A stretch of DNA of 64,000 nucleotides from NCBI GenBank assembly GCA_003225055.1, contig QIAU01000122.1, positions 1-64,000 on the forward strand, read 5' to 3'. The notes under the pieces were generated by a model. The model saw only the letters and a program-made list of their open reading frames with translations. It had not been told where the DNA came from and searched no databases. The position numbers were made by a program, and so were the translations under genes. The number at the start of each line of letters is the position of its first letter. The stretch's first letter is position 1. Origin of the DNA: Acidobacteriota bacterium (GTDB taxonomy: Bacteria > Acidobacteriota > Terriglobia > Terriglobales > Acidobacteriaceae). This document shows positions 1-64,000 of this stretch, one piece after another.

Positions 1-1510
1 TGGTAGGGAGCAACGTCTGCTCAAAACCGGTTATGCCCGCCAGCGCGTTGAAATCCGGGCCCTGCTTGAAGGCGTCCAATCTGATGATGGAAGGAAGGTA
101 ATTGAATCGTGCCACGTTGACTTTGTTTGAGGAAAACGTGCTCGTCAGACTCACGGCGACGTCCTGGCCACGAGTGTGCAGAAGAGCGTAGCCCAGCGCA
201 GGGTACGCGTTGGGGTCGGACTGATTATTGTTAAAGAAACTCCAGCGGCCATACAACCGGTTGGACTGCGTCAACGTTTCGTCGATGCGGGCGGTAAACT
301 GATCGAGGGTGAGCTTTCGAGCCGGCGCATACTCAAACGTCCCGGAGGCGTTGTTCGGGTCGGGGAGGTATTTCAGAAAGAACAGGGCTGCTTGGGATAG
401 CTGTCCGGTTGGAATTTTGTTTCCAGCGAACGCGGTGCGGGTCGTGCTGGTCGTGGGATCGTAGATCGTGTGCAGACCTGGAGCTGAAAAGTCTCCCATC
501 TTTTCGGCGGGGGTAGGCACGATATCGTTAAAAACCAGTCCTTGGCGCTGTCGCACGCCTTCATAGTCGAAGAAGAAGAAAGTGCGATCATGGCCATTGT
601 AGATTCCTGGAATCGTGACCGGTCCGCCGATATCCGCACCGAACTGGTTCTGCTTCAGGGGTTCTCGCGTGGTAGCAAAATAGTCCTTCGCGTCCAGGGC
701 GTCGTTGCGAAAGAATTCCAGCAGGCCTCCGTGCAGCGTATTGCCACCCGCCTTGGCGGTTGCGTTCAAGATAGCGCCCGAGCGGCTGTACTCGGCCGTA
801 TAGCCGTTCTGCTGGACTTTGAATTCCTGCACCGCATCAATGGAAGTCTGGATATAGGTGCCGCCCTGATGCTGCTCCGTGATGTCGAAGCCGTCCAAAA
901 GATAGGTAATCATACGGCCACGAATGCCGCTGATCGTGGTTCCATTGATGTATTCGGGGCGAATGCGCAGCACGTTGCCGGTGCCCGGTAACTGCGCGGC
1001 TCCAGGGGTGAGTTGCGCCAGCAAGTAGTAGCCGCGGCCATTGAGTGGCAGTTCTTCCAGTTGCCGATTGGTGATGACTTGCCCCAGCGTGGCGGATTCG
1101 GTGTTGAGCAACGGGGCGCTCGCCCTGACTTCGACTACTTGGCTGGTCGGCCCTAGTTTCAGGCTCAGGTCGACTCGCACCGCCTCCCCGACTTCGATAG
1201 TGACGCCCGTCTTCAGCGACGTCTGAAAGCCCTGAGCGCTTGCGCTCACGTTGTAAGTGCCGGGATCCAGTGGGGTAACCACATAGCTGCCCGTCGCATC
1301 GGCTGCGACGGTTTGAGAGACGTCCGTGGCCGCGTTCGTAACAACGACCTTGGCGTTAGCTACGACCGCGTTGTTGGGGTCGTACACGGTGCCGACGATG
1401 CGGCCCGCGTGCACCTGGGCAACTGCGCAGGGGGCGCCCAGAAACAGGAGGGAGGCTCCACACAGAATGGGAACTGCAATTTGGGCAAACACCCCTCTGA
1501 GCCTTGGCAT
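1..1510 (-). CDS. Oar-like TonB-dependent receptor, N-terminal part (cut by window edge)
   Basis: Reading the minus strand from the ATG at 1510 gives an open frame to the window edge, about 500 residues. It begins with a signal peptide ending near AVAQ, then a carboxypeptidase-regulatory-like domain (IVGTVYDPNNAVV, about residues 38-115, with the typical GSYVVTPLDPGTYNV stretch), then the TonB plug with LEELPLNGRGYYLLAQLTPG near residue 150. This is the layout of the Oar-like outer-membrane receptors that are expanded in Acidobacteriota; the substrate is unknown but is usually an oligosaccharide or related polymer fragment. CTCCAGGAGG-like Shine-Dalgarno bases lie just upstream of the ATG. 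A TGGTAGTACCA inverted repeat at 1596-1606, about 90 bases before the start, matches sites near the other genes of this locus, so co-regulation by the GntR regulator at 6331-7113 is likely. The C-terminal barrel is outside the window. Confidence 0.9.
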   Translation of the reverse strand, partial: MPRLRGVFAQIAVPILCGASLLFLGAPCAVAQVHAGRIVGTVYDPNNAVVANAKVVVTNAATDVSQTVAADATGSYVVTPLDPGTYNVSASAQGFQTSLKTGVTIEVGEAVRVDLSLKLGPTSQVVEVRASAPLLNTESATLGQVITNRQLEELPLNGRGYYLLAQLTPGAAQLPGTGNVLRIRPEYINGTTISGIRGRMITYLLDGFDITEQHQGGTYIQTSIDAVQEFKVQQNGYTAEYSRSGAILNATAKAGGNTLHGGLLEFFRNDALDAKDYFATTREPLKQNQFGADIGGPVTIPGIYNGHDRTFFFFDYEGVRQRQGLVFNDIVPTPAEKMGDFSAPGLHTIYDPTTSTTRTAFAGNKIPTGQLSQAALFFLKYLPDPNNASGTFEYAPARKLTLDQFTARIDETLTQSNRLYGRWSFFNNNQSDPNAYPALGYALLHTRGQDVAVSLTSTFSSNKVNVARFNYLPSIIRLDAFKQGPDFNALAGITGFEQTLLPT

Positions 1511-1594
1511 AACAGTCCTCCTGGAGTTCCTCGAAGAGAAGAGTTGATTTGACCTGGGCACGAACCGCACTACGCCGCTGTTTAAGGCGCAGAC

Positions 1595-1607
1595 ATGGTA
1601 GTACCAT
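1595..1607. promoter_or_regulatory. Candidate GntR/FadR operator before the TonB receptor
   Basis: ATGGTAGTACCAT is a perfect inverted repeat around a single central base. It contains TGGT-N3-ACCA, the spacing known for FadR-subfamily GntR operators (compare E. coli FadR and UxuR/ExuR sites). The same core recurs at 1846, 7159 (one mismatch) and 9576, always before a gene of this sugar-acid locus. Assignment to the GntR protein at 6331-7113 is inference. Confidence 0.55.
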
Positions 1608-1845
1608 TCAATGCTGAACTGTCAAGAAAAAAATCGCCGGAAGTCTCGAGGATTCTTGCACTAAAGAGAGAACGATTTTGTCGGCATTTCTGGTCCAGCC
1701 CACTTCGAGCGAGGATAGCGAGCCTGTGACTCGTAAAGCGCTTGGCACAACGATCGAGCAGAGAATTGTGCTTGGGCGGAGGCGTCTTGCGTGCTATAAA
1801 ATCCGAGGGTGTTTAGAAGGAGTCAGCTCTCCCTTCCGTCTGTCA

Positions 1846-1856
1846 TGGTCCTACCA
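1846..1856. promoter_or_regulatory. Candidate GntR/FadR operator before the dehydratase
   Basis: TGGTCCTACCA, an inverted repeat with a three-base centre, lies about 75 bases upstream of the ATG at 1930. It is the same core as the repeats at 1596, 7159 and 9576. Confidence 0.5.
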
Positions 1857-1929
1857 AACAATACAGAATCTCAGTTGCCCGCAAAGCCGGTGAGAACAAA
1901 CGGCGCCTAGCACGCTGGAGGAGTCAACC

Positions 1930-3102
1930 ATGAGGATCACCAATGTTCGCACCCGGGTAGTGGAATGGCGAGGCAAGACCGTGCCCCCGCAGTTGCACTT
2001 TTGTACGAACCCCATGGATCTTCTGGAACTGCCGCTCGATTCGATGGGCGCGTTTCGCTTCTATAACTGGCTCATAGTAGAGATTGAATCTGATGCAGGC
2101 CTAATCGGGATCGGTAATGCCGGGCTGGCGCCACGAAGCACCAAGCAAGTCATTGATTCATACTTGAAGCCGGTTCTCATCGGCAGCAACCCGTTCGATC
2201 TGGAATACCTGTGGCAATACATGTATCGCAAGACGATGGCATTCGGCCGCAAGGGAATCGGCATGGTGGCCATCAGTGCGGTGGACATTGCTATTTGGGA
2301 CCTGCTTGGGAAGGCGTTGAAGCAACCGGTGTTTCGTCTGCTGGGAGGAAGGACCAAGGCGAAGATTCCGGTGTACGCCAGCAGGCTCTATAGTCAGCCG
2401 TTGGAAAAACTGGCCGAGGAGGCGTTGGGTTACAAGAAACAAGGTTTCCGCGCGGTGAAGCTCAGGTTCGGATGGGGGCCCGCCGACGGCCGCGCAGGGA
2501 TGCTCTCCAATGTTGACCTGGTCCGCACTGTGCGGGAAGCAGTCGGCGAGGAAATTGACGTGATGGCCGATGCCTACATGGGGTGGACGCTGGAATACGC
2601 CCAGCGCATGATTCCTCTCCTCGAGAAATACAACCTGCGCTGGTTGGAAGAGCCTGTCATTCCCGATGATATCGGGGGATACACCGCCCTTAAGGCAATG
2701 AACCGGATACCCATCGCAGGAGGAGAGCACGAGTTCACGCTATATGGGTTTCGCCAGTTGCTGGAGACGAAGGCAGTGGATTGCATTCAGTTCGATACCA
2801 ACCGAGTGGGCGGGATTACGCAGGCGCGAAAGGTTTGTGCTCTCGCCGAGGCATACTCCGTTCCTGTAGTGCCTCATGCCGGCCAGATGCACAACTTTCA
2901 AGTAGTGATGGCTTCCTACAATTGCCCGATGGCGGAATTCTTTCCCATGGTGGATGTCGAGATTGGCAACGAGCTCTTTTGGTACATCCTGAAAGGCGAG
3001 CCGAAACCGGTGAACGGAAGTATTGAACTGGATGATTCCGTGCCGGGGCTCGGCGTAACGGTTAACGAACAAGCGCTGAAGAACTTCGAAGTTCTGGAGT
3101 AA
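1930..3102 (+). CDS. Enolase-superfamily sugar-acid dehydratase, L-rhamnonate-dehydratase-like
   Basis: A 390-residue member of the mandelate racemase subgroup of the enolase superfamily. These enzymes abstract the alpha proton of an acid sugar and eliminate water, giving a 2-keto-3-deoxy acid. Metal ligands are visible as D214 (MADAYM), E240 (RWLEEP) and E266 (GGEHEF), and the catalytic dyad as D289 (IQFDTNR) with H316 (VVPHAGQMH). The WGPADGRAG segment near residue 182 and the GGEHEF motif resemble L-rhamnonate dehydratase (RhmD) more than mandelate racemase; the exact substrate is not proven by sequence. AGGAGGAGTCAACC gives a good ribosome site before the ATG. It converges with the FAH-fold gene and probably works in the same pathway. 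Length is normal for the family. Confidence 0.8.
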   Translation: MRITNVRTRVVEWRGKTVPPQLHFCTNPMDLLELPLDSMGAFRFYNWLIVEIESDAGLIGIGNAGLAPRSTKQVIDSYLKPVLIGSNPFDLEYLWQYMYRKTMAFGRKGIGMVAISAVDIAIWDLLGKALKQPVFRLLGGRTKAKIPVYASRLYSQPLEKLAEEALGYKKQGFRAVKLRFGWGPADGRAGMLSNVDLVRTVREAVGEEIDVMADAYMGWTLEYAQRMIPLLEKYNLRWLEEPVIPDDIGGYTALKAMNRIPIAGGEHEFTLYGFRQLLETKAVDCIQFDTNRVGGITQARKVCALAEAYSVPVVPHAGQMHNFQVVMASYNCPMAEFFPMVDVEIGNELFWYILKGEPKPVNGSIELDDSVPGLGVTVNEQALKNFEVLE

Positions 3103-3144
3103 GTCAACTCCGAGGCCATTCCCGGCCACCCCCCTCATTTCCTT

Positions 3145-4140
3145 TCATAACGGGGTGGCGGCCGCCAATTGTTGTGCTGAACGATCTATGACGACGGGAT
3201 TGCGCAGAGCGCGGCCAAAACCCTCGAACTGAATCTGCACTTGATCCCCGTGTTCGAGAATGATCCCTTCGCCAAAGCTGAAGGCATCGGCGCCGAAAAA
3301 ATGGACATGAAGATCCCCCGGCTGACGGTGTCCCCGATGTTTGAAGTGATGATGCTCGATGTTTGCCAGGCTGTGCGACATCGCGCTTTCACCAGTGCGA
3401 AATTGGCGATGCCACAGGGTTTTCCCATTCCGTTCGATGGAGACCTCCCCTGGGACCGATTGGAACTGGGGATCCAGCACCAACTCAGGCCCGATGGCGC
3501 AGCACATTAACTTCGAAGCCGCCAGGTAAAGGTAATTCTTTCTCTCCACTACATGGTCGGAAAATTCATTCCCCATTGCCATGCCGATTCGCCTCGGCTT
3601 GCCGGATACGTCGATGATGTAGATGCCGGCGATCTCCGGCTCCTCGCCGCCGTCCTCAGCGTATGCAGGCACCTCTAATGGCTCTCCGTGCGCACGCAGA
3701 ATCGTTCCACAGCCTTTGTAGAACCATTCCGGAGAAATCCCAATCGCGCCCTGGACCGGCCGCCCGCCCTCAACTCCCCACTCGTACATCTTCATGCTGT
3801 CGGTTGGAGTTGCATCGGCAGCATGCATCGCTTGCCGGTTTTGTGCGCTCTTAATGTGCGTCAGCCCGGTGCCGCTTACCAGGCATTTCCCCGGCTCTTG
3901 CGGGTGATCGATGGCCGGGAGAATGCGCCAGTCAGATCGACCCATGTAGATGTCGTCATAGGCCAGATTATGGCCGGAAGTACACTTCTTCACCGTGGTA
4001 ATCAGGTCCGTGCCCGCAGCAAGAGCGTGCTGTGCGAGCTCGTAAATGGACTTGGCTCCGTCCAGAAGGATGATTCGTTGATCGTTGACCATCCCGATGC
4101 GGCGCTCGCCTTGGCCATTGCGAATCTGCAGCAATCTCAC
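3145..4140 (-). CDS. FAH-fold enzyme of the GguC/AraD1 family
   Basis: A 331-residue protein of the fumarylacetoacetate-hydrolase fold. Beginning MRLLQIRNG and containing DSMKMYEWGVEGG, GISPEWFYKG, EDGGEEPEIAGIYII, GNEFSDHVVE and LANIEHHHFKHRG, it matches the AraD1/GguC family, whose members sit in pentose and sugar-acid catabolic clusters, where they are thought to act on 2-keto-3-deoxy acids. The acidic and histidine residues of the FAH metal site (EGGRP, EPEIAG, HHH) are present. The start is GTG at 4140, which overlaps the TGA of the upstream reductase gene as GTGA, showing translational coupling. It is the last gene of the minus-strand operon. The precise reaction (dehydration or cleavage of a keto-deoxy acid) is inferred from family and context. 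Confidence 0.82.
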   Translation of the reverse strand: MRLLQIRNGQGERRIGMVNDQRIILLDGAKSIYELAQHALAAGTDLITTVKKCTSGHNLAYDDIYMGRSDWRILPAIDHPQEPGKCLVSGTGLTHIKSAQNRQAMHAADATPTDSMKMYEWGVEGGRPVQGAIGISPEWFYKGCGTILRAHGEPLEVPAYAEDGGEEPEIAGIYIIDVSGKPRRIGMAMGNEFSDHVVERKNYLYLAASKLMCCAIGPELVLDPQFQSVPGEVSIERNGKTLWHRQFRTGESAMSHSLANIEHHHFKHRGHRQPGDLHVHFFGADAFSFGEGIILEHGDQVQIQFEGFGRALRNPVVIDRSAQQLAAATPL

Positions 4141-4997
4141 CGCAGAGCCTCCGCTACGGATGAAAAATCCTTTCCTTCCCAGCCACGCTGTCGCGCCTCA
4201 CGAAATAGCTGCTGCGCCGCTTTTCCCGTGCGGAACTCCACACTGTGCTCCGCGGCCTCCCTGCCGGCATATTGCAGATCCTTTTGCATCAACTCGAGCG
4301 CGAAGTTAACCTCATAGGTTCGTGCGGTCATGCGGGCTGAGAGTGCTTTAATCAGCGGGCTGCCAGGGGCGCCGTTGTTCAGTATTTCCAAGGCACTATC
4401 GCGGTTCAGACCGCTTCGCTCGATGAGCGCGAGTGCCTCCGCCAACGACGCTGCCTGTACGCCGCATAGATAGTTGTTGATCAACTTGAGCAGAGCGCCG
4501 GAGCCGGAAGGGCCTACATGGATCACTTCCTGGCTCATTGCCTGCAGCACCGGACGCGCACGCTCCAGGGTTGCGGCATCACCCCCAACCAGAAATGCCA
4601 GTTGACCGGATGCCGCGTGACTCTTGCTGCCGGTCACCGGAGCGTCCAGGAATTCACACTTGTGCTCGCCTGCAGCCCGCCCCAGTTCCCGAACCCAGCC
4701 TGGCGAAAGCGTACTGCACTCCACGATTACTGTGCCCGGGCGCGCCGCGCTCAATGCCCTCATTTCGCCCAGCCAGACTTCCCGCGAAGCTTTGTCATCA
4801 GCCACCATGGAGAGGACCACATCCGCATTCCCTGACGCGCCGGCTGCCGAAGACGCAACTTGTGCGCCTCTCCGTTCCAGCGCAGCGGCGCGCGCCGGCG
4901 TCCGGTTGTAAACCGTCAAGGCAAAGCCGTGCTCAAGTAATTGACTGGCCATCCCCGAGCCCATTACACCCAATCCAATCAGTGCTACGCGTTGCAT
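4137..4997 (-). CDS. 3-hydroxyisobutyrate dehydrogenase-family reductase (tartronate-semialdehyde-reductase-like)
   Basis: A 286-residue beta-hydroxyacid dehydrogenase. The N-terminal Rossmann motif is GLGVMGSGMA (residues 8-17), the substrate motif DAPVTGSKSHAASGQ lies at 118-132 and the catalytic lysine is K171 in ALLKLINNYL. Family members reversibly reduce semialdehydes with NAD(P)H; tartronate semialdehyde or a similar product of sugar-acid breakdown is the likely substrate here. The frame stays open upstream to 5183, but the ATG at 4997 is chosen because GGGGAG sits 7 bases before it and the Rossmann fold begins there; a longer start would overlap the transporter gene. It lies 59 bases downstream of the MFS gene and overlaps the next gene by four bases. 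Confidence 0.85.
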   Translation of the reverse strand: MQRVALIGLGVMGSGMASQLLEHGFALTVYNRTPARAAALERRGAQVASSAAGASGNADVVLSMVADDKASREVWLGEMRALSAARPGTVIVECSTLSPGWVRELGRAAGEHKCEFLDAPVTGSKSHAASGQLAFLVGGDAATLERARPVLQAMSQEVIHVGPSGSGALLKLINNYLCGVQAASLAEALALIERSGLNRDSALEILNNGAPGSPLIKALSARMTARTYEVNFALELMQKDLQYAGREAAEHSVEFRTGKAAQQLFREARQRGWEGKDFSSVAEALR

Positions 4998-5056
4998 AGT
5001 AGACACTCCCCTTATTCGAAGGTCCGTCCAGTTCACTATCGGTTCACGACCGAGTT

Positions 5057-6331
5057 TCATGCCTGCGGCAAAGCATACTGCGGCTCCGAAGCGACGACCC
5101 GCCGCACTTGGCGAACCATTGCCAAGATCAATAGGAACGCAGCCACGTGGAATGTACTCACTATTCCGAACACTGTCGACCATCCAAAACCATGGTCAAG
5201 AAGGTAGCCAACAACTAGATTGAAGACTACACCCCCGAGCGAACCCCCGAAGCCAACCAGACCAGCAACCGAACCGACATTGCGCCGTGGAAACAGGTCG
5301 ATTGGCAGAATCATGATCAGTGTCGACCAGGACTGCTGGCCAAAGAAGGCAATGCTGAAAATTACGAGGGCCCATCGCACGGCGGAATGGGGAACCAGCA
5401 GGATCAGCGGCATGACCGCCACACTGGCGCCCATGGCAGCCTTGCGAGCAAAATTCAGCGACTTGCCGCGGGACAACAGCCAGGCTGAAAGCCAGCCGCC
5501 GAACAGACACCCGACTCCGGCCGCAGCATAGGGAATCCACGCATAGTAGCCGACTTTCTTGGTATCAAAGCGGCGAACGTCGTAAAGATACTTGGGGAGC
5601 CAGAACAGGTAGAAATACCAGCCTGCATCGCTCAAGGACTTGGCGAGGACCAAGCCCCAGGACTCGACATAGGTCAGCAACCGAAACCAGGAGATCGGGC
5701 CTTCCTTGCTTTCAGTTGTGATGAACACGTCCTGGATCTCGAGGCGCTCATCGGAGCTGAGCTTGGGATGTCGTTCGGCAGGAAAGTAGGCACGCAACCA
5801 CCATACCGTCCAGGCAAGTCCGACCGTTCCCACAACGACGAACACCCAACGCCAGCCAGCGGCGCCGATGATGATCGCTATCGCGGGCGGCGCAGCAACC
5901 GCGCCCACTGCTGTACCCGCGTTGATGATGCCCATTGCCGTTGATCGTTCACGGATGGGAAACCACTCCGCAACGGCCTTGGTCGCCGCGGGAAATCCGC
6001 CCCCTTCGCCAATGCCCAAAAGCAGCCGCGAGACCACCAGCATGCCAAAACCGGTCGCCAGGCCGTGTGCCGCACACGCCAACGACCACCAAGCCATGAT
6101 GAGCGCGAATCCCCGGCGCGTGCCCAGAGCATCCAGCACGCGCCCGCCGCCCGCGTACATAATGGCGTAGGTCGCCAGGAAGGCTGCCTGTAGCTCTGAA
6201 AACTGAGTGTTGGAGATCGGAATATCCCGCTGAATGGCGGCGATGGCTACGGGTACCGTTTGCCGATCGAGATAGCTGATGGCAATGGCCGCGCCAGTTA
6301 GGGATGCGATTTTCCAGCGCAAACGCATCAC
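5057..6331 (-). CDS. MFS transporter, anion:cation symporter (hexuronate-type)
   Basis: A 424-residue inner-membrane carrier with twelve predicted helices. The N-terminal YLDRQTVPVAI, the loop DALGTRRGFAL, the GIGEGGGFPAATKAVAEWFP segment and ERSTAMGIINAGTAVGA are hallmarks of the ACS family of MFS (ExuT, GarP, GudP types) that import hexuronates and aldarates with protons. The start is GTG at 6331, or the ATG three bases further in at 6328; the first base of GTG is shared with the TAG of the regulator gene. Between a GntR regulator and two catabolic enzymes it most likely imports the acid sugar processed by this operon. Confidence 0.88.
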   Translation of the reverse strand: MMRLRWKIASLTGAAIAISYLDRQTVPVAIAAIQRDIPISNTQFSELQAAFLATYAIMYAGGGRVLDALGTRRGFALIMAWWSLACAAHGLATGFGMLVVSRLLLGIGEGGGFPAATKAVAEWFPIRERSTAMGIINAGTAVGAVAAPPAIAIIIGAAGWRWVFVVVGTVGLAWTVWWLRAYFPAERHPKLSSDERLEIQDVFITTESKEGPISWFRLLTYVESWGLVLAKSLSDAGWYFYLFWLPKYLYDVRRFDTKKVGYYAWIPYAAAGVGCLFGGWLSAWLLSRGKSLNFARKAAMGASVAVMPLILLVPHSAVRWALVIFSIAFFGQQSWSTLIMILPIDLFPRRNVGSVAGLVGFGGSLGGVVFNLVVGYLLDHGFGWSTVFGIVSTFHVAAFLLILAMVRQVRRVVASEPQYALPQA

Positions 6332-7113
6332 TAGTTCTGATGCTTCTTCTTCCGGTGCCGGGGTGGTCCCACCACCAACTCAGAGATGCGGTTTTCAAGA
6401 CGCGAGCTTTCCTGCTGTTGGTGAGCCCGCGAAAGCAGATCCCTCACATCGAGGAGGTGTTCGGTCATTCGTTTCCGCGCCTCGGCGGCATTTCCCTGCA
6501 CGATCGCGGTATAGATGCGTTGGTGAAAAGCCAGGGTGTGATGTACGGAGACCATCTGTGAAGTGAATTCAATCAACTTGTGAAAGGATTGGTGAACCAC
6601 GGTAAAAAGCATGCCGCACACCCGGCTGCCGGCGGCGTTGAAGATGATCTTGTGAAACTCCAGATCGTGCTGGCTGAGGAGGTCGTGGTTCTCGGCGTTC
6701 TGCTTCATCGCCTGCATTTCGTGGCGCAATGCGGTGCGCTCCCTGACCGAGGCACGACTCGCAGCCCGTGCCGCCAACTCCGGCTCCACTATGATTCGTG
6801 CCTCAATCAGTTCATCGAACGAAATACCGCTCAGCAGGATGAGGAACTCGAGTGGCTCGCACAACAGACTGCTGGTGCCGTCGTTGACGTAAGTCCCGTC
6901 TCCCACTCGCTGCGAGATAACGCCAATAATCTCCAGGACCTTCAGCGCTTGTCGAAGCGAGGAGCGGCTGACGTGAAACTTGTCCGCCAACTCACGTTCC
7001 GCGGGCAGGCGGCTTCCTGAGATCAGCGTTCCTTCCGAGAGCAGCCGCTTAAAAGTAGTCAGCAGCCGTACTGTGACGTCTTCCTTATAACTGGTTAGCG
7101 GCGTAGCTGCCAT
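6331..7113 (-). CDS. FadR-subfamily GntR transcriptional regulator
   Basis: A 260-residue regulator. The winged helix-turn-helix spans about residues 9-75 (LPAERELADKFHVSRSSLRQAL, then VGDGTYV), and the C-terminal FCD effector domain carries the histidine and aspartate metal or ligand residues (ARIIVEPELAARAA, HDLEFHKIIFNAAG, HHTLAFHQRIYTAI). Such proteins typically repress sugar-acid genes until a pathway acid binds. The frame is open up to 7281, but the ATG at 7113 is preceded by GGAGGTGG at a proper distance and starts the domain correctly. It is the first gene of the operon. Operator-like repeats before four transcription units of the locus are its likely sites, including a near match at 7159-7169 consistent with autoregulation. 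Confidence 0.88.
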   Translation of the reverse strand: MAATPLTSYKEDVTVRLLTTFKRLLSEGTLISGSRLPAERELADKFHVSRSSLRQALKVLEIIGVISQRVGDGTYVNDGTSSLLCEPLEFLILLSGISFDELIEARIIVEPELAARAASRASVRERTALRHEMQAMKQNAENHDLLSQHDLEFHKIIFNAAGSRVCGMLFTVVHQSFHKLIEFTSQMVSVHHTLAFHQRIYTAIVQGNAAEARKRMTEHLLDVRDLLSRAHQQQESSRLENRISELVVGPPRHRKKKHQN

Positions 7114-7158
7114 AACGTCGGTTCCACCTCCAATGTAAAGAGCGCCCCGAGTAGCTTT

Positions 7159-7169
7159 TGGTCCGACCG
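7159..7169. promoter_or_regulatory. Candidate autoregulatory operator of the GntR regulator
   Basis: TGGTCCGACCG differs by one base from TGGT-N3-ACCA and lies 46 bases upstream of the regulator's ATG. It is weaker than the sites at 1596, 1846 and 9576. Confidence 0.35.
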
Positions 7170-7235
7170 ACGCGCGACCCCCTTCTAAGGTAACGGAATT
7201 TAGCCTCTTCGCCCAATTCAATGTTCTTCTCGCCC

Positions 7236-9509
7236 CTAGTTGGCAGGCGACGCCGCGGTCAGCGGCGAACTCGGTGGCCATTGTCCAGAAGACGTCACTC
7301 GGAACTGTCCCTTCAGACGAATGTCGTCGGACGCGCTCCCCACCATAACGTCAAACGCCTCCGGTTCCATCACGAACGCTTTCTTGTTCGTGTCCCAAAA
7401 AGACAGCCGCTCCACCGAAAGCGAGAAGGTCACGGTTTTTTTCTCGCCCGGCTTGAGCGTGATGCGTTCGAATCCCGCCAGCTGCTCCCGTGGCCTTTTC
7501 ACCGTGGGCGAAACCTCGTGCACGTAGAGCTGCACTACCTCGTCGCCAGCCCGCCTGCCGCTGTTCTCCACGTCCGCCTTGATGGTGATCTGGCCATTTC
7601 CCGGCACCTGCTCGGAGGAAAGGCGTAGGTTGCTGTACGAGAAGGTGGTGTAACTCAGGCCGTGCCCGAAGGCGTATTGCGGTTTGCCATCGAAATACAT
7701 GTACGTGAAGCCTTTGGTGATGTCGTATTCGGTCATCGGCGGTATGTCGCGAACTGACCGGTACACGGTGTAAGGAAGCTTTGCTCCGGGGCTGTAATCG
7801 CCAAACAGCACATCGGCGATGGCATTCCCGCCTTCCTCCCCTGCCCAGAACATATCGACAACTGCGGGAGCGTCGAGGTCCTGCGACCCCTGCCCCCCAC
7901 CGAAACCGGCAACCAGTGATACCGGACCGCCGTTGAGAAGAACAATTACCGTTTTCGGATTGGCTTCCAATACCCTTCGCGCCAGCTGCATTTGTACTGG
8001 AGGCAGGTTCAGATATTCCCGGTCAATCCCTTCCCGCTCCAGCATCTGATTGATGCCGACAAACAGGATGGCCACGTCCGCCTTTTTAGCAGCGCTTTCA
8101 GCTTCGGCATAACTGGCCTCCGGGTTGTCAGATTCGAGAATTCCACTGCCGCGCGCGTACAACACCTTAGTTTCTGGTCCTACCTTGTTCTTCACGCCCT
8201 CCAGCGGTTTAACGAACCTGGAATACATGCCCGTATAGTTAGGACCGATCTGAGCCATATCTGCAAACGGACCGATCACGGCTATGGTTTTGAGTTTGCT
8301 CTTGTCCAGGGGCAGGGAATTGTCCTTATTGGTCAGCAGCACGATGGATTCTTCGGCCATGCGGAAGGCGAGTTGGCGGTGTTGCTCGGAATCGATTACT
8401 TCGGGACCGATCTTGCTGTACGGAACCATCGATGGTGGATCAAACTCGCCCAGGCGAAAGCGTACCGTCAATACTCGGCGGAGCGCCTGATCGACATCCT
8501 TTTCCGTCAGGAACCCCTCCGCGAGCGCCTTTGGCAAAACGCGAGCATAGGCACCGTTGTCGAGATCGCTGCCGGCAAGAATGGTTTTGGCGGCGGCTTC
8601 TTCCAGGGTTTTATATCTCCGCTGGGCGGTCACCAGATTTTCCACGGCGCCGCTGTCCGGAACTACGAACCCGTCGAACTTCCACTCATCGCGGAGGACT
8701 TCCTTCAGCAGAAACGGGTTCTCCGCGTTTGGGATCCCGTTGATCCCGTTGTACGACGACATAATGGACTGCGCATGCCCTTCCATGATTCCAGCCTTGA
8801 ACTGCGGCAGAAAGTACTCCCGCAGGCTGCGCTCATCCACCTCCATGATGGAGCTCACGCGGTCTCGCTCCTGGTTGTTCACGGCAAAATGCTTGAGAGT
8901 AGCAGCCAGCTTCAAATATCTGGGGTCATCGCCCTGGGTTCCTTTCACGTATGCGACCGTTATCCGGGCGGCGAGTAGCGGATCCTCGCCAAACGCTTCC
9001 CATATCCTGCCCCAGCGCGGATCGCGGTCCATGTTGACGACGGGGGAGCGGTACACCAAGCCGTTATGACGAAATCGTTCTCCATTCGCGGTGACCGTGA
9101 CCGCTTGTCCCTGCCCACCTGTCGCCTCCACTTTGCCGGGAACAGTGGGCCAGTAGTTGTAGATTGCCCGGCCCTCGTCCGCTATGGCGCCTGCGACCTC
9201 CTGCACCAATTCCGGATTCCATGTGACAGCCATGCTAATAGGCACGGGAAACATCGTTGTGGGCCGGGTCCAGACGATTCCATGAAGGCTCTGGTTCCAG
9301 CCATTCATCGCCGGTATCTTCAGTCGGTCGATGGCCGGCGCTGTTGTGCTGAGAAGCGAAGTCTTTTCTTCCAGCGTCAGCCGTGCGATCAAATCATCCA
9401 CTCGCCTGGCGATGGGTTGAGAGGGATCGAGGTAAACAGGTTGTTGAGCGATTGCAGCCAGCGGAATTGCAAGAAAGAGTGCCAAGATACCGGCCTTCAG
9501 TTTCTTCAT
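7236..9509 (-). CDS. Secreted glycoside hydrolase family 3 enzyme
   Basis: A 757-residue GH3 protein with signal peptide 1-21 (cleaved after AIA). The (beta/alpha)8 domain covers about 30-330 with MDRDPRWGRIWEAFGEDPLL, LKHFAVNNQERDR and the nucleophile D285 in GFVVPDSGAV. The alpha/beta sandwich domain follows (about 385-620), and a fibronectin-III-like domain ends the protein (GRRAGDEVVQLYVHEV, LAGFERITLKPGEKK). GH3 enzymes cut single sugars from beta-linked oligosaccharides; glucosidase or xylosidase cannot be separated from sequence alone. The motif around the nucleophile is usually VSDWGA or VSDCGA, so VPDSGA is unusual. A TGGT-N3-ACCA repeat at 9576 puts it under the same presumed control as the sugar-acid genes. 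Confidence 0.9.
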   Translation of the reverse strand: MKKLKAGILALFLAIPLAAIAQQPVYLDPSQPIARRVDDLIARLTLEEKTSLLSTTAPAIDRLKIPAMNGWNQSLHGIVWTRPTTMFPVPISMAVTWNPELVQEVAGAIADEGRAIYNYWPTVPGKVEATGGQGQAVTVTANGERFRHNGLVYRSPVVNMDRDPRWGRIWEAFGEDPLLAARITVAYVKGTQGDDPRYLKLAATLKHFAVNNQERDRVSSIMEVDERSLREYFLPQFKAGIMEGHAQSIMSSYNGINGIPNAENPFLLKEVLRDEWKFDGFVVPDSGAVENLVTAQRRYKTLEEAAAKTILAGSDLDNGAYARVLPKALAEGFLTEKDVDQALRRVLTVRFRLGEFDPPSMVPYSKIGPEVIDSEQHRQLAFRMAEESIVLLTNKDNSLPLDKSKLKTIAVIGPFADMAQIGPNYTGMYSRFVKPLEGVKNKVGPETKVLYARGSGILESDNPEASYAEAESAAKKADVAILFVGINQMLEREGIDREYLNLPPVQMQLARRVLEANPKTVIVLLNGGPVSLVAGFGGGQGSQDLDAPAVVDMFWAGEEGGNAIADVLFGDYSPGAKLPYTVYRSVRDIPPMTEYDITKGFTYMYFDGKPQYAFGHGLSYTTFSYSNLRLSSEQVPGNGQITIKADVENSGRRAGDEVVQLYVHEVSPTVKRPREQLAGFERITLKPGEKKTVTFSLSVERLSFWDTNKKAFVMEPEAFDVMVGSASDDIRLKGQFRVTSSGQWPPSSPLTAASPAN

Positions 9510-9575
9510 GCTTCTGCTCCCCGGCGGGAATGACGGCTACTGCCCTGCGTACGGCAAGCCAGTTCTAAAAAAAAT

Positions 9576-9586
9576 TGGTTCTACCA
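9576..9586. promoter_or_regulatory. Candidate GntR/FadR operator before the GH3 gene
   Basis: TGGTTCTACCA lies 67 bases upstream of the ATG at 9509. It has the same TGGT-N3-ACCA core as the sites before the TonB receptor and the dehydratase. Confidence 0.5.
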
Positions 9587-10020
9587 TTCGCAGCCATCTC
9601 ATGTCAAACAAATCGCCAGCGAGTCGCATCTGAAGCGGCTGCTCTCTTCATTATGTCGGGTATTACCCACCAGGATCGCACCCACTGCGGACTTCAGAAG
9701 CAGACCCCGAAAAAAAGCGCTGCTCAGGACAGGGGAAGGTGGTAGCGTGGCCTCGTGTCGGTGGTCTTCATCGTCGTTACGACCGTGCGGCCTGAATTTG
9801 GCGCCACCCTAGTTTTCTGCCGGCCGATCAGTTCATCGATGGGCACGCTATCTGTTGCTGCCTGCCATGCAGTCCTAGCCGTGGTGTGATTGGGTTTCGA
9901 CTTGGATCCTTGAGGGAGCAATCGCCGGGCCGACCGACCTGTTATTGGTGTGAATAACGTGTGCGATAGCAGGTATAGAGTTGTGGCGAAGGACAACACC
10001 GCGCACCCTATTCTAGCGTA
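9587..10020. other. No recognisable gene
   Basis: About 430 bases downstream of the operator region. A minus-strand open frame of 91 codons (9724-9999) has no recognisable motif, no ribosome site and an odd composition. I see nothing supportable here. Confidence 0.5.
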
Positions 10021-10130
10021 CTACCACGGCGAAAGTTCGACCAGCACCTGCCAATGAGACTTCTTGTGCAGATCGCGAAGGGCCTCGTATCCGCAAGGCT
10101 GTGCATCCGTGGAATTTGACCAGGATCTTT
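10021..10130 (-). pseudogene. Remnant of a Dps/ferritin-like protein
   Basis: On the minus strand one frame reads EALRDLHKKSHWQV followed within a few codons by a stop. LRD-L-KK-HWQV is a strongly conserved segment in the first helices of Dps-type DNA-protection ferritins (normally LRDLYKKHHWQV). Nothing of the rest of the family is visible on either side, so this is a small decayed fragment. Confidence 0.35.
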
Positions 10131-10194
10131 ACAACGCATTGGCGCGGCTGCGCGATGTATCGGGTGATTCCTCGGGCAGCCCACGAGTTGCTCG

Positions 10195-10529
10195 ATCACG
10201 GTTGCACTCTCGGAACGATTCGTCAAGCGCGAGGACGTCGACGTCGTCCGGATCGCGTTGCGCTATTACAGTAATTTGCGGGCTTGAGGCAGGGCGGAAG
10301 CGTAAACAGCCTCCTCAACAACAGACACGGGCAAAGCGCCCATAGCCAAAAGCAACGTATCAAGCGACAAGTGTTTCTTTCTCGCTAAAGTGACGGCATA
10401 CTCTTGGACTTCCGCGAACGTCGCCTCGGCCGTCAACAGTTCTGCCATTTCAGGATGTTGCAGAACAGCTTTCGCTCGGCCACCGAGCACAGCCGCAAGG
10501 AGGACATTAGCGTCGGCGACGAGTCTCAC
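10195..10529 (-). pseudogene. Degraded PIN-domain toxin (VapC-like)
   Basis: The GTG at 10529 opens an 87-codon frame beginning MRLVADANVLLAAVLGG, the first acidic motif of PIN ribonucleases, with a further conserved E in ATFAEVQEYA. The frame ends at TAA (10266). Just beyond, in another frame, RDPDDVDVLAL is read, which is the second PIN motif, so a frameshift and stops have split the gene. After VLAL the expected C-terminal part is lost. The first half overlaps the end of the antitoxin-like frame by 23 bases, the usual arrangement of a toxin-antitoxin operon. Intact VapC toxins are about 130-140 residues and cleave RNA. Confidence 0.6.
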
Positions 10530-10800
10530 GCTTACTCTTCCGCCATGACTGGAATTCCTCCACGATCTTTTCCTCCTTGAGTCCGCGCTTCCGGAGTTGG
10601 CGCGCGATCTCCGAACTCAATACGGCAAACAACTCACGTTTCAATTCAATCGGAAGACTCGCTTCTGGCCGTGGGAAAAACACACCGGCCAACCTTCCCC
10701 GACGGGTCACGAGGATCGGGAAGAAAATCACTGAGAGCGATGAGCATGGATGCACTCGCTCCGCACGTGGAGACAACGAATTTCATTCGATGGAAGGTGA
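10507..10800 (-). pseudogene. Degraded Phd/YefM-like antitoxin
   Basis: A minus-strand frame ending at 10507 reads ILVTRRGRLAGVFFP, the typical Phd strand-turn, then IELKRELFAVLSSEIARQL and RKRGLKEEKIVEEFQSWRK, a charged toxin-binding tail. No proper start exists in this frame. A second frame further upstream begins MKFVVST, which looks like the lost N-terminus, so a frameshift near 10735 has broken the gene. Its stop overlaps the start of the PIN frame. The pair was a Phd/VapC-type toxin-antitoxin module. Confidence 0.5.
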
Positions 10801-10873
10801 AAGGCTCCGAACTGCCTTTGAATTGGCATCAAGCCAAAGTACGCTATTACGATCAGGTGAATCCTCCCATGTG

Positions 10874-11365
10874 ATGGGGCTGCAGCTTGATCTGAAGACC
10901 CTTTTCAACCCGAAAGACAAGGAACAGATCATCTCCTGGCTCCAAGCGGTTCGCCCCACCAGTTCGCGCCTTTGGGGAAAAGTTGTCCCCGCACCAGATG
11001 GGTCTTTAAGCGATGGATTCCGCATGTGCATGGATCAGAAGCCTGTGAACGCAGCACGCCTCTCTTATCCCGGGAGCGAAGTGGGTTGCCCTCTGGGTCC
11101 AATCCCTTGGCCGAAGGGGTTCAAAACGGTGCCGGAGCTGGACCGGAAGGTCGGCGGGACTCAGCCCGAGGAGTTTCACAGCGACGTGCGCGAGCTAAGG
11201 AATCTCGTAGATCGCTTCACGCGGCAACCCGGAACCTTCCAATGGCCAGCCCCATCGCCGATTATCGAGCGTGGCGGGTTCCCGTCTGGATTGTTGTCTT
11301 CCTCTGCGAAGTAGGTCGGTGCATACCAGCCATCGTAAGTTGGTTGGCTCCTGAGTCCGGCCTCC
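10874..11365 (+). pseudogene. Degraded DUF1569-family gene
   Basis: Plus-strand frames carry DLKTLFNPKDKEQIISWL and VRPTSSRLWGK, which match the start of DUF1569 proteins (an alpha-helical, DinB-like family). Then FKTVPE, LRNLVDRFTRQP and, in another frame near 11313, SVHTSHRKLVG resemble the later family signature (YRH-DHHLRQF). The pieces lie in order but in different frames, so the gene is decayed. Function of the family is unknown. Confidence 0.4.
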
Positions 11366-11905
11366 TCCGCACAGGCCAAGCCAGTTCAAAAGCCCAAAAA
11401 CAGCAAGGCTCGTCAGCGCTGCGACTTTTACCCTCCTGGCTGGAACCGGTTGGATTTTTTTTTAGCTGGCGCTGTCGTCTCCCGCGTGCCCCGCCCGACT
11501 TCTGTTCCCTGCCCGACTTCTTGTCGGTACGGCAATTAAGTGATAGCTTGTCCGGTCAGAGTACATTAAGCTTTGCCATGCCATACAGGCTTAGCCGTAT
11601 GACCCTCCACTCTGGAATTGCTAGTTTCGTCATCTTGCTTCTGGCCATCAGCCGGCGGCGCGGGGAAGTGGCTAAGCGACTTGCCGCCGAACAAAGTTAC
11701 TCTGTCCAGAGGCGGGGCTATTCGTCCTTGCCAACTCAATCACGTCAGACGAAACCAGACGAGTCTCTGCCTGACGCGCACCAGGGTCGCAGCTGGCTCG
11801 TTTAGGTACGCAAGCCGCTAGGCTCCGGTCACACAAAATTGAATTTGCGGCAGCAGTCGGTCCGGCTGCAAATTCCTCAAGTTCGGGAATGCCACAGGAG
11901 CGAAT
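11366..11905. other. No recognisable gene; upstream region of a TonB receptor
   Basis: About 540 bases between the DUF1569 remnant and the next receptor gene. Open frames crossing it are low-complexity read-through of remnants and show no family motif. The receptor's promoter must lie in its right part but I cannot place it. Confidence 0.45.
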
Positions 11906-14900
11906 ATGAGGGGAAAGCGAACGGATGTGTGGTCATGGTTAGCCTGCGTCCTCGGTTTGGTTGTCCTCTTGGCCGGTCTCAGTTTCAGTCAGACCCAAAC
12001 CGAAGGAACCATTAGTGGCACCATCACGGACGAGACTGGCGGGGTTGTTCCGGGCGTCAAGGTCACGGCCACAAACCAGGGCACTGGCCAGGTGCAGGGG
12101 ACAACGTCGAATGATCTTGGTAGATACGTATTCGTGAACCTGCATTTTGGAACTTATGATGTTGCGGCCGAAAAGCAAGGTTTTGCCCGCTGTGTCAACA
12201 CGGGCGTGCGGCTTGATCCGGCGGCCAGCGTGCAGCTGACCTGCAGGTTAAAGGTGGGGAGTATTAGCGAGAGCGTCACAGTACAGGCCCAGGAACTGAG
12301 CGTGCAAACCGAGGATTCAAAGGTTGCGCACGTCATCAACGATACCCAGATGCAGGAAATTCCCGTCAATGGGCGAAATTTCGCCAGCCTGCTTGCGCTG
12401 CAGCCCGGGGTTGAACAGGAATTTGCGTTCAACAGCTTTCAGGGGAGCGGATTTAGCATATTTGCTACTGAAAGCACGCATGTGAACGGGCTTCGGGGGG
12501 ATGAGAATAACATTCAAATCGAAGGCTCACCTTCGACCCGTACCCGTGGCAACGGAGCGGTTACCGCGCCTCCAAGCATGGACGCGATCGGCGAGGTCAA
12601 CATCGTGACTACCGGGTACTTACCGGAGTACTCGCGCGCTGGCGGCGGCCAGGTCATTATCCAGATGAAGTCGGGGACCGAGCGATATCATGGAAGCGCC
12701 TATGAGTACCTGCGAAATGACGCCATGGATGCGCGGAACTATTTCGCAGTCGCCCCGACTCCCAAGAGCATATTGAAGTACAACAATTTCGGCTATTCGT
12801 TCGGCGGTCCGGTTATTCCCGGCAAGAAGAAACTCTTCTTTTACTGGTCACAGGAGTGGACCCGCATTGCCTCCTCCTACACGTTAACCGCCACCGTCCC
12901 CTCGGAGCTGGCCCGCCACGGTAACTTCTCCGAGTACTGCGCCGCCAATGATGCCGCCTGCCCCAAGGTGCCTTCCTATCTCGCCAATACCAATGGCTTG
13001 GGGGCGACGGGTAGCAATTTCCCCAACGACACTATTCCCCAGAGTCTGTGGAGTCCGAATGGTGCGGCCTTCGTGGGTGTGATGGCACTACCCAACCAGC
13101 CAGGACTGTCGAACAACAGTATCCAACAGATTCCGCAGCCGAATACGATTCGCACCGAGACAGTGAAATTTGACAGCCAGTTCGATTCCATCAAGTCGCA
13201 CCTCTCGGTTTCGCTCCGCCACTACCGGGCCGATAACTTCGATGACGGATTTGCCGGCAGCAGCCGGCTCATGAACTGGAACATCCAGCTGCCCGAGCGC
13301 GGCGGAACCATCGATTTCACCACTACTTTCAGCCCCACGTTGCTGAATGATTTCACCTTCACTTCCACCGAGGACATCGTCCACGTAAACCTGCCCAGCG
13401 GGCCCGGACTGAACCGAACCGGCTTGGGAATCAACTTTCCCTTCCTCTTCGGTGATGCCAGCAAAGACATCGCGGGCAAGACTCCGACGATCACAGTTTC
13501 AGGTTTCGATACGGTGAACGGGTCGACGAACGCCTATCCGTCGGGAAGTATTGGGCATGTCTGGCAATGGCAGGATACCGTGAGCAAGAACCGCGGTGCT
13601 CACCTGCTGAAATTTGGAGTGTGGATTGAGAGAGATGGTGAAGACGATAACGACCAGTTGGCTATTGGCGGTGGCGCCGTAAACGAACCACCCAATCTGA
13701 ACGGCGCCTTCCGGTTCGCGGCCTCCCGTTCGGTGAATCCGGCAACAACCGGGGTTCCTCTGGCGGACGTGTTGCTCGGGAACTTTGACGACTACCAGGA
13801 ACTTGGCTTCCGCAATCGAACCCCCTGGTCAGCCAACCAGTATGGCCTGTTTGCGCAGGATACTTGGAAGGCAACCCGCCGATTGACCATCTCAGGCGGT
13901 CTCCGCTGGGATTACTACGCACCCTACTCTAGCAAGTATTGCAATTGGTCCACCTTTGACCCATTCTTCTATTCAAACGCGCCTGGTGTGAAGCAAGTGG
14001 TAGATCCTACCACCGGGTTTATTGTTGGCGGCAACCCCTACAATGGGATCGCAGCGCCTTGCACTAAGCTACCCAGCGATGCCGTTGGCCACTTGAAAGG
14101 GGTGTTTGGAGTGCCTCTAACCGCCAGCAACCTTGGGGCGACGAACCAGCGACTCATCGACACCGGGATCATGCGAGGATTGCCTGCGGGAATCTTCGAG
14201 AAGCACTATCGCAACATCCAGCCCCGGCTGGGTTTCGCCTGGGACCCCACTGGAAGCGGGAAAACCTCGGTGCGCGCGAGCGCGGGAATCTTCTACGCGC
14301 ATATCACCCTCAGCGATTCCACGCTGCTGGGTAAGAACGTTCCATTTCAAACCGCCGCGCAGGTTTTTGGAGAAAAGGCTGATTGCCCAGGTGCGGCGTT
14401 GGATGTCAGCAGGAACTGCCTTGCCTCTGGCGGAGTTCTGCCGCAGTTGCCGATTCCAATCAGCGGCGGTGATCCCATTTCTCCCATCCCGGTTGTGTAC
14501 CAATGGAGTGCTAACGTACAGCGCATGTTGCCGGGAGACACTCTCGTGGAAGCCGGCTATGTCGGAACCCGGGCGCGCCACCTGGCGGTCAACGCAGACT
14601 TCAACCAATACCGGTTGGGTGTGCTCCCTGGACTGATTGCCGCTAACGGGGGCCCAACCAATGCACCTGCGAATTTGGCGGCAGCCAACGCTCCTTACCC
14701 GGGGTTCGGCCAGACTATGGTGGGTTTGAACAACGCAAACTCCCGCTACGACAGCCTGCAGGTGAGCGCGCAACGCAGATTACATCACGGGCTGCAGTTC
14801 GGCGTTTCCTATACCTACTCGCACGCCTACGATGACGGGTCCAACCGCTACGCCAATGCAGTTGACACTTACAATGTGGGTTTGAACTGGGGCCCGCCCG

Positions 14901-15454
14901 ACTGGCAGAGGAACAATATCCTGGGCATTAACTATGTATATGACCTGCCGTTCCTGACCAAGTCCCATTCCCTGTCGGGAAAGCTTTTGGGAGGATGGGA
15001 GATCGCCGGATTCGTTTCCTATGCGAGCGGTCACCCCTACAACATCGTTTCCGGCAGCGATGTGGCGGTGGTCGGGGACAACTTTAATCAAAACGCCAAC
15101 CGGATCTCAGGGTGCAATCCAAACAGCGGTCCACACTCGCGGACTCAATGGTTCGACGCCCACTGTTTCTTAACTCCCTTTAGCGGCACATTTGGTAATG
15201 CTGGCAGGAACAGCACATGGGGACCGGGTGGCGGCAACTGGGATTTCGCGCTCTACAAGAACGGGGCCGTGACCGAGAGACTCCGATATCAGTTTAGGAC
15301 CGAATTCTTTAACGTCCTGAATCACCCGTCATTCAACTGTGACGGCTGTATTGACCATGGCAACAGCAATACGTTGGGTGACAGCAGCTTTGGCCAGCCT
15401 ACGGGTACGAACGATCCTCGGGAAATCCAATTGGCGCTTCGCTTCATGTTCTGA
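11906..15454 (+). CDS. Oar-like TonB-dependent receptor
   Basis: A 1182-residue outer-membrane receptor. Signal peptide about 1-29; carboxypeptidase-regulatory-like domain about 32-115 (GTISGTITDETGGVVPGVKV); plug about 135-245 (IPVNGRNFASLLALQPG, then VTTGYLPEYSRAGGGQVI); the rest is a large beta barrel ending LALRFMF with the terminal phenylalanine typical of Bam substrates. ACAGGAGCGAAT precedes the ATG. The gene is followed on the same strand after 85 bases by TPR and CRTAC1 genes, suggesting one transport and handling unit. The substrate cannot be read from sequence. Confidence 0.92.
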   Translation: MRGKRTDVWSWLACVLGLVVLLAGLSFSQTQTEGTISGTITDETGGVVPGVKVTATNQGTGQVQGTTSNDLGRYVFVNLHFGTYDVAAEKQGFARCVNTGVRLDPAASVQLTCRLKVGSISESVTVQAQELSVQTEDSKVAHVINDTQMQEIPVNGRNFASLLALQPGVEQEFAFNSFQGSGFSIFATESTHVNGLRGDENNIQIEGSPSTRTRGNGAVTAPPSMDAIGEVNIVTTGYLPEYSRAGGGQVIIQMKSGTERYHGSAYEYLRNDAMDARNYFAVAPTPKSILKYNNFGYSFGGPVIPGKKKLFFYWSQEWTRIASSYTLTATVPSELARHGNFSEYCAANDAACPKVPSYLANTNGLGATGSNFPNDTIPQSLWSPNGAAFVGVMALPNQPGLSNNSIQQIPQPNTIRTETVKFDSQFDSIKSHLSVSLRHYRADNFDDGFAGSSRLMNWNIQLPERGGTIDFTTTFSPTLLNDFTFTSTEDIVHVNLPSGPGLNRTGLGINFPFLFGDASKDIAGKTPTITVSGFDTVNGSTNAYPSGSIGHVWQWQDTVSKNRGAHLLKFGVWIERDGEDDNDQLAIGGGAVNEPPNLNGAFRFAASRSVNPATTGVPLADVLLGNFDDYQELGFRNRTPWSANQYGLFAQDTWKATRRLTISGGLRWDYYAPYSSKYCNWSTFDPFFYSNAPGVKQVVDPTTGFIVGGNPYNGIAAPCTKLPSDAVGHLKGVFGVPLTASNLGATNQRLIDTGIMRGLPAGIFEKHYRNIQPRLGFAWDPTGSGKTSVRASAGIFYAHITLSDSTLLGKNVPFQTAAQVFGEKADCPGAALDVSRNCLASGGVLPQLPIPISGGDPISPIPVVYQWSANVQRMLPGDTLVEAGYVGTRARHLAVNADFNQYRLGVLPGLIAANGGPTNAPANLAAANAPYPGFGQTMVGLNNANSRYDSLQVSAQRRLHHGLQFGVSYTYSHAYDDGSNRYANAVDTYNVGLNWGPPDWQRNNILGINYVYDLPFLTKSHSLSGKLLGGWEIAGFVSYASGHPYNIVSGSDVAVVGDNFNQNANRISGCNPNSGPHSRTQWFDAHCFLTPFSGTFGNAGRNSTWGPGGGNWDFALYKNGAVTERLRYQFRTEFFNVLNHPSFNCDGCIDHGNSNTLGDSSFGQPTGTNDPREIQLALRFMF

Positions 15455-15539
15455 CGCGCAGGTACCCGTACGCTTCAACGTTCCCCGAATTCGGGGTCCG
15501 AAAGCGAGTCGCGCATGGTTTAGAATTTGGATCTTGACC

Positions 15540-17549
15540 ATGTGGTCCGCGGTGCGATTGCGGTTGCGGTACGGTTTCGTCTCCGTGATTGTGGGGTTGG
15601 TGGCCGCCTGCTGCCTGACGCGCGGCCAAAGTGCAGGCGAGAATCAGCCGAATCCTCTATCTGATGACCGTCAGAATAAGCAATACGAGACGGCGGTCTC
15701 GCAATACGAGCATTTGCTGGCCACCGCTCCCGACAGAACCCCTGGCTCGGCCTTGTTTGGAGTTCGAACCCAGCTGGCCACCGCCCTCTTCATGCTGCAC
15801 CGATATGACGATTCTCTGCACGCGCTTGAGCCTGTAGTTCCGGCAAACTGGAAAAGCTCGTCGCACTCACCATCCCAAACCGCCCCGAACCTTGTCGGTA
15901 TACCAGCACAGGCATGGGTGGTTCAGGGCCTCGATTATCTTGAACTGAATCGACTGCGCGAGGCTATCCGCTCGCTTCGACAAGCGCTTGCCGTAAACGC
16001 AAACAGCGGAACTGCTCGACTGGCATTGGGCGATGCCCTGGCACGCGGCGGCCAGCTCCGCGAGGCGCTGCGGGAGTACCAGGAGCAAGTGAGACGGGCT
16101 CCAACTTTGTCGGACCCCTGGTACAAACTGGGTTTGGCTCACTCGGCGCTGGCCGGCCGCCTGGCGGGAGATGCGGGCGAGAAGTTCCGAGACAGCGTAG
16201 TTGGCCAGCAGCTTGCGGCTGAGAAACTGCTGGAGACCGGCCGTAGCCTGGACGCGGCTCGAGCTCTCTCACGTTTGCTTCGGCAAGCGCCTGCTGCGCT
16301 TCAGCTTCATGCGGATTTGGGTGCGGCGCTGCTCGGGCTGGGGTACGCAAAGTCTGCCGAGGGCCACTTCCGGCAGGAGTTGTTGCGGGACCCGGATTGT
16401 CCGCTGGCCAGGCTCGGGTTGGCCCAAACAGCGGCGCTCCGCGGTGACTGGGATGAAGTGCTTGTCCAGTTACAACAATTGGACAACCTGCATCCGCGTG
16501 AAACGATGCTGCTGATGGATTCCCCCCCAGCAGGCGTAGTGCGACAAGCCTGGACGGAGGGAAAGATGCACGCCAGCGAGGGCTTCGCAACATCGCGGGT
16601 GGGCGCGATTTGGAAAGCATGGCTCAGTGACTCGGATTTAGTTCAGGTTGCAGGCAAGGGTGGGACGGCGGCGTGCACAAAGTCTTCGCCGAAATCCAGC
16701 ACTCCAGCTGGCCTGTGGTTGTCCCAAGCTTGCTATCGATTGCTGCGATCCAAGCTCCGGGCGAAGAGGAGTCTTTTGCGGGCAGAGAAGATTAAGTTAG
16801 CAGAGGCTGAGTTTCGATTAGGAGATTATGCGGGGGCGTTGCGCGCTGCTGAGAACGTGCTCCGATCTGATCCCGAGCAGCCATGGGGGACTTACTGGTT
16901 AACCAAAGCCCATTCCGCACTGGCGACAGATTGTTTTGTCAGAGTCGGCACACTCAACCCGGACTCGCCGAGGGTTCATCAGATGCTCGCCAAGCATTAC
17001 GCCGGTTGGGCCGACTACTCCAAAGCAAAAACAGAATACCTGGCTGCCCTTCGCTTGGCTCCGGGTCTGCCCGACCTACATCTCGGCTTGGCGACCGTGT
17101 ATTGGCGTACAGCGGAGTGGCCGCAAGCGCAAAAAGAGCTGGAAAGAACGTTAGAACTGGCGCCCGGTTCAGCCGTCGCTCGGTATGAGCTGGGAAACAC
17201 CTATGTCCAACAGCGACAGTGGGACTCGGCAGTGCCACACCTGCGTCAGGCTCTGGCCGATTCGTCACTCGCATTCGGGGCGCGGCTCGATCTTTCTAAA
17301 GCAGAGAGTGAAATGGGGCAGACGCGTCAAGCCCTGGAAGATTTGTTGCCGATCGCTTCGGAAGACAAGGATGGGGAAGTTCATTTCCGGATTGCCAAGC
17401 TCTACCGCAAGCTGGGTGATAGCGCCCATGCACAAGGAGCACTTGAAATCTTCAAGCAGTTGAGCGCCGCTGCACAGCGGGCAAGCGATAGCGACCTGGA
17501 CTTGGTGGAGAGTGAGCGCGGAAAAGAGACGAAGCAACCGGGATGGTAG
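15540..17549 (+). CDS. Secreted or lipid-anchored tetratricopeptide-repeat protein
   Basis: A 669-residue TPR protein. The leader (about 1-30) has a hydrophobic core followed by VAAC, so it may be a lipoprotein; otherwise a cleaved signal peptide. Repeats of the TPR pattern occur at about 30-300 and 410-640 (for example LREAIRSLRQALAVNANSGTARLALG, read in two halves, and AVARYELGNTYVQQRQWDSA). TPRs bind partner proteins. The frame extends back to 15339 inside the receptor gene, but the ATG at 15540 begins the leader peptide and avoids the overlap. Its stop lies 9 bases before the next gene's start, so the two are probably co-transcribed. Specific function unknown. Confidence 0.8.
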   Translation: MWSAVRLRLRYGFVSVIVGLVAACCLTRGQSAGENQPNPLSDDRQNKQYETAVSQYEHLLATAPDRTPGSALFGVRTQLATALFMLHRYDDSLHALEPVVPANWKSSSHSPSQTAPNLVGIPAQAWVVQGLDYLELNRLREAIRSLRQALAVNANSGTARLALGDALARGGQLREALREYQEQVRRAPTLSDPWYKLGLAHSALAGRLAGDAGEKFRDSVVGQQLAAEKLLETGRSLDAARALSRLLRQAPAALQLHADLGAALLGLGYAKSAEGHFRQELLRDPDCPLARLGLAQTAALRGDWDEVLVQLQQLDNLHPRETMLLMDSPPAGVVRQAWTEGKMHASEGFATSRVGAIWKAWLSDSDLVQVAGKGGTAACTKSSPKSSTPAGLWLSQACYRLLRSKLRAKRSLLRAEKIKLAEAEFRLGDYAGALRAAENVLRSDPEQPWGTYWLTKAHSALATDCFVRVGTLNPDSPRVHQMLAKHYAGWADYSKAKTEYLAALRLAPGLPDLHLGLATVYWRTAEWPQAQKELERTLELAPGSAVARYELGNTYVQQRQWDSAVPHLRQALADSSLAFGARLDLSKAESEMGQTRQALEDLLPIASEDKDGEVHFRIAKLYRKLGDSAHAQGALEIFKQLSAAAQRASDSDLDLVESERGKETKQPGW

Positions 17550-17558
17550 CGAATCACT

Positions 17559-19298
17559 TTGACGATTCCCATAACCACACATGCATATTCTTGGGCGCCG
17601 CTGCAGACGCGACGCAGCTTCCTCCACAATTGCGGAAAATCGCTATGCTTCGTGGTCCCAATGTTCGGAAACGGTCGCTTGGGACAGCCCGTGCCTGCCT
17701 GGGGACCGTGGTTCGTCGAGGTTGCTCGCGCAGCCGGCCTGGCCGCCTTCCGTGATACCTGCGGTTCACTGGCAAAGGATTATCTTGTGGAGACCTTAGG
17801 CAGCGGGGTGGCTGTTTTCGACTTCAACAACGATGGACTGCCGGATATTCTTCTGGTGAATGGCTCTTCTTTTGAGATCCTCGATAATCCTCACGTGCCC
17901 AAAACCTCGAGCCGCCTCTTTCGCAACAACGGCGATGGAACTTTCACAGACGTAACTCGGGAAACGGGGCTCATCAATCAGGGATGGGGCGTCGGAGTTA
18001 GCGTCGGCGATTACGACAACGACGGTTACCGCGACGTCTTCATCACCAATTTCGGCACCAACGCTCTGTTTCACAACAATGGTAACGGCACTTTTACTGA
18101 CGTTACGCGTGAAGCCGGGCTGGAGTCGTCGAACTGGAACACCGGCTGCGCCTGGGGAGACTACGATCGCGATGGTCGCCTGGATCTGTATGTCTCTCGC
18201 TATGTGGATTTCGATCGCGCAAAAATTGTTGGGCCGGGCTCGGGCACATACTGTCGCTATCAGGGCATTCCCGTTGCGTGCGGGCCGCAAGGTCTGCCGG
18301 GATTGCCAGACTACATGTATCACAACGAAGGTGGCGGAAAATTTCGCGAAGTCAGCGCCGATGTCGGAATTCGGGATACCGGCCGCGCTTACGGCCTGGG
18401 CGTGACCTGGGTCGACTTTGATAATGACGGCTGGCCGGATATTTACGTGGCGAATGATTCCATGGCTAATTTTCTGTGGCGTAACCAAGGCAATGGAAAA
18501 TTCGAGGAGATTGCCTTCGAAGCCGGATGTGCGATGAGCGCGGACGGCAGGGCACAGTCTTCCATGGGAATTGCCGTCGGAGACTACGATAACGATGGTT
18601 GGCTGGATCTGCTGGTCACCAACTTCGCCGAAGATTACAGCACGCTCTATCACAACAATCATGGCCAGTTTGAGGACGTGACCTACCAGGCCGGCCTCGG
18701 CACAGCAAGCTACAACCAATTGAAATGGGGGGCTGGTTTTGTCGATTTCGACAATGACGGCTGGAAAGAACTTTTCGTCGCGAACGGGCACATTTATCCG
18801 CAGGCGGACCAGACCAATAGCAAATACCGCCAGGCCAATCAGCTCTTCCGCAATCTGCGTAATGGTCGCTTCGCTTTAGTTCCCGGCCACGAGACCGGCC
18901 TCACTGAGCTGCGCAGCAGCCGGGGAGTTGCTTTTGGTGACCTCGGAGGCAAAGGGCAGATTGAAGTCGTGGTGAACAATATCGACGAGGAGCCTTTTCT
19001 CTACCGTCAAATCCGACAAAACTCCGGGTCATGGGTGCGGTTGAAGCTGGTGGGCACAAAATGCAATCGCGACGCCATTGGTGCCAGGATTATGATCACC
19101 GCCGGCGGGCTGACCCAGATCGACGAGGTTCGCAGCGCGGATAGCTATGTTTCATCGAGTGACGTCCGTGTTCATTTTGGCCTCGGAAATGCATCGGTGA
19201 TCGAGCAGCTGCAGGTGCGCTGGCCTGACGGAACGGTTGAGAAGCGGACAGGGCTGGCGATCAATAAAGAGCACGTCATCCGTCAAGGTGGAAACTGA
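17559..19298 (+). CDS. CRTAC1-family protein: FG-GAP/VCBS propeller with ASPIC/UnbV domain
   Basis: A 579-residue exported protein. From the TTG at 17559 the N-terminus reads TRRSFLHNCGKSL, a twin-arginine (Tat) leader. About 60-470 holds seven or so FG-GAP/VCBS repeats with calcium-loop motifs (DFNNDGLPDILLVNG, DYDNDGYRDVFITNFG, DFDNDGWPDIYVAND), expected to form a beta propeller. The C-terminal 70 residues are the ASPIC/UnbV domain (RDAIGARIMITAGG, VHFGLGNASVIEQLQVRWPDG). The family is frequent in Acidobacteriota and Planctomycetes without known biochemical role. The next ATG (17661) would remove the Tat motif, so TTG is preferred though no strong ribosome site is seen. The stop overlaps the next ATG by one base. 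Confidence 0.85.
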   Translation: MTIPITTHAYSWAPLQTRRSFLHNCGKSLCFVVPMFGNGRLGQPVPAWGPWFVEVARAAGLAAFRDTCGSLAKDYLVETLGSGVAVFDFNNDGLPDILLVNGSSFEILDNPHVPKTSSRLFRNNGDGTFTDVTRETGLINQGWGVGVSVGDYDNDGYRDVFITNFGTNALFHNNGNGTFTDVTREAGLESSNWNTGCAWGDYDRDGRLDLYVSRYVDFDRAKIVGPGSGTYCRYQGIPVACGPQGLPGLPDYMYHNEGGGKFREVSADVGIRDTGRAYGLGVTWVDFDNDGWPDIYVANDSMANFLWRNQGNGKFEEIAFEAGCAMSADGRAQSSMGIAVGDYDNDGWLDLLVTNFAEDYSTLYHNNHGQFEDVTYQAGLGTASYNQLKWGAGFVDFDNDGWKELFVANGHIYPQADQTNSKYRQANQLFRNLRNGRFALVPGHETGLTELRSSRGVAFGDLGGKGQIEVVVNNIDEEPFLYRQIRQNSGSWVRLKLVGTKCNRDAIGARIMITAGGLTQIDEVRSADSYVSSSDVRVHFGLGNASVIEQLQVRWPDGTVEKRTGLAINKEHVIRQGGN

Positions 19299-20797
19299 TG
19301 CGCCTGGAATTGGATCTGGTGGACTCCTATCGGCCGGCGGTTGCCGATCGGCAGGCCAGGCGTGTTCGAGCTCAGCCACGCAATCCCCGGTTTCCTGCCT
19401 GCCCGAGCATCTTGTACCTGCTACTTCTCAGCTTGTGTTTACTGGGCATTCCGCTCGAGCTGAGAGGCCAGAGGACGACACACCCTCAACCCGGTCTCCA
19501 GCTGCTGGATGTAAGTCCTGACAGGGCCGAGCAATTAGCACCGCGGAACCGCACTCAATTACTGTCCGACATTGCGGCTGTCCGGCAGGCGCTGCGTGCC
19601 GATCCTGATTCGGCCAAAAACTACCTCTCGCTGGGGCTGGCGTTGAAGGCCATGGGCGAAAATGAGAGCGCGTGGAAGGCCGTCAGTCGCTCAGCGGATT
19701 TGGATCCCAGGCTGGCGGACGCATGGTATCAAAAGGGTGTAATCCAGGCAGACGAGCAGAAATGGCTGGACGCCGTTGCATCCTTTCGCAAAGCCCTAGA
19801 AGCTTCTGCCGGTCACGGTCCCGCACACCTGGCATTGGGAGAAATGTGGATCCGGTTAGGAAGCTTTGAGCAGGCCGCTGAAGAATTGGAAACGGTGTTG
19901 CGCCTCAATCCTAAACATCCGGGTGCACATTATGGTTTGGGATTGATTCACCTGCAGCAAGGCGATTTGACCACTGCGGAAGCCGAGTTTCGCCGCGCCC
20001 TTACCTTGCAACCAAATTCTGCCGCTGCTCAGGAGAACCTGGGCGAAACGCTGGTTCGCGAGCACAAGTGGTCCGAGGCGGCAGCCGTTTTAAACAAGGT
20101 TTTGGCGGTGAATCCGGACTCACTCGAAGCCACTAATGCTCTGGCCACCTCGTACCTGCATTCTGGCCAGCCAGAACGGGCGGCGGCAGAGTTTCGAAAA
20201 GCACGGGAGCTGTCTGGGCGGCAAGTGACTCTTCAGAGGGTGGAAGGAGAGTACAACCGGGGCGTGGTACTTTGGCGTGCCGGCAACCTCAAGAACGCGG
20301 CCGCCGCTTTCCGCAGTGCCATCGCCATGAACCCAGATTACGCAGATGCGCACAACAATCTGGGCGGCGTTCTTTGGCAAATGAATGAGGTTGCCGGAGC
20401 GCTAGCCGAGTTTCAGGCGGCGGTTCGCTGCAATCCGGATTTCGCGGAAGCCCACAACAACTGGGGTAGCGCGCTGATCCATGCGGGAGAAACTGATCAC
20501 GCCATTGATCAGTTTCGCGCGGCGGTAGCTTCGCGTCCAGCCTTTGCTCAGGCACACTTCAATCTTGGTCGCGCCTTGTCCAAGAAACGCGAATTCCGCG
20601 AAGCTGAAGCGGAACTTCGCAGTGCTTTGATATTACAGCCGGAAATGGCGGCGGCACACATTGCACTGGGTCTTGCGCTGGCTGCCGAAAGCGGAACTCT
20701 TTCCCCCCAGGCTCGCGCTGAATTGAATGAAGGATTGCGTCTGGATTCGAGCCTTCGCAGTTCCATTCCTCCCGACTATTCCAAAGAGTTGCGCTGA
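19298..20797 (+). CDS. Tetratricopeptide-repeat protein with N-terminal membrane or signal segment
   Basis: A 499-residue protein. After a basic N-terminus, residues about 38-56 (LYLLLLSLCLLGIPLEL) form one hydrophobic segment, a signal or membrane anchor. From about 85 to the end there are ten or more TPR units with canonical spacing (PDSAKNYLSLGLALKAMGE, AHYGLGLIHLQQGDLTTAE, AQAHFNLGRALSKKREFREAE). The ATG shares its A with the TGA of the CRTAC1 gene, showing translational coupling. Such TPR and CRTAC1 pairs recur together, so a physical complex in the periplasm is plausible but unproven. Confidence 0.82.
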   Translation: MRLELDLVDSYRPAVADRQARRVRAQPRNPRFPACPSILYLLLLSLCLLGIPLELRGQRTTHPQPGLQLLDVSPDRAEQLAPRNRTQLLSDIAAVRQALRADPDSAKNYLSLGLALKAMGENESAWKAVSRSADLDPRLADAWYQKGVIQADEQKWLDAVASFRKALEASAGHGPAHLALGEMWIRLGSFEQAAEELETVLRLNPKHPGAHYGLGLIHLQQGDLTTAEAEFRRALTLQPNSAAAQENLGETLVREHKWSEAAAVLNKVLAVNPDSLEATNALATSYLHSGQPERAAAEFRKARELSGRQVTLQRVEGEYNRGVVLWRAGNLKNAAAAFRSAIAMNPDYADAHNNLGGVLWQMNEVAGALAEFQAAVRCNPDFAEAHNNWGSALIHAGETDHAIDQFRAAVASRPAFAQAHFNLGRALSKKREFREAEAELRSALILQPEMAAAHIALGLALAAESGTLSPQARAELNEGLRLDSSLRSSIPPDYSKELR

Positions 20798-20831
20798 AGA
20801 GTCGGGGCGGCGTTGGTCACCCTGGGCATGA

Positions 20832-22580
20832 CTACGAGGGAACTTTGATTCCTTTTCCTTCTTCCAAGGTTATATAACGGTCGAGGGGCAGATCAATGAA
20901 TCGCTCTACCAGGCCGCTGGGCTTCGGCCATTTGACTTCTACCCAATCGATTTTGGTGCGACTCCCGATTCCGAGGACTGCCCGCGGATCATGAGATGCT
21001 AGGTAGCTGCCACCTCCCACCTTGAAAACGTACCGCTTCAGATCACCTGATTTCCAGGTAATCAGGGCGCCCACGGCATCCCGGTTTGCCCGGTTCCCAA
21101 TCAGCCGAACCCCTAGCCAGTGATTCCCCTTGCCCGAATTGTTGCGCAACAGCAGAGGTGGGCTATTGTTGACCGCGACTAGAACATCTACTGCTCCATT
21201 GTTATCGAAGTCGCCAATTGCCAGGCCGCGTGCGGCGAACTTCTTGCTGAATACCGATCCGGCTTGCCCGCTGACGTTTTCAAATGCCCGTTCAAAACCA
21301 GACCCGCGGTTGCGAAAGAGCAGCATCGGTTCGGAATATTGCACGTCTTGGAAGCGTTCTTCGATTCGGTCGTCAGGATGCCCGTTGGCGAGAAAGAGGT
21401 CAAGATTCCCGTCGTTATCAAAATCCACGAACTTCAGACCCCAGCCACTCATCAGGAGTGTGAGGTTTCCGATGCTGTTCGAGATGGCCACATCATCAAA
21501 CGTTTGATCGCCGTTGTTGTGGTACAAGGAATACATCTCGTGGTCAACGTTGGCCACGAAGAGATCGACTCTGCCATCCTGATCGTAATCAGCTGAATCG
21601 ACTCCCATCCCCGAACGGGCCCGGCCATCGGTGCTATAAGCAACTCCGGCTTCCACTCCGATCTCTTTGAATTTGCCATGGCCGTTGTTCTGGAAGAGGA
21701 AGTTGGCCACCGTATCGTTGGTCACAAACAGATCGAGATTGCCGTCATTGTCAATGTCGGATGCCACTACACCCCATGCCTTACCCGGACTGGCCGCAAT
21801 TCCCGACTCTTTGCTCACATCGGTAAAAGTGCCATCTCCGTTGTTATGGAATAGCCAACTCGGCGTGGCATCGTAGACTCGGGGAATGCAATAGTAGCGC
21901 TCGCCTGTCTCATTGTTGCCGCAGAACTTGTTTTTTCCTTTGTCGAAATCAACGAAGCGACACACGAAAAGGTCCAACCGTCCATCGTTGTCACAGTCGA
22001 ACCATACAGCGCTCGAAGACCAGCCCGGCGCGGCGACGCCAGCCTTCTGCGTAACATCGGTGAAGGTGCCGTTACCATTATTGTGGTACAGGATATTGTG
22101 TCCGTACTGGGTGACGTAAATATCCGGGAAGCCGTCGCCATCGTAGTCGCCTACAGCAACCCCCATTCCATAGCCGCCGCCGAGGACGCCCGCTGCTTCT
22201 GTGACGTCAGTGAAGGTGCCATCACGATTGTTGCGATAGAGGGCATTACGGAGGGGTGGGCTCGGATCGTAGAAGTCGCAGTGGCCGCTGTTCACCAGGT
22301 AAATGTCCATCCAGCCGTCATTGTCATAGTCTAGAAAGGCACAGCCGGCCCCAACCGTCTCCGGCAAATAATATTGGGATGACCTGCCGTTCGCGTGCTG
22401 GAAGAAGATTCCACTGGCAGAAGGAGGAACGGGGATGAAGTTCGCTTCGGTGCCTGGTTGGCCGGAAGCCGTTGTCCGTCCAAGACTTCTCGTTATAAAT
22501 GAGCGGGAATCCCGCAGTCCATTGCCAAGGCACGCAAAGCCAAATGCCTTTAAAAAGTCACGTCGGGAAAACGCCCTCAC
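20832..22580 (-). CDS. Second CRTAC1-family protein with Tat leader
   Basis: A 582-residue homologue of the protein at 17559, encoded convergently to it. The N-terminus SRRDFLKAFGFACL is a clear Tat signal. FG-GAP/VCBS repeats run from about 50 to 490 (DYDNDGWMDIYLVNSG, DYDGDGFPDIYVTQYG, DFDNDGNLDLFLANGH) and the ASPIC/UnbV domain ends the protein (RDAVGALITWKSGD, AVLGIGSRTKIDWVEVKWPKP). The start codon is GTG at 22580. Two such genes back to back around TPR genes suggest paralogues with related roles; the function is unknown. Confidence 0.85.
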   Translation of the reverse strand: MRAFSRRDFLKAFGFACLGNGLRDSRSFITRSLGRTTASGQPGTEANFIPVPPSASGIFFQHANGRSSQYYLPETVGAGCAFLDYDNDGWMDIYLVNSGHCDFYDPSPPLRNALYRNNRDGTFTDVTEAAGVLGGGYGMGVAVGDYDGDGFPDIYVTQYGHNILYHNNGNGTFTDVTQKAGVAAPGWSSSAVWFDCDNDGRLDLFVCRFVDFDKGKNKFCGNNETGERYYCIPRVYDATPSWLFHNNGDGTFTDVSKESGIAASPGKAWGVVASDIDNDGNLDLFVTNDTVANFLFQNNGHGKFKEIGVEAGVAYSTDGRARSGMGVDSADYDQDGRVDLFVANVDHEMYSLYHNNGDQTFDDVAISNSIGNLTLLMSGWGLKFVDFDNDGNLDLFLANGHPDDRIEERFQDVQYSEPMLLFRNRGSGFERAFENVSGQAGSVFSKKFAARGLAIGDFDNNGAVDVLVAVNNSPPLLLRNNSGKGNHWLGVRLIGNRANRDAVGALITWKSGDLKRYVFKVGGGSYLASHDPRAVLGIGSRTKIDWVEVKWPKPSGLVERFIDLPLDRYITLEEGKGIKVPS

Positions 22581-22704
22581 CCAAACCCCACTGGTTCCAA
22601 CATTCTAAGCGCCTGTCATCGTACTGTACACCACCTGTCTTTTTGGACCTTCAGGCGCGTTACGCAGTTCCCGCGCCCCCAGAAGAATGGGCCTTATTAC
22701 CAGC

Positions 22705-22974
22705 TCAGCTGTACCTGGCTCCTCGCTGTCGCCAGTGCACGCGGCCGGTAATCATCAAATGCAACCCCGGCCAAAGATCGCCCTCAACTCCAATGGCTAT
22801 TCCCTTGCCGATCCGCCGCAGTTCACGTACAGTGTGGCCTTCCACTTCCGTGATTGATGGTTCTGCGGTACGAAGCAGAAAGGGATTCGTCAACTGTGTT
22901 TGCTGGATCGGCTGCGCTATGATCCCGGGCTCAAGCGCGTGGATAAAGGCGACGATATCGGGCAGTTGGGGCAT
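22705..22974 (-). pseudogene. N-terminal remnant of a MutM/Nei-type DNA glycosylase
   Basis: A minus-strand frame starts MPQLPDIVAFIHALEPGII, followed by TNPFLLRTAEPSI, RELRRIGKGIAI and HLMITGRVHW. This is the N-terminal beta sandwich of formamidopyrimidine-DNA glycosylases and endonuclease VIII-like enzymes (catalytic proline P2 is present, but the usual E3 is Q). The frame stops after 89 codons, while the family is about 270-290 residues. The helix-two-turn-helix and zinc finger are absent downstream, where the CRTAC1 gene begins. It is a truncated, non-functional copy. Confidence 0.6.
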
Positions 22975-22984
22975 AACTCTCGCG

Positions 22985-23107
22985 TCACCTTTTTGCGGCG
23001 TTTAGAAACAACACCATCGTAACCGGCTTCGTGCCCTGGTTTCGCCACGCGTGCCGAGTGCCATTCTGGACGACGACGGCGCCCTTCTTGAGATGAATCG
23101 ATCTGCC
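22985..23107 (-). pseudogene. Remnant of a cupin-domain protein
   Basis: A minus-strand frame reads IHLKKGAVVVQNGTRHAWRN then QGTKPVTMVLFLNAAKR and a stop. This is the second cupin motif and C-terminus of small cupin proteins (typically G-VVVQ-GT-HAW-N). Upstream the frame meets a stop within a few codons and the first cupin motif is missing. Only about 40 codons survive. Confidence 0.45.
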
Positions 23108-23155
23108 GCTTCAGGTGCTCGTGCAGCCGATTGATTCTTTTAATTAGGCCCTTGC

Positions 23156-26100
23156 TCAGAAATCGAAACGCAGGCCCAGCTGGACTTGACGGGGATCATT
23201 CGCCTGGGTGGTGATCACGCCAAACGTCTGCGGGCTCTGCAGGCTCACGGTCGGATCCAGGAAATTCACGTGGTTAAACAGGTTGAAGAATTCTGACGAG
23301 AAGGTAAGCTTGGTCTTCTCCGTCAGCTGGATTTTCTTCACGAAACTCACGTCCACATTCCAGGACCCCAAACCTCGCAGCGTGCCGCCACGCGAGGTGG
23401 CGTCCGTGCTGAGCCGGATAGGCCGAAAGAGGGCGCAAACAGCCCCCGGATCGGCGAAGATGTTCAGGCCTGTCCCGCCTGTCGCCGGGTTGGCGCTGGA
23501 GCCGCAGCCTGCAGTCGTTGTGACGTTGTGGCGGCCGGCGCCCGCGCTTCCCGAACCAGTGCGAATGGCTTCGGAGACCTCGCCCAAGCTGGTCTGACCG
23601 AATTCCTGTCCCGAGCCATCCAGCACGCGCAGCGGCAGCCCGCTGTTGGTGCTGATGATGGGCGCGAGCTGCCATCCTCCGACCACACGGTTGACCCATC
23701 CCGTCTGTGAATGGAAGGGAACTTGCCAGACGCCGAGCACGGTGAACACGAACTTGCGGTCAAACACGGATGTGCCGTAGTCGTAGTCCGGGTTGTAGCT
23801 GTTGGTGAATGCCCGGTCGGTATCCTGATTTACGCCGGTGTTGTCCAGGCTGTGTCCATAACTAAGGTTCGCGTCCAGGGTCAGGCCGTGATAGGCGCGG
23901 ACGCGGTAGGACACAAACCCGGCGTTGTAGCTCGACCGAGCCAGGCTCGACCAGTAGAAGAAGTTCGTGAACTGTGTCGCTGCCTGGGTGGCCGGACCAA
24001 GTTTGAACGCCGACTGAATGCCGTTGAAGACGTTCCTCACCTGCTGGTTCGTAAAGGCCGACGAGAAACTTTTCACCACGCCTGCGGTACAACTGGTGAA
24101 GGAGCTACCGCAGAACTTGGCGTTTCCGGCCAGCGCGGTTTCAAAGAAGGCTTGCGGCGGGACCGTCGACCCCGCCTTTAGCGCTAGTGCCACCGCATCG
24201 AAGGCCTGCGCGAAAGTCTGCCCGCCGGCCAGCATGAAGAAGGGCACCTGGTTAAGATCGATGCCCATATAGATGTTGTGCGCATTATGGCCGACATAGC
24301 CGACCTCAATCCGCCCGTTGCCGACCTCCCGTTGAATCGTGAAATCCCACTGATCGTGCGAGCCGGGCCGCCATTGAGGGTCTTGCAAGAAGGAGTTGGG
24401 CACGAAGGGTATGGTAGCGCCGGGCGGAGGGACACTGCCCCCAGTACCCGGTACCACCGGCGTGGAAAGCGTTGAGGCCAGCGGGGGCAGGGTAATGGTG
24501 CTGCCGTCGATGCCGATACGGAACGCGTTGGAGGGGTTGACGCCGCCACTACCTCGGCAATCCCGTGTCGTCGCCGCGTTCAGCCCCGGTCCCTGACACA
24601 ATAGAGCCTGGCCAAAGCCGACAGCCTGCAGTGGGTCGATGGCGGTCTGCACGCCGTTCAGGCGATCGTAGAAGTGCCAGTAGCCGCCGCGAAACACAGT
24701 TTTGCCCCGGCCCAAAATCGTTCCCAGCACTCCCGACTGGGAGTTGGGCTGATAGGCGGCTGAAACGCGCGGCGAAAAATTCCCCTTAACGAAATCGAAG
24801 GGATATTTCCGCCCGGTCTTGCCAATGGGGACAAAACCGACAGGTGGATTGAAAACCTGTCCCGCCAGAGCAGCCTGGCGGCGCTGTTCCAGATAAGCCC
24901 TGGGGAAAATCAGGTTACCGCTGGAGTCCGCTGTCATCATGAATTTACCGTTGTCCTCCACGGGAGGAATGCTCGCCTCCCAGGCCAGGCCGTAGGTCAG
25001 AGTAAAAGTGGATCCGAGACGCCAGGTGTCCTGCGCGTAAAGGGTCGCCTGGTTGTAGCGGACCGTTTCGCTCAGATCGGTGCCATCGGGCAGAAGACTG
25101 AGACCGGCATTGCGCGCACGCAGAATACTGGCCCCATCCACCAAGCCCAGGACCTGCGCGTACAGGTTGTTCCAGTTTTCAGTCTGGCTGGAGGGCAGGC
25201 AGTTCGTCGTGACGGTTGCCGAGCAGGTTGGCGGCCGGGACGACGCCGGAACGGTAAGGCCTCCAAGGTTGCTTACGGTCCCCAGGAAGTATTGCAGGGT
25301 CTTCTGGTTGTTCTGCTGACCGTCGTCGCGCTGGAAGTAGGCCCAGGTGTGTTTAAAGGAACCTCCAAAGTGCAGCAGGTGCTTCCCCCGGAGCCAGCTG
25401 GCGTCGTCGCGCAGGTCCAAGCCGTGGGAGTTCCACATGCGCGTACGGGACCCCTGGGTATCGATGTTCACCGGGACCAACTGTGTGCTGACGTTGTCCC
25501 CGCCCGGCACCAAAGCAGCGGGAGTGATGGAGGGCAGTTGGGCAAAGGGAGGTAGGTCGATCCATTGCCAATAATCCCGCAGCCAGCTCAGGTGGACGTC
25601 ATTGGTGAGGTACTGAGTAAAATTCGACGTCACGCCGGTCACCAGATAGCGAGGTTGGCGCGGAATGGTGGAGAGAATCTTCGGGACGCCGCGCACGTCA
25701 TTCCCAACGATTCCGCCAATGTCTTCCTGGCGAGCGATGCCGGCGTATTCCGTGTAATGGCGGTAGCTCACGGTCCATTGCAGCTTGGGATTGAAGGTGT
25801 GGTCCAGGCGGATCACGCCCAGATTGGTATTGAGGGGGAACTTACCGAACCCGGAAAAACCAATGGTATTCAAACCATCGCCCTGCGTGGTGTCATTGCC
25901 CGGCGGCATAAGGGCCCACAGCTGACTGATGGCTGGCGCCAAGCCCTTACTACGGGGATCGCAGGAAGCCGTGCCCGTGGTGTCGCAAAGGCTGGAAACA
26001 TTGCCCGGCTGCAGGAAATAGCTGACGGTGTTCCGAGCGTTGTCCTTGAAGCGAAGAATGCCCTGGCGCATGGTGGAGGTGGGCACCAGGCGGGTTATGA

Positions 26101-27112
26101 AGGCTGCATCGCTCCTGCGGCGCCCCTCGTAATTGGCGTAGAAGTAGGATTTCCAGATGTCGGATAGGACGTGGCCGCCGAAGCTGAAGCCAAAACGGTT
26201 GTCCACGATGTTGGGCCTCGCCCGGCCGATGCGATTGGCGTCCCAGCGATTGGCGTTCAACACCGCCCCGCGGTAGTACTCGTAGAGCGAGCCGTGGTAT
26301 GCGTCCGTGCCGCGTTTGGTGACCAGCACCACATGCGCCCCGCCCCCCAGGCTCAGCGGACCGCTGGGGTTATTGGTCTCCAGGTTGAACTCCTGGATGC
26401 TTTCGACCGGCGTCGGAATGGAGCCTTCCGGGCTCCCGCTGAAGGCCTTCCAGTAATCGGTGTTTCCGGAAGTCGGGTTGGTGATCTCCCCGCCATCGAG
26501 CAGAAAAGAATTCTGGTCGCTGCGCGCGCCCGCCACCTGGCCGCCGAAGCGGCTGGCCTGCGAGGTGGAGGTGGATTGCTGCGGCATGGCGAGCGGTTGC
26601 AGCAGCAGCAGGCTAGTGGTGCTGCGGTCAATTGTCGGCAAGGCGAGAAGCTCGTCGCTGTGCACGGTGTTTCCCACGGTGGAATCCAGCGTCTGCAGGT
26701 CGGCGCCGGGCGTGGAGCGCACCTCGATTATTTCAGCGGCTTTTCCAAGCTTCAGGTCGATATTGATGGTGGAGCTCTTGCCCACCTCAACCGTCAGCGA
26801 TGACACAACCGCCTGCGCGAACCCGGCGGCAATTGCTGTGACGGAGTAGATGCCGGGTGTGACTTGTGAAAAAGTATATTGGCCCGCTCGGTCGGTCGTA
26901 GTAACACGCACCGAGCCCGTGGCAGTGTCGCGAAGCTCGATCTTCGCCTGCGGGACGACCGCCCCGGATGGGTCTGTAAGCCGACCGAGCACCTGCCCAG
27001 TAGTCAAGGTTTGCGCAGTCGCGGCATACGCAAACGAAAAGAGGCATAACAAGACCACGACCGCATACTGAAAGGAGTCACGGGTCGCCGGTCCTTGCTT
27101 GAAAGTCCTCAT
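23156..27112 (-). CDS. Oar-like TonB-dependent receptor
   Basis: A 1318-residue outer-membrane receptor. Signal peptide about 1-34 (ends ATAQ), carboxypeptidase-regulatory domain about 38-115 (GQVLGRLTDPSGAVVPQAKI), plug about 140-270 (LLALPTIDRSTTSLLLLQPL, FLLDGGEITNP), then a long barrel ending LGLRFDF. The frame is open to 27202, but the ATG at 27112 is preceded by AAGGGGGATGCG and starts a good signal peptide. It is a single-gene unit, divergent from the amidohydrolase region. A palindrome in its upstream region may be an operator. Confidence 0.92.
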   Translation of the reverse strand: MRTFKQGPATRDSFQYAVVVLLCLFSFAYAATAQTLTTGQVLGRLTDPSGAVVPQAKIELRDTATGSVRVTTTDRAGQYTFSQVTPGIYSVTAIAAGFAQAVVSSLTVEVGKSSTINIDLKLGKAAEIIEVRSTPGADLQTLDSTVGNTVHSDELLALPTIDRSTTSLLLLQPLAMPQQSTSTSQASRFGGQVAGARSDQNSFLLDGGEITNPTSGNTDYWKAFSGSPEGSIPTPVESIQEFNLETNNPSGPLSLGGGAHVVLVTKRGTDAYHGSLYEYYRGAVLNANRWDANRIGRARPNIVDNRFGFSFGGHVLSDIWKSYFYANYEGRRRSDAAFITRLVPTSTMRQGILRFKDNARNTVSYFLQPGNVSSLCDTTGTASCDPRSKGLAPAISQLWALMPPGNDTTQGDGLNTIGFSGFGKFPLNTNLGVIRLDHTFNPKLQWTVSYRHYTEYAGIARQEDIGGIVGNDVRGVPKILSTIPRQPRYLVTGVTSNFTQYLTNDVHLSWLRDYWQWIDLPPFAQLPSITPAALVPGGDNVSTQLVPVNIDTQGSRTRMWNSHGLDLRDDASWLRGKHLLHFGGSFKHTWAYFQRDDGQQNNQKTLQYFLGTVSNLGGLTVPASSRPPTCSATVTTNCLPSSQTENWNNLYAQVLGLVDGASILRARNAGLSLLPDGTDLSETVRYNQATLYAQDTWRLGSTFTLTYGLAWEASIPPVEDNGKFMMTADSSGNLIFPRAYLEQRRQAALAGQVFNPPVGFVPIGKTGRKYPFDFVKGNFSPRVSAAYQPNSQSGVLGTILGRGKTVFRGGYWHFYDRLNGVQTAIDPLQAVGFGQALLCQGPGLNAATTRDCRGSGGVNPSNAFRIGIDGSTITLPPLASTLSTPVVPGTGGSVPPPGATIPFVPNSFLQDPQWRPGSHDQWDFTIQREVGNGRIEVGYVGHNAHNIYMGIDLNQVPFFMLAGGQTFAQAFDAVALALKAGSTVPPQAFFETALAGNAKFCGSSFTSCTAGVVKSFSSAFTNQQVRNVFNGIQSAFKLGPATQAATQFTNFFYWSSLARSSYNAGFVSYRVRAYHGLTLDANLSYGHSLDNTGVNQDTDRAFTNSYNPDYDYGTSVFDRKFVFTVLGVWQVPFHSQTGWVNRVVGGWQLAPIISTNSGLPLRVLDGSGQEFGQTSLGEVSEAIRTGSGSAGAGRHNVTTTAGCGSSANPATGGTGLNIFADPGAVCALFRPIRLSTDATSRGGTLRGLGSWNVDVSFVKKIQLTEKTKLTFSSEFFNLFNHVNFLDPTVSLQSPQTFGVITTQANDPRQVQLGLRFDF

Positions 27113-27624
27113 CGCATCCCCCTTTGCCACGCCAGTCGCAGGATGTCCGGGAATGCCTGTCTGCGAAATGAGGCATGGAACTTGTCGCAGTCGTAGTCTC
27201 ACAAGGGAGAGCGCAGCCTCGGTTGCTCAGCGGTCGCCGATCAGCGGATCGGTTGGTTAGAGGCAGGCCTCCCCATACTGGCCGGTTTGATGGCCCATTA
27301 CTATACACTCGGAGTGCTTTCCGGGTGTCAATTCCGCCATCTTTCGTGATCCGCCACAGGACCAAAAACCTCGATAGCGTCCAACTGGGCGTGTCGACTA
27401 TCGGAGGTAATTGTGCGGCCTACTCTTCCAAGGCGAGGGCAGCCCTCAGGGCTGATGGGTGCCGCCGCCATAAAATAAAATAGGTCCCAATAATTGAGCT
27501 TTGAAAGACGGTTCACAAACGGTGAAGCGCAGAAGTTAACTTCCGCAAACTAATCGGGTTATGCGAAAAACTCGCGGGCGGTCACAAAGCTGTACTTTGT
27601 CTACGTGCTATGGATCCCACAGTG
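27113..27624. other. Upstream region of the TonB receptor; no gene seen
   Basis: The 512 bases between the receptor start and the end of the amidohydrolase gene carry no supportable coding sequence. On the minus strand TTGACA occurs at 27331-27326, followed by the 11-base palindrome CACTCCGAGTG (27306-27316) and a TATAGT box, a plausible promoter with an operator, although the spacing between the boxes (20 bases) is longer than ideal. Confidence 0.35.
27306..27316. promoter_or_regulatory. Palindrome in the presumed promoter of the TonB receptor
   Basis: CACTCGGAGTG is a perfect inverted repeat around one central base. It sits between TTGACA and TATAGT boxes on the minus strand about 200 bases before the receptor's ATG. 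An operator role is inference from position. Confidence 0.3.
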
Positions 27625-29001
27625 TCATTCAGAGTCCGCCAGGCCGTACAATTTCCTGGCGTTGCCATTGAGGACCATCCGGGCGATTTCCAGAGCGCGC
27701 CCGCGTGTAATCTCGCCATCCCGGGCCATTCCCGAGAGTGCGACGGCAAGCGAATCGCGAACGCGGCGGCTGGTGATCCAGCCCACGTCCTCCCAGCCAA
27801 TCTCCACGCTGGCGGCGCCGGCTTCGCTGCCGATGGGCTCATCGGCTCCGTAAAGGTCCGTGCCGAACAGGACCTTCTCCGGGGCGAACTCCAGCCATTG
27901 CCGCAGCACTGGAGCGAACGCGTCCACAGAGAGCAGCCAGCTTTGCTCGGACGTGTCGGTATAGACGTTCGGCTTAGTGAGCAGACTTGCCATTTCCCGT
28001 GACCAGGGCCAGCCACCGTGAAGGAGGACGAAGGTGGTCTTGCGCAGGTCTGAATCGTCAAGCAGCGCTTCGAGCAGTAGCGGATTTGCACCTGCTAGCT
28101 TGAAGTAGCTGCCGCAACCAAAACCAGTATGGAAGTGAAGTGCGAGCCCCAGCCGGCCGCCTTCCCGCGCCAGGTATTTCAAGAGGTAGTCCTGCAGCCC
28201 TTCATAGGCCTGTGTGTCGGCGGCGGTCAGCGGCCGCGAGCGAAGCGAGGCATACGCGCGCGCGGCGGACGCCGCGTCTATGCTACGAACCTCCAGGCTA
28301 CGGAGATAAGCCATCTCGAATTTAATGGCGACAGCCCCTGCCTCCTTTTGCCGCTCCAGAGTCGGGGTTACAACTGTTTTCAAATACTCGTCGAGGGTGG
28401 CGGGAAGGGTGCGCAATCCCAGTTCCTTCACATAGCGCGTCAACAGCGCTTCTTCGCGCTCGAAGAAGAAACGACGGTCCGAGTTTTCGGCCTTGAGCGC
28501 GTCATTGTTCAGCGGATACATCAGCGCATCGTCGTAGGGCACCCAGCGAAAGCGGGGCGGGGCGAGACCGAGACCCATGGCAATGCGGTTGGCGAACATA
28601 ATTTCGATATTGAGCTGGTCGAGCACCCAGAGGGGGAAATGATCGCCCTCGCGTTGACGCACTTCGTGCTTTGTCCTGGCGAGTTGCGCTAGGTGCTCGG
28701 GTAGACGGTCGCGAAATGGATACCCGTACAGGGCGCGCCAGGCAGTGAACAATTCCGGGATGTCGCTGCGCGCCATGGCCGGCGTCAAGGCCGGCTCCTT
28801 CTCCGGGCAGGGCAGCGCGTCAGATTCCGTATCTTTTTCGCCGTCAGCTTTTACCTTCTCCACGTGTGTGTGGTTATCAACGGCGGAGAGCTTGTCGATC
28901 TCGGCCAGCAGCTGCAGATCGGCTGGCGCAGAACTCTGCGCCGATGCCAGCGCTGCGAGCAACAACAGGAGCCAGAAGACACCAGCTTTCATAGCGGGCA
29001 T
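27625..29001 (-). CDS. Secreted amidohydrolase-family protein
   Basis: A 458-residue metal-dependent hydrolase of the amidohydrolase-2 type. Signal peptide about 1-21 (ALASAQ). Metal-site residues visible are HTH in VDNHTHVEK (about 43-45), HFHTGFG near 290, the histidine in LLHGGWPWSRE, and the aspartate in LFGTDLYG near 385. The substrate is not predictable; related proteins include decarboxylases and peptide or lactone hydrolases. The ATG at 29001 or the one at 28992 may be used; neither has a strong ribosome site. It stands alone on this strand. Confidence 0.8.
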   Translation of the reverse strand: MPAMKAGVFWLLLLLAALASAQSSAPADLQLLAEIDKLSAVDNHTHVEKVKADGEKDTESDALPCPEKEPALTPAMARSDIPELFTAWRALYGYPFRDRLPEHLAQLARTKHEVRQREGDHFPLWVLDQLNIEIMFANRIAMGLGLAPPRFRWVPYDDALMYPLNNDALKAENSDRRFFFEREEALLTRYVKELGLRTLPATLDEYLKTVVTPTLERQKEAGAVAIKFEMAYLRSLEVRSIDAASAARAYASLRSRPLTAADTQAYEGLQDYLLKYLAREGGRLGLALHFHTGFGCGSYFKLAGANPLLLEALLDDSDLRKTTFVLLHGGWPWSREMASLLTKPNVYTDTSEQSWLLSVDAFAPVLRQWLEFAPEKVLFGTDLYGADEPIGSEAGAASVEIGWEDVGWITSRRVRDSLAVALSGMARDGEITRGRALEIARMVLNGNARKLYGLADSE

Positions 29002-29090
29002 TCTAAATCGATGCTGCGATTAACGTACAAACCGACTGGGAGTCACCTGGTCTGAACCTGAGGTTCTTACGGACATCACGGGCGGTCACC

Positions 29091-29648
29091 TTGCTCACGC
29101 ATCCTCGTAAGCGTATTCCAGAGCCGTGGTTTTCGTTCCTACGTGAACTCGATTCGTCAGTGCAGGAAGAAGTTCGGTTGGATTGCATGGGCGGATTCGT
29201 TGTCACAATGGTGTACGGGTTCTCGCCGGCAACTGCGGATCTAGATGTCCTTGAGATTACCCCAGCAGGGGTAAGACGATCCATGCTTGAGCTTGGCATG
29301 CAGGGTGGCCCTCTTTACAAGAAATACAAGATCTACCTTGATCATGTCAGCGTGACTCGTGTGCCGGAAAACTACGAAGATCGCCTCACGGAGATATTTC
29401 CCAACACCTTCAAACATCTCCGTCTCTTGGCCCTTGATCCCTACGACCTGGCGTTGTCAAAGCTGGAACGGAATATCCAACGGGACCGCGACGATGTAAA
29501 GCACCTGGCGAAGACTGTTCCATTCGATCTTGAAGTGCTGAAGGAGCGATATCAGAAAGACCTGCGTTGGCAGCTGCGCAACCCCGAACACGAGGACCTC
29601 ACCCTCCGATTGTGGATTGACGCGATAGCGGAAGAACGATCGCAATAG
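29091..29648 (+). CDS. DUF6036-like nucleotidyltransferase-fold protein
   Basis: A 185-residue protein. The segment LDCMGGFVVTMVYGFSPATADLDVLEI (two halves, about 32-58) matches the strand-turn and D-x-D of MNT/AbiEii-type nucleotidyltransferases grouped as DUF6036, and DPYDLALSKLERNIQRDRDD follows near 120, as in that family. These are often solitary antitoxin- or toxin-like proteins in defence regions; activity here is unknown. The start is TTG at 29091, because no ATG precedes the conserved region; start confidence is low. It is divergent from the amidohydrolase gene and lies 1.3 kb before the Wadjet operon. Confidence 0.65.
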   Translation: MLTHPRKRIPEPWFSFLRELDSSVQEEVRLDCMGGFVVTMVYGFSPATADLDVLEITPAGVRRSMLELGMQGGPLYKKYKIYLDHVSVTRVPENYEDRLTEIFPNTFKHLRLLALDPYDLALSKLERNIQRDRDDVKHLAKTVPFDLEVLKERYQKDLRWQLRNPEHEDLTLRLWIDAIAEERSQ

Positions 29649-30983
29649 ATTGTTCGTAGCGCTCACAGACTGCTCCCAATCTGTCCTGAAAAATTCCCGG
29701 CTAGACCAGGTACACAGCTCGGACCGTCTGAGGAGAGTCGTGATCGCAGGTGAGCAGCCTGGGGAACTGGATGCGGAACATCACCGTGCCGCAAGGTGCT
29801 CTATCGGTTAATGTTAGAAGACTATCCTCAAGAGCCGGCACCCGCCAGGCTGGCAGAACGTCAAGGTTCCGGTCATGATGTCCATACGGTTCAGCGCCAT
29901 ACCGGCGAATGCAGCCTGGCGACGCGATTCGTGATCTGGTCCATAACACGGCGTCATCCTTTAATGAGCTGGTCCACGGCTTCGGAAAGAGGAGCGTTGT
30001 GTGCTCCGGCGTGTCACACGACGGCTTTTAGGTAGTCCAGTGGTGACCAGAAAGGGATACGAATTGTTGTTCGCCCGCGTCGCCCGCTCTCTGGATACCG
30101 GCGCTGGGTTGGGTGCTGGTGCAAAGAATCCTGCCTCTTGGAGCGGACCAAAGAAGTGCGGGTAATCGTCGCGCTGAAGGAGAAGTGGAAGCCCTTGCGT
30201 GCGAGTTCGTCTTCATCATGGTGATGAAGGATTGCTGTTTTGCGGTCAGAGTGCTCATGCGAGGGCTCCGCCTCGCGTGCGAGGTCTTCAAGCACCTGCC
30301 CTGCATGCAGCACGAGTAGCGCCGCCGCGGGCCATTCGTTTGTGCAAAATCTTCCAGGATGTCGAGCAGTTGGTCCCGACCTTTTCGTGGCGTAGGAACG
30401 GGATGAGGTGCATGCCGCATTCGTGCAAGTAGTAGGTTTCCAAGCCGTGGGAGGCCGCAAAAGTTTGCCGGGCGGCAGATGTGATGAGGCCATATCTGGA
30501 GTCGCCACGTTGAACAAGCGCGGTGAACATGGCCGCCTCGGTTCGCCAGAAGCTCAAGAATCTGGCGCGCTGAATTTCAGTGCGGCCTCATGAGTGGCCA
30601 CAGCTTAGACCGCCATAGGCGTGAAGCGGTCTGGCCCAAGCAGTCGAGTTAAGGATTTGGGGGATTTTGATCTGTGTCCCAAGACGTGCCATAAGAACCG
30701 ATGGACTCCCCCTTGGATGTGGGACTCGATTGGAGCGTACTTGGCCTCTGCAGAACTGCGGACATTCTGACGGCGATGCTCTTACGCGAGCCGGTTCTTG
30801 CTGGAGCTGGCAGGGATTGACCCCTAGCTTTGGGCATTCCGGCCGCCAGTCTTGGCCAGGGGCACGGCTTTAAAAAATGCCGTGCAAATCTCTTCAAATG
30901 ATTTGGCTTGCCGAAATGCTCCCAGCGCCTCCACAATCGATACCCATGTAGCCTGCGAGATGAGCTTCGCGAAAGGCGGATGA
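29649..30983. other. Long stretch without a recognisable gene, left of the Wadjet operon
   Basis: About 1.3 kb in which no frame on either strand shows a family motif together with a ribosome site. The longest minus-strand frames (around 30014-30557) are rich in His, Arg and Ser and change character between frames, as expected of decayed coding DNA. One fragment, ETYYLHECGMHLIPFLRHEK, looks protein-like but I do not recognise it. The right end must hold the promoter for jetA. Confidence 0.45.
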
Positions 30984-32435
30984 GTGCTCAACTATGCGAC
31001 TCTCGAATTGATGCGCCAGAATCATCCGGCGTTGCGGCTGCTCCGCTCGGATCACGCGCCGCTGGTGGCAAGCTTTCTACATCGGGTCTTCATCGCGCCG
31101 AATGTGCGCTCTATGGCGCAGGCAGATTTGGCTGAGGAGCTGGAGGACGAACTGTTTGGCTTGCGGGAAGCGGTAGGGGGAGACTGCTTTCCCAAGTCTG
31201 CATTGGAGTATCTCAACGATTGGGCCGCCCCTGATCGTGGGTGGCTACGCAAGTTTTATCGCCAGGATTCCGATGAGCCTTATTTCGATCTCACCGCGTC
31301 GACCGAGAAGGCGATTGTTTGGCTCACGACACTCAGCGAGCGCAGTTTCGTTGGTACCGAATCGCGTTTGCTCACTGTGTTTGAACTGCTCAAACAGATG
31401 GCCGAGGGCAGCGAAACCGATCCACAAGCACGCCTCGCAGAACTGCAGAAGCGCCGCACGGAAATCGATGCCGAAATTGAGCGAATTCTGGCAGGAGACA
31501 TCCGCATCCTGGACGACACCGGCCTTAGGGACCGCTTCCTGCAGTTTATTCAACTGGCGCGCGATTTGCTGGCGGATTTTCGCGAAGTGGAGAGCAACTT
31601 TCGAAAGCTGGATCGGACAGTGCGGGAACGCATTGCGCTGTGGGAGGGCTCGAAGGCCGCTCTGCTGGAGGAAATCATGGGTGAACGCGATGCGATTGCC
31701 GAATCCGATGAAGGCAAGAGCTTCCGGGCGTTCTGGGACTTCCTCATGTCGAGTCGTCGGCAGGAAGAACTCACGGTTCTCCTTGAGCGAGTGTTGAAGC
31801 TGTCAGCGGTCTGTGAGCTAAAACCTGACGCGCGCATCCGCCGGGTACATTATGATTGGCTCGACGCGGGCGAGCACACACAGCGAACCGTGGCGGAGCT
31901 GAGCAAACAGCTGCGGCGATTCCTGGATGACCAGGCGTGGCTCGAGAACCGGCGCATTATGGACATCCTGCACAGTATCGAGGCGAAAGCCCTGGCCCTG
32001 CGGGAGTCAACGCCGGCAGGTGAGGTGATGACGATTTCCGATATTGCCGCCGATATCGAGTTGCCGATGGAACGTCCTCTCTATGTTCCAACGACCAAGC
32101 CCCGTATCCTCGACTTCGACCTTGAATCGGACAATTCAGACGTGGATGCGACCGCCCTCTTCCGCCAAGTCGTCATTGACAAAGCGGCATTAGCAACCAA
32201 CATCCGGCAAGCTTTGCAGACCCGTTCTCAAGTTACCTTGACCGAGCTGTGCGGCATGTATCCGCTCCGGCATGGCCTCTCAGAACTCATTGCGTACTTG
32301 CAGCTTTCCAGCGACGTCTTCAAGAGCGCGGTGGACGAGACGTGCAGCGAAATCATCGTTTGGGAAAGCGCGGGAATGGACGGACAGAACTGCGTGAAAC
32401 GGGCGCGTGTGCCACGCGTCATTTTTGTGAGGTGA
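30984..32435 (+). CDS. jetA: Wadjet JetA (DUF3375), kleisin-like subunit
   Basis: A 483-residue DUF3375 protein, the kleisin-type subunit of type I Wadjet, a condensin-related complex that recognises and cuts small circular DNA. The N-terminal winged-helix region (NHPALRLLRSDHAPLVASFL), the segment RKFYRQDSDEPYFDLTASTEKA and the long central helices (about 150-300) are typical. The start is GTG at 30984, preceded by AAGGCGG at good distance. It is the first gene of a four-gene operon (jetABCD) with one base between its stop and the jetB start. Family membership is clear from motif order and operon context. Confidence 0.9.
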   Translation: MLNYATLELMRQNHPALRLLRSDHAPLVASFLHRVFIAPNVRSMAQADLAEELEDELFGLREAVGGDCFPKSALEYLNDWAAPDRGWLRKFYRQDSDEPYFDLTASTEKAIVWLTTLSERSFVGTESRLLTVFELLKQMAEGSETDPQARLAELQKRRTEIDAEIERILAGDIRILDDTGLRDRFLQFIQLARDLLADFREVESNFRKLDRTVRERIALWEGSKAALLEEIMGERDAIAESDEGKSFRAFWDFLMSSRRQEELTVLLERVLKLSAVCELKPDARIRRVHYDWLDAGEHTQRTVAELSKQLRRFLDDQAWLENRRIMDILHSIEAKALALRESTPAGEVMTISDIAADIELPMERPLYVPTTKPRILDFDLESDNSDVDATALFRQVVIDKAALATNIRQALQTRSQVTLTELCGMYPLRHGLSELIAYLQLSSDVFKSAVDETCSEIIVWESAGMDGQNCVKRARVPRVIFVR

Positions 32436-32436
32436 A

Positions 32437-33081
32437 ATGCCCGACGAACAGCGAGACATAGCGGCGCCGGGCAATGACCTTGCAGTTTTGATCATCTCTT
32501 TGCTAAAGGGTGCGGTTTATCAGGAGAGCGATTCTGCCCTATGGAATTTGTTACTGAATCTGCAGTCCAGGGTGCGCGACTACGTGGCCGTACTGGGTTT
32601 GGAACTGGTGCTAGATGAAGCGGAAGGGTACGCCTTCTTGCGATCCGGTGCGGAGTCCGACGAGGACACAGGACAGAAGCTCCCTCGACTAATTGCCAGA
32701 AGGCCCTTGTCGTTTCCGGTCAGCTTGCTGCTGGCGCTGCTGCGAAAAAAGCTGGCTGAATTCGATGCCGGCGGCGGAGATACGAGGCTGGTCCTAACCC
32801 GGGAGGAGATCGTCGAATTGGTTCGCGTATTTCTGCCCGAAAGCAGCAACGAAACCAGGATAATCGATCAGATCGAGGCGCTCGTGAACAAGATCGTCGA
32901 GCTTGGATTTCTGCGCCGGCTGAAGTCGAATGCGACCGGTGACAAGGGGAACTCGGTGTTCGAGGTGCGGCGCATTCTAAAAGCTTTCGTGGACGCGCAG
33001 TGGCTGGCTGATTTCGACGCGCGCCTGACCGCATATCAGGCGCAGCTCGCGATAGGAGCGGGAGACGCAGGCGATGCATGA
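32437..33081 (+). CDS. jetB: Wadjet JetB (DUF4194)
   Basis: A 214-residue DUF4194 protein, the KITE/MukE-like subunit that binds the JetA kleisin. Visible features are the N-terminal helix with VLIISLLKGAVYQESDSALW, the central PLSFPVSLLLALLRKKLAEF and TREEIVELVRVFLPE, and the winged-helix end with VFEVRRILKAFVDAQWL. The ribosome site GAGGTGA lies across the end of jetA. The stop overlaps the jetC start by eight bases, so translation is coupled. Confidence 0.88.
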   Translation: MPDEQRDIAAPGNDLAVLIISLLKGAVYQESDSALWNLLLNLQSRVRDYVAVLGLELVLDEAEGYAFLRSGAESDEDTGQKLPRLIARRPLSFPVSLLLALLRKKLAEFDAGGGDTRLVLTREEIVELVRVFLPESSNETRIIDQIEALVNKIVELGFLRRLKSNATGDKGNSVFEVRRILKAFVDAQWLADFDARLTAYQAQLAIGAGDAGDA

Positions 33082-36000
33082 GCGGCAGGCTTTGGAGCTA
33101 CCGGGCCTGGAGGATGAGCTGGCTGGAGCCCGCTTGCACCGTCTTGAACTGTTGAATTGGGGCACCTTCGACAGACAAGTTTGGAGGTTAACTCCAAATG
33201 GTAAGAACACGCTTCTTACCGGCGATATCGGCTCCGGTAAATCGACCCTGGTCGACGCCATAACGACCCTGCTGGTGCCGGCGCACCGGGTCGCCTACAA
33301 CAAGGCTGCCGGCGCTGACACCAGGGAGCGCACGCTCCGATCCTATGTGCTCGGGTATTACAAGTCTGAGCGAAGTGAAGTGACAGGTGTTTCCAAACCG
33401 GTACCCCTCCGCGACCACAACACCTACGCCGTGATTCTCGGCGTCTTTCGCAACCGCGGATACGAACAAACCGTCACACTTGCCCAGGTATTCTGGATCA
33501 CAGATCGCCAGGCGCAACCCGCACGCCTGTTTGTTTGCGCAGAGCGCGACCTGTCGATCGCGCAGGATTTCGCACATTTTGACGCGGACATTGGGCAGCT
33601 TCGGAAAAAGCTGCGTGGGCTAGGGGCAGAGATATTCGACAGCTTTCCGCCCTACGGCGCTTGGCTTCGCCGCCGCTTTGGAATCGAGAACGACCAGGCC
33701 CTAGAGTTGTTCCACCAGACCGTGTCGATGAAATCGGTAGGCAATCTGACCGATTTCGTGCGCGCCCACATGCTGGAGCCCTTCGACGTGGCACCGCGCA
33801 TCACGGCCCTGATCGCCCATTTCGATGATCTGAACCGCGCGCATGAATCGGTGTTGAAGGCCAAACGGCAGATCGAGCTGCTCTCTCCACTGGTGAGCGA
33901 TTGGGAGCGGCACTCTACCCTGTCGTCAGAAATCGACGAGCTCCGCGCATCCCGAGAGGCTATTCGGCCTTACTTCGCAAGCTTGAAGCTGGGTTTGCTC
34001 GATAAGCGCATCATCAACCTGACGGAAGAATGGGAACGGCAGAATGCCAACGTGGCGCGCGTGGAAGAGCGCTGTGAGGCACTGCGCGAGGAGCAACACA
34101 AGATAACCAGGAATATTGCCGAGAACGGCGGAGATCGGCTGGAATGGCTAGCCGGAGAGATCGCCAGGAAAGAAGAGGAGCGCAAAAAACGGGATGGCAA
34201 ATCGCAGCGTTACGCCGAACTGGCGCGCAGCGTCGGTGAACCCCCAGCTTCTGATGAGCCCGGGTTCCTTGGACAACGGCGACATTTCTCCACGCTGGCG
34301 GAGACGGCCCGGACGCGCGAGACGGATCTGCAGAACCAAGTCACCGAGCACGCCGTGAGCTTGCGCCAGGGCCGGCAGGATCACGAGAGGTTGTGCGCTG
34401 AGATCACCGTTCTTCGCTCTCGTCAGAGCAATATGCCCCCGGAACAGATTGAACTGCGCGACAGATTGTGCGAGGCCCTCAGTCTGCGAGAACCAGATGT
34501 GCCTTTTGCAGGAGAACTGCTGCAGGTCCGTGACGACGAACGCGACTGGGAAGGCGCGGCGGAACGGCTGTTGCGCAGCTTTGGTTTGTCCCTCCTGGTT
34601 CCGGATGAGCAGTATTCCAGGGTCGCAGATTGGGTCGATCGGACGCACCTCAGAGGGCGGCTTGTTTACTTCCGCCTCCGCCCGGTCCCCCGCGCAGATC
34701 TGGCCAACCTCCACCGTGACTCGCTCGTTCGCAAATTGGCGATCAAGCCCGATTCGCCTCTGTACACCTGGCTCGAACGCGAGTTGGCCAATCGCTTCGA
34801 CGTGGCCTGTTGCATGACGCAAGAGCAATTTCGACGCGAGGCGCGGGCCATTACCCGAGCGGGCCAAATCAAGGCGCCTGGGGAACGTCATGAGAAGGAT
34901 GATCGTTTTCGACTGGATGATCGGAGCCGTTACGTGCTGGGTTGGACGAACGCGGCAAAGATCGCGGCGCTCGAGGCCAAGCGAAAGCAACTGGATTCAG
35001 AACTCGGTGAACTCGCCGCTTTGATGAGCAAGATTCAGGCCGAGCAGAGCGGCATTAAGGAGTGCCTTACCGCACTATCGAAACTGGACGAATACAGGGA
35101 ATTCCGCGAACTCGATTGGCGGTCGCTGGCCGCCGAGGTGGCGCAGCTTAAGGCTGAAAAGCAGAAGCTGGAGTCCGCATCGGATGTGCTCAAGCAACTG
35201 GTCGAGCGCCTCAACCAGATCACCTCCGATTTGAAAACGATGCAGGCCGAACTGGAACAGCAGAAGGATAAACGCTCGAAGACCGAGCAGCGGCGGATGG
35301 ATGCTGAGGTCCTGCGGACTCAGGCGCAAGCCGTGATTGCACAAGCGATCGGCCCAAACCAGTCCATGGCGATTGAGAAGCTCGACAGCGTTCGCACCGC
35401 GGCTTTAGGTGAGCATCAGTTGACAGTGGAGTCCTGTGACAATCGTGAGCGTGACATGCGCGAATGGATGCAGGCCAAGATTGACGCAGAGGACGTTAAA
35501 CTCAAACGCCTGCGCGACAAGCTCATTCAGGCGATGATGGCATACAAGGACCAGTTCAAGTTAGAAACCGCGGATGTCGACGCCAGTATTGAGGCCGGTT
35601 TCGAATACCGCAACATGCTGCACAATTTGCAAGCCGACGATCTGCCCCGCTTCGAAGCGAAGTTCAAGGAACTGCTGAATGAGAATACCATCCGCGAGGT
35701 AGCCAATTTTCAGTCGCAGCTCGCTCGCGAGCGGGAGACCATCAAGGAACGCATCGCCCATATCAACGGATCGCTCACTCAGATCGATTACAATCCCGGC
35801 CGCTACATCGCATTGGAAGCGCAGCTGACCGGCGATCCGGAGATACGCGATTTTCAGACCGAATTGCGCTCCTGCACCGAGGGAGCATTGACTGGCTCGG
35901 AGGATGCCCAATACTCGGAAGCCAAGTTTCTGCAGGTCAAGCGCATCGTCGAGCGCTTTCGCGGGCGCGAGGGACTGTCGGAGCTGGATCGCCGCTGGGT

Positions 36001-36508
36001 CAGCAAGGTCACGGATGTGCGCAACTGGTTCCTCTTTGCCGCGAGCGAACGCTGGCGCGAGGACAGCAGCGAATACGAGCATTACTCTGACTCAGGCGGC
36101 AAGTCGGGAGGTCAAAAGGAGAAGCTGGCATACACGATTCTAGCGGCCAGCCTGGCTTACCAGTTCGGCCTGGAATGGGGCGCCGTGCGCTCGCGCTCGT
36201 TCCGCTTCGTCATGATTGATGAGGCTTTCGGTCGCGGATCCGACGAGTCCGCCCAGTATGGATTGCAGCTCTTCACCAAGCTCAACCTGCAACTCCTGAT
36301 CGTGACACCGCTGCAAAAGATCCACGTGATTGAACCTTTCGTTTCCAGCGTGGGCTTTGTCAGCAATGAAGAAGGGCGCGAGTCGAAGCTGCGCAACCTC
36401 AGTATTGAGGAATACCGCGCAGAGAAAGCGAAGCGGTCCGAGGCACGCGACGCTGGTTCATCAGAGGAGCCGGCGCCACACCGAGTGATGCATGCAGAGC
36501 AAGCCTAG
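33074..36508 (+). CDS. jetC: Wadjet JetC, SMC-like ATPase
   Basis: A 1144-residue MukB/SMC-type ATPase, the motor of Wadjet loop extrusion on plasmids. Walker A is GDIGSGKST at residues 50-58. Two long coiled-coil arms lie at about 260-440 and 625-900, with a hinge-like globular part between (about 470-620). The ABC signature SGGQKEKLA lies at about 1012 and Walker B FRFVMIDEAFGRG at about 1042. All ATPase motifs are intact. It overlaps jetB by 8 bases and jetD by 17. Confidence 0.92.
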   Translation: MHERQALELPGLEDELAGARLHRLELLNWGTFDRQVWRLTPNGKNTLLTGDIGSGKSTLVDAITTLLVPAHRVAYNKAAGADTRERTLRSYVLGYYKSERSEVTGVSKPVPLRDHNTYAVILGVFRNRGYEQTVTLAQVFWITDRQAQPARLFVCAERDLSIAQDFAHFDADIGQLRKKLRGLGAEIFDSFPPYGAWLRRRFGIENDQALELFHQTVSMKSVGNLTDFVRAHMLEPFDVAPRITALIAHFDDLNRAHESVLKAKRQIELLSPLVSDWERHSTLSSEIDELRASREAIRPYFASLKLGLLDKRIINLTEEWERQNANVARVEERCEALREEQHKITRNIAENGGDRLEWLAGEIARKEEERKKRDGKSQRYAELARSVGEPPASDEPGFLGQRRHFSTLAETARTRETDLQNQVTEHAVSLRQGRQDHERLCAEITVLRSRQSNMPPEQIELRDRLCEALSLREPDVPFAGELLQVRDDERDWEGAAERLLRSFGLSLLVPDEQYSRVADWVDRTHLRGRLVYFRLRPVPRADLANLHRDSLVRKLAIKPDSPLYTWLERELANRFDVACCMTQEQFRREARAITRAGQIKAPGERHEKDDRFRLDDRSRYVLGWTNAAKIAALEAKRKQLDSELGELAALMSKIQAEQSGIKECLTALSKLDEYREFRELDWRSLAAEVAQLKAEKQKLESASDVLKQLVERLNQITSDLKTMQAELEQQKDKRSKTEQRRMDAEVLRTQAQAVIAQAIGPNQSMAIEKLDSVRTAALGEHQLTVESCDNRERDMREWMQAKIDAEDVKLKRLRDKLIQAMMAYKDQFKLETADVDASIEAGFEYRNMLHNLQADDLPRFEAKFKELLNENTIREVANFQSQLARERETIKERIAHINGSLTQIDYNPGRYIALEAQLTGDPEIRDFQTELRSCTEGALTGSEDAQYSEAKFLQVKRIVERFRGREGLSELDRRWVSKVTDVRNWFLFAASERWREDSSEYEHYSDSGGKSGGQKEKLAYTILAASLAYQFGLEWGAVRSRSFRFVMIDEAFGRGSDESAQYGLQLFTKLNLQLLIVTPLQKIHVIEPFVSSVGFVSNEEGRESKLRNLSIEEYRAEKAKRSEARDAGSSEEPAPHRVMHAEQA

Positions 36509-37691
36509 TACGGTTGAAGGCTGGACAAGAGCATCGGATCTCCGCGCCCAAGTTCAAAAGCTTTGGGATCGCGGTGAACTTCTGGCCGGCCTGGTCACGG
36601 GCCAATCGCCATTTCCGAAACGCTTGTCGCTCAAAGGTCCGACCTCCAGCGATATGATGGAGTGTTTTGACGACGTGCGTGCCTGGATCCAGGAGCTTCA
36701 GGCGGTACCTCATTGTCGAGTGGCGATGCGGGAGTTCAAGCACCGAGTACTCGGGGCAAACCTGGTGCCGAATGAGGTCTGGATCGAGTCACTCCAGGAG
36801 GCTCTGGCCCTGACGGGCAAGCAGCGCGAGGCATGTCGCTTCATAGCTCTAGTTGAGTCCGCTCGCAAGCAGCAGCCCGAGCTGCTTGACTGGCTCGCGA
36901 GGCGTCCGTTTATCGCATTGGAGCTCTTCGAGGATTGGAGCCGTCTGCTGGAGGCCGTCGCGTGGGTTAAGCAGCATCCACGTCCCGGCGTTTATTTGCG
37001 GCAGGTCGACATCCCCGGTGTACACAGCAAGTTTCTGGAAACCCACCACAGTGTCTTATCGGAACTGTTGGACATCGTGTTGCCACTCCACGCAATCGAC
37101 ACCACAGCGTCGGGGGCGACCGAATTTGCGAAGCGCTACGGCTTTCGTGAGAAACCCACCCGGATCCGTTTTCGGGTTCTTGATCCCGGGTGCGCCCTGC
37201 TGCCCGGCGGCGTCCCCCAGGACATAACTCTTGATGCCGAGAGTTTCGCTCGTCTTGCCCCGGGAATTTCGCGGGTTTTCATTACGGAGAATGAGATCAA
37301 CTTTCTGGCCTTTCCGAGCGTCAATGACAGCCTCATCATCTTCGGTTCAGGGTACGGCTTTGCGGCACTGGCCAGGGCCGAATGGCTCTCCCACTGCCGG
37401 ATCTACTACTGGGGCGACATTGATACTCACGGCTTCGCAATCCTCGATCAGCTCCGCCGCCAGTTGGGCAAGGTGCAGTCGTTTCTCATGGACCGCACCA
37501 CCCTGATGGCGTTCGATTCCCAGTGGGGCATCGAGGAGAAGCAAACGGTGCGTGCCCTAGACCACCTGAACGATGAGGAACGAGCTCTTTACGACGATTT
37601 GCGAGACAACCGCATACGCAAGAATCTGCGCCTTGAGCAAGAAAGGATTGCCTTCGGCTGGGTTGAGTCGGCGATATCGTCGCTCACGTAG
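36492..37691 (+). CDS. jetD: Wadjet JetD (DUF3322/DUF2220), Toprim nuclease
   Basis: A 399-residue protein with an N-terminal DUF3322 arm (about 1-190) and a C-terminal DUF2220 Toprim domain. The Toprim acidic residues are visible in FITENEINFLAFP (about 259-271) and YWGDIDTHGF (about 306-315). In type I Wadjet this subunit cleaves the DNA loop after extrusion. The ATG at 36492 lies inside the end of jetC. All key residues are present, so the whole system looks functional. The last codons abut a decayed integrase gene on the other strand. Confidence 0.9.
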   Translation: MQSKPSTVEGWTRASDLRAQVQKLWDRGELLAGLVTGQSPFPKRLSLKGPTSSDMMECFDDVRAWIQELQAVPHCRVAMREFKHRVLGANLVPNEVWIESLQEALALTGKQREACRFIALVESARKQQPELLDWLARRPFIALELFEDWSRLLEAVAWVKQHPRPGVYLRQVDIPGVHSKFLETHHSVLSELLDIVLPLHAIDTTASGATEFAKRYGFREKPTRIRFRVLDPGCALLPGGVPQDITLDAESFARLAPGISRVFITENEINFLAFPSVNDSLIIFGSGYGFAALARAEWLSHCRIYYWGDIDTHGFAILDQLRRQLGKVQSFLMDRTTLMAFDSQWGIEEKQTVRALDHLNDEERALYDDLRDNRIRKNLRLEQERIAFGWVESAISSLT

Positions 37692-38065
37692 CCGAGAAAC
37701 GGACGCGCCCGCTGCCATCGATACGCTTCGCACCCATGCGCGCCAAATAGGGGCTTTTTCGCATCCGTTTTTGCTGGACAGCCACAGGAGTCCCCCACAG
37801 CGTCAAGCCAGGACGGATACGATACGTGTAACGCAGCGAGTTAGGGCCGAGTCCGCCGATGCCAGCCTTAGCGCCTTCTGGTACATGCGTCGGACCTGAT
37901 CGTAGGCAGCCGCCCAACCTGGAGTACGTACGCAAAAATCCAATCCTCATTGCCTGAGAAGTGGGTTGTCTGCTTCCAGAGTTTGAGCGCGTTCAGCATC
38001 TCGCTGTCGACATGCAGAGCACACCTTTGACTCTGAGGTCTTCACGTCATCGACTTTCCGGCTTC
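37684..38065 (-). pseudogene. Decayed tyrosine recombinase (phage-type integrase), C-terminal part
   Basis: Minus-strand frames, in order, give DVKTSESKV, then HVDSEMLNALKLWKQTT and FSGNEDWIFAYVLQVGRLP, then GIGGLGPNSLRYTYR and GTPVAVQQKRMRKS. These follow the catalytic domain of acidobacterial tyrosine recombinases (LDSEMLE-LK-WK-TT, EDWIFASP-QLGRLP, GLGTHS-RHTYRSWLDAVGTP-AVQQK-MRH). The frames change at least twice, the active-site region RHTYRSWLD now reads RYTYRIRPG, and the catalytic tyrosine region is lost, so the gene is dead. It abuts jetD, suggesting the Wadjet operon arrived on an integrative element. Confidence 0.65.
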
Positions 38066-38494
38066 GCTTGCTGTTGAACCTAAACAATCGCGTCGCACCT
38101 TGACTTTAGCCAGTTGTTTCAGGCGGTGTCGAGCGAGCCTCGCCGAGTGTTTCGATGCGACTTGGTTGGGCCGGTGCTGCCAAGAAAACGAAGGCAAGCA
38201 GTTGCGGCAGCACATGATCGACTTCCCGGAAAGTAAAGGCTTCTTCACTGTAGGTGCATTGCTTGCCATGGAAGGTCGTCAGCCAGACCCGCGTTTCGCA
38301 CCGCCCCAGCCGGTTGTGCTCAACAGTGTTTCAGAAGAGATTGTTCCTGCAAGATCTTCCGTGGTTCAGTCTTTCCGCTAAAACCGGGATCACATCGGAG
38401 ACACAGGGCAACGACGATAAATACTCTCACCGGCAGGTTGCGCGTGAGTCGATCTAGCCTTTACCTTAAAGCTTCTCTTTTTTCGGAGGCTTCC
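38066..38494. other. No recognisable gene
   Basis: Roughly 430 bases between the integrase remnant and the KdsC-like gene. Short frames on both strands have no family motif; the region may contain the decayed N-terminal half of the integrase, but I could not align it. Confidence 0.4.
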
Positions 38495-39052
38495 TTGGCT
38501 GGTTTGGCCAACATCTCCCCTACACTTAAGAAACGCGCTGCACAAATCAAACTGCTTCTCATGGACGTCGACGGCACGATGACGGATGGCAGCGTTACCC
38601 TGCTTTCGCAAACCGATGGCACTGCGTTAGAGATCAAGACCTTTGATGCGCACGACGGCCAGGGGCTCACTTTGGCACACACGGCCGGCCTACGCACGGG
38701 GTGTATTACGGGCCGCGAAAGCGCAGCACTGCTGCGACGGGCCCATGAAATGAAGATGGAGTTCATTTATATGAAACAGCCGGTGAAGATGCCAGCCTAC
38801 GAAGAAATCCTCAGAAACACGGGCGTCTCTGATTTTGCAGTTGCCTTTATCGGCGATGATCTTCCGGACATTCCCGTAATGCGCCGCGCTGGACTTGCCA
38901 TTGCTGTGGGCGACGCCGTCCCCGAGGTAAGAAGGACCGCGCACTACGTTACGAAAGCTTTCGCGGGACGCGGAGCGATCCGCGAAACCGTTGAACTCAT
39001 TCTCAAATCCAAAGGCATCTGGGAAACGATGATCGACAAAGCGCGTGCGTGA
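38495..39052 (+). CDS. KdsC-like HAD-family phosphatase
   Basis: A 185-residue HAD phosphatase of the C0/KdsC subfamily, which dephosphorylates 3-deoxy-D-manno-octulosonate 8-phosphate in lipopolysaccharide core synthesis. Motif I is LLLMDVDGTMTDG (catalytic DxD), motif II TGRES, the lysine motif QPVKMPAYEEIL, and motif III GDDLPDIPVM. The frame is open from 38438, but TTG at 38495 has GGAGG five bases before it and gives the usual length of 170-190 residues. No other Kdo genes are nearby, so the assignment is to the family rather than to a proven substrate. Confidence 0.75.
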   Translation: MAGLANISPTLKKRAAQIKLLLMDVDGTMTDGSVTLLSQTDGTALEIKTFDAHDGQGLTLAHTAGLRTGCITGRESAALLRRAHEMKMEFIYMKQPVKMPAYEEILRNTGVSDFAVAFIGDDLPDIPVMRRAGLAIAVGDAVPEVRRTAHYVTKAFAGRGAIRETVELILKSKGIWETMIDKARA

Positions 39053-39687
39053 CGCAGTTCCCAGTCGTTCATCTTCAGCCGGACCGGCTCCCGTATTGGC
39101 ACAGATGCGGGTCAACGGAACCTACCATGTGGCTCCGCCCGAGTCACGGGCAGACCGTAAGTTGAGGAGTTGAGGCTATCCGGTATCTGGAAGAAGGACA
39201 TGCTCGGGGCAAGGTAGTAATAACTTTGGAGTCTAACAACCAAACGTAGCAATGCGCTGCACCCAGCTTGCTCCGCTGCGCTTCACAAAGTCAGCGGGCG
39301 CGACTGTTTGGCGTCCTGTGGAAACCGCTCTCTACTTTGTGAGTCTTGATTCCCGTTCCGTCTCTTGGGGAACAAATCCCCGAGTAATCGATCGAATGAT
39401 GATTGCTTGATCTTCGTATTTGGTCGGAATTTGGGCGTTCTTCATTGGGGGTTGGCTCATCATCAGGTCTGCGGCGCAAAGATGGCGACAATCGAGAAAT
39501 CGGGTCAAACACCTTAATTTCAGGAGCTTAACGGCTAAGCCAATTCCTGTCGTTTGGGCAGGTCATTGCGTGAATTCCGGACAGGAATCTTTTGGCGCGA
39601 ATTGTTACAGGAGTGTTAAGATACGCTCGCTCCGACAGCACAGAAAGACCTTCGCTGCAGCTCAGCTAATAAGCAACGAAATTATTT
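39053..39687. other. Intergenic region with a Pho-box-like repeat near its right end
   Basis: These 635 bases hold no convincing gene. The only structured element I see is the direct repeat at 39603-39620, about 70 bases before the CHAD gene. Confidence 0.5.
39603..39620 (-). promoter_or_regulatory. Candidate Pho box before the CHAD-ppx genes
   Basis: On the minus strand the bases read CTTAACA-CTCC-TGTAACA, two 7-base direct repeats separated by 4 bases, the architecture of a PhoB box. It is nearly identical to ATTAACC-GTCC-TGTAACA at 47932-47949, upstream of a PhoB-like response regulator. It lies 68 bases upstream of the CHAD gene start. Confidence 0.5.
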
Positions 39688-40545
39688 ATGGCCCCGGATC
39701 AAGAGCGCCTCAATTCTGTTTTTCAGAAAGTCGAAAGGCAACTGGGCAAAGTTGCCTCCAATCCGCAGCCCGAGACCGTTCACCGGTTCCGCACTTCCAC
39801 GCGACGGACCGAAGCTTTGCTTGAAGAGCTGATTCCCGAGCAGGATCGCAATCAAAGCAAATTGCTGAAAGAGCTTTCCCGCCTGCGACGCCGGGCGGGA
39901 CGAGTTCGCGATGTGGATGTACAAGTAATGGCTCTTCGCGGCCTCAAAGCTCCCCAAGAGCCCACCCTCAAAGCTGATGTTCTGCGCTCCCTGGCGGAGA
40001 TGCGCGCCAAACGAGAAGCAAAGCTGCGCAAAGCACTTGACAAGCAGACTGTTCGCCAGCTTCGAAAGCGTCTGAAGCGGACTGCCGAGAATCCTCAGGT
40101 TCTGAAAAACGGCCGCGATCCTTTTACCGTGGCTTCTCAGATGTTGGCGCGGTTGATTCGGACGTCGGGCCCACTGCAGGAGGAACTCCTGCACCAGTAT
40201 AGGATCAAGGGTAAACGCATCCGCTACGTAGCGGAACTGGCGGGCGACATGCCGGAAGCGCGGCATTTGGTGGAGCAACTCAAGCGCGTGCAGGATGCGT
40301 TAGGTGAGTGGCACGACTGGCTCACTCTGACCGAAACTGTGCGGCAGCATGTAGGTGACGACGCTCGCTCGGCGCTCTTGGCGGAGTTGAGCAACATCAC
40401 CCGGGCCAAGTTCCGAGAGGCGATTGCAGTCGTCCAGGAAACAAAGTCCAGGATGTCAGCTAAACCCGTTCTCATAACTCAGGCCAAGGGTGGCCAGCGC
40501 AAACCGGTGGCGTCACAGCGACCAGTGGCGGCGGCGATTGCGTAA
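39688..40545 (+). CDS. CHAD-domain protein (polyphosphate-associated)
   Basis: A 285-residue protein made of one CHAD domain (conserved histidine alpha-helical domain), which binds inorganic polyphosphate. Conserved histidines and basic residues appear in TVHRFRTSTRRTEALLEEL, RRRAGRVRDVDVQ, LHQYRIKGKRIRYVAEL and ALGEWHDWLTL. The two helical halves are visible at about 25-120 and 150-250, ending in a basic, disordered tail. It is followed on the same strand after 120 bases by an exopolyphosphatase gene, and a Pho-box-like repeat precedes it, so a role in polyphosphate storage or sensing is likely. Confidence 0.85.
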   Translation: MAPDQERLNSVFQKVERQLGKVASNPQPETVHRFRTSTRRTEALLEELIPEQDRNQSKLLKELSRLRRRAGRVRDVDVQVMALRGLKAPQEPTLKADVLRSLAEMRAKREAKLRKALDKQTVRQLRKRLKRTAENPQVLKNGRDPFTVASQMLARLIRTSGPLQEELLHQYRIKGKRIRYVAELAGDMPEARHLVEQLKRVQDALGEWHDWLTLTETVRQHVGDDARSALLAELSNITRAKFREAIAVVQETKSRMSAKPVLITQAKGGQRKPVASQRPVAAAIA

Positions 40546-40665
40546 GGTTTGCAGAAAGAAATCATTTGATCAGGCGGCCGGTCAGGGCAGCGAGACTTTC
40601 AAACCCGTCCCAGAATTCCTTCCATTCCACTAAACTGTCTTTCTGCACAAGCTGCCACGCTTGCT

Positions 40666-42183
40666 ATGCCGACTATTGCCGCCGTTGATATCGGTTCCAA
40701 TTCCGTTCGTTTGAAAATTGCGCGGCTGCAAGGCCGCCGTCTGCGCGCGCTTCATGAGGACCGGGAAGTGACCCGCTTGGGGGAGTGGGTTTTCCGCACC
40801 GGCTTTCTCTCGCCTGATGCCATGGCCACCACTATTAAGGTGCTTCGCCGGTTTCATCGCATGGCACAACGGTTGGGTACTGATTCAATCCGGGTGGTCG
40901 CGACCAGCGCCTTACGTGACGCCCGGAACGCCCGCGCGTTTCTGGAATGGGTACGCTCGGCGACGGGTTGGCGAGTGGAAGTTATTTCGGGACTTGAGGA
41001 GGCGCGCCTCATTCACCTGGGACTGGTTTCCAGTGCCAAGCTGAACTCCTTGCCGGTACTCATGATCGACTTAGGCGGGGGCAGTTGTGAACTGACGATC
41101 TCGGCCGGTGGTCACATTCGCGACACTGTAAGTCTGCCCCTAGGCGCGGTTCGGCTGACCAACGAGTTCTTGCAGCACGATCCCCCGCGCAAATCCGAGT
41201 TGGAACGGCTACATGGATTTATCGGACGGGAACTGGGGCGGGTTGCTGATCGTATTGTCCAGGCGCGTATTCATTCGGTGATCGCAACTTCAGGAACGGC
41301 AGCCTCGCTGTCCGCGGTTTGTCAGAAGATCTCAAAAAACCGCGCCTCGAGCGTGACGCGGCTACAGATGCGGCGCATCGCCAAGCTGCTGGTGAAAGCG
41401 ACCATCGAGGAGCGCAAAAAATTGCCGGGCATCGGTCCCCGACGCGCTGAAATCATTGCGGCTGGCGCCGTCGTCTATTCCGACCTGTTGGAGCATTGTC
41501 ACTTGGGAGGATTCCGCTATTCCCCGCTGGGACTGCGCGACGGTCTGCTGGCGCAAATCGCAGCCGAACAGGGAGGCATAGCCCCACGCAAGCACATCGA
41601 GTCCGAACGCCGGGACTCGATCCAGGCCGCCGTCAAGCACTACCGGGTCGACGTTGGTCATGCGCTGCAAGTGCGCAACTCGGCTCTCCACCTCTTCGAC
41701 CGTCTGAAATCGATGCACCGATTACCACCACAATATCGCGAATGGCTTTCTGCGGCGGCTATGCTCTACGAGGTCGGCGATTACGTGAATCGTAACGGCG
41801 GCCACAGGCATACCTATTACATCATCTCAAATTCCGAGATCCTGGGATATACCCCCGAGCAACGGCGCATCATCGCGGCCATTGCGCGCTATCTCGGCAA
41901 GTCCCGTCCCGGCCCGGCAGATGGCCCCATGAAGGTGCTGGCTGCCGAAGACCGCGAACATGTTCCCAAGGCTTCTTTATTGTTACGCCTTGCCCGCGCT
42001 TTTCATCTTGGCCGCACTGGCGCGGTACAGAGTGTCAGTGTGCGCGTGCACGAGGCGAGCATCGATTTTCGCCTCTCGCACAAGCGCAGGATGGGGGTTG
42101 ATCTGGAACTGTGGGCGATCGAGAAAGAAAAGAATTATTTCCGTGAAGTTTTTGGCCGAACGCTCTCTGCCGCGCTGGCATAA
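40666..42183 (+). CDS. ppx: Ppx/GppA-family exopolyphosphatase
   Basis: A 505-residue phosphatase of the actin-like ATPase fold. It removes terminal phosphates from polyphosphate or from pppGpp; the two activities cannot be told apart here. Motifs: AAVDIGSNSVRLKIA (6-20), the second phosphate loop MIDLGGGSCELTI (about 141-153), and an HD-like C-terminal domain (about 320-480) with HALQVRNSALHLFDRL and SAAAMLYEVGDYV. Length is close to E. coli Ppx. Its final 49 bases overlap the convergent SixA gene. The polyphosphate context favours the exopolyphosphatase role. Confidence 0.86.
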   Translation: MPTIAAVDIGSNSVRLKIARLQGRRLRALHEDREVTRLGEWVFRTGFLSPDAMATTIKVLRRFHRMAQRLGTDSIRVVATSALRDARNARAFLEWVRSATGWRVEVISGLEEARLIHLGLVSSAKLNSLPVLMIDLGGGSCELTISAGGHIRDTVSLPLGAVRLTNEFLQHDPPRKSELERLHGFIGRELGRVADRIVQARIHSVIATSGTAASLSAVCQKISKNRASSVTRLQMRRIAKLLVKATIEERKKLPGIGPRRAEIIAAGAVVYSDLLEHCHLGGFRYSPLGLRDGLLAQIAAEQGGIAPRKHIESERRDSIQAAVKHYRVDVGHALQVRNSALHLFDRLKSMHRLPPQYREWLSAAAMLYEVGDYVNRNGGHRHTYYIISNSEILGYTPEQRRIIAAIARYLGKSRPGPADGPMKVLAAEDREHVPKASLLLRLARAFHLGRTGAVQSVSVRVHEASIDFRLSHKRRMGVDLELWAIEKEKNYFREVFGRTLSAALA

Positions 42184-42665
42184 ATGGTCCGCAACAGTTT
42201 TGGTGTCAGGCACCACTGGAGTGCGGCCGTGTTCCGGGTTGACTCAACTCTTGCCACTGCGCCCTTCTTGAGGTCTACCGATGCCCGGCATCCGGTCGTC
42301 GAGACCATCCGTCCTAGAAACTCGCTCAGGTTGGGATTGTGTCCCACTACCATAATTGTTTCCTGCTTGGCGTACTTATTGAGGAGTTTGCGAAAATCGG
42401 CAAAGCCGGCCCCAGGGCGAAGGCCATCATCGATCTGGATCTTGGTTTCGTAGCCGATCTCATTTCCGACCAGCGACGCAGTCTGGGTTGCGCGCTTCAA
42501 TGGACTGGAGACGATCACGTCCACCTGCGTATCCAGTGCAGCCAGAGCACGGCCCACGTACCCGCATTGCTCGATTCCGCTTTCATCGAGTGCCCGTCTT
42601 TCGTCTTTTTTGGGGTTGGCAAGGTGTTGCCCAGCGCTCGCGTGCCGCAAAAAGTAGATGACCAT
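42135..42665 (-). CDS. sixA: SixA-type phosphohistidine phosphatase
   Basis: A 176-residue histidine phosphatase. The catalytic RHA motif is YFLRHASAG (residue 8 is the phosphate-accepting histidine), with VIVSSPLKRATQTA and the second histidine in MVVGHNPNLSEFL. SixA enzymes remove phosphate from phosphohistidine, in E. coli acting on phosphorelay and nitrogen phosphotransferase proteins. It starts 6 bases after the ppk stop, so the two form an operon, and its end overlaps that of ppx. Whether it acts on a histidine kinase or on another phosphohistidine protein is open. Confidence 0.88.
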   Translation of the reverse strand: MVIYFLRHASAGQHLANPKKDERRALDESGIEQCGYVGRALAALDTQVDVIVSSPLKRATQTASLVGNEIGYETKIQIDDGLRPGAGFADFRKLLNKYAKQETIMVVGHNPNLSEFLGRMVSTTGCRASVDLKKGAVARVESTRNTAALQWCLTPKLLRTIYASAAESVRPKTSRK

Positions 42666-42671
42666 CTAGCG

Positions 42672-44822
<2,151 letters not shown>

Positions 44823-44956
44823 AAAACGGCCGAGCCAACAAGACAGATGCTAACAAAGTAGGTCAGACGTCGTGACCCAAGCACTAATCTGTACCTTGCT
44901 CAAAATTGCGTGTGGTCCGGAGCGCACCAGAGCACGCTGGATTCTATATAAACGAA

Positions 44957-44974
44957 TGTGAACAACAGGTTAAA
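44957..44974. promoter_or_regulatory. Weak Pho-box-like repeat upstream of ppk1
   Basis: On the minus strand the bases read TTTAACC-TGTT-GTTCACA, with 7-4-7 spacing; the first half matches the sites at 39603 and 47932, the second only partly. It is 135-152 bases upstream of the ppk1 start. Confidence 0.25.
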
Positions 44975-45021
44975 ATCCTCCCCGGATTGTCGGGTTCCTG
45001 GCATGCCAAGTCGGTGAACGC

Positions 45022-45050
45022 AAAAAGGCGGGGAATCTTCGTTCCCCGCC
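45022..45050 (-). terminator. Rho-independent terminator on the minus strand, separated from its gene
   Basis: GGCGGGGAA and TTCCCCGCC form a perfect 9-base stem with a six-base loop. Read on the minus strand the hairpin is followed by TTTTT, the standard terminator. No minus-strand gene ends near it now; the nearest is the phosphodiesterase gene ending at 46175, with the IS630 element between. Removing the IS puts the stem about 60 bases after that stop codon. Confidence 0.75.
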
Positions 45051-45090
45051 TGCTGTGACTTCCGGGAACGCTTCTATTGCGAATTGAATA

Positions 45091-46153
45091 ATATAGTGAC
45101 ATTTCTGGATCTATGCTATGGTCTGGGCATGGGAAATCCAGCAGGAGTGCGGCGAGATTTCGAGAAGTTAGAGCAGCGTCGCCTGGAGGCGGCCGATCTG
45201 TTACGCCAGGGCGTCCACCAGGCGGAAGTGGCCCGCCGGGTTGGAGTGCATCGGCAGTCGGTGGGCCGTTGGGCGGAGGAACTCAAGCGGGGTGGAAGGC
45301 GGGCGCTGCGGAAGGCCGGACGCGCCGGTCGCCCGCCGCGTTTGCGTCCCGAGGATCTGCGGCGCATCGAGAAAGGGCTGAAGCGCGGACCGGAGGGGCT
45401 GGGCTATGAGACCGGCCTGTGGACGTCGTGGCGGGTTGCCCATCTGATTGAGCAGGAATGTGGGGTGAAGTATCACCCGTCGCAGGCTTGGCGCATTCTG
45501 CGGCAGTTGGGCTGGAGCTGCCAGCGTCCGGTGGAACGCGCCTGGGAGCGGGAAGAGGAGAAGATCCGGCGGGGGAAGCAGAAGCGCTGGCCGGAGATTA
45601 AAAAAAAGCCCAAAAAGAGGGCCGAACGATCGTCTTCATCGACGAAAGCGGACTGAGCGAGCGGCCCACCGCTGCCGGACCGGGGCGCCGAGGGGGCAGA
45701 CGCCGGTGCTGCAACACCCCTTCAACTGGAAGACGCTGTCGGCGATTGGCGGGGGTGACGTGGTGGAACTTCTCCTTCCGGCTGTTTCCCGGCGTGATCA
45801 GGCAGCCCGCAGATCATCCTGTTCCTCTCGCACCTGATGCGGCACATCCCCGGCAAGCTGCTGATGATCTGGGACGGGCTGCCGGCCACCACAGCTGCGC
45901 GGTGTGGGGAGTTCGTCCGGCAGCAGCGAGGGCGCCTGTGGGTGGAGTTTCTTCCCGGCTATGCGCCGGAACTGAATCCCGTCGAGTACCTGTGGTCACA
46001 CTGGAAGCAGCGCGAACTGCCCAACTTCCACCCCACCAGCTTCGGGCCGTTGAGCCATTACGCGCTCGCAAGGCCCTGCGCCGGATGCGCCGCCGGCCTA
46101 CTCTGGTTTGCGCCTTCCGGAAACAGGCGGAGTTGTTTCTTTTGTAACTATAT
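45091..46153 (+). mobile_element. IS630-family insertion sequence (decayed)
   Basis: About 1063 bases flanked by TA on both sides (45089-45090 and 46154-46155), the IS630/Tc1-mariner target. Terminal inverted repeats: the left end begins ATATAGTGACA and the right end, read inward, ATATAGTTACA; the match even extends outward through TA into TTG(A/C)A. It contains a transposase gene split by several frameshifts. The element lies between a phosphatase gene and that gene's terminator, so it arrived after the phosphatase gene was in place. Confidence 0.8.
45129..46147 (+). pseudogene. IS630-family transposase, frameshifted
   Basis: The first frame (45129-45656) encodes the helix-turn-helix part (LLRQGVHQAEVARRVGVHRQSVGRWAEEL) and the winged-helix part with YHPSQAWRILRQLGWSCQRP. 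A run of eight adenines near 45600 precedes a -1 change into the frame with IVFIDESGLSERPT, the first catalytic D of the DDE domain; a slip on such a run is programmed in many IS630 elements. Beyond it, further changes are needed: GQTPVLQHPFNWKTLSAIGG, then FRLFPGVI, then ILFLSHLMRHIPGKLLMIWD (second D), then FLPGYAPELNPVEYLWSHWK (catalytic E), then ALRRMRRRPTLVCAFRKQAE. Those extra shifts mean no active transposase is made. Confidence 0.75.
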
Positions 46154-46174
46154 TATGCAACATTCAATGAGTCT

Positions 46175-47776
46175 TCAAAAAGGAAGCCCGGGAAGTTCCT
46201 CCGTGTTTTCCTGCCGTACCGCCTTTAACTGCTTAGGATCGATTCCCAGGGCGTGCAAAAGCGTCGGCGCGACCTGCGAAGTTGCTACCGGAGTCTTAAG
46301 CAGCCGGGCCGGAAAAGCAGGGTTCGAAACGATCAGGCCGACGTTAGTATCCCCGAAGCTGAACCCGCCGTGCTCGGCGTTTTTCTTGGTCGACCCCGTG
46401 TAGATGGTACCGTAGGCGGGCTGGACAATGATGTCCGGAGTACGATTATCTGTGAGTGGGTTATTGAATCGAAGCTCGAGTTCTGCCCCGGCCAATACTT
46501 CTTCAACAAAGAGCGGCCCGGCATTGGCGTTCAAGTAGGCGGCAACTGCCGCCGTCTGGCTCTGGTCTTGCAGCCAGATCAGGGCGACGTCGTCGTCTTG
46601 AACCAAGCCGCAGGCTCCGGTGCTGCAATTGTTAGCATTGGCTATGGCTATGGCAGCGGGATTTGTGCCTGCATCCGGCAGGGCAGCAACCAGATCCGCA
46701 AAATGACCGGGCTTGTTGACCTTCACCGGATTGATGGGCGACTGGCCGTGTTTCGCGCTGACAATGAATAAGGTCGAGTCATAGGCATCCTGCTCTTTAA
46801 GCGCCTGGATCATTTTGCCCAGCGACTCGTCGGTCTTCTCGAGCCCGAAGGCGAGCACGTCGCTCGGGGTTCCGGACCCGTCCTTGTAACCGCCCGGCTG
46901 GCCATTCAAGGTTGGATCGGTGTCTGTGGAGCAGCTACCATCCTTATTGTCAATCGCCAGCTTCTGCCCTACACTCACCGCCTGGAAGTTCATTCCAAAA
47001 ACTGTGGGCACGCCAGGTCCCGCCGATCCGTCATGCCGCAGGCCGTGAATCTGGTTGATGATCGCCTGGACCTTTTTCTGATCGTTCGCAGCGGTACAAA
47101 CCACGCTGCCAGTCGCATCAAATCCGTTGAAATTCGTAAGCTCCGGCGTGTACAGGTCTTCCACACCCGTGCCGGAAGGGCCATTTACTAGATCATAGGC
47201 AGGATGTTTGTCCGCCCACGCGGTGTGCCCGCCTGCGGCACGGACCACTTCGAAGATGGTGTTGGTCTCCAGTGCACTGTGCGGATACAAAGGCACGCAC
47301 TTACCCCTCACCAGACGCCGCGGCAGTTTGGTGGGATCGAGCACATTCAGCGAGACGTTGTTTGCCTGGTACAGGTCGATGCTTTCGTCAAAGACCATCC
47401 TGTTGCCGGCAGTGCCCACGCACAGGGCGTTCGTGGGGTCGAAAAGAGTGCGGTCATAACTGACGTCATAGAAAAGTCCGGTGCTGATGGGCGAGCCACC
47501 AGTCACGAGTGCCAGAAGACCCGGGAAAGAATCCGAATTCCCGGGTGTGTATGCATTGGAGAAGGTAACTCCGTGACGGGACAGTTCGGCTAAAGCCGAG
47601 CCAGGATGAGCTTCAATGTAGCGCGCAATGTCAAGCGCATGCAGGCCGTCCACGCTGATCAGAAGAACGTGTTGGATGGTTGGCCGGGAGTTCTGCGCCG
47701 TTGCTATGCAAGCAGACAGTTGAACAAACAACCCCAGCAACATCAGCTTAGTTAGGGGAGAGAAATGATTCAGCAC
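46175..47776 (-). CDS. Secreted alkaline-phosphatase-superfamily phosphodiesterase/phosphatase
   Basis: A 533-residue protein with signal peptide 1-27 (CIATAQ). The domain is of the type I phosphodiesterase/nucleotide pyrophosphatase class: metal aspartate in VLLISVDGLHALDIARY (about 42), nucleophile in YTPGNSDSFPGLLALVTGG (likely a serine near 82), then TIFEVVRAAGGHTAWADKHPAYD, FIVSAKHGQSPINP and EHGGFSFGDTNVGLIVSNP for the metal histidines. It likely releases phosphate outside the cytoplasm. The start is GTG at 47776 with GAGGAGG 8 bases before it. It shares its upstream region, including a Pho-box-like repeat, with the divergent response regulator. Its terminator is now beyond an IS element. 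Confidence 0.82.
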   Translation of the reverse strand: MLNHFSPLTKLMLLGLFVQLSACIATAQNSRPTIQHVLLISVDGLHALDIARYIEAHPGSALAELSRHGVTFSNAYTPGNSDSFPGLLALVTGGSPISTGLFYDVSYDRTLFDPTNALCVGTAGNRMVFDESIDLYQANNVSLNVLDPTKLPRRLVRGKCVPLYPHSALETNTIFEVVRAAGGHTAWADKHPAYDLVNGPSGTGVEDLYTPELTNFNGFDATGSVVCTAANDQKKVQAIINQIHGLRHDGSAGPGVPTVFGMNFQAVSVGQKLAIDNKDGSCSTDTDPTLNGQPGGYKDGSGTPSDVLAFGLEKTDESLGKMIQALKEQDAYDSTLFIVSAKHGQSPINPVKVNKPGHFADLVAALPDAGTNPAAIAIANANNCSTGACGLVQDDDVALIWLQDQSQTAAVAAYLNANAGPLFVEEVLAGAELELRFNNPLTDNRTPDIIVQPAYGTIYTGSTKKNAEHGGFSFGDTNVGLIVSNPAFPARLLKTPVATSQVAPTLLHALGIDPKQLKAVRQENTEELPGLPF

Positions 47777-47931
47777 GTGAATTCCTCCTCACCGATGGAA
47801 GTGGTAGGAGCTTACAGCCGGTGTGTGGCGATACGGTTAACAGCAGATGAATACCCGATTAAAAACTGCGTGGAAACCGACTGTATCGCTTATGCGAGCA
47901 GAGGTTTCCGAATTGGTTCGTGCCAGGGGAA

Positions 47932-47949
47932 ATTAACCGTCCTGTAACA
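47932..47949 (+). promoter_or_regulatory. Candidate Pho box between the phosphatase and response-regulator genes
   Basis: ATTAACC-GTCC-TGTAACA is a direct repeat with 7-4-7 spacing as in PhoB boxes and nearly matches the repeat at 39603-39620. It lies 103 bases before the response-regulator start and 156 bases before the divergent secreted-phosphatase start, so it could serve both. Confidence 0.5.
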
Positions 47950-48051
47950 TGGCTGCGTTAGCCTCAACACAAAGGTCAACAATGCTACTCGCTTCCAGCT
48001 GGGAAATGCCTCGCTCGCAGGATTGGTAACCGCAAGGATCACGGAGTCCCT

Positions 48052-48795
48052 ATGAGCCAGCTCATATTCGTGGTAGAGGATGACGGCGATATCTCTCGCC
48101 TGGTCTGTCATCACCTCCAACGGTCGGGGTATCGGGTTCGCGCTTTTTTTACAACGACCGACGTGATCCGTGAAGGGGAGAAGGCACAGCCCTCACTCTT
48201 CCTGCTGGACATCATGCTGCCCGGGGGAGACGGTCTGGACCTCTGTCGCCGTATTCGAGAGTCGCCGACGCTTTCGAAAGCAGGGGTCGTTTTCCTGACA
48301 GCGAGGACCGGTGAGCAGGATCGCATCCTGGGATTGGAATTGGGCGGCGACGATTATATTACCAAGCCCTTTAGTCCGCACGAACTAGTGGCACGAGTAA
48401 AAGCCGTGCTGCGAAGATTCGAGCCCGCGCTCACCTCCTATGTTACTAGGGTGGGAGCGATCGAGATTGACAGCGCTGCGATGACCCTTTCTGTTGCTGG
48501 CAGGGTCGTACCCACGACTGCAACGGAGTTCCGACTGCTCGACTACCTGGCGCGGCATCCGGGGCGGGCTTTCTCCCGCGATCAATTGTTGGAAGCAGTG
48601 TGGCGCGACGCGCAATTCGTGACGGTTCGGTCGGTCGACGTCTATGTCAGACGTCTGCGCGAGAAGTTGGAGCCCGACCCCGAAAATCCCACTTACCTCA
48701 AGACGGTGCGAGGAATCGGATACCGTTTCGAGACGGCGCGCAGCAACGGAGTAACAGCTCGGGAAGGCCAGGAAACGTCGAACGAGCTGTCCTGA
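48052..48795 (+). CDS. OmpR/PhoB-family response regulator
   Basis: A 247-residue regulator with a receiver domain (about 3-118; acidic pocket E9-D11, phospho-acceptor D53 in LFLLDIMLPG, lysine in YITKPFSP) and a winged-helix DNA-binding domain (about 132-232; TEFRLLDYLARHPGRAFSRDQL, then VRRLREKLEPDPENPTYLKTVRGIGYRFE). The sequence fits the PhoB-like branch. No histidine kinase is encoded in the window, so its partner is elsewhere. Pho-box-like repeats before it and before the CHAD-ppx genes make phosphate control of this neighbourhood likely, including of the regulator itself. Confidence 0.85.
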   Translation: MSQLIFVVEDDGDISRLVCHHLQRSGYRVRAFFTTTDVIREGEKAQPSLFLLDIMLPGGDGLDLCRRIRESPTLSKAGVVFLTARTGEQDRILGLELGGDDYITKPFSPHELVARVKAVLRRFEPALTSYVTRVGAIEIDSAAMTLSVAGRVVPTTATEFRLLDYLARHPGRAFSRDQLLEAVWRDAQFVTVRSVDVYVRRLREKLEPDPENPTYLKTVRGIGYRFETARSNGVTAREGQETSNELS

Positions 48796-48859
48796 GCCTT
48801 TTCTTTGTCCACCAAACTGTTTCACAGCCATGAATATTTGATTATTTTAATAATTGGTC

Positions 48860-49744
48860 ATGCCGCAGTTACCTTTGAAATTCTTTTCACCCAGAATTCA
48901 CCATGCTTTAACAGGGATGCTGTTAAATAGAAGGCATGACGACACCGTGTTTCGACACGTGATCCTTTCCGATCTGCACTTGGGGTCGGAGGTAAGCCGT
49001 GCCGAGGCTGCTCTGCAGACGCTGAAGGCGATCTCCTTTCGCCGTCTCATTCTCTGGGGAGACATTTTTTGCGACCTGAATTTTCGTCGCCTCAAGAAAG
49101 AACACTGGCGTTTCCTTAGCTATATCCGAAAGCTCTCGAATCCCAAACGACGTGTGGAGGTTGTCTGGGTCGAAGGCAACCATGACTACGGCCTATCGGA
49201 CGTAATGTCGCACCTGGTTGGAATTGAGGTATACCAGGAATACCAGTGGAATTACCGCGGCATCCGGCACCTGGCAATTCATGGCCACCAATTTGATCGT
49301 CTCCTCGTGAACAACCGCTTTCTCAGCAGTTTCCTAACCGGATTTCATCATGGCCTGCAGAAGGTCTCGTTTGGGCACAAACGAATCGTCGGCTTTCTGG
49401 AGAGGTTTGATGCCGTGTGGCTGCGCCTGTCCGCCAAAGTAGACGCTGAGGCTTTGGCGCACGGCCGGGCTCGTAGCGCGCAGCGCGTTTTCTGCGGCCA
49501 TACCCATGAAGCTCTGCAGAGATCATCAGGTGGAATTGAATACTTCAATACCGGAAGCTGGACTCAGGAGAAAGCGACTTACATAACTGTAGGTGGGGAA
49601 GGAGTAACAATCCATGAATGCTATGAGCGAATTGACGATCGTGATTCCGGCCAAGAACGAGGCGAAGCTGATCCCGCATTTGCTGACCTCTTTGCTTCTG
49701 CAGGATTACGAGCCGATGCCGACTACGAAAGTGTACCTGGCTGA
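48860..49744 (+). CDS. Calcineurin-like metallophosphoesterase (LpxH-like)
   Basis: A protein of about 294 residues with all motifs of the LpxH-type phosphoesterases: SDLHLGSEV, LILWGDIFCD, VEGNHDYG, LAIHGHQFD and VFCGHTHEA. LpxH hydrolyses UDP-2,3-diacylglucosamine in lipid A synthesis; this distant relative may have another phosphoester substrate. The ATG at 48860 is chosen; a TTG six bases upstream and an ATG at 48917 are alternatives, none with a clear ribosome site. Its last 44 codons overlap the next gene in another frame and form a low-complexity acidic tail, a rare arrangement. Confidence 0.75.
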   Translation: MPQLPLKFFSPRIHHALTGMLLNRRHDDTVFRHVILSDLHLGSEVSRAEAALQTLKAISFRRLILWGDIFCDLNFRRLKKEHWRFLSYIRKLSNPKRRVEVVWVEGNHDYGLSDVMSHLVGIEVYQEYQWNYRGIRHLAIHGHQFDRLLVNNRFLSSFLTGFHHGLQKVSFGHKRIVGFLERFDAVWLRLSAKVDAEALAHGRARSAQRVFCGHTHEALQRSSGGIEYFNTGSWTQEKATYITVGGEGVTIHECYERIDDRDSGQERGEADPAFADLFASAGLRADADYESVPG

Positions 49745-50339
49745 CGCCAATTCCAACGACGCTACTCCTGAAATCGCACGAAGCTACCGTCGCTGGCTCG
49801 ATATCGAAGTTATCGCTGGCGGGCTTCCTTCCGTGGGTAGAAATGCCGGAGCGCGCCTTGCGTGCACTCCCTACGTCCTTTTCATCGACGCGGATATAGA
49901 ACTTTCCGATCCGACTCTGGTGCGGAGGGCTGTGGAATTAATGAAACGCAAGAACCTGCATTGCGTCACGACCAATATTGCCTGCCCGACGGGATCGGCT
50001 TGGGACCGCATCCTGTACTCGGGCAACAATCTCATGCAGCAATTGTCGCGAGTCTACAAGCCGTTCAGTACGGGCATGTTCATGCTCTTTGACAGAGCCC
50101 GGTTCCATGCGCTGGGAGGATTTCACGAACAGGCACTCTATGCCGAGGATTACCTGCTCAGCCAGAAGGTTGCGCCCAGAAGGTTCAGAATCGTGTCAGG
50201 CTGTGTGCTGACGACCAACCGCAGGTTCATGAAGATGGGGCATTTCAAGCTGGTGCGCCTGTTTTTGAACACTGCCTTGCATACTCGGAACGAGAGCTTC
50301 TTTCTGCGTGACCACCAGTACTGGCACTCGGAAACTTAA
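49614..50339 (+). CDS. Family 2 glycosyltransferase
   Basis: A 241-residue GT-A fold enzyme. The N-terminal LTIVIPAKNEAKLIPHLL and the metal-binding LFIDADIELSDP (about 87-98) define the family; GLPSVGRNAGARLA is the nucleotide-sugar loop. It probably adds a sugar to a lipid or polysaccharide at the membrane; the donor is unknown. GGGGAAGGAGT eight bases before the ATG supports this start, which lies 131 bases inside the metallophosphoesterase gene. No transmembrane helix is obvious. The stop meets the end of a decayed GH1 gene. Confidence 0.8.
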   Translation: MNAMSELTIVIPAKNEAKLIPHLLTSLLLQDYEPMPTTKVYLADANSNDATPEIARSYRRWLDIEVIAGGLPSVGRNAGARLACTPYVLFIDADIELSDPTLVRRAVELMKRKNLHCVTTNIACPTGSAWDRILYSGNNLMQQLSRVYKPFSTGMFMLFDRARFHALGGFHEQALYAEDYLLSQKVAPRRFRIVSGCVLTTNRRFMKMGHFKLVRLFLNTALHTRNESFFLRDHQYWHSET

Positions 50340-51713
50340 ACAGATTGTTGCTTCTCGGGAGTAGCAGAAGAGAATTGCTGCATCAGGTCGGCAGAGATTC
50401 CGTTCGCGCGCGCGCGCTTGCGCTATATAGGCGGCCGCTGTTGAGTCGAAGGCTCGAGCGCGCCCAGGCCGAATTTCAGTTTCCAGCCTTCACTCCACTC
50501 GAAGTTGTCGGTAAGTGTCTAATGGAAGTAACCCCGAATATCGTTGCCTTCCTCAATCAACCTATGTAGTTCCTGAATTACATTGATGATGAGCCAGGGG
50601 CGGACGCGGTCCTCAGCATCGGGAACGCCATTTTCTAAGATGTAGATGGCTTACCGAGCCGGGCTGCACGCCGAACAGCTACCCTGATCGCGCCAGGGAA
50701 GGCCTCTCCGTACGGCTTTTCGACACCGCTATCACCTTGAGGAACGTGCTCGGGTACGAAGACATTTCCGAAGAGCCGAGATCGATGTTTAAGGCTGAAC
50801 GCTACGTGAAACCCGCTGTAAACGTTTAAGCCCACAAAGTCGCAGGTCTCCTTCGCGTTCCGGAAGTTCCGATTGGTGAGATTAAATGGAAAGGCAGGCC
50901 GGCCCCTCTCAACTACGGCGAGAAAACTCTCATTGAAAAGCTGACTTAGGAGTCCGGCTATCCAACGAACGGGCGCAAACCAGGGATTCGACGGTTCAAA
51001 TACCCCGTAATTGTGAGCCCAACCGACCAGCGCATGGTAGTGGAGTTCATGAATTGGGCGATAAGCGTGCGCATGGCACTGCGCCATGGCATTCACGACG
51101 CGCAACGACGTCCCTATTTCCCCTTTCCGCCCGGGCGGAAACTTCTCCCAGAACATAACCCAGCGCGCGGCGAAAACATCGGGTTCGTTGAAGGTCACCC
51201 AATATCTGCAGAGATCACCTAATTCGCCCACCACTGTCCGGGCAAAGCGCTCGAAAATTTCAACTGCGTTGGGCCCGAGGAAGGCACCTTGCCGCTCAAA
51301 CCATTTCAGATGGGTGAAATGGTGCAGACAGACGATCAGTTGAATGCCGCGTTGCTGAAGGTCTTGCAGCATCTGCCGGTATCGCTGCAATGCTTCTCCG
51401 TTCCATTGCCCTGGTTGCGGCTCAAGGCCCTCCATTCGACGGAGAGCCGTAGGGCATTCAGACCCAGGTCGCGGGCGAGATCAAAATCGCGCTCGGCATT
51501 GTTCCACCAATCGCAAGCAAGGCCACAACGTTCACCCGACTCGATGCGTCCTGCGGCTTCCCAGTCGTACCACTGATTGTCTTTGTTTTCCGCTTCCACC
51601 TGGTGCGCCGCGGTCGAGACGCCCCAGAGAAAACCTTTGGGGAACTCCACCCCTAAGCTGGGGCCCCATGAGCCTTCTAATGCAGAATTGCTGATCGTGG
51701 CAGCCGGAGTCAT
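50336..51713 (-). pseudogene. Glycoside hydrolase family 1 gene, broken
   Basis: Three frames read in order complete a GH1 beta-glucosidase of usual length. The first (51713 to about 51430) gives FPKGFLWGVSTAAHQVE and LARDLGLNALRLSVEW. The second (to about 50650) gives EPQPGQWNGEALQRYRQML, WVTFNEPDVFA with the acid/base E, and FVGLNVYSGFHV. The third gives IYILENGVPDAEDRVRPW with the nucleophile E, and IRGYFH-stop-TLTDNFEWSEGW, in which a TGG (Trp) has become TAG at 50519-50521. A later frameshift lies in an alternating CG run near 50405. With two or more frameshifts and a nonsense codon the gene is inactive. Confidence 0.85.
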
Positions 51714-51820
51714 TGGCTGGCATTCTAAGCGATGAACCTCCCCTCCGTAATCAACAACTCGAAGGAGATTCTGCTGCTTCTTGGACTCCCGGCGCGCACG
51801 ATGCTGGTGCGCGGGAATGG

Positions 51821-53503
51821 CTAAGCCAGTTCGAGATCGATCTTCTTCGCCGGCCGGTCCAACTTCGTGATTCGAAAACTACGAACTTGTCCGCTGCGGA
51901 CCTCTGGGGGCTTCGATGATTGCGCAACGGCGCCCCTTTTCCAATGCTCCTCGAGCATCGTACTGAGCGAAGCCAAGTCTGCGTTGGTTCCGGTCCGATC
52001 TGCCGCCGGAGTATCCACCCGGCTCTCTTCCGCCGAGACCCGGCATCGCGCTTGAATTCCTTCGCCCAGTTCCACCCGCACCGAGATCCCCGAAACCTCA
52101 ATCACGCGGCCGCTTACAACGTCCCCTTCCTTGTGTTCGGCGAGATATTCGTCAATATCGGTCGGCACCAGCTGCTTTATTCCGAGTTTCAGGCGGCGTT
52201 TATCTTGATCGACTTCGAGCACCTGTGCTTTTAATGATTGCCCGAGTCTAAGCACGTCTTGTGGGTGGTTGATCCGCTTTTCCGCGCTAATATCGCTCAC
52301 ATGGATCATGCCTTCAACACCCTCGGCTAGCTGCACAAATGCCCCGAATTTCGTGAGGCTTGTGATGTGGCCCTCTACCACCGACCCGGCCTTAAACTTT
52401 TGTGCGGCATCCACCCACGGATCACCTAACGCCTGCTTCAGCCCCAACGAAATCCGCCGCTCGTCGGTTTTGACTCCCAGGATCACGGCTTCCACCGTTT
52501 CACCGGGCTTAACTAGGTCGCTCGCTTTTCGCACTTTCTTGACCCACGACATTTCCGAAACGTGAATCAATCCCTCGACGCCGGGCTCCAGCTCCACAAA
52601 TGCTCCGAAATCGGTCACGCGAGTCACCCGTCCGCGAACGCGTTCTCCAGTCTTGTACTTGCCCGCAACCGAATCCCACGGATGCGGCAGCAGTTGCTTG
52701 ATTCCCACTGATATGCGCCCCTTCTCGGCATTAACCTTCAGAACCTTTGCCTCGATCGTCTGTCCTATTGTGAGAACGTCCGACGGTTGATTGATTCGGG
52801 CCCATGAAATGTCGCTCACATGCAGCAAGGCGTCCACACCGCCAATGTCGATGAAGGCCCCGTAGTCGGTGAGGCTGCGAACGGTGCCGTTTACCGGGCC
52901 CCCTTCCTTCAATTCCGAGTAACGCTGTTGCTTGACGGCTTGCTCTTCCTCCTCCGCCACAATGCGACGATCCACCACAATGTCTTGTTCGGCGGCGTCG
53001 AGTTTTATAATACGGCAGCGAATCTCCTGCTCGATCAGCTTCTCCATCTCCGACGCGTCACGCACGCCGCTTCGCGAAGCCGGCATGAACGCGCGTACTC
53101 CCACGTCAACGTTCAGCCCACCTTTCACGATTCCTGTCACGATACCGATGATCGTGGTCCTGTCGTTAAAGGCCTTCTCCAGTGCCGCCCAGTCGGTTGG
53201 GCGAGCTGCTTGGCTGCGAGTCAGCTGGTAATAGCCCTGCGGATCGCGGCCCTTGATCGTAACCTGCAGCTTGTCCCCGGGATTCGGCGCCTCACGATCG
53301 CTGGGAAACTCCGATCGCGGCAAGACGCCTTCTGTCTTGAACCCAATGTCGAGAATCACTGACTCCGCGGACACGGAGACAACTGTCCCCTCTCGCCTGC
53401 CTTCCGATGTTTTGGCTGTATGGCCCTGCTCGAATTGCGAAAGGATGTTGCCGAACGATTCGTTAGTTTCGCCCGCCGGAGATTTTGTGGTTGGATCGGA
53501 CAT
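51821..53503 (-). CDS. rpsA: Ribosomal protein S1 homologue with S1 repeats
   Basis: A 560-residue protein with about six S1 RNA-binding repeats from residue 37 on (EGTVVSVSAESVILDIGFKT; VNGTVRSLTDYGAFIDIGG; VRGRVTRVTDFGAFVELEPG; VEGHITSLTKFGAFVQLAEG; VSGRVIEVSGISVRVELGEG). Repeats 3-5 are the best preserved, as in S1 of the 30S subunit, which brings mRNA to the ribosome. No Shine-Dalgarno sequence precedes the ATG, as is common for rpsA. It is a single-gene unit. Confidence 0.9.
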   Translation of the reverse strand: MSDPTTKSPAGETNESFGNILSQFEQGHTAKTSEGRREGTVVSVSAESVILDIGFKTEGVLPRSEFPSDREAPNPGDKLQVTIKGRDPQGYYQLTRSQAARPTDWAALEKAFNDRTTIIGIVTGIVKGGLNVDVGVRAFMPASRSGVRDASEMEKLIEQEIRCRIIKLDAAEQDIVVDRRIVAEEEEQAVKQQRYSELKEGGPVNGTVRSLTDYGAFIDIGGVDALLHVSDISWARINQPSDVLTIGQTIEAKVLKVNAEKGRISVGIKQLLPHPWDSVAGKYKTGERVRGRVTRVTDFGAFVELEPGVEGLIHVSEMSWVKKVRKASDLVKPGETVEAVILGVKTDERRISLGLKQALGDPWVDAAQKFKAGSVVEGHITSLTKFGAFVQLAEGVEGMIHVSDISAEKRINHPQDVLRLGQSLKAQVLEVDQDKRRLKLGIKQLVPTDIDEYLAEHKEGDVVSGRVIEVSGISVRVELGEGIQARCRVSAEESRVDTPAADRTGTNADLASLSTMLEEHWKRGAVAQSSKPPEVRSGQVRSFRITKLDRPAKKIDLELA

Positions 53504-53638
53504 GATCGGCTACAGCCTTGTGGATTCGTAATGATTCAAGGATAACATCGCGCCACCCATAGTGCGGGTGCGTTTGCTGAAAACCGTGGCATGGGCAGAT
53601 CTCGCCAGAGCGGCCGAGTTCGTCTACAGTATGAGTCG

Positions 53639-54745
53639 ATGAAACCCACCCTCGGCATAATTTTCGGCGTAATTTTAGCTCTGTTCTCGACTCGCGCACT
53701 AGCCAGCGATACAACTGCTGATTTCGACATCAAGGCTGCTGAGCGCTTTGCGAATCTCGCACTCGCCTGTGTCCACAAAGAGTATCCCAATAAGATCAGC
53801 CATACCTTGAACGGCGATCGGGATGTGGCTCCGCCCAGGAAACTGACACCCACGTTCTACGGCTGTTACGACTGGCATTCTTCCGTACACGGGCACTGGT
53901 TGCTGGTGCGGCTCGTCAAAACTTTTCCTAACGCCGGCTTTGTCCGGTCTGCCCGCGAAGCACTGCGCCAGAGCTTGACTCGAGAACACATCGTGCAAGA
54001 GGCGGCGTATCTCCGAGGAGAAGGACGGGCCAGCTTCGAGCGCCCTTATGGGCTGGCTTGGCTATTGCAACTGGTAGCGGAACTCAGGCAATGGGACGAT
54101 CCTCAAGCCCAAAAAATGGCCGCCAATCTCCGCCCCCTGGAAGAAGCAGCACTGGAACGGCTGAACCTCTGGCTGCCCAAGCTCCCGAATCCTGTGCGGA
54201 TCGGCGAGCATGATCAGACCGCCTTTGCCCTCGGCCTGATGCTCGATTATGCGCGGGGGGGAGGCGATGAAAAATTTGCTGCACAGGTGCGATCGAAAGC
54301 CCGGCAATTCTATCTTAGCGACAAGAACTGCCCTTTGGCCTATGAGCCCTCCGGCGAGGATTTCCTTTCGCCTTGTCTCGGCGAGGCAGACGTGATGCGG
54401 CGTGTGCTGCCGAGCCGTGATTTTGCTCGCTGGTTGCAAGTTTTTCTGCCCCAAATCTCCTTGGCAAAGAGCGGCAACTGGTTACCGCCAGTCGTCTCGC
54501 CTGATCCCAGCGATCCCAAGTTAGCTCACTTGGATGGCCTAAACCTGAGTCGTGCGTGGATGCTGGAGGGCGTGCGCGCGGGCTTACCGGAAGGCGACAA
54601 GCGGCGCAAAGTAATCCAGGCGGCAGCCGAGATGCACAGGCGGGCGGGATTGGCGGCCGTCACGGGCGAGCACTACGAGGGTGGCCACTGGCTGGGAAGT
54701 TTTGCCGTGTACCTGGTTACCAAGAGCGGCATACCTCCGCAGTAG
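53639..54745 (+). CDS. DUF2891-family exported protein
   Basis: A 368-residue protein of the DUF2891 family, predicted to fold as an alpha/alpha barrel. Signal peptide about 1-22 (ALAS). Conserved stretches are FYGCYDWHSSVHGHWLLVRL, ERPYGLAWLLQL, GEHDQTAFALGLMLDYA, CPLAYEPSGEDFLSPCLGEA and the end GGHWLGSFAVYLVT. The pattern of Trp, His and Glu suggests a carbohydrate-active or related enzyme, but no function is established. The ATG at 53639 is preferred over 53591 because the signal peptide starts there. Confidence 0.82.
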   Translation: MKPTLGIIFGVILALFSTRALASDTTADFDIKAAERFANLALACVHKEYPNKISHTLNGDRDVAPPRKLTPTFYGCYDWHSSVHGHWLLVRLVKTFPNAGFVRSAREALRQSLTREHIVQEAAYLRGEGRASFERPYGLAWLLQLVAELRQWDDPQAQKMAANLRPLEEAALERLNLWLPKLPNPVRIGEHDQTAFALGLMLDYARGGGDEKFAAQVRSKARQFYLSDKNCPLAYEPSGEDFLSPCLGEADVMRRVLPSRDFARWLQVFLPQISLAKSGNWLPPVVSPDPSDPKLAHLDGLNLSRAWMLEGVRAGLPEGDKRRKVIQAAAEMHRRAGLAAVTGEHYEGGHWLGSFAVYLVTKSGIPPQ

Positions 54746-54757
54746 TACGGAGGGTTT

Positions 54758-55113
54758 ATGAAGCGCGAGCATTTCGTCCGGATAGTCGAAGCGGCGCTCG
54801 ACTCGCTTCCAGGAGAATTTCGCCGCTGCATTTCGAATGTCGCGGTTCTGGTAGAGGATGTCCCCCCGAACCAGCCGTCAACACAGTCGGGACCGCAAGC
54901 GCAGCCGCTTCTCGGCCTGTTCCATGGCGTGCCTAGGACCAAGAAGAGCACATTTAACCTGCCGACGGGCCCTGATTACATCGTGCTTTACCGGAAAAAC
55001 ATTAAGCGGTTTGCTCCAGCGACGCCGAAATCTGCGAACAAATCCGCCGGACCGTGGTTCAGGAACTGGGCCACTATTTCGGAATGGATGAGAGCCAACT
55101 GAAAGATGTTTAG
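54758..55113 (+). pseudogene. Zincin-like metallopeptidase-family gene, frameshifted, catalytic His lost
   Basis: The first frame (from 54758) reads MKREHFVRIVEAALDSLPGE, NVAVLVEDVPP, LLGLFHGVP and YIVLYRKNI, the start of the small metallopeptidase family (formerly DUF1025, about 120 residues). Near 55005 the homology moves to another frame, AEICEQIRRTVVQELGHYFG, ending DESQLKDV at the TAG at 55111. The family motif HExxH is QELGH here, so the first zinc histidine is gone as well. Both changes point to a dead gene. It lies 12 bases after the DUF2891 gene. Confidence 0.7.
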
Positions 55114-55178
55114 CCGAGAAAGTGCCTGGAGGAGGCTCCCTAGTCACAACGGCAAGAACAAATGGGGAAGTTGAAGCC

Positions 55179-57206
55179 TCATTTTGCGGCCTCGGCCCAT
55201 TCTTCCTCGCCTCGCCGCAGCAACGTCTCGCGGTCTTCTGGCAGAATCCAGCGTTGCCCTATCAGATCGTCCACTGCGTTTGCGTATCGCCGGATGTAGT
55301 CTTCTCGACCGGAATAGCGTTCCGCTATCGATTTGCGCGGATCGCCCAGCTTTTGACGCTCAACGGCAGTCCTGGGAAATGGGAGGTAGGACCCCTCGAA
55401 CGAGACACGCTGATCGGGTGCGCCGGTCAAAGGATCGCGGAGATTCCAACTGGTGTAGGTTGCCAGAGGAACTGTGATCTCGGGCATGCGCACACCGTCA
55501 CGTTCGTTTCCATCGTCATCGACTTGGGGCACCAGGACGGGGAAGGCCTGACCGACCTTGGGCGGCTGGAGGCTTAGAATTCCGTCCCGCCACCTTGGGC
55601 CAAAGTCGAGACGATAGGCCGCATTTGCTTCGTGCGGACGGTGCACAGCGGGGATCGCCGGCAACGCGTAATCTCTCAGAGGCACGAGGGTTCTGTTCGC
55701 AATCTTGGGATAACTGCTGGCGGGCGGAAGGGTGTTGTTGCGTACCCACGCGTCCAGGTTCGAGATCATGGCTCGCCAAAAATATTTCACCGGGATGGGC
55801 GATTGCGGCTGCTGTCCGAGCAGGTCGCCTTTGCCCTTTTCCGGAGGGAACGGGCCGGAGAAATGTTGCAAGCCAGTGAAGTGATAGATGCGGACATTCT
55901 CCGAGATAGCGGCGTCCTGTTGTCCATCCGGGCTGGTATGAAGCAAAGCAGCGGCTCGGCCCCAATATTCGTAGGATGTGTTGGAGAAGAAGATTTTGGG
56001 TACGACTTTGTCCGCCGCGGCGCGGTCGAGCAATCCGCCTTTCTCTGCCGTCAGAGGATCGATCTCAGATTCATCAGTAAAGGGAAAGATGTCGGTGGGG
56101 AAGAAGACCGACGAAGTGGGCTGCGCGTCCCGCGACGGCTGCGCGAAACGGTAGTTGAAGCTGCCGCGGCCCGCCCCCGCAACGTGGGCAAGCACGCCAT
56201 CGAGCGCCATTCTTCCGTCTTCGTCGGTGTTGAAGCCCTGATAAAGAAAGTCGCGCAGGAAGCGTCCGTTCTGCGAAATGCCCTCGCCGTAGACCCGCGC
56301 TGCCGGAGTGATGGCATCGGGTGTGTGCTTGGCATAGGACGCAAAATCGCGTATGACGGCGAAGCCGGCCCCGGCTACGACCGGGTCAGTGACAACATAA
56401 ACGTATTCGTATATTTTGCCGGGTTGAAAACCACTGTTCAGGTGGATATATCGGTTGCTCAGGGTGAGCTTGCCATTCACGGTATGAGCGAACTGCCACT
56501 CCGTGCGAGGAATGAGGGTACGTTGGCTGTCTCGGGAGTCCCGGACCGTCAGCACATTGAGGGGATCGTCCGGTGCGGCGACCGGGTATTCAAGCCCGCC
56601 GATATTACCGAGAATAAGGTGTCCCAGCGGAATCTCCGGCATCACCCTCGAGGGCATCAGATCGCCACGCAGCAGACCGGTGATGGCCTTTCCATTTTCT
56701 TTCGCGACAGGCGCAGAGAGACGCAGTGCGTCGGGACCGTCAGCATCCCATTGCCAACCGAGGCTCACGACGGTGAAGCCGTTACGCAGCAGCCAAGCAT
56801 CTCCCGCGTCGCTCTTAAGATCGAAGTCCCCACCATCCGCAAGAGCAATAATGCGTGCGCGACCGCGGTTGGGCACCTCCAAAAGCAACGAGCCATTGCC
56901 CCTCTTTGCGTCCTTCGGGCGGACGGCAATGAAGTCGGAAGAGACCTCGACCTCGCCGTTCATCAAGGTCACAGCGTTGCTGAGATCGACGATCCGCAGG
57001 TTGTGTGGATTGGCCACCGGAAGCGAAAAGTAGACGCGCCCGATGATGCGCTCATAGGTCCCTGCGTCGCCCAACGCCCTACCGTTCCAAACATCTGTGC
57101 GGGAAGAGATCTCGACACGAGTGACCCGGGCATCGAGCGGCGGAACCAGGAGGGCGAGAACCAGGAGTGACGAAGCTAAGCCAGGGGGCAGCATGCGCCG
57201 AAGCAT
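55179..57206 (-). CDS. Exported protein with alpha/beta-hydrolase domain (PF20091 type)
   Basis: A 675-residue protein with signal peptide about 1-27 (PPLDA). The body matches the large alpha/beta hydrolase domain family seen as Abhydrolase_10: RVTRVEISSRTDVWNGRALG, TYERIIGRVYFSLP, VVSLGWQWDADG, FAVIRDFASYAKH, YGEGISQNGRFLRDFLYQGF (a G-x-S-x-N nucleophile-elbow-like motif, serine near 314) and GSYLPFPRTAVERQ. The substrate is unknown; esterase activity is plausible. It is encoded divergently from the xylanase gene, so an accessory role in polysaccharide degradation (for example removal of ester groups) is possible. Confidence 0.72.
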   Translation of the reverse strand: MLRRMLPPGLASSLLVLALLVPPLDARVTRVEISSRTDVWNGRALGDAGTYERIIGRVYFSLPVANPHNLRIVDLSNAVTLMNGEVEVSSDFIAVRPKDAKRGNGSLLLEVPNRGRARIIALADGGDFDLKSDAGDAWLLRNGFTVVSLGWQWDADGPDALRLSAPVAKENGKAITGLLRGDLMPSRVMPEIPLGHLILGNIGGLEYPVAAPDDPLNVLTVRDSRDSQRTLIPRTEWQFAHTVNGKLTLSNRYIHLNSGFQPGKIYEYVYVVTDPVVAGAGFAVIRDFASYAKHTPDAITPAARVYGEGISQNGRFLRDFLYQGFNTDEDGRMALDGVLAHVAGAGRGSFNYRFAQPSRDAQPTSSVFFPTDIFPFTDESEIDPLTAEKGGLLDRAAADKVVPKIFFSNTSYEYWGRAAALLHTSPDGQQDAAISENVRIYHFTGLQHFSGPFPPEKGKGDLLGQQPQSPIPVKYFWRAMISNLDAWVRNNTLPPASSYPKIANRTLVPLRDYALPAIPAVHRPHEANAAYRLDFGPRWRDGILSLQPPKVGQAFPVLVPQVDDDGNERDGVRMPEITVPLATYTSWNLRDPLTGAPDQRVSFEGSYLPFPRTAVERQKLGDPRKSIAERYSGREDYIRRYANAVDDLIGQRWILPEDRETLLRRGEEEWAEAAK

Positions 57207-57334
57207 AGCATGTCCGGCTGCGTGTTGTTTTGCGCGGTCGTCGCGAATCGCTTTTTCTCGTGATATAGTTCACGGCCGCAACTAAACAGACTGAAGCCGA
57301 TGCTTGCCTTTCGAGCCATGCCGATGGACACCCC

Positions 57335-58450
57335 ATGAACAAGACGCTGAGGTCCGTCATCGCCGCCGCTCTTGCTAGTTGGTCATTCGTTCTCTTCGCA
57401 CAAACAACGCTGAAGGACGCATTCAAGAATTCGTTCTTGGTGGGTGCGGCCGTCAATCGCGCCCAGATTTCCGGGGAAGACAGCCGCGGAATAAAACTTA
57501 TCGAGTCACAGTTCAACTCCATTACGCCAGAAAACATGTTGAAGTGGACACTCGTACATCCTCAGCCCAATGTTTTCGACTTCCGAGCCGCCGATGGCTA
57601 TGTCGAGTTTGGTGAGAGGCATCGCATGGTCGTGATAGGCCACACGCTGATTTGGCATAAGCAGACGCCGAATTGGGTTTTCGAAGACGAAAAGGGAAAT
57701 CCGGTCACTCGTGACCTGCTTCTCAAGCGGATGCGAGACCATATCCACACTGTGGTAGGGCGATATCAAGGACGGATTCACGGCTGGGACGTGGTGAACG
57801 AAGCGCTTAATGAAGACGGGACCATGCGCCAGTCGCCTTGGATGACAATCATCGGCGCCGACTACGTCGAGAAGGCATTCCAGTTTGCGCATGAAGCCGA
57901 CCCCAAGGCCGAGCTCTACTACAACGATTACTCGCTCGAAAACGAAGCTAAGCGGAAGGGGGCCGTGGCGCTGCTCAATAAACTGATGAAGGCAGGAATT
58001 CCGGTGACAGCCGTGGGCCTGCAAGGCCATGACACCCTGGATTGGCCCACCCCACAACAACAGGATGAGTCGATTGTGGCGTTTGAGAAGCTTGGCGTGA
58101 ATGTGAACATTACGGAACTGGACATCACGGTATTGCCCCGTGTGACGAAGGAGCCGGCAGCGGAGCCAAACCCGAACGCGGAGAATACACCGGCATTGAA
58201 TCCCTACCCGAATGGCCTGCCGGACTCAGTCCAACAGGCGCTTGCGAAGAGATACGCAGACCTTTTCGCCCTATTCCTGAAGCATCAGAAAGCCATTCGG
58301 CGGGTGACCTTCTGGGGCGTTACGGATGCGGATTCGTGGCGCAATAACTGGCCGGTTCGGGGAAGAACGGATTATCCACTTCTCTTCGACCGCCGTGGCG
58401 TGGAGAAACCGGCCTTTGAAGCCGTGATCCGCACCGCCCAGGCGAAGTAG
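57335..58450 (+). CDS. Secreted endo-1,4-beta-xylanase, family GH10
   Basis: A 371-residue GH10 enzyme with signal peptide 1-22 (LFAQ). It cuts the beta-1,4-xylose backbone of xylan. The acid/base is E156 in GWDVVNEALNED and the nucleophile E261 in VNVNITELDI. Other family motifs: NSITPENMLKW (61-71), VIGHTLIWHKQTPNW, YYNDYSLE, and TFWGVTDADSW near the end. There is no carbohydrate-binding module. It is followed after 34 bases by a GH3 gene on the same strand, giving an operon that degrades xylan to monomers. Confidence 0.95.
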   Translation: MNKTLRSVIAAALASWSFVLFAQTTLKDAFKNSFLVGAAVNRAQISGEDSRGIKLIESQFNSITPENMLKWTLVHPQPNVFDFRAADGYVEFGERHRMVVIGHTLIWHKQTPNWVFEDEKGNPVTRDLLLKRMRDHIHTVVGRYQGRIHGWDVVNEALNEDGTMRQSPWMTIIGADYVEKAFQFAHEADPKAELYYNDYSLENEAKRKGAVALLNKLMKAGIPVTAVGLQGHDTLDWPTPQQQDESIVAFEKLGVNVNITELDITVLPRVTKEPAAEPNPNAENTPALNPYPNGLPDSVQQALAKRYADLFALFLKHQKAIRRVTFWGVTDADSWRNNWPVRGRTDYPLLFDRRGVEKPAFEAVIRTAQAK

Positions 58451-58484
58451 AAGTAGTTCTGTGTTCACGATGCTGGTGAGGAAC

Positions 58485-61148
58485 ATGAAGAAGCTGACTT
58501 TTCCCATCATTCCGTTCATCTGCTCTCTGCTTTGCCTGCCGCAGTGGGCGCAGCAAGCAGAACAGAGTGCCTACAAGAATCCGCAGTTGCCAGTCGAGGA
58601 GCGAGTAAACGACCTCGTTTCGCGCATGACCTTGCAGGAAAAAGTGTCGCAGCTTGGTCATACGGCCGACGCGATTCCGCGATTGGGTGTTCCTCAGTAT
58701 GACTGGTGGAATGAAGGCCTGCATGGCGTGGCGCGCGCGGGTAACGCGACGGTCTTCCCCCAAGCCATCGGAATGGCAGCCATGTTCGATGAGCCGCTCC
58801 TGCGCCAGATTGCAGACGTGATCAGCACTGAGTTTCGCGCCAAGTACGTTGAACGGATGCACTCGGATGGATCGACCGATTGGTACCGCGGTTTGACGGT
58901 ATGGTCGCCCAATATCAATATCTTCCGCGACCCCCGTTGGGGAAGAGGACAGGAGACGTATGGAGAGGATCCATACCTGACTTCCCGCCTGGGCATGGCT
59001 TTTGTGAGTGGATTGCAAGGAGACGACTCAAAATATCTGAAGACGGTGGCGACTCCCAAGCACTTCGCCGTGCATAGCGGTCCCGAGACGACGCGTCATA
59101 TTGTGGATGTAATTGCCTCGAAGCACGACATGGAAGACACATATCTTCCGGCTTTTCACGCGACGTTAATGGATGCGAAAGCCGAGTCGGTGATGTGCGC
59201 GTACAACTCCTTGAATGGTCAGCCGGCATGTGCGAATAACGATCTCCTGAAGACCCATCTGCGGGGTGACTGGGGTTTTAAAGGATATGTAGTTTCCGAT
59301 TGCGGGGCGGTGACAGATATCTTCGCGGGGCACCACTATACGAAAACGCTTGAAGAGGCAGCCGCGGCTTCTTTCCGCGCCGGAACAGATCTGATTTGCG
59401 GCGTGCCTCCCCAGGAGCGCGTGAAATCCGAAAAAGATGCGCTGAAGAAGGCAGTGCAGCAGGGCATTCTGCCCGAGTCCGTACTCGATGGGGCCTTGCG
59501 GAGGTTGTTTTCGGCGCGCTTTCGACTGGGGCTGTTCGATCCTCCGCCGATGGTGACCTGGTCGAAGATCACGGCTGCAGAAAACGATACCCAAGAGCAC
59601 CGTCAGTTGGCCCTACAGGCAGCTCGGGAATCGCTCGTGCTACTGAAGAACCAGAACGATTTCCTGCCGCTGAAAAAGACTTACAAGAATATCGCCGTGC
59701 TGGGGCCGAACGCCGATAGTGTCGACGCGCTGGTTGGAAACTACAACGGGACACCCTCGAAACCGGTCACCCTCCTGGCGGGCATCAAGAAGCGATTCGC
59801 AGGCTCGAATGTGGTGTATGTCAAAGGAACTGGTTTAACCGGCCCTGCAACGGAAGCGGTTCCATCGGACGCTCTCTTCACGGGCGTCGATCGCAAGCAA
59901 CACGGGCTGAAGGCGGAATATTACTCGAACCCAAAGCTCGAGGGTACGCCAACGATGTCGCGGACGGATGCGAACGTCAATTTCGAGTGGGCATATTCTG
60001 GTGTCACATCGGAGCTGGTACGCAACTTCTCAGTGCGCTGGGCGGGTGTCGTCGTGCCGCCAAAAACAGGAGACTACCTGATCGGATTTACCGGAGAAGA
60101 CGGCTATCGCGTATGGCTGGACGGAAACCTTATCGTCGAGGACTGGACACGGCATCGGCCAGCAACAAACCAGACAAAACAGCTGCACCTCGAAGCGGGC
60201 CATGCTTATCCGATAAAGATCGAGTACTTCCAGTTGATTCGCGGGTCGGAGGCTCGCCTGATTTGGGGCCTCCTCGGGAAAGCCCAGCAGGATGCGGTGG
60301 ACGCGGCACGAAGAGCAGACTTGGTTGTGATGGCGATGGGGCTCTCACCCAGAATCGAAGGCGAAGAAATGAAGGTGGACGCGGAAGGCTTTGCGGGAGG
60401 CGATCGAACCACAATCGACCTGCCCGCTCCCCAGCAGAAATTGCTCGAGCGCGTGTACGCCATGGGAAAACCTGTGGTGCTGGTCCTGATGGGAGGAAGT
60501 GCCATCGCGGTGAATTGGGCTGACGAGAAGCTGCCGGCGATCGTGGACGCATGGTATTCGGGCGAGGAAGGCGGGACTGCGATCGCAGAAATGCTCGCCG
60601 GCGATTTCAGTCCAAGCGGACGCTTGCCGGTGACATTCTACAAATCAGTAGATCAGCTGCCTGCTTTTGAAGACTATGCCATGGCGAAGCGCACCTACCG
60701 GTATTTCGCCGGCGAGGCGTTGTACCCATTCGGTTATGGATTGACCTACACCTCATTTACCTACATGAACGCGAAGGTGAATCAGCCGAGTGTTCCGGCC
60801 GACGGGTCCGTCAGCGTCACCGTCGATGTATCGAATAGCGGCAGACTGGCCGGGGATGAAGTTGTCCAACTTTACTTAGCGCACCCTGGTGTCCCTGGTG
60901 CTCCCTTGCGCGCTCTGCAGGGCTTCCAGCGTGTGCATCTTGAACCGGGTCAGACAAAGACAGTGACGTTCGATTTGACGAACCGGCAACTTGGCGTCGT
61001 CGACGAGGCGGGCACGCACCGCATTCTGCCCGGGAAAGTGCAAGTGTGGATAGGCGGCGGGCAGCCGGTGTCGCGCGCCGGGCTAGGGAGGACAGGAGGC
61101 GCTGAAACGCAGTTCACCATAACCGGCGAGTCGACGCTTCCGGAGTAG
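58485..61148 (+). CDS. Secreted GH3 enzyme with PA14 domain (beta-xylosidase/glucosidase)
   Basis: An 887-residue protein with signal peptide about 1-23. GH3 catalytic domain about 35-340 with NIFRDPRWGRGQETYGEDPY and nucleophile D272 in GYVVSDCGAV; a PA14 domain at about 460-600 (GLKAEYYSNPKLEG, PPKTGDYLIGFTGEDGYRVW) inserted in the second domain; C-terminal fibronectin-III-like domain (SGRLAGDEVVQLYLAHPG). Clustering with GH10 favours beta-xylosidase. The frame is open from 58461, but the ATG at 58485 follows GGTGAGGAAC and starts the signal peptide. A PA14 insert usually helps choose oligosaccharide substrates. Confidence 0.92.
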   Translation: MKKLTFPIIPFICSLLCLPQWAQQAEQSAYKNPQLPVEERVNDLVSRMTLQEKVSQLGHTADAIPRLGVPQYDWWNEGLHGVARAGNATVFPQAIGMAAMFDEPLLRQIADVISTEFRAKYVERMHSDGSTDWYRGLTVWSPNINIFRDPRWGRGQETYGEDPYLTSRLGMAFVSGLQGDDSKYLKTVATPKHFAVHSGPETTRHIVDVIASKHDMEDTYLPAFHATLMDAKAESVMCAYNSLNGQPACANNDLLKTHLRGDWGFKGYVVSDCGAVTDIFAGHHYTKTLEEAAAASFRAGTDLICGVPPQERVKSEKDALKKAVQQGILPESVLDGALRRLFSARFRLGLFDPPPMVTWSKITAAENDTQEHRQLALQAARESLVLLKNQNDFLPLKKTYKNIAVLGPNADSVDALVGNYNGTPSKPVTLLAGIKKRFAGSNVVYVKGTGLTGPATEAVPSDALFTGVDRKQHGLKAEYYSNPKLEGTPTMSRTDANVNFEWAYSGVTSELVRNFSVRWAGVVVPPKTGDYLIGFTGEDGYRVWLDGNLIVEDWTRHRPATNQTKQLHLEAGHAYPIKIEYFQLIRGSEARLIWGLLGKAQQDAVDAARRADLVVMAMGLSPRIEGEEMKVDAEGFAGGDRTTIDLPAPQQKLLERVYAMGKPVVLVLMGGSAIAVNWADEKLPAIVDAWYSGEEGGTAIAEMLAGDFSPSGRLPVTFYKSVDQLPAFEDYAMAKRTYRYFAGEALYPFGYGLTYTSFTYMNAKVNQPSVPADGSVSVTVDVSNSGRLAGDEVVQLYLAHPGVPGAPLRALQGFQRVHLEPGQTKTVTFDLTNRQLGVVDEAGTHRILPGKVQVWIGGGQPVSRAGLGRTGGAETQFTITGESTLPE

Positions 61149-61194
61149 GACTGATGCGGATCAGAATCGGCCGTGCCACTCGGAACTCTGAAAA

Positions 61195-62403
61195 ATGAAA
61201 ATTGTTGACGCCAAAGTAATCGTCTGTTGTCCAGGCAGAAACTTCGTAACCCTAAAGGTAATGACAGAAGACGGAGTTTACGGTCTGGGCGATGCGACTC
61301 TTAATGGACGCGAACTTGCAGTGGCCAGTTATCTCAGCGATCACGTGGTGCCGCTGCTGATCGGGCGTGATGCGCGGCGGATCGAAGATACTTGGCAGTA
61401 TCTCTATAAAGGAGCGTATTGGCAGCGCGGTCCGGTAACCATGTCGGCGATTGCGGCCGTGGATGCGGCTTTGTGGGACATCAAGGGCAAATCATTGAAC
61501 GCGCCGCTGTATCAGCTGCTCGGTGGCGCGTCGCGCGAGACGGTCCTCGTCTACGGGCATGCGAGCGGGGTAGGAATCGAAGAGACGGTTCAAGCCGTCG
61601 CGCAGTATCAAAAGGCTGGATACAAGGCCATACGAGCTCAGTCGGGGATTCCGGGCCTGCCGAGTACCTATGGTGTTGGCCGCGGATCGTTCTACTACGA
61701 GCCGGCGGAGAAGAATGCGCCACCTCAGAGCCGGTGGTCGTCGGAAGCGTACATGAATTTCATTCCGACCTTGTTCGCACGCTTGCGGAAGGAGTTCGGA
61801 CCCGAGCCGCACTTGCTGCACGACGTCCATCACCGTTTGACGCCTATAGAAGCGGCAAGAGTAGGGAAGTCGCTGGAGCCCTACCACCTGTTTTGGATGG
61901 AAGACCCAACCCCCGCGGAGTTGCAGGAGAGCTTTCGATTGATTCGTCGGCACACGACTACACCGCTGGCGGTAGGCGAGGTTTGCAACTCCATTTTCGA
62001 TTGCCAGACACTGATCCAGGAGCAGTTGATTGATTACATTCGAACCGCGGTGGTGCACTCGGGAGGCATCACTCACTTAAGGCGGATCGCGAACCTGGCG
62101 GAAATCTACCAGGTGCGAACCGGATCACACGGCGCGACGGACCTCAGTCCGGTCTGCATGGGAGCGGCGCTGCACTTCGACTTAAGTGTTCACAATTTCG
62201 GGATTCAGGAATACATGAAGCACACGGACGAGACCAATGCGGTATTTCCCCACGCCTACCAATTCGAGCACGGGATCATGCATCCCGGAGAAAAACCGGG
62301 GATCGGGGTGGATATCAACGAGGAACTGGCCGCGAAGTATCCATATCAACGCGCATATTTGCCGGTGAACCGGCGGCTCGACGGCACGATGCACAACTGG
62401 TAG
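61195..62403 (+). CDS. manD: D-mannonate dehydratase (enolase superfamily, ManD type)
   Basis: A 402-residue enzyme. It dehydrates D-mannonate to 2-keto-3-deoxy-D-gluconate. Residues fall at the same positions as in characterised ManD proteins: metal ligands D210 (HDVHHRL), E236 (WMEDPTP) and E262 (VGEVCNS), catalytic R147 (AIRAQ), Y159 (STYGV), H212 and H312 (GSHGATD). The family also has low-activity D-gluconate dehydratases and RspA-like members, so in vivo activity is inferred. It is next to the glucuronate isomerase, which makes the fructuronate precursor; the reductase (UxuB) that joins the two steps is not in the window. Confidence 0.88.
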
Positions 62404-62441
62404 CAACTGCAGAATCCGACAGCTCAGAAACCTCCTCGGCC

Positions 62442-63896
62442 TCAGGTGGTTCGTGCCATGGCTGCAGTGTCTGACGGCGATGCCGAGGGAGCCAACTCGA
62501 GGCCAAGATAGTCACGGGCATTTTGGAAGCAGATACGCCGAACCATCCCGCCAACGAGAGCTTCATCGTTCGGAAGATCGCCTTTCTCCATGTCGTTTCC
62601 CAGAAGGTTCGAGAGCACGCGCCGGAAATACTCATGTCGGGGAAACGACATGAAAGAGCGCGAATCGGTGACCATGCCTACGAATCGGGAAAGCAACCCG
62701 ACGCTTGAGAGTACGTTCAGTTGCCTTTCGATTCCTTCTTTCTGATCAAGAAACCACCAGGCACTGCCGAACTGAATTTTTCCCGCCGTAGACTCATCCT
62801 GGAAGTTACCGGCCGCAGTCGCGAAAACATAGCTATCTGCCGGATTGCTGTTGTAAATGATCATCCGCGGCAGAGCGTGCTCCGCCTCCAACCGGTCAAG
62901 GTATGCGGAAAGCGCTAGCGCTTGCGGGAAGTCGCCAATGGAGTCAAAGCCCGTATCCGGCCCGAGTTCAGAAAGTTTGCGCGTGTTGAGGTTGCGAATC
63001 GGACCGAGGTGAAGCTGCTTGGTCCAGCCGCGCTTGGCATCGAGATGGCCGAAGTAAACCATCATGAAAGACGCGAAGCGCTCCTGCTCAACCGGTGATG
63101 CGCCACAGCGCGCACGTGCGCGGGCGTAAATTTGAGCGGCTTCGGTTTCAGAGCAGGGATTCGCATAGCAACGGGGCAGGCCGTGATCCGAGATGCGGCC
63201 CCCGTTGTCATGGAAATAAGCATGCCGAACGTCGAGAGCACGGAGTAATCCAGCAAGGCTCGAAGCATCGACGTTGGACGCGGCCTCAACCCGATCAACC
63301 CATGGATTGAAAAGATCGGGCTGGTCCACGAGAAGCGACTTGTCCGGGCGGAACGAGGGATAAATACGAAACCCAAGGTCCCGGGAGTTAATGACAATAT
63401 GATGCTCGAGCGAGTCGGCAGGATCGTCGCTGGTGCAGATTACGCGGACCTGGAACTTCCGAAGGATGTTCTGCGCAGTGAATTCGTCAGTCTGCAACTG
63501 CTTGTTGGCGCGCTGCCATATGGATTCTGCGGTTCGATCGTTGAGCAAATCGTCGATATCGAAATAGCGCTTCAGTTCGAGGTGGGTCCAATGGTAGAGC
63601 GGGTTGCGCAATGTGTGTGGAACCGTGTGCGCCCAAGCGAGAAACTTTTCCTGGGGTGAAGCGGAGCCGGCGCAGAGTCGCTCGGAAATGCCGTTAGCGC
63701 GCATGGCCCGCCATTTATAGTGATCACCCTCAAGCCAGATCTCGAACAGGTTCTCGAAGCGACGGTTGATGGCGACATCGGCCGCGTGAAGGTGCGAGTG
63801 ATAATCGATGATTGGTTGCGATTTAGCGTACTGATGATAAAGGCGCTGCGCAGTGCGGGAGTCGAGCAAGAAGTTGTCGTGGATGAAGTTCAACAT
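62442..63896 (-). CDS. uxaC: Glucuronate isomerase
   Basis: A 484-residue amidohydrolase-fold enzyme that interconverts D-glucuronate and D-fructuronate (and galacturonate and tagaturonate), the first cytoplasmic step of hexuronate use. It follows E. coli UxaC closely: IIDYHSHLHAADVA, EIWLEGDHYKWRAMRANGI, NPLYHWTHLELKRYF, CTSDDPADSLEHH, FHDNGGRISDHGL, MLTDSRSF-like MVTDSRSFMSFPRHEYFRR and the end CFQNARDYLGLEL. The ATG at 63896 is chosen; a TTG at 63905 is an alternative. It converges with the mannonate dehydratase gene and is probably co-regulated with it. Confidence 0.93.
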   Translation of the reverse strand: MLNFIHDNFLLDSRTAQRLYHQYAKSQPIIDYHSHLHAADVAINRRFENLFEIWLEGDHYKWRAMRANGISERLCAGSASPQEKFLAWAHTVPHTLRNPLYHWTHLELKRYFDIDDLLNDRTAESIWQRANKQLQTDEFTAQNILRKFQVRVICTSDDPADSLEHHIVINSRDLGFRIYPSFRPDKSLLVDQPDLFNPWVDRVEAASNVDASSLAGLLRALDVRHAYFHDNGGRISDHGLPRCYANPCSETEAAQIYARARARCGASPVEQERFASFMMVYFGHLDAKRGWTKQLHLGPIRNLNTRKLSELGPDTGFDSIGDFPQALALSAYLDRLEAEHALPRMIIYNSNPADSYVFATAAGNFQDESTAGKIQFGSAWWFLDQKEGIERQLNVLSSVGLLSRFVGMVTDSRSFMSFPRHEYFRRVLSNLLGNDMEKGDLPNDEALVGGMVRRICFQNARDYLGLELAPSASPSDTAAMARTT

Positions 63897-64000
63897 TCGC
63901 TCCAATGTCGCCCGATTCTCTTACTGATGGAAGGGCGGCATTCTGCCGTCAGGGGAGCAACTAGAGCAGTCCAGACTAATTTCTCTTAAGTTTGATCGTC

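Follow-up and report, generated by a model that had tools for sequence, protein, structure and literature searches.

Insertion of an IS630-family element between a phosphatase-like gene and its probable former terminator in an Acidobacteriota genome

The window, a stretch of 64,000 nucleotides from an Acidobacteriota contig, carries two genes on its minus strand that are separated by an insertion sequence and a hairpin. The first, at 46175-47776, encodes a secreted-type phosphodiesterase/phosphatase of 533 amino acids, which matches the phosphodiesterase/nucleotide pyrophosphatase family PF01663 of the alkaline-phosphatase superfamily. None of the NCBIfam models matched it at cut-off, and "phosphatase" seems a fair label for its product. 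It is followed downstream, on the same strand, by the polyphosphate kinase gene ppk1 (42672-44822). Between the two lie a decayed IS630-family element on the plus strand (45077-46167) and, on the minus strand, a hairpin with a T run (45022-45051) that reads as the phosphatase gene's own intrinsic terminator, moved away from it. The phosphatase itself has a natural C-terminus, ending in LPGLPF where an orthologue ends in LPGLPY, and this match to its orthologues indicates that the protein was left unchanged by the element. Four orthologues at 69-73% identity (L064, L065, L057, and L069) come from records with Bradyrhizobium, Gallionella, and Methylococcaceae in their titles, suggesting either horizontal transfer or misbinned contigs.

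The borders of the element were fixed by alignment with 11 other loci, which share a left TA followed by TTG and a right CAA followed by TA. The element spans 1091 bp between target duplications. On the left, the TA at 45075-45076 is present in all nine aligned left ends; on the right, the window has TG at 46168-46169 where the seven other right ends all have TA (seven of eight with the window's own TG counted). A single transition suffices to explain this TG, which is probably a decayed TA. Terminal inverted repeats of 18 nt, 89% complementary, form a core at 45084-45101 and 46143-46160, and the similarity between them runs outward from this core to the borders. The original prediction had taken the inner TAs (45089 and 46154) for the borders; these belong to the inverted repeat, and the other copies reach 14 nt further on each side. 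The end of the phosphatase gene at 46175 had been placed correctly, but its distance from the element is 5 nt, counted from the right TG to the stop codon, and not 20 bases from a right TA. With 45060-46180 as the query, copies were found in 16 of the 199 other genomes of the order that were searched, four of them near full length at 77-80% identity (two in one genome, one in each of two more). In the window's own genome, a second, partial copy matches the left end with 97% identity over 350 bp and is truncated on the right side.

A profile search and comparison with the other copies divide the transposase into two plus-strand halves: orfA, with the helix-turn-helix (45129-45656), and orfB, with the DDE domain (45608-46146). 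The two occupy different frames and join at a run of eight A residues (45600-45607), which is a probable slippage site judged by its position and conservation: in the comparison, which covered seven of the 12 loci, the A8 is shared by the window and the four near-full copies, L034 has A9, and L003 does not have an A6. In a copy with 79% nucleotide identity (L047), both reading frames pass the IS630-type transposase model NF033545 (scores of 104.2 and 111.7 against a cut-off of 100) and the DDE_3 catalytic domain is matched; the window's orfA stays below that cut-off at 93.3, while its broken orfB piece still matches DDE_3 at 2.5e-11. Since the DDE half carries six small indels relative to the four near-full copies, the element at 45077-46167 is a dead copy, and its insertion is not very recent.

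The hairpin lies just beyond the left end of the element. On the minus strand, its arms (45051-45042 and 45035-45026) form a stem of 10 pairs, 7 of them G-C, with no mismatch and a loop of 6 nt, and a run of five T residues follows directly and ends at 45022. The perfect hairpin with TTTTT that had been described at 45022-45050 is thus present, with its stem starting one base further out, at 45051. It looks like a strong intrinsic terminator: folding of 45051-45026 alone gives -19.2 kcal/mol, and the 61 nt around it have a folding z of -3.1, with 1 of 200 shuffles equally stable. Nowhere else in the 64 kb does a minus-strand site score at least 20, and the plus strand has one such site. A scan of 43-48 kb with a looser consensus returned seven terminator-like sites, where shuffled sequence gave 4.9 (sd 2.4); the number of sites is therefore unremarkable and only the quality of the one at 45022-45051 is unusual.

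A G+C-rich hairpin of this kind, with its T run, is found downstream of a gene on the same strand, but that gene ends 1.1 kb upstream because the element lies in between. The statement that no gene ends near the hairpin holds in this respect; it needs qualifying for a mechanical minus-strand reading frame of 83 amino acids (45367-45116), which ends 65 nt from the hairpin, although it lies within the element and opposite the transposase. As an owner of the hairpin this antisense frame was rejected, as it is broken by stops in three of the five other copies compared. That the hairpin is a terminator of the element itself, or of some other mobile repeat, might be supposed from its position only 26 nt outside the border; yet its inverted repeat occurs in a single place in the genome of 7,411,304 bases, which excludes a mobile palindrome, and no such hairpin stands beside the other copies, for which 15 flanks of 11 copies contained a terminator-like site in two cases, both weak. 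We regard this origin as the least probable of all those considered. From the same small sample, there is no sign that the element targets terminators.

The hairpin could alternatively belong to the gene ahead of it, as an attenuator in the ppk leader, some 200 nt before the ppk start, a reading with which both its position and its strand are compatible. Attenuators of this kind are, however, hardly visible in the relatives of ppk. From 29 rows of matches listed, 18 loci were scanned, the window's own included, and among the other 17 the 500 nt upstream of ppk held a terminator-like site of any score in seven and one scoring at least 20 in a single relative (at -126), and in none of the 17 does a site come closer than 40 nt to that of the window at -228. 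Nothing in 44600-46400 matched Rfam up to E = 1, and a leader promoter lying outside the element would not fit into the roughly 25 nt between it and the hairpin. Taken together, these results make an attenuator very improbable, and only marginally less so than a terminator of mobile origin. As the hairpin stands between the element and ppk, any transcription on the minus strand that gets this far should still be halted ahead of ppk.

Orthologues of the phosphatase gene offer a direct comparison for what follows its stop codon. The 57 loci collected were divided into a main set of 25 (55-78% identity, with the match reaching at least residue 529), a distant set of 22 (35-49%), and 10 that were dropped because the match fell short of the C-terminus. 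In the 100 nt scanned past the stop, 16 of the 25 main-set orthologues have an intrinsic terminator starting at 22-57 nt, and in 15 the score is at least 20; the remaining nine have no intrinsic terminator in this interval. By comparison, 2000 segments drawn at random from the same loci contained any terminator in 3.6% and one scoring at least 20 in 0.4%, and 1000 shuffles did so in 5.5% and 0.2%, respectively. Further orthologues, most of which repeat members of the 25, carry a terminator in seven of nine cases. The trait appears to belong to the close group, as 21 of the 22 distant relatives lack a terminator scoring at least 20, with one such site in the set and one other, weak site at a score of 15. 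Comparison of the locus DNA shows that the window's IS630 element is absent from the DNA available for all 25 main-set loci. When the window is rebuilt without the element, the hairpin begins 30 nt past the stop, in the middle of the range of the orthologues and half the distance of about 60 bases first proposed. The hairpin sequences differ between the window and the orthologues; three of the latter (L058, L062, and L066) have an arm with GCGGGGA or CGGGGA in common with the window's. The original prediction would have been refuted by relatives that lack both the element and a hairpin after the gene; the 16 loci with a terminator uphold it, with the nine others lacking one and the hairpins differing in sequence.

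These observations are best explained by insertion of an IS630-family element between the phosphatase gene and its own terminator, which would have displaced the terminator to about 1.1 kb from the stop codon, a reading to which we give a probability of about 0.85 and which upholds what had been proposed from the window alone. Originally, the gene at 46175-47776 would have been ended by an intrinsic terminator 30 nt past its stop; the element would then have entered a TA in this 30-nt gap in the orientation opposite to the gene, shifting the terminator to its present distance while leaving both it and the coding sequence untouched. That the hairpin once belonged to this gene, that the site was once empty, and how the RNA is affected are inferences from the arrangement of the window and from its orthologues. 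No allele of this locus that lacks the element turned up: a genome of the same genus has no match to the gene or to 44500-45076, none of the orthologue loci whose flanks were examined has ppk adjoining the gene, and 44823-45074 showed no convincing similarity to these loci, with two matches of 13-16 nt at E = 4.1. With no IS-free relative that has the same locus, a rearrangement has to be weighed as a rival, in which the two flanks of the element were never neighbors and a deletion or rearrangement at the element joined the gene to the terminator of another gene. It would account for the right duplication being TG and not TA and for the lack of any relative with the gene beside this hairpin or ppk, and it would suit a gene that may move between genomes, given its relatives in other phyla by record title. 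The TG, however, is accounted for by one transition, the other features of the borders are those of a complete element, and the hairpin has the correct strand and a 30-nt spacing that falls within the range of the orthologues, so that we consider a rearrangement unlikely, although clearly less so than either alternative origin of the hairpin discussed above.

If the element did enter between gene and terminator, the RNA of the phosphatase gene is now probably extended at its 3′ end, running antisense across the element to the old terminator or ending earlier within it. The antisense passage of the phosphatase transcript through the transposase, which had been put forward as a fact, is plausible and would follow if RNA polymerase continued beyond the stop codon. 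An early stop could be brought about by Rho or by a weak hairpin that the minus strand forms at 45623-45607, where the complement of the slippage site provides a T8 (45623-45600 in all, -8.3 kcal/mol for 27 nt). When the minus strand of the element is divided into 11 bins of 100 nt, 8 have an excess of C over G, which would suit Rho. The weak hairpin was rejected as a conserved terminator: its stem ranges from -2.1 to -6.2 kcal/mol in six copies, and in L034 it does not adjoin the T run, which together mark it as weak and variable. A more general idea, that the antisense of the slippage site (an A8 beside a GC-rich arm) acts as a hairpin with a T8 at which host transcription coming into the element from behind is stopped, and that the element thus gives the gene it cuts off a replacement terminator, is speculative and, in our view, improbable. 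In the other direction, transposase transcripts on the plus strand point toward the 3′ end of the phosphatase gene, and near the right end of the element that strand has a single terminator-like site, a weak one (46115-46132).

In its TA duplication, terminal inverted repeats, length of about 1.1 kb, NF033545 and DDE_3 matches in a close copy, and two reading frames joined at an A8, the element resembles the two-ORF frameshift members of the IS630 (IS630/Tc1/mariner) family, from which the window's copy differs by its decayed orfB, its right TG, and an orfA that scores below cut-off. The A8 fits the slippage known for this family, for which a review (PMC5009743) describes the use of frameshifting, with transcriptional realignment in a Roseiflexus IS630. 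The effects of insertion sequences beside genes on terminators, promoters, and neighboring transcription are discussed in PMC9208149, which counts IS630 among the families over-represented between convergent genes. Like the pairs described there, the present case involves an element inserted at the 3′ side of a gene; it differs in that the element faces the upstream gene and occupies precisely the gap from stop codon to terminator, an arrangement that the passages on such pairs do not describe and of which a non-exhaustive literature search returned no description. The insertion that splits the gene from its terminator adds one more example to a known, ordinary kind of event, and it would offer a clean natural case in which an insertion sequence changes nothing of a gene but the 3′ end of its RNA, with protein and terminator intact. 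The terminators of the orthologues can be used to recognize such events, and exact borders are now available for this IS630 group.

The phosphatase gene has been interrupted elsewhere: in another genome of the family (L028, about 5389-9732), an orthologue is broken close to its C-terminus by some 4.3 kb whose two ends, each of about 20 nt, are near-perfect inverted copies of one another, and, among the reading frames in this interruption, we take one, by eye, to resemble an IS transposase and another a sigma factor.
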